From the NCBI GenBank assembly GCA_016282655.1, contig JAEELK010000192.1, positions 1-12,978 on the forward strand: 12,978 nt of DNA, given 5' to 3'. This document shows, one piece after another, positions 1-12,978 of this stretch. Position numbers and translations under genes: made by a program. How positions within the stretch are numbered: the stretch's first letter is position 1; every line of letters starts with the position of its first letter. Below the pieces are notes generated by a model. It saw only the letters and a list, made by a program, of their open reading frames with translations, was not told the origin of the DNA and did not search any database. This DNA is from Bacillota bacterium (GTDB taxonomy: Bacteria > Bacillota > Clostridia > Peptostreptococcales > Anaerovoracaceae).

Positions 1-1044
1 ATCGGTGAAATAACTGTAGTGATCGGAGTAATAGGTGCCGTCCTTCAGCACGGCAGCGACAAGGTCGTCGCCTTCCTCTACGGTATCGACGGTCACGACG
101 TTCGGATTCAACTCATCGTTAGTATAGAATCCGTACGCGCCGTTCTCCACGCCCCAGAACTTCGTGACCCAGCCGTCCTCGGCCGCTGTATAGCCGCCGG
201 GTTTGTAAGTCTCGTGCAGGGCGACCAGCGCTTCGTCGTAGCTCAGTTCACCGTCGGAGTTGAGGTCGGTCACCGTGACCTTCGCCTGCACCAGCGCCAG
301 CACGCCCGCGTTGCTGATCGTTACGTACACGTCCGCAGGATCGGCGGGTTCGGGAGGCGGCAGAAGCTTCTCTACACTCGGGATCGCCAGATAATACTGC
401 GCGGAGGGCGTGCCGCCGTCCGGCTTGACGATCTTCACGGCGGTCGCTTGGCCGCAGTATTCGGTGCTCAGTTCAAAGACGAAGCGGCCGTCTGTCAGGG
501 CATAGTAATCGTCCTCATCGGGTTCCTCGTCCGTGTTCAGCGTGTCCAGATAGAGGCCGGCATAAACGGTCGTATTCTTGGGATAATACGTGACCGTCAC
601 CGTATCTCCATTCTCGCTTATCACGGCAGCTGTTCCCTCCTGGGGAGTGAACATGCCGAAAGCACTTGTCAGGTCTTTTTTGTAGAAGTTGACGTCGTTC
701 CCTTCGTAGTCCAGGGTCAGGGGCGCGTCTTCTTCCGGATCGTCGTCCGCTTCGGCAGCGAACTCGCCTTCCGCTTCGAAGGTCTCTTCTTCAGGCAGGA
801 CCTCTTCCGCGGGTTCCTCCGCGGGTTCTCCCGTGGGTTCTTCTGCGGGTTCCTCCGCAGGTTCTTCCGCAGGTTCTTCCGCGGGTTCCTCCGCAGGTTC
901 TTCCGCAGGTTCTGTGTCTTCGATCTGCTCGACCGCCTCAGCCGGATCATCCGCTTCGTCCAGCTCTGCGGCCCAGACGCCCATCGGCAGCAGACCGATG
1001 ACCATCACAAGTACGAGCAGCCATGACAGCAGCCGTTTTCTCAT
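1..1044 (-). CDS. Secreted acidic repeat protein, putative corrinoid-related surface protein (5' part, continues past the left edge)
   Basis: 348 residues are visible and there is no stop before base 1. The start is the ATG at 1042-1044, with AAAGGAG at 1053-1059, 8 bases upstream. Residues 1-25 are a signal peptide (MRKRLL, hydrophobic core, VWA before the likely cleavage site). Residues 26-108 are a highly acidic low-complexity stalk with nine EPAE-type units (45-80). A beta-rich-looking region follows (about 109-226), then a Pro-rich linker (LLPPPEP) and a second region holding an EF-hand-like loop (D260, N262, D264, G265, L267, E271) and the string GWVTKFWGVENGAYGFY near 291-307. From memory, the latter style occurs in clostridial surface proteins related to DUF4430/transcobalamin-C-terminal-like domains. 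The upstream cobalamin riboswitch supports a corrinoid link. Function, and any cell-wall anchor beyond the edge, are inferred. Secretion is confident; the cobalamin role is moderate. Confidence 0.85.
   Translation of the reverse strand, partial: MRKRLLSWLLVLVMVIGLLPMGVWAAELDEADDPAEAVEQIEDTEPAEEPAEEPAEEPAEEPAEEPAEEPTGEPAEEPAEEVLPEEETFEAEGEFAAEADDDPEEDAPLTLDYEGNDVNFYKKDLTSAFGMFTPQEGTAAVISENGDTVTVTYYPKNTTVYAGLYLDTLNTDEEPDEDDYYALTDGRFVFELSTEYCGQATAVKIVKPDGGTPSAQYYLAIPSVEKLLPPPEPADPADVYVTISNAGVLALVQAKVTVTDLNSDGELSYDEALVALHETYKPGGYTAAEDGWVTKFWGVENGAYGFYTNDELNPNVVTVDTVEEGDDLVAAVLKDGTYYSDHYSYFTD
805..912 (-). repeat. Nine tandem 12-bp units encoding EPAE
   Basis: Nine consecutive in-frame 12-base units code for Glu-Pro-Ala-Glu. 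Only the seventh differs in protein (EPTG). The units differ silently at third positions (CCT/CCC, GCG/GCA, GAA/GAG), so the array is not perfectly homogeneous. It forms part of the acidic stalk between the signal peptide and the folded regions of the secreted protein. Such arrays usually act as extended spacers through the cell wall, and their copy number can change by slippage or recombination without breaking the frame. Confidence 0.95.
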
Positions 1045-1103
1045 GTTCTTTTCTCCTTTCAAATATGCGCCGGGTTTTTGTTTTCGGGGGTGTGCCGGGA
1101 TAC

Positions 1104-1139
1104 AAAAAAGCAGGCCCTCGGCAAATGCCGGAGGCCCGC
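1104..1139 (-). terminator. Intrinsic terminator in the riboswitch leader (likely expression platform)
   Basis: On the minus strand a 13-bp GC-rich stem (1139-1127 with 1122-1110; one mismatch, two G-T wobbles) closes an ATTT loop and is followed by six T (1109-1104). It lies downstream of the cobalamin aptamer and 60 bases before the start codon of the secreted protein gene, within the same leader. That placement fits a ligand-controlled attenuator rather than an end-of-operon terminator, since the preceding gene already has its own terminator at 1398-1435. Confidence 0.85.
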
Positions 1140-1187
1140 AGGAAGACAAAAAAAGGAAAGCATGTCCTGGAGCTGGCATCCATGCAT

Positions 1188-1319
1188 TTCAAGGCAAACG
1201 GCGCGTATCTGACTTATCCTCCCTGGGGAGGCTTCACAGTGCCCTGCGCGCGGGGATTTGCACCCACATTCCGCTTTCCGCGCCTCTCCGAAAGAGAGGC
1301 CGGACCGCCTGCCTGTCCA
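1188..1319 (-). promoter_or_regulatory. Cobalamin riboswitch aptamer
   Basis: Reading the minus strand, the leader shows hallmark cobalamin-riboswitch elements in the right order. GGGTGCAAATCC (its TGCAAATCC part is at 1262-1254) sits in a GTGGG/CCCGC stem-loop. The B12-box-like GGCACTGTGA is at 1243-1234. A CCTCC/GGAGG hairpin (1231-1218) follows, then AAGTCAGATAC (1215-1205). An outer P1-like pairing AGGCA (1314-1310) with TGCCT (1196-1192) closes the fold, and a 7-bp accessory hairpin GCCTCTC/GAGAGGC lies at 1300-1282. At about 130 nt it is short for RF00174, so it could be a compact variant. It begins about 15 bases after the predicted transcription start and is followed by a terminator, so ligand binding probably lowers expression of the secreted protein. 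No covariance-model score was run. Confidence 0.85.
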
Positions 1320-1340
1320 TTATTCATTTATGTATTTTGG

Positions 1341-1369
1341 ATTATATCGCAGATCCGCGTTTTCGTCCA
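1341..1369 (-). promoter_or_regulatory. Promoter of the riboswitch-secreted protein unit
   Basis: TGGACG (1369-1364), a 17-base spacer and a perfect TATAAT (1346-1341) form a housekeeping-sigma promoter on the minus strand. Transcription should start near 1334, just upstream of the riboswitch aptamer. The promoter lies after the terminator of the Na/Pi cotransporter gene, so the secreted protein gene is an independent unit. Confidence 0.8.
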
Positions 1370-1397
1370 GTCATTTTTCCAGATCCTCAGGAAAATG

Positions 1398-1435
1398 CAA
1401 AAGCGGACCGGGGACGGCGCGCCGTCCCCGGTCCG
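1398..1435 (-). terminator. Intrinsic terminator after the Na/Pi cotransporter gene
   Basis: A perfect 32-base palindrome (1404-1435) starts 18 bases after the stop codon of the transporter gene. Transcribed on the minus strand it gives a stem of about 14 bp with a GCGC loop, followed by CTTTTGCATTTT. Its symmetry means it could also act on plus-strand transcripts, though no T run follows on that side. Confidence 0.85.
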
Positions 1436-1452
1436 GATCAGGTTTCGCTCTT

Positions 1453-3084
1453 CTACAGCACCTCGTTGTCCGCGAGGGCGTTGGCGATCTTCAGCGCGTG
1501 GTCGGAGCAGCGCTCCAGATACACGGCCATGTCTGTGAAAATGACGCCGCCCTTGGCACTGCAGGTCTCGTTCATCAGCCGGCGGATGTGGTTGCCGGTG
1601 ATCTCGTCTTTGATGTCGTCCACAGTCTCTTCCAGGTCCTTGGCCTCGGCAAGGCGGTCGAAGTCGTTGTTGTCGAAGATCCAGAAACAGAGCGTGAGCG
1701 AGCGGATCGTTGCAACGGCCATTGTATGCAGCTCCCCGAGCGCCTCCTCGCTGATCGTGGCGCGGCCGCTTTGAAGTATCTCCTCGAACTCCACGATGTT
1801 CTCCGCGTGGTCGGAGATGCGCTCGATGTCGTCCACCGCGCGGATCATGCGGTACAGCCGGTTCAGGTTCCGGGGCGACATGTCCTGCATCCGGAGCTCC
1901 ACGAGCTTGTCCACGATGTCCCTTGCCAGCAGGTCCACCGTCTCCTCGTTGACCTCCACTGTGGCGCGCTTCGCGTCGTTGAGCGTGAAGAAGCAGTCCA
2001 GCGCCTGCTCGAGATTGTTCAGCGCGATATGGCCCATGCGCGAGATCTCCAGCCGTGCCTGCTCCATGGCGAGCGCGGGCGGGATCCGGGACGTCTGGGT
2101 GAGATACACCAGCCGACGCTGCTCCTGCACTTTCGCCTCCTCCTCGCTCACCGGGAGCAGGCGCTCCGACAGCTTCACGATGTAGGACGAAAGCGGCAGC
2201 AGCACGGCCACGGAGATCACCGCGAAGGCGGTGTGGGTGTTGGCGATCTGGCGGGCGACGTTCCCGGGGCTGAGCGCCCGGATCCATTCCAGCACCTGCG
2301 GGAAAGCGGTGATCAGAGCAAGGATCAGGACGGCACGCAGCAGGTTGAACAGCAGGTTCAGGATCGAGCAGCGCCTGCCCTCGCGGTTGGCCGTCAAGCC
2401 GGCGAGGATGTTGGGCATGACGGAGCCGACAGCGGCGCCGATGACCAGGTAAACGGCCGTCTGGTAGGAGAGGATCCCCTGCACGGCGAAGGCCTGGAAG
2501 ATGACGGTCGAGGAGGAGGAACTTTGCAGCAGCGCGGTGAACAGCACGCCGAACAGCACCGACAGGATCGGATTGGACAGCCGGGCCATCATTGCGGCGA
2601 ACGCTTCCGTCTCGGAGAGCGGGGCGATGGCCCTCTTCATCAGCGTCAATCCGACGAACAGCATACCAAAGCCCAGGACAACGTTTCCGATGTCCCGGGC
2701 TTTATGGTTTTTCACAAACAGCGATACGACCGCTCCCGCGAACAGAAGGAACGGAGCGAAAACGCCGATATCGAAGGCGGTGATCTGCGCGGTGATGGTA
2801 GTGCCGATGTTCGCGCCCATGATCACGCCGAGGGCCTGCGCGAGGGACATCATCCCCGACGTGACGAAGCCGATCACCATAACGTCCGTAGCGGACGAGC
2901 TCTGTACGAGCACCGTGATCCCGACGCCGACCAGAACGGACACCAGGCGGCTCTTCCCTGCCTTTTCCAGGATGCCCTTCAGGTTTTCACCGCAAGCGTT
3001 GCGAAGGCCGGTAGACATCACCGTCATCCCGTACAGGAACAGGCCGATGCCCCCGCAGAGAGAGAATATTTCGCTGGCAGTCAT
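1453..3084 (-). CDS. Na/Pi cotransporter family protein with C-terminal PhoU-like domain
   Basis: This 543-residue membrane protein likely imports phosphate (or balances it) with sodium. The first transporter repeat carries QSSSATDVMV (61-70) and GANIGTTITA (90-99). The second carries QSSSSST (187-193). Together they are the paired QSSS motifs of the PF02690 family. Hydrophobic segments fill roughly residues 5-305. Residues from about 340 onward are helical and match the PhoU-like regulatory tail found on bacterial NptA/YjbB-type members (for example HTMAVATIRSL and RCSDHALKIANAL). In the second repeat the usual GANIGTT is replaced by GAAVGSVMPN (216-225). The start ATG has GAAAGGG about 10 bases upstream. 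Two TTTACA repeats lie 70 bases upstream, suggesting phosphate control. Whether it transports phosphate or another anion cannot be told from sequence. Confidence 0.93.
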   Translation of the reverse strand: MTASEIFSLCGGIGLFLYGMTVMSTGLRNACGENLKGILEKAGKSRLVSVLVGVGITVLVQSSSATDVMVIGFVTSGMMSLAQALGVIMGANIGTTITAQITAFDIGVFAPFLLFAGAVVSLFVKNHKARDIGNVVLGFGMLFVGLTLMKRAIAPLSETEAFAAMMARLSNPILSVLFGVLFTALLQSSSSSTVIFQAFAVQGILSYQTAVYLVIGAAVGSVMPNILAGLTANREGRRCSILNLLFNLLRAVLILALITAFPQVLEWIRALSPGNVARQIANTHTAFAVISVAVLLPLSSYIVKLSERLLPVSEEEAKVQEQRRLVYLTQTSRIPPALAMEQARLEISRMGHIALNNLEQALDCFFTLNDAKRATVEVNEETVDLLARDIVDKLVELRMQDMSPRNLNRLYRMIRAVDDIERISDHAENIVEFEEILQSGRATISEEALGELHTMAVATIRSLTLCFWIFDNNDFDRLAEAKDLEETVDDIKDEITGNHIRRLMNETCSAKGGVIFTDMAVYLERCSDHALKIANALADNEVL

Positions 3085-3153
3085 ACGATCTTAACCCTTT
3101 CATCAACTCGGCTGTATCGTATACTCCATACGTCAAACCCGATATCATTCATT

Positions 3154-3170
3154 TGTAAAGTCCATGTAAA
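3154..3170 (-). promoter_or_regulatory. Candidate Pho box (TTTACA direct repeat) before the Na/Pi gene
   Basis: Two identical TTTACA hexamers (3170-3165 and 3159-3154, minus strand) are separated by exactly 5 bases, an 11-base helical repeat. This matches the TT(A/T/C)ACA-N5 design of PhoP-binding sites known from Bacillus subtilis. A weaker TTGACG at 3136-3131 may extend the array. The site lies 70-86 bases upstream of a phosphate-transporter start codon and directly after the previous unit's hairpin. No convincing -35/-10 pair is visible here; TACGAT near 3121-3116 is a possible -10. Confidence 0.5.
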
Positions 3171-3175
3171 GAAGG

Positions 3176-3203
3176 CGTCCCCCCGCCTTTCGGCAGAGGG
3201 ACG
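3176..3203 (-). terminator. Hairpin after the RDD protein gene, probable terminator
   Basis: Starting 8 bases after the RDD gene stop codon, a fully paired 12-bp stem (two G-T wobbles) closes a GAAA tetraloop on the minus strand. It is followed only by CCTTCTTT, a weak U tract, so termination may be partial or the hairpin may mainly protect the 3' end. It separates the sppA-RDD unit from the Na/Pi gene. Confidence 0.65.
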
Positions 3204-3211
3204 TTCAAAGC

Positions 3212-3742
3212 TTATTTTCGGTAGGGTTCGTACCACTGGGCAACAGGGTCCGTCACCTCCCGAATGAGCCGGGGCTGCTGCGGTCCCGGCGTCTCCGGAG
3301 CCGCTTCCACAGGGGTCACCTGAGTGTCGCAGATCCTGTCGTGGAGCGCCCCGTTCTTCGGGTCGGCGATCGCCAGGAAATAACCGATCAGCAGGATGGA
3401 GCTGAGATAGCGGGCGTAGGTCTCGCGGCAGAGGACCGTGAGGAACGTCGGCCGCTCCCCGTTCCGGTCAGTGACGCGCAGGCCCATCGCAAGCTTGCCC
3501 AGCGTGCCGCCGGCGAACCAGGTCAGCAGCACGAAGTAAGCGCAGGACGCCGCCCACAGAAAGATGTCCGTCCAGCTGAACTTGAACAGCACGGCGCGGG
3601 ACAGCGGATCCCCGCCCGCCGAAGCGAACAGTGCGCTGACGCGCGGGATGAACAGCACGACCGCCAGGATCGCGCGATCCATTAAGTACGCCGCGAATCT
3701 CGGCCAGAACCGGGCCGGGCGGACTGCGTCAGTTGTCCGCAT
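3212..3742 (-). CDS. RDD family integral membrane protein
   Basis: The 176-residue protein has the RDD layout. It starts with RFAAYLMDRAIL (R15, D22 on the first membrane helix, about 17-35), followed by a second helix (about 58-78), the loop GGTLGKLAMGLRVTD (78-92), a third helix (about 113-127) and NGALHDRICDTQV (130-142). The C-terminal 34 residues are Pro- and Glu-rich and probably cytoplasmic. Family function is poorly defined; some members affect ion homeostasis, and the domain is often found next to peptidases. The ATG at 3740-3742 lies inside the end of sppA (14-base overlap), which implies translational coupling and co-transcription with that peptidase. Only a weak GGTGG precedes it, consistent with coupling. 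Confidence 0.9.
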   Translation of the reverse strand: MRTTDAVRPARFWPRFAAYLMDRAILAVVLFIPRVSALFASAGGDPLSRAVLFKFSWTDIFLWAASCAYFVLLTWFAGGTLGKLAMGLRVTDRNGERPTFLTVLCRETYARYLSSILLIGYFLAIADPKNGALHDRICDTQVTPVEAAPETPGPQQPRLIREVTDPVAQWYEPYRK

Positions 3743-4733
3743 AAGCCATCACCACCAGCCTGCCGTGCTCCTTCGCAAAGCGGGTCAGTTCCTGCGTGTC
3801 GGACCGCGGCGCAACGCTTTCGATGAAGTTGAACAGGGAATAGACCGGCGAGGTCGCCGGCTCGATCTCATAAAGCACGTCTGTCCCCGCGCGGGAGAGC
3901 ACGTCCTGCTCATATTCCTCGTAACGGCAGATCCCGTCGATGAAACCGGCTTTCAGCGCCTGCCGCGCCGTCATCTCCCGGCCGTCGTCGAGCTCGCGGA
4001 CCCGGTCCTTCGTCATGCCGCGGCCTTCCGCCACGATCTCCAGGAACTGGTCGTAGCTCTCGTCCACGATGGACTGGTAGATCTCCTTCTGCTCGTCCGT
4101 CCAGGGGACGCCCGACATGCCGATGCCCTTGTTCTCGCTGCTTTTGAAGGCGACCTGCTCCACACCGAGCTTCTCAAACAGGCCGGAGAAGTTGTACGCA
4201 GCCATGTACACGCCGATGTTCACGCACAGGCAGTTCCGGTTGGCATAGATCTCGTCGGACGCCATGGCGACGTAGTAGCCGCCGGAGCAGGCCAGCGAAT
4301 CGAAATAACAGTAGATGGGCCGGCCGGTGGCTTTGTAGTCCATGAGCCTGAGATAGAGTTCGTCGCCCGCGTTCATCTCGCCGCCCGGCGAGTCGATGTA
4401 CAGGAGCATACCGACGTTGTTGTCATCCTCGATGAGATCCTTCACGCTCTCCAGAAGGAAATCGTGGTCATAACTCCCCGAGGCGGTAAGAGAGCCGGTC
4501 CCGCCGTTGTCCATGATGGTGCCTTCCACCTTCAGCTTGGCGAGATAAGGCTCCGTCGGGCGGGGCCCGGACGCGGAAGACGTCCCGAACGCGCCGGAGA
4601 TCAAGCTCTCCGCCGAGGAGAGGAACTCCGCACTGCGTTCCCGGGCCTGGATGGCCGTGCGGACGCCCATCCATCCGGTCAGCGCGACCACCGCCAGCGC
4701 AACGATCAGCCAGAGGGTCTTCTTTTTGTTCAT
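3729..4733 (-). CDS. sppA: Signal peptide peptidase SppA, S49 family
   Basis: A 334-residue membrane-anchored serine protease that probably degrades cleaved signal peptides. One N-terminal membrane helix (about 7-24) follows MNKKK. The catalytic core has LLYIDSPGGEMNAGDE (110-125), the nucleophile Ser150 in ACSGGYYVAMASD, and Lys202 in SSENKGIG as the likely general base. The 52-residue spacing equals that of B. subtilis SppA (Ser147/Lys199, recalled). The usual GSIGV is VNIGV here. The single S49 domain and length match Gram-positive SppA. The frame is open further upstream, to 4892, but that would run back through the rpmE terminator. The ATG at 4731-4733 has an excellent GGAAAGGAG and is chosen. 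It lies 28 bases downstream of the rpmE terminator T run, with no obvious promoter between. Confidence 0.95.
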   Translation of the reverse strand: MNKKKTLWLIVALAVVALTGWMGVRTAIQARERSAEFLSSAESLISGAFGTSSASGPRPTEPYLAKLKVEGTIMDNGGTGSLTASGSYDHDFLLESVKDLIEDDNNVGMLLYIDSPGGEMNAGDELYLRLMDYKATGRPIYCYFDSLACSGGYYVAMASDEIYANRNCLCVNIGVYMAAYNFSGLFEKLGVEQVAFKSSENKGIGMSGVPWTDEQKEIYQSIVDESYDQFLEIVAEGRGMTKDRVRELDDGREMTARQALKAGFIDGICRYEEYEQDVLSRAGTDVLYEIEPATSPVYSLFNFIESVAPRSDTQELTRFAKEHGRLVVMAYADN

Positions 4734-4738
4734 GGCGA

Positions 4739-4747
4739 CTCCTTTCC
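4739..4747 (-). promoter_or_regulatory. Ribosome binding site fixing the sppA start
   Basis: GGAAAGGAG ends 5 bases before the ATG at 4731-4733. No such signal precedes the in-frame ATG at 4892, which lies inside rpmE, so the downstream start is preferred. Confidence 0.85.
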
Positions 4748-4760
4748 GAACCAGAAAATG

Positions 4761-4792
4761 AAAAGGGCGGGATGGCCTAAACCGTCCCGCCC
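4761..4792 (-). terminator. Intrinsic terminator of rpmE
   Basis: Twelve bases after the rpmE stop codon, GGGCGGGA (4792-4785) pairs perfectly with TCCCGCCC (4772-4765), extended by CGG/CCA-type inner pairs around a short loop. TTTTCATTTT follows. The sppA ribosome binding site begins only 13 bases beyond the first T run. Confidence 0.85.
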
Positions 4793-4804
4793 GCGTTTCA
4801 GCAA

Positions 4805-5005
4805 TTACTGCAGACCGTACTTCTTGTTGAACTTCTCCACACGGCCGCTGGTATCGACCAGCTTCTGCTTGCCGGTATAGAAGGGATGGCACTTGGAGCA
4901 GATCTCCACGGTGATGTCCTTCTTCGTGGAACCGGTCTCGATCACTTCACCGCAGGCGCAGCGGATGGTGGTGCGCTGATACTTGGGATGGATGCCTTCT
5001 TGCAT
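4805..5005 (-). CDS. rpmE: 50S ribosomal protein L31 (zinc-binding type)
   Basis: The 66-residue protein begins [10 protein letters not shown] and has C16, C18, C36 and C39 (RCACGEV and [12 protein letters not shown]). These are the zinc ligands of the C+ form of L31, a late-assembling large-subunit protein at the intersubunit bridge. Its length fits the family exactly. The ATG at 5003-5005 has AAAGGAG 8 bases upstream. An in-frame ATG at 5065 would add 20 residues foreign to the family and start at the edge of the promoter, so it is rejected. A near-consensus promoter and a hairpin precede it, and a terminator follows, so rpmE appears monocistronic. The C+ form is typically used when zinc is adequate; no C- paralogue is visible here. 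Confidence 0.97.
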
Positions 5006-5029
5006 GGGTGTGACTCCTTTATCATTACT

Positions 5030-5061
5030 GCCCTGAGACCGGTAGACCGGGGATACAAGGC
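5030..5061 (-). promoter_or_regulatory. Possible rpmE leader hairpin
   Basis: In the approximately 60-nt rpmE leader, GCCTTG (5061-5056) can pair with CAGGGC (5035-5030). Inside it CCGG (5050-5047) pairs with CCGG (5042-5039) around a TCTA loop. The structure ends 10 bases before the ribosome binding site. L31 leaders that bind their own product are known in several bacterial groups; whether this one matches any of them was not tested, and the stems are short. Confidence 0.35.
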
Positions 5062-5070
5062 GCAAAGCGG

Positions 5071-5099
5071 ATTATAGCAAAAGGGGTCTGTGAATGCAA
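5071..5099 (-). promoter_or_regulatory. Promoter of rpmE
   Basis: TTGCAT (5099-5094), a 17-base spacer and a perfect TATAAT (5076-5071) lie between the addA stop codon and rpmE. The start point should be near 5064, giving a leader of about 60 nt. The -35 box lies 10 bases from the end of addA. Confidence 0.85.
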
Positions 5100-5108
5100 G
5101 CATTTTTT

Positions 5109-8100
5109 TCAAAGTTCCGGCGGCACGGAGACTTCCTTCGAAAGGGCCGGAAAATACAGCACGCACTCTCGCACCGGCAGGCCGAAGATCCGCCGCAGCG
5201 CGGCGGCGTAGGCGCGGATCTGCGGGGCGTAGAAGGCCGCCCTCTCGCCCACTGTCTCTTCGGTGACGGCGTCGGTCTTGTAGTCGATCACCGTGACGGT
5301 TTCGCCTTCCCGGATGCAGCAGTCCACGATGCCCTGCACCAGCAGCTCGTCCCCACCCGGGACCGGGAAATAGTCTTCCGCCGGCACGAGCAGCGAAAAC
5401 CGGAATTCGCGCCTGGCCTCGTCCGCCGCGAGGATCCTCTTCCCGATGCCGGACGCCGCGAAAGCGCAGATCCCCGCCGGGTCGATGCAGGCGGCCTGTT
5501 CCGGTGTGAGGTGCCCGCGCTCCGTGAGCCGGCGCAGTTCCGCCGCGGCGCCGTCCGCGGTCTGTGCGGCGGCAAGGTCGATGAATTGCAGCGCGGCGTG
5601 CCAGGCGGTGCCGCGCTCCGCGCCGGTGAGCGGCGCGCTCTTCCTTCCGGGCTCCGGGCGTCTGGGCGGCGCCGGCTGCGAGTATTCGTGGAACATCTCA
5701 AGGCTCTCGCTGTCCGGCTCGTCTCTCCCATGCAGGGAGGACGGCGTGATCTTGGACGGCAGCTCCACAGCCGCCTGCCAGGGATAGGTCCAGCCCGGTC
5801 CCTCCAGCCGCCCGGCTTCGCATATATCCGCCGCGGCAGGCATAGCTTCCGGAGCCGCCGGGGCGGGCTCCCCGGACCTCTCTTCCCCGCTGCACAGCGT
5901 GAGCCGGATGGGGCCGTCCTCCTTCAGGACCGCGGCGCGCACCAGCCACATCGCCATGGACCGGTCTTCGGAGAGCAGTTCCGGGGGCAGCGGCGAGATC
6001 TTGTCCTGCTCCGCCTTTTTCCGCAGGGCCTCACCGTCGGCCACTGAGCAGGTGATATAAAGCCGGTTGACGGCGCGCGTCATGGCCACGTAAAGCACGC
6101 GCATCTCCTCGGAGAGCGCCTCGGTCTTCAGCTGTTCGCGGATCGCCCGCCAGGCCAGCGAAGGCCAGGAGATGCCCAGGTCGTTTCGGATCACCCGACC
6201 GCCCAGCCCGTATTCGCGGTGGAGCAGCACCGGCCGGTTGAGGTCCTGCAAGTTGAAGCTCTTCCCCGTGCCAGACAGGAACACGATCGGGTATTCCAGT
6301 CCTTTGGAATGATGGATACTGATGATGCGCACGGCCTTTCCCTGCTCCACGTTCCCGGTCTGCGGTCCTTCGCCGCGCTCCCGCAGCCGCGCCATCCAGG
6401 CAACGAAGCGGAACACGCCGCGGTACCCGTCCTGCTCGAACTGCCGGGCATAGTCGAGCAGCCGGTAAACGTTCTCCCTGCGCGTCTCACCGTCCGGCAT
6501 GGAGGCCAGCAGGGCGAACAGGTCTGAGCGGCCGCAGATCCTCTCCAGCAGACTCGACACGCTCAGGTCCGCCGCCAGGGCACGGCAGGCTTCCAGTTCG
6601 TCCACGAACGCTGCGCATTTCGGCTGCGTCTCCGCGGCCAGCACCAGCGCAGACCAGAAGTCCATGCCGCTTCTCCCGGTACGGACGGCGGCAAGATCGT
6701 CCGCGCGGAAGCCGAATAGCGGCGAGCGAAGCACTGAGATCAGCGGCACGTCCTGCCTCGGGTTATCGATCACCGCCAGGTATGACAGCAGCATCGTGAT
6801 CTCCAGCGATTCGAAAAAGCTGCTGCCCTGCTGCGTCACGGCAGGGATCCCCAGTGCGGTGAGCGCAGCGTGGAAGATGCGGTCCGCGCCGCGGTTGGAG
6901 CGCAGCAGGATGGCGACATCTCCCCAGTCGGCAGGGCGGCTGCCGCTCTCGCAGCTCACGCGGACGCCGCCGTCCACCAGATCGCGGATCTTCCGCGCCA
7001 CGCAGTCCGCCTCGGCGCGCATCCTGTCCGGGCGTTCCGCGGCGCCGTCTCCGCCGTCCTCGTCCGCCGTCTCCGGGGGCGAGATCAGCGCAAGTTCCAC
7101 GCGGGCGCCGCATGGCACGTCCCGCCCTTTCCGGAGCGCGGCGTTCTCGTCGTAATCCAGTTCGCCCAATTCCCCGGACATGATGTTTTCGAACACGTGG
7201 TTGGCGGCGTCCAGGATCTCCGGGGAGGAGCGGAAATTCTCGCGCAGGAAAATGCGCAGCGGCGCTGTTGAGAACTTGTTCTCCTGCGACGCATCGGCCC
7301 ACTCGCCGTACTTTTCAAGAAAGATGGTGGGATCGGCCATGCGGAAGCGGTAGATAGACTGCTTAACGTCGCCCACCATGAACAGCTTCCGCCCGTTATC
7401 GGACAGCAGGGTGAACAGCCTGTCCTGGCAGCGGTTCACATCCTGGTACTCGTCCACCAGCACCTCAAGGAAGCGCCCGGACAGCGACGCCGCCAGCCCG
7501 TTGCTTTTATCCTCCAGCAGGTCCAGCATCATGTGTTCCTGGTCGGAGAAATCCACCACGTTCTGCCGCCGCTTTTCGTTTTCGAAGGCGGTCATCAGCC
7601 GCTGCGTAAGATCCAGCAGGGCCTCCATCGCGGGGCGGGCTGCCTCCATCTCGGCGGCGAGCTCGGCGGAAGAGGCATCGAACGTGCCTTCCACGGCCTT
7701 CCTGACCCAGTCCTTGTATTTGTTCCGGATCCCCTTGATCTCCTCCGTGCGGTCCGGGTCGCGATCGTCCGCTTTTTTGTATCCTTTGGGCGTCGGGAAC
7801 TCCACAGCCCGGGCGGCAGCCGCCGCGGCGTCCCAGTTCCCGCACCCGGCCGCGGCGGCCAGAGCCTCCAATCCCTTCGCTGACGCCGTCATCGAGACGC
7901 CCCAGGAGGCCGCCCCGGTCGCGTTCCCCTTCTGCTCCATCTCGTCTGTCAGGGCGCGCAGCCGCCGCGCGCGGAAGGCCGCCTGCCGCTGAATGTTCTT
8001 CAGCAGCAAAGTGCCCCAGCGGGTCTCTCCCACATCGGCGTCAGCCGAAACGGTCAGCGCGCTTTTCTGCTCCGCCAGCCACTGCCGCGGGTGCTCGTGG

Positions 8101-8642
8101 CTCTGCAGCGTGTTGTGCAGCCGGACCACCAGTTCTTCAAGCTTTCGGTCGTCCCGGCCTCCGCCGAAGGTGTCCGCCAGCGCTCGGAAGCCCGGCAGGG
8201 AGTCTGCCTGCGCGTACGTTTCCTCCAACACCTTCTCCAGCGCGGAGCGCAGGATCGCTTCGGCGCGTTCCGGCTCCACCACCTTGAAGTCCGGCCGAAG
8301 CTCAGCCAGGCGGACGTTCTCGCGCAGGAAGCGGCCGCAGATGCTGTCGATCGTGCCGATGAACGCGCGGCTGCACAGTTCCGGCTGGCGGCGCAGGTGC
8401 CGGTTGCCGGGGTCGGCAGCGATCCGCTCGTTGAGCTTTTTCAGGATCTTGCTGCGCAGGTCGCCGGCGGCGGCGCGGGTATACGTCACCACGCACAGTT
8501 TGTCGATATCCGCCCCCTCGTCCACCAGCCGGAGCAGGCGCTCCACCAGCACGGTGGTCTTGCCGCTGCCTGCCGCCGCGGACACGAGGCGGCTGCTGCC
8601 GCGGCTCTCCGCTGCCAGGTTCTGGTCATTCGTCATTTCCAT
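5109..8642 (-). CDS. addA: ATP-dependent helicase/nuclease subunit A (AddA)
   Basis: This 1177-residue protein is the motor subunit of AddAB, which unwinds and resects DNA double-strand ends for RecA-dependent repair. Superfamily 1A motifs appear in order: Walker A AAAGSGKT (22-29), VVTYTRAAAGDLRSKI (51-66), Walker B DEYQD (397-401), GDVKQSIYRFR (424-434), ENFRSSPEI (468-476), IHHSKGLEYPIVF and LYVAMTRA. The C-terminal RecB-type nuclease has GTAWHAALQ, VQGIVD (D1107), DYKTD (D1120, K1122) and QIRAY (Q1141, Y1145), so it looks active. Length is close to the 1232 of B. subtilis AddA. The ATG at 8640-8642 has GAAAGGAG 9 bases upstream and overlaps addB by 17 bases, indicating coupled translation. 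An ATG two codons later is an alternative. Motif Ia has Arg where Asn is usual (TYTR for TFTN). Confidence 0.97.
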   Translation of the reverse strand: MEMTNDQNLAAESRGSSRLVSAAAGSGKTTVLVERLLRLVDEGADIDKLCVVTYTRAAAGDLRSKILKKLNERIAADPGNRHLRRQPELCSRAFIGTIDSICGRFLRENVRLAELRPDFKVVEPERAEAILRSALEKVLEETYAQADSLPGFRALADTFGGGRDDRKLEELVVRLHNTLQSHEHPRQWLAEQKSALTVSADADVGETRWGTLLLKNIQRQAAFRARRLRALTDEMEQKGNATGAASWGVSMTASAKGLEALAAAAGCGNWDAAAAAARAVEFPTPKGYKKADDRDPDRTEEIKGIRNKYKDWVRKAVEGTFDASSAELAAEMEAARPAMEALLDLTQRLMTAFENEKRRQNVVDFSDQEHMMLDLLEDKSNGLAASLSGRFLEVLVDEYQDVNRCQDRLFTLLSDNGRKLFMVGDVKQSIYRFRMADPTIFLEKYGEWADASQENKFSTAPLRIFLRENFRSSPEILDAANHVFENIMSGELGELDYDENAALRKGRDVPCGARVELALISPPETADEDGGDGAAERPDRMRAEADCVARKIRDLVDGGVRVSCESGSRPADWGDVAILLRSNRGADRIFHAALTALGIPAVTQQGSSFFESLEITMLLSYLAVIDNPRQDVPLISVLRSPLFGFRADDLAAVRTGRSGMDFWSALVLAAETQPKCAAFVDELEACRALAADLSVSSLLERICGRSDLFALLASMPDGETRRENVYRLLDYARQFEQDGYRGVFRFVAWMARLRERGEGPQTGNVEQGKAVRIISIHHSKGLEYPIVFLSGTGKSFNLQDLNRPVLLHREYGLGGRVIRNDLGISWPSLAWRAIREQLKTEALSEEMRVLYVAMTRAVNRLYITCSVADGEALRKKAEQDKISPLPPELLSEDRSMAMWLVRAAVLKEDGPIRLTLCSGEERSGEPAPAAPEAMPAAADICEAGRLEGPGWTYPWQAAVELPSKITPSSLHGRDEPDSESLEMFHEYSQPAPPRRPEPGRKSAPLTGAERGTAWHAALQFIDLAAAQTADGAAAELRRLTERGHLTPEQAACIDPAGICAFAASGIGKRILAADEARREFRFSLLVPAEDYFPVPGGDELLVQGIVDCCIREGETVTVIDYKTDAVTEETVGERAAFYAPQIRAYAAALRRIFGLPVRECVLYFPALSKEVSVPPEL

Positions 8643-11600
8643 GAGCGTCTTCTCCTTTCCCGGCCGCCGCCGTTTTCTTCTCGAGCATATCCCAGAACGC
8701 CTTCGTATCCATGCCGGCCCGGTAGCGGCGTTTGTCCGTCTCCTCGTTGAAATGGCAGGCCTCCGCGTAATCGCAGTAGCGGCAGGCGTTATCGTTCTCT
8801 CCCTTGAACCAGGGATCCGCCGCGATGCTGCCGCGCCGGATCTCCGCAGCCATCTCGCCCAGCGTTTTCTCCACGAACTGCCCCAGTTTCCGGAACTGCC
8901 CATCGTCCGCGATCGAGCCCGTCACGCCGCCGGCTTTTGAGATCTTCACCGGCAGGTACTGCCGGCCGGGTTCGGCCTCCATGGCCCGCAGGACCTCGTC
9001 GCCCGTGCCCCGGAGCAGGAGCCCGCTGCGCTTCAGTTCTTTTTCCTTTCTCTTCTCCGCCTCTTCGGGCGTCACGCGCTTGTCGGCGTTCACCAGCGGC
9101 TCGCGCGCCGGCACGTACAGCACACCGGCCGGGACGATCTCGCCCTTGCCGAAGTATTCCACCCCGACTTTCTGCAGAGCGAACAGATACAGCAGCATCT
9201 GCAGGCTCAGCCCCACGCTGACGTCGCCCAGCTTGAAGTCCTTCGTACCGGACTTATAGTCCACCACACGCAGGAAGAGCCGCCCGTCGTGCTCCCAGCC
9301 GTCCACACGGTCAACGATCCCCGTCAGGATCACCTGCTCGTCCCCCTCGCCGAACAGTGCCGGCGGCAGTCCCTCGGTGCGGCCTAGATCCAGTTCCAGC
9401 GCCAGCGGCCGGAACTGCGAGCCCCGCAGCTCGCGCACCGAGTCCAGCACGATCTTCTTCGCGGCGTCGGCCAGACGGCGGAAGAGATAGCGGAACCGCG
9501 CTGTCTTCTCCCGGAAGCCGCTCAGCTGCTCCTCGGTGAAGCGCGCCGTCCACTCCTCCGTCAGCGCTTCGATCTCCTCGTCTGTCACGGCATCGAATCC
9601 ACCCCGGGCGGAGGTCTCGCGCACCACGTTCTCCAGCAGATAGTGCAGGAAGGTGCCCATCTCCGGCGGCGCGAAGGCCTCCGTTTTCCGCGGCTCCGCC
9701 TTCAGTCCGTAGCGCAGGAAGAAGCGGAACCTGCATTCCGCGGCCGCCTCCGCACGGGAGGCAGTCAGCCGCAGCTCGCGCCCGTACAGACGTTCGGCTG
9801 CGGGGCGGCTCAGCTGCCCGCGGATCTGCGTGCCCGCGGCGCGGAGGCGTTCCATGCGCTCCGGCTCGCCGGGCAGCGAGGCAAAATACGCGCAGGCAGG
9901 CGGATCTCCTGCGCAGGCGAGCTCCCGCGCGGGCGAGAGCGCCTCCCGCCGGGCCGCAGTGAGGTCACCCGGCGCTTCTTTCAGGCCGAACAGCCGCCCC
10001 AGCCGCTCGGCGGGCAGGGCGGGCCTCGTCTCTTTCCCATCGGCGCCGAACAGCGGCCGGCTCACGGTGAGCGTGGCCTCCGGCAGTGTGAACACGTTGT
10101 AGATCAGCGTGAACTCCCGCTGGAGGATATCGTCCGGATCGGCCAGTTCGATGCCCAGGCGGCGGAGCTCCTCGCGCTCGGGATCGTTCAGGATACCGCT
10201 CTCGTCGGACACGCGCGGCAGGCGGTCGTCCGTAGCGCCGAGCACGAACAGGTGCTTCAGGCTGCGCCGGCGCATGCGGTCGAAATCGCCCATCCCCACG
10301 CGGTCGAGCGTTACCGGGATGGATCCTGTGTCGTACTGGCAGAGCACGCGCCGGAACAGCCGCGCGAACGTGCTCTGGTCCATCTCCATGCTGCCCAGCA
10401 CGGCGGCGCACTGCTCCAGCGAAGCGGCCATCTTCTCCCAGAGCTGGCGGTATTCCGCGGCGGTCTGCGCCTCGCCCGCCTCCTCCAGCTCGCCGGCGCG
10501 CTGCTCCAGCCGCTCGGGCAGGGAGATGTCGTCCCAGAGATCCGCGAGCGCGCGGCACTGCTCCGCGGCCGTCACGGCCGCGCGTCCGCGCTCGGCAAAG
10601 CGCTGCAGCGGGGCGGCGATCCGCCGGCGGAGGGCGTTGAGCCTTGCGAGCGCGGCATGGTCCTCGTCCGTCCACTCCTTCACCACGCCGCGGGGATTCT
10701 GACGCCACGGCTCCTCCCGCGTCCAGGCCGTACCGCGCAGGCCCCAAAGCAGCACGTAGTTCTCCAGCTCGTCCCGCTCTTCCAGTGTGATCTCCGGCAG
10801 GCCGGTCTTCAGATAGGTGAACATGCTCTCGTAGCTCCATCCGTCCTCCAGCAGTTCGAAGGCGGCGTTCACCAGCGTGGGCAGAGGTTTGGAAAGGATG
10901 TCCGTTTTCACGGAGCTGTAAAAAGGCACCTCATAGCGGCGGAAGGTCTCTTCCAGCGTACCGCGCAGATCGTCGAAGCCGCGCACAGCCACTGCCACGT
11001 CCCGCCAGCGGCAGCCCGTCTCCCGCACGATGCGGCGGATGCTCCCGGCAGCCAGCTCGCATTCTGCCGCGGGGGTCGGCGCGGTCAGCAGGCGGACCCT
11101 GCCGCAGGGGTCGGCCGACGCTTCGGACCAGTCGAACAGATGCGCCTCAAGGAAGCCGATCGGGTCTTCCTCCCCCCGGCCGGGCAGCGTTTTCACCTCT
11201 ATGCTCACGCCGTCCTCTTCGGCGAGGCGGCGCAGGCTCTGCCCCGCCTCGCGTGAGAGCCGGAACACGTTGTCCCCGCCGTCCAGGCCGTCGCAGGTCA
11301 GGCAGGCCGTGCACTCGCCTGTGAGCGTGAGTTCGCGGATCACGGCGCGCTCCTGCGCGGTAAAATCCGTGAACCCGTCGATATACACGTGCGCCCCGCG
11401 CAGGAACGTGCAGGCGGGGATCTGCTCCGCCAGGATGTCCAGCCTGGACACGCTTCCCAGCCCGCTGCGCTCCTCCACCGCGTCCAGCGCCTCGCGCAGC
11501 AGCGCGAGATCCGAAAGCTTCTGCGCCAGCATGCCCTTCGAGTGCGCCGCCGCCTCGCGCAGGAGGGCGCTGTCCGCCTTCCCCTGCCGCAGCTCGTCCA

Positions 11601-11970
11601 GCGTCTTCAGAAGCATCTCCGCCGTTTCGGGGTTCCGGGCCGCGCCGCCGTACACGGCAAGGCCGCCCTCCGCCGTTTCCAGCGCGAGCGACATCTGCAG
11701 GATCCGTCCGCCGGCGTCCGCGAAGCGCCGCGCGCTGCCGCCGACCTCGAGCGACACATAATGCGCGAGCCGGGAGAAGGAGAGCACCTCCGCGTACAGG
11801 CTCATCGTGTCCCCGCAGCGGCGCGCGAGCTCGCGCTCGGCCTCGTGGCTGTACTGCTCGGGCACGATGAGATAATTCCCGCCCTCGCGCCGCGCGGCAC
11901 GTTCGGCGATCTCGCCGAGGATGAGGCCGGTCTTGCCGGACCCCGCCCGGCCAAGGATAAAACGCAGCAT
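8626..11970 (-). CDS. addB: ATP-dependent helicase/deoxyribonuclease subunit B (AddB)
   Basis: The 1114-residue partner of AddA, with an N-terminal Walker A (GRAGSGKT, 7-14) followed by LIVPEQYSHEAE, the usual opening of AddB. The later helicase motifs are degenerate, as in the family, whose helicase-like part serves Chi recognition rather than unwinding. The C-terminal nuclease has GTFLHYLLE, GIVDRVDG (D887), VDYKSGTK (D904, K906) and LQMLLY. Four cysteines for the [4Fe-4S] staple are present: C746 (ECRFRFF) and C1063, C1066, C1072 (CRYCDYAEAC). Length is slightly below the 1166 of B. subtilis. The ATG at 11968-11970 has GGAGGG 6 bases upstream. The frame stays open to 12150, but those residues are unlike the family and run into the divergent promoter region. 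It is the first gene of the addB-addA pair. Confidence 0.97.
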   Translation of the reverse strand: MLRFILGRAGSGKTGLILGEIAERAARREGGNYLIVPEQYSHEAERELARRCGDTMSLYAEVLSFSRLAHYVSLEVGGSARRFADAGGRILQMSLALETAEGGLAVYGGAARNPETAEMLLKTLDELRQGKADSALLREAAAHSKGMLAQKLSDLALLREALDAVEERSGLGSVSRLDILAEQIPACTFLRGAHVYIDGFTDFTAQERAVIRELTLTGECTACLTCDGLDGGDNVFRLSREAGQSLRRLAEEDGVSIEVKTLPGRGEEDPIGFLEAHLFDWSEASADPCGRVRLLTAPTPAAECELAAGSIRRIVRETGCRWRDVAVAVRGFDDLRGTLEETFRRYEVPFYSSVKTDILSKPLPTLVNAAFELLEDGWSYESMFTYLKTGLPEITLEERDELENYVLLWGLRGTAWTREEPWRQNPRGVVKEWTDEDHAALARLNALRRRIAAPLQRFAERGRAAVTAAEQCRALADLWDDISLPERLEQRAGELEEAGEAQTAAEYRQLWEKMAASLEQCAAVLGSMEMDQSTFARLFRRVLCQYDTGSIPVTLDRVGMGDFDRMRRRSLKHLFVLGATDDRLPRVSDESGILNDPEREELRRLGIELADPDDILQREFTLIYNVFTLPEATLTVSRPLFGADGKETRPALPAERLGRLFGLKEAPGDLTAARREALSPARELACAGDPPACAYFASLPGEPERMERLRAAGTQIRGQLSRPAAERLYGRELRLTASRAEAAAECRFRFFLRYGLKAEPRKTEAFAPPEMGTFLHYLLENVVRETSARGGFDAVTDEEIEALTEEWTARFTEEQLSGFREKTARFRYLFRRLADAAKKIVLDSVRELRGSQFRPLALELDLGRTEGLPPALFGEGDEQVILTGIVDRVDGWEHDGRLFLRVVDYKSGTKDFKLGDVSVGLSLQMLLYLFALQKVGVEYFGKGEIVPAGVLYVPAREPLVNADKRVTPEEAEKRKEKELKRSGLLLRGTGDEVLRAMEAEPGRQYLPVKISKAGGVTGSIADDGQFRKLGQFVEKTLGEMAAEIRRGSIAADPWFKGENDNACRYCDYAEACHFNEETDKRRYRAGMDTKAFWDMLEKKTAAAGKGEDAHGNDE
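8652..8658 (-). promoter_or_regulatory. Ribosome binding site of addA inside addB
   Basis: AAAGGAG lies 9 bases before the addA ATG and within the last codons of addB. It sets the addA start at 8642 rather than the longer open frame reaching 8903, which would overlap addB by nearly 280 bases. Confidence 0.85.
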
Positions 11971-12122
11971 GGGATGCCCTCCGTCCGTTCGTCTGTTCCC
12001 GGCGCGATGCGCCACGGGACCTGTGTTCTTGTCCGCTGTACCTATCCTACTCCCATGAAAGGGATATATACGGGACTGTTGTTGTGCTCCGACCGTTTTT
12101 TGCGTCGGCGAAGCCTTAGCCC

Positions 12123-12151
12123 TTGCAAGGAAGGAACTGCCGTGATACAAT
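12123..12151 (+). promoter_or_regulatory. Promoter of glyS
   Basis: TTGCAA (12123-12128), a 17-base spacer and TACAAT (12146-12151) form a good housekeeping-sigma promoter. Transcription should start near 12158, leaving a leader of only about 45 nt. Confidence 0.8.
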
Positions 12152-12167
12152 ACGCGGGTATTTCATG

Positions 12168-12191
12168 CTCCGCGGCAGCCGGCCGCGGGAG
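12168..12191 (+). promoter_or_regulatory. GC-rich hairpin abutting the glyS ribosome binding site
   Basis: CTCCGCGG (12168-12175) can pair with CCGC-G-GGAG (12183-12191), giving 8 bp with one bulged G and a 7-base loop. It ends at the first base of the Shine-Dalgarno region (AAAGGA, 12192-12197). It may tune translation or simply fold the leader; no T run follows, so it is not a terminator. Confidence 0.4.
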
Positions 12192-12203
12192 AAAGGAAAA
12201 AAT

Positions 12204-12978
12204 ATGAACGCCAGCGAAAAAACCATGGAGAAGATCGTGAACCTCTGCAAAGGCCGCGGGTATGTATACCCCTCCAGCGAGATCTACGGAGGCCTTTCCA
12301 ACAGCTGGGACTTCGGTCCGCTCGGCGCGGAGCTGAAGAACAACGTGAAAAAGGCCTGGTGGAAGAAGTTCGTGCAGGAGAATCCCTACAACGTCGGCCT
12401 GGACTCCGCCATCCTGATGAACTCCCAGGTGTGGATGGCCTCGGGTCACGTGGTGAACTTCAACGATCCTCTCATCGACTGCAAAAGCTGCAAAATGCGC
12501 CATCGCGCGGACAAGCTGATCGAGGACTGGCTCCTCGCCAATCCCGAGGACGGCGTCATCGTGGAAGCCATGACCAACGACGAGATGGTGGACTTCATCC
12601 AGACCCGCCGCATTCCCTGCCCGGGCTGCGGCAAGACCGACTTCACCGGGATCCGGAAGTTCAACCTGATGTTCAAGACCCACATCGGCGTCACGGAAGA
12701 CAATACCACCGAGGTCTATCTCCGTCCCGAGACCGCGCAGGGCATTTTCGTGAACTTTGCCAACGTGCAGCGCACCACCCGCCGGAAGATCCCCTTCGGC
12801 ATCTGCCAGATCGGCAAGAGCTTCCGCAACGAGATCACGCCCAAGAACTTCATCTTCCGCGTGCGCGAGTTCGAGCAGATGGAGCTTGAGTTCTTCTGCG
12901 AGCCGGATACCGACCTGGAGTGGTTCGCCTACTGGCGCAACTACTGCCACAAGTGGCTGACGGACCTCGGCATGAAGG
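12204..12978 (+). CDS. glyS: Glycyl-tRNA synthetase, single-chain class II type (5' part, cut by the window end)
   Basis: 258 residues are visible of a family usually about 460 long. The enzyme charges tRNA-Gly in the cytoplasm. Class II features are clear: the N-terminal [14 protein letters not shown] and WDFGPLG (35-41), [13 protein letters not shown] (173-185), and motif 2 [18 protein letters not shown] (208-225) with the ATP-binding arginines. C93, C96, C139 and C142 (DCKSC and PCPGCGK) form a likely zinc knuckle in the insertion domain, as in the bacterial/archaeal-eukaryotic alpha2 type; the alpha/beta GlyQ-GlyS type is excluded. The ATG at 12204 has AAAGGA 6 bases upstream. It is transcribed divergently from addB by its own promoter, with no T-box in the leader. 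Nothing appears damaged before the edge. Confidence 0.97.

Follow-up and report, generated by a model that had tools for sequence, protein, structure and literature searches.

Burroughs et al. defined the SLBB superfamily in 2007 and placed transcobalamin in one clade with surface proteins of low-GC Gram-positive bacteria (PMC1796856). The available part of that paper notes operons with CbiO/CbiQ-like genes, proposes that the bacterial proteins scavenge B12, and states that in the animal binders much of the binding site comes from a toroid (PMC1796856); the word 'riboswitch' is absent from the paper. Surface B12 binders of Bacteroides, BtuG and BtuH, are described in the portions available of two further papers (PMC6977713, PMC8941943), the second of which places a btuH homologue of Firmicutes near an ECF-like cobamide transporter (PMC8941943). 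A further report places cobalamin riboswitches in front of genes without an assigned function, two of which resemble each other (PMC2211319). In the accessible parts of three surveys of cobalamin riboswitches, the protein family considered here (that of P0001) is unnamed (PMC3766115, PMC2211319, PMC11089507). Across open-access literature, with preprints and most subscription papers outside the scope, the titles and abstract beginnings among the matches listed mention neither riboswitch control of the P0001 family nor a cobalamin-binding NEAT domain.

The window, meaning the whole stretch of 12,978 bases that was analysed, carries P0001 and its leader on the minus strand (Table 1). The reading that we consider likely is that, in this gut-type bacterium, a transcription-terminating compact cobalamin riboswitch governs P0001, a secreted protein, probably attached to the wall, whose role is to capture extracellular corrinoids. 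The identity of the riboswitch, the resemblance of the domain models, and the association with riboswitches and transporters are supported by computation.

Table 1. Minus-strand features of the window, with the basis of each assignment.
Feature	Position	Strand	Basis or detail
Terminator-like hairpin of the upstream Na/Pi-PhoU gene	1404..1435	-	14-pair stem, T-rich tail
Sigma-70-type promoter	1341..1369	-	TGGACG (1369-1364), spacer 17 nt, TATAAT (1346-1341)
Compact cobalamin riboswitch aptamer	1183..1324	-	RF00174, 28.7 bits; model R1 match 1265-1198
Conserved core GGGTGCAAATCC	1254..1265	-	sequence, motif pattern, R1 match
B12-box-like AAGTCAGATAC	1205..1215	-	sequence, motif pattern, R1 match
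Predicted antiterminator strand	1172..1185	-	RNAfold of transcription intermediate, without shuffle control
Intrinsic terminator GCGGGCCTCCGGC-ATTT-GCCGAGGGCCTGC, then six T	1104..1139	-	RNA fold, arms located
Ribosome binding site AAAGGAG	1053..1059	-	sequence; 8 nt before ATG at 1044
Secreted surface protein P0001	1..1044	-	348 residues visible; open at contig end
Predicted signal peptide, about residues 1-26	967..1044	-	sequence inspection
EPAE repeat stalk, residues 46-79	808..909	-	PT repeat match (PF04886) under cut-off
Domain A, residues 111-227, NEAT-like model	364..714	-
Domain B, residues 237-348, transcobalamin beta-domain-like	1..336	-	AF2, Foldseek, VIA

The leader and its compact aptamer

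The original prediction assigned a promoter, aptamer motifs, a terminator and a strong ribosome binding site to the minus-strand leader, and all of them are present at 1369-1042, in the order promoter, aptamer, terminator, ribosome binding site and start codon. The promoter pair agrees with the consensus at 10 of 12 positions and occurs once, against a shuffle mean of 0.2; further upstream, the strong hairpin at 1435-1404 parts the riboswitch unit from the Na/Pi-cotransporter gene. The sequences GGGTGCAAATCC, GGCACTGTGA and AAGTCAGATAC are all found in the leader, and the conserved motifs of the aptamer are intact and in order (GGGTGCAAATCC, ACTGTGA, AAGTCAGATAC).

In a covariance-model check of the cobalamin assignment, run on a 261-nt stretch alone, RF00174 matches from end to end (model positions 1-189, E 8.5e-6); its 28.7 bits lie 2.8 bits under the gathering cut-off of 31.5 bits. 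RF00174 scans of the whole window and of the whole genome do not list the aptamer, which only the local 261-nt scan does; these misses are put down jointly to the compact form, the filters and the database size. Matches to RF00520 and RF01838 in the window (E 0.32 and 0.76) are at chance level.

The aptamer is compact, with 19 nt from ACTGTGA to AGTC. Among the 19 of 32 riboswitches of relatives in which a text pattern could measure this gap, 17 have 66-101 nt and one, at locus L085, has 19 nt; the remaining value is an artefact. The same kind of text pattern finds no second riboswitch of compact form in the window's own genome. Compact elements that precede homologous genes in other genomes are also low-scoring, at about 22-48 bits, for which reason the aptamer is termed compact and cobalamin-riboswitch-like, with a score slightly under the cut-off. 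Moreover, a covariance model (R1) built from 11 compact riboswitches of other genomes, with the window left out, has a single match at E up to 10 in the 12,978 bases, at 1265-1198 on the minus strand (13.6 bits); its E of 0.022 is modest.

The terminator hairpin contains one mismatch in its stem, and a simple terminator scan of the window, which requires an unbroken stem, missed it. According to RNAfold, its 5' arm (1139-1127) pairs with 1122-1110 if the 3' arm is included and, in a calculation without shuffle control, with 1185-1172 if it is left out. Such exclusive antiterminator and terminator pairing would be the arrangement expected of an OFF switch. The folding of the leader is only moderately better than that of shuffled sequences (z -2.06; 7 of 200 shuffles as good), so that folding energy by itself is weak evidence for a riboswitch. 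That the match is a degenerate, non-functional relic in front of a constitutive gene would agree with its shortfall of 2.8 bits and its absence from the window and genome scans; it is nonetheless scarcely plausible, as the conserved motifs of the core are preserved, folding predicts mutually exclusive antiterminator and terminator pairing, and compact elements with similarly low scores stand before homologous genes elsewhere.

Riboswitches beside homologous genes

Cobalamin riboswitches occur in 149 of 197 family genomes; because they are this common, only adjacency to the gene counts as evidence. A homologue of P0001 is present in 22 of the 197 genomes, the window's own among them, and is absent from the one same-genus genome sampled. 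The 31 homologue places outside the window's genome correspond to 27 open reading frames, and the surrounding DNA was read for all 27. At the Rfam cut-off, 15 of them have a riboswitch 13-331 nt upstream, distances that are approximate with rule-picked start codons. For six others, the riboswitch lies farther upstream on the same strand, at 769-7298 nt, which fits an operon arrangement without proving it. In the last six, no riboswitch reaches the cut-off; among them are a gene truncated at a contig start and one with 225 nt upstream. The chance of so close a riboswitch on the same strand is estimated at about 0.04% per gene, from 102 riboswitch matches in 21 genomes (about 43 Mb).

A second set consists of 80 named Clostridia loci, a non-random sample in that they are the best 80 of 170 relatives retrieved with one peptide pattern. 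At E up to 0.1, R1 matches 57 of these loci, each of them once, on the gene's strand and at a distance of 151-823 nt ahead of the domain match; the rest of the 809 kb is free of R1 matches. Ten of the positive loci served to train R1; without them, the count is 47 of 70. Two of the 23 negative loci have less than 250 nt upstream of the domain match. Further, for 38 of the 80 loci, picked for full flank, the whole genome was searched with the Rfam model: the model matches somewhere in 31 of the 38 at E 0.01, and in 20 of the 38 a match lies 181-753 nt before the domain match, as judged by strand and coordinates only, with contig numbers untied to accessions. One locus (L092, at G126:C4:54407-56660) carries three cobalamin riboswitches on one strand, about 1 kb apart.

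Domains and neighbours of the secreted protein

The contig starts at window base 1, inside the P0001 gene, so the genes downstream of it are invisible. Matches of P0001 to DUF4859 (E 0.019) and PT (E 0.0006) were set aside as under the Pfam cut-offs. The AF2 model of domain B (pLDDT 87.4, pTM 0.83) is a predicted beta-grasp fold with a beta-hairpin after the helix, as in the SLBB clade (helix at 36-47, strands at 52-54 and 60-63, a further strand at 70-75). The loop DLNSDGELSYDEA, once taken for an EF-hand-like module, instead joins a strand to the helix of this transcobalamin-like domain. The top Foldseek and VIA matches of the model are mammalian cobalamin binders, with transcobalamin-type beta domains, at 10-18% identity in the structural alignments; Foldseek gives nothing at E 0.001 or better. 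A search of the domain B sequence against the PDB returned only intimin (E 2.1), so the transcobalamin resemblance is one of predicted structure. This resemblance to transcobalamin and intrinsic factor, together with apparent control by a B12-sensing RNA, makes P0001 probably a bacterial B12-catching protein.

Domain B of P0001 matches no Pfam family. DUF4430 (PF14478) is thus without a match in P0001 and has one weak match among eight relatives scanned (E 0.046, 14.6 bits against a cut-off of 23.8); by Pfam, no toroid is detected in the visible part of P0001 or among the listed domains of 18 homologues. Of 7997 sequences scored with a small domain-B profile, 1440 match at E 0.001, and the best 120 of the 1440 all have the source name 'hypothetical protein'. 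Two weak matches (E 1.7e-4 and 0.12) are the only other candidate domain A/B proteins in the window's genome. At three loci (L071, L075, L089), small lipoprotein-like proteins, mostly domain B and with a lipobox by inspection, lie directly behind cobalamin riboswitches.

Several long multidomain relatives carry SLH, CWB2, LysM or choline-binding-type repeats (Pfam), and some relatives have LPXTG-like tails by inspection or name, as would be expected of a surface adhesin or structural protein built of beta-grasp and Ig-like modules, for which B12 is only a habitat cue. Such a role is very unlikely, since it leaves unexplained the BtuFCD-like and ECF importer loci, the small lipoprotein-like relatives, and the specific resemblance to transcobalamin.

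The best VIA neighbours of the domain A model are heme-binding NEAT domains; the Pfam matches of P0001, taken up to E 1, do not include the NEAT family. Domain A has invariant adjacent tyrosines (QYYL) near its last strand; the heme motif of NEAT domains is YxxxY. Domains A and B share one chain in 11 of 244 collected proteins, P0001 counted, and domain A occurs in none of the 80 named Clostridia loci, so the A-B fusion is a minority architecture. Domain A is joined to CbiK in two relatives (P0242, P0243), as is domain B in the L077 protein (6483-11267). P0242 and the L077 protein start with signal-like stretches by inspection, while the start of P0243 is incomplete; with such starts, the CbiK cobalt-chelatase domain may sit extracellularly.

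The NEAT neighbours and the CbiK fusions of P0242 and P0243 would also suit a scavenger of heme or of a cobalt-tetrapyrrole precursor that is merely co-regulated with B12, in which heme or a cobalt-porphinoid is the ligand of domain A and is processed at the surface by CbiK-like partners, with domain B in a structural role. We regard this as unlikely: the control element of P0001 is a cobalamin riboswitch, domain-B relatives without domain A adjoin ECF genes behind the same riboswitch type, and domain A has the QYYL tyrosines rather than the YxxxY motif.

Transporter genes recur beside both domains. In similarity searches spanning about 12 kb or less per locus, the neighbours of the 80 domain-B genes include EcfT-like (64), EcfA-like (60), toroid-type (54) and EcfS-like (51) genes, a few of the EcfA-like ones being other ABC ATPases. 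In L165 and L192, the two loci that were scanned with Pfam, the gene next to domain B matches DUF4430 (Pfam, E 2.8e-16 and 2.1e-18, respectively) and, below the Pfam cut-off, the alpha/alpha-toroid; the EcfT-like gene of L165 (R. flavefaciens 007c) matches CbiQ (Pfam). At L135 (Ruminococcus flavefaciens YL228, 5681-11812) and many of L113-L192, the order is riboswitch, domain-B protein, toroid/DUF4430-type protein, then EcfT-, EcfA- and EcfS-like genes. This recurring order looks like a bacterial intrinsic-factor operon. For domain A, six of the eight confident loci in the family have BtuF-, BtuC- or BtuD-like neighbours in the DNA retrieved, a count that leaves out L091 (weak match, E 3.6e-4); the remaining two are a locus truncated by a contig start and a locus without such genes.

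On contig C228, the genome of the window itself carries one row of genes: a truncated cbiK, the gene of a domain-C lipoprotein, those of BtuF-, BtuC- and BtuD-like proteins, and cbiD. Of these, the BtuC- and BtuD-like products score under the NCBIfam equivalog cut-offs, and the best model for BtuD is FecE; the Btu names are accordingly given by family and context, with an inferred substrate. Since domain B and CbiK share a chain in L077, C228 from cbiK onward was considered as the continuation of the P0001 gene and rejected: both contigs end inside genes, with no sign of joining. Contig C97 carries a partial MetH-like corrinoid enzyme. This genome also has a DUF3800-XI RNA match (48.1 bits), at L109:3989-4037 on the minus strand. 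Domain C (the 'MFK...' type), which matches no Pfam family at cut-off in the copies scanned, recurs near btuF-like genes, at L108:810-1757 and upstream of the btuF-like genes of L069, L072 and L073.

Under the favoured reading of a riboswitch-controlled capture protein, low intracellular cobalamin would let 1185-1172 pair with the 5' arm of the terminator, giving read-through, and cobalamin bound by the aptamer would let the terminator at 1139-1104 form, turning the gene off. P0001 would then be exported via its signal peptide and held outward on the EPAE stalk, where domain B, and perhaps the NEAT-like domain A, may bind a corrinoid; this could be handed to a membrane importer, for which the btuF-btuC-btuD-like cluster on the other contig is a candidate. 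Ligand binding, the direction of regulation and the hand-over are thus what we infer. More tentatively, and with somewhat less than even confidence, gut Clostridia may possess an Isd-like corrinoid relay, in which NEAT-like domains, repurposed from heme to cobamides, and transcobalamin-type beta domains, under cobalamin-riboswitch control, capture B12 at the wall for delivery to a lipoprotein of the domain-C type and a BtuFCD importer, with a sister branch that pairs a toroid and DUF4430 'bacterial intrinsic factor' with an ECF importer.

Comparison with described systems

The NEAT-domain Isd system for heme shares with P0001 the idea of a Gram-positive surface relay, and the domain A model is nearest to NEAT. 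The Isd system is under iron control; P0001, in contrast, has a cobalamin riboswitch and no NEAT Pfam match. As in the present loci, the available descriptions of BtuH loci combine cobamide transport genes with riboswitches, but BtuG is a beta-propeller and BtuH binds through its own C-terminal domain, unlike P0001 (PMC6977713, PMC8941943); no BtuH structure is among the listed structural and PDB matches of domain B. Compared with animal transcobalamin, intrinsic factor and haptocorrin, P0001 is bacterial, linked to a riboswitch, and has no detected toroid in its visible part; the DUF4430 and toroid matches of the gene next in L165 and L192 form the domain pair of animal intrinsic factor.

Among the closest systems is the transcobalamin-like SLBB clade, which, in the part of its description available, shares with P0001 a beta-grasp domain that is secreted and has a hairpin following the helix and, with its relatives, the CbiO/CbiQ-like operons (PMC1796856). 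P0001 differs in its missing DUF4430 match and its fusion to a NEAT-like domain, and some of its relatives in adjoining BtuFCD-like genes and CbiK. Bacteria of the 2007 clade usually lack key B12 synthesis enzymes, according to the same portion of text (PMC1796856), whereas the window's genome has cbiD and cbiK. The proposal that P0001 is a poorly described corrinoid-scavenging surface factor is favoured by the domain-B model, the riboswitch adjacency and the BtuFCD-like and ECF neighbours; a prediction of such factors for Gram-positives dates from 2007 (PMC1796856). The class of bacterial B12-capture surface proteins is thus known as a prediction and is hardly studied or tested. Overall, the compact riboswitch is functional-looking, its controlled product is a probable corrinoid-capture surface protein, and what look like additions to the described systems are the riboswitch control, a branch invisible to Pfam, and the fusion to a NEAT-like domain.
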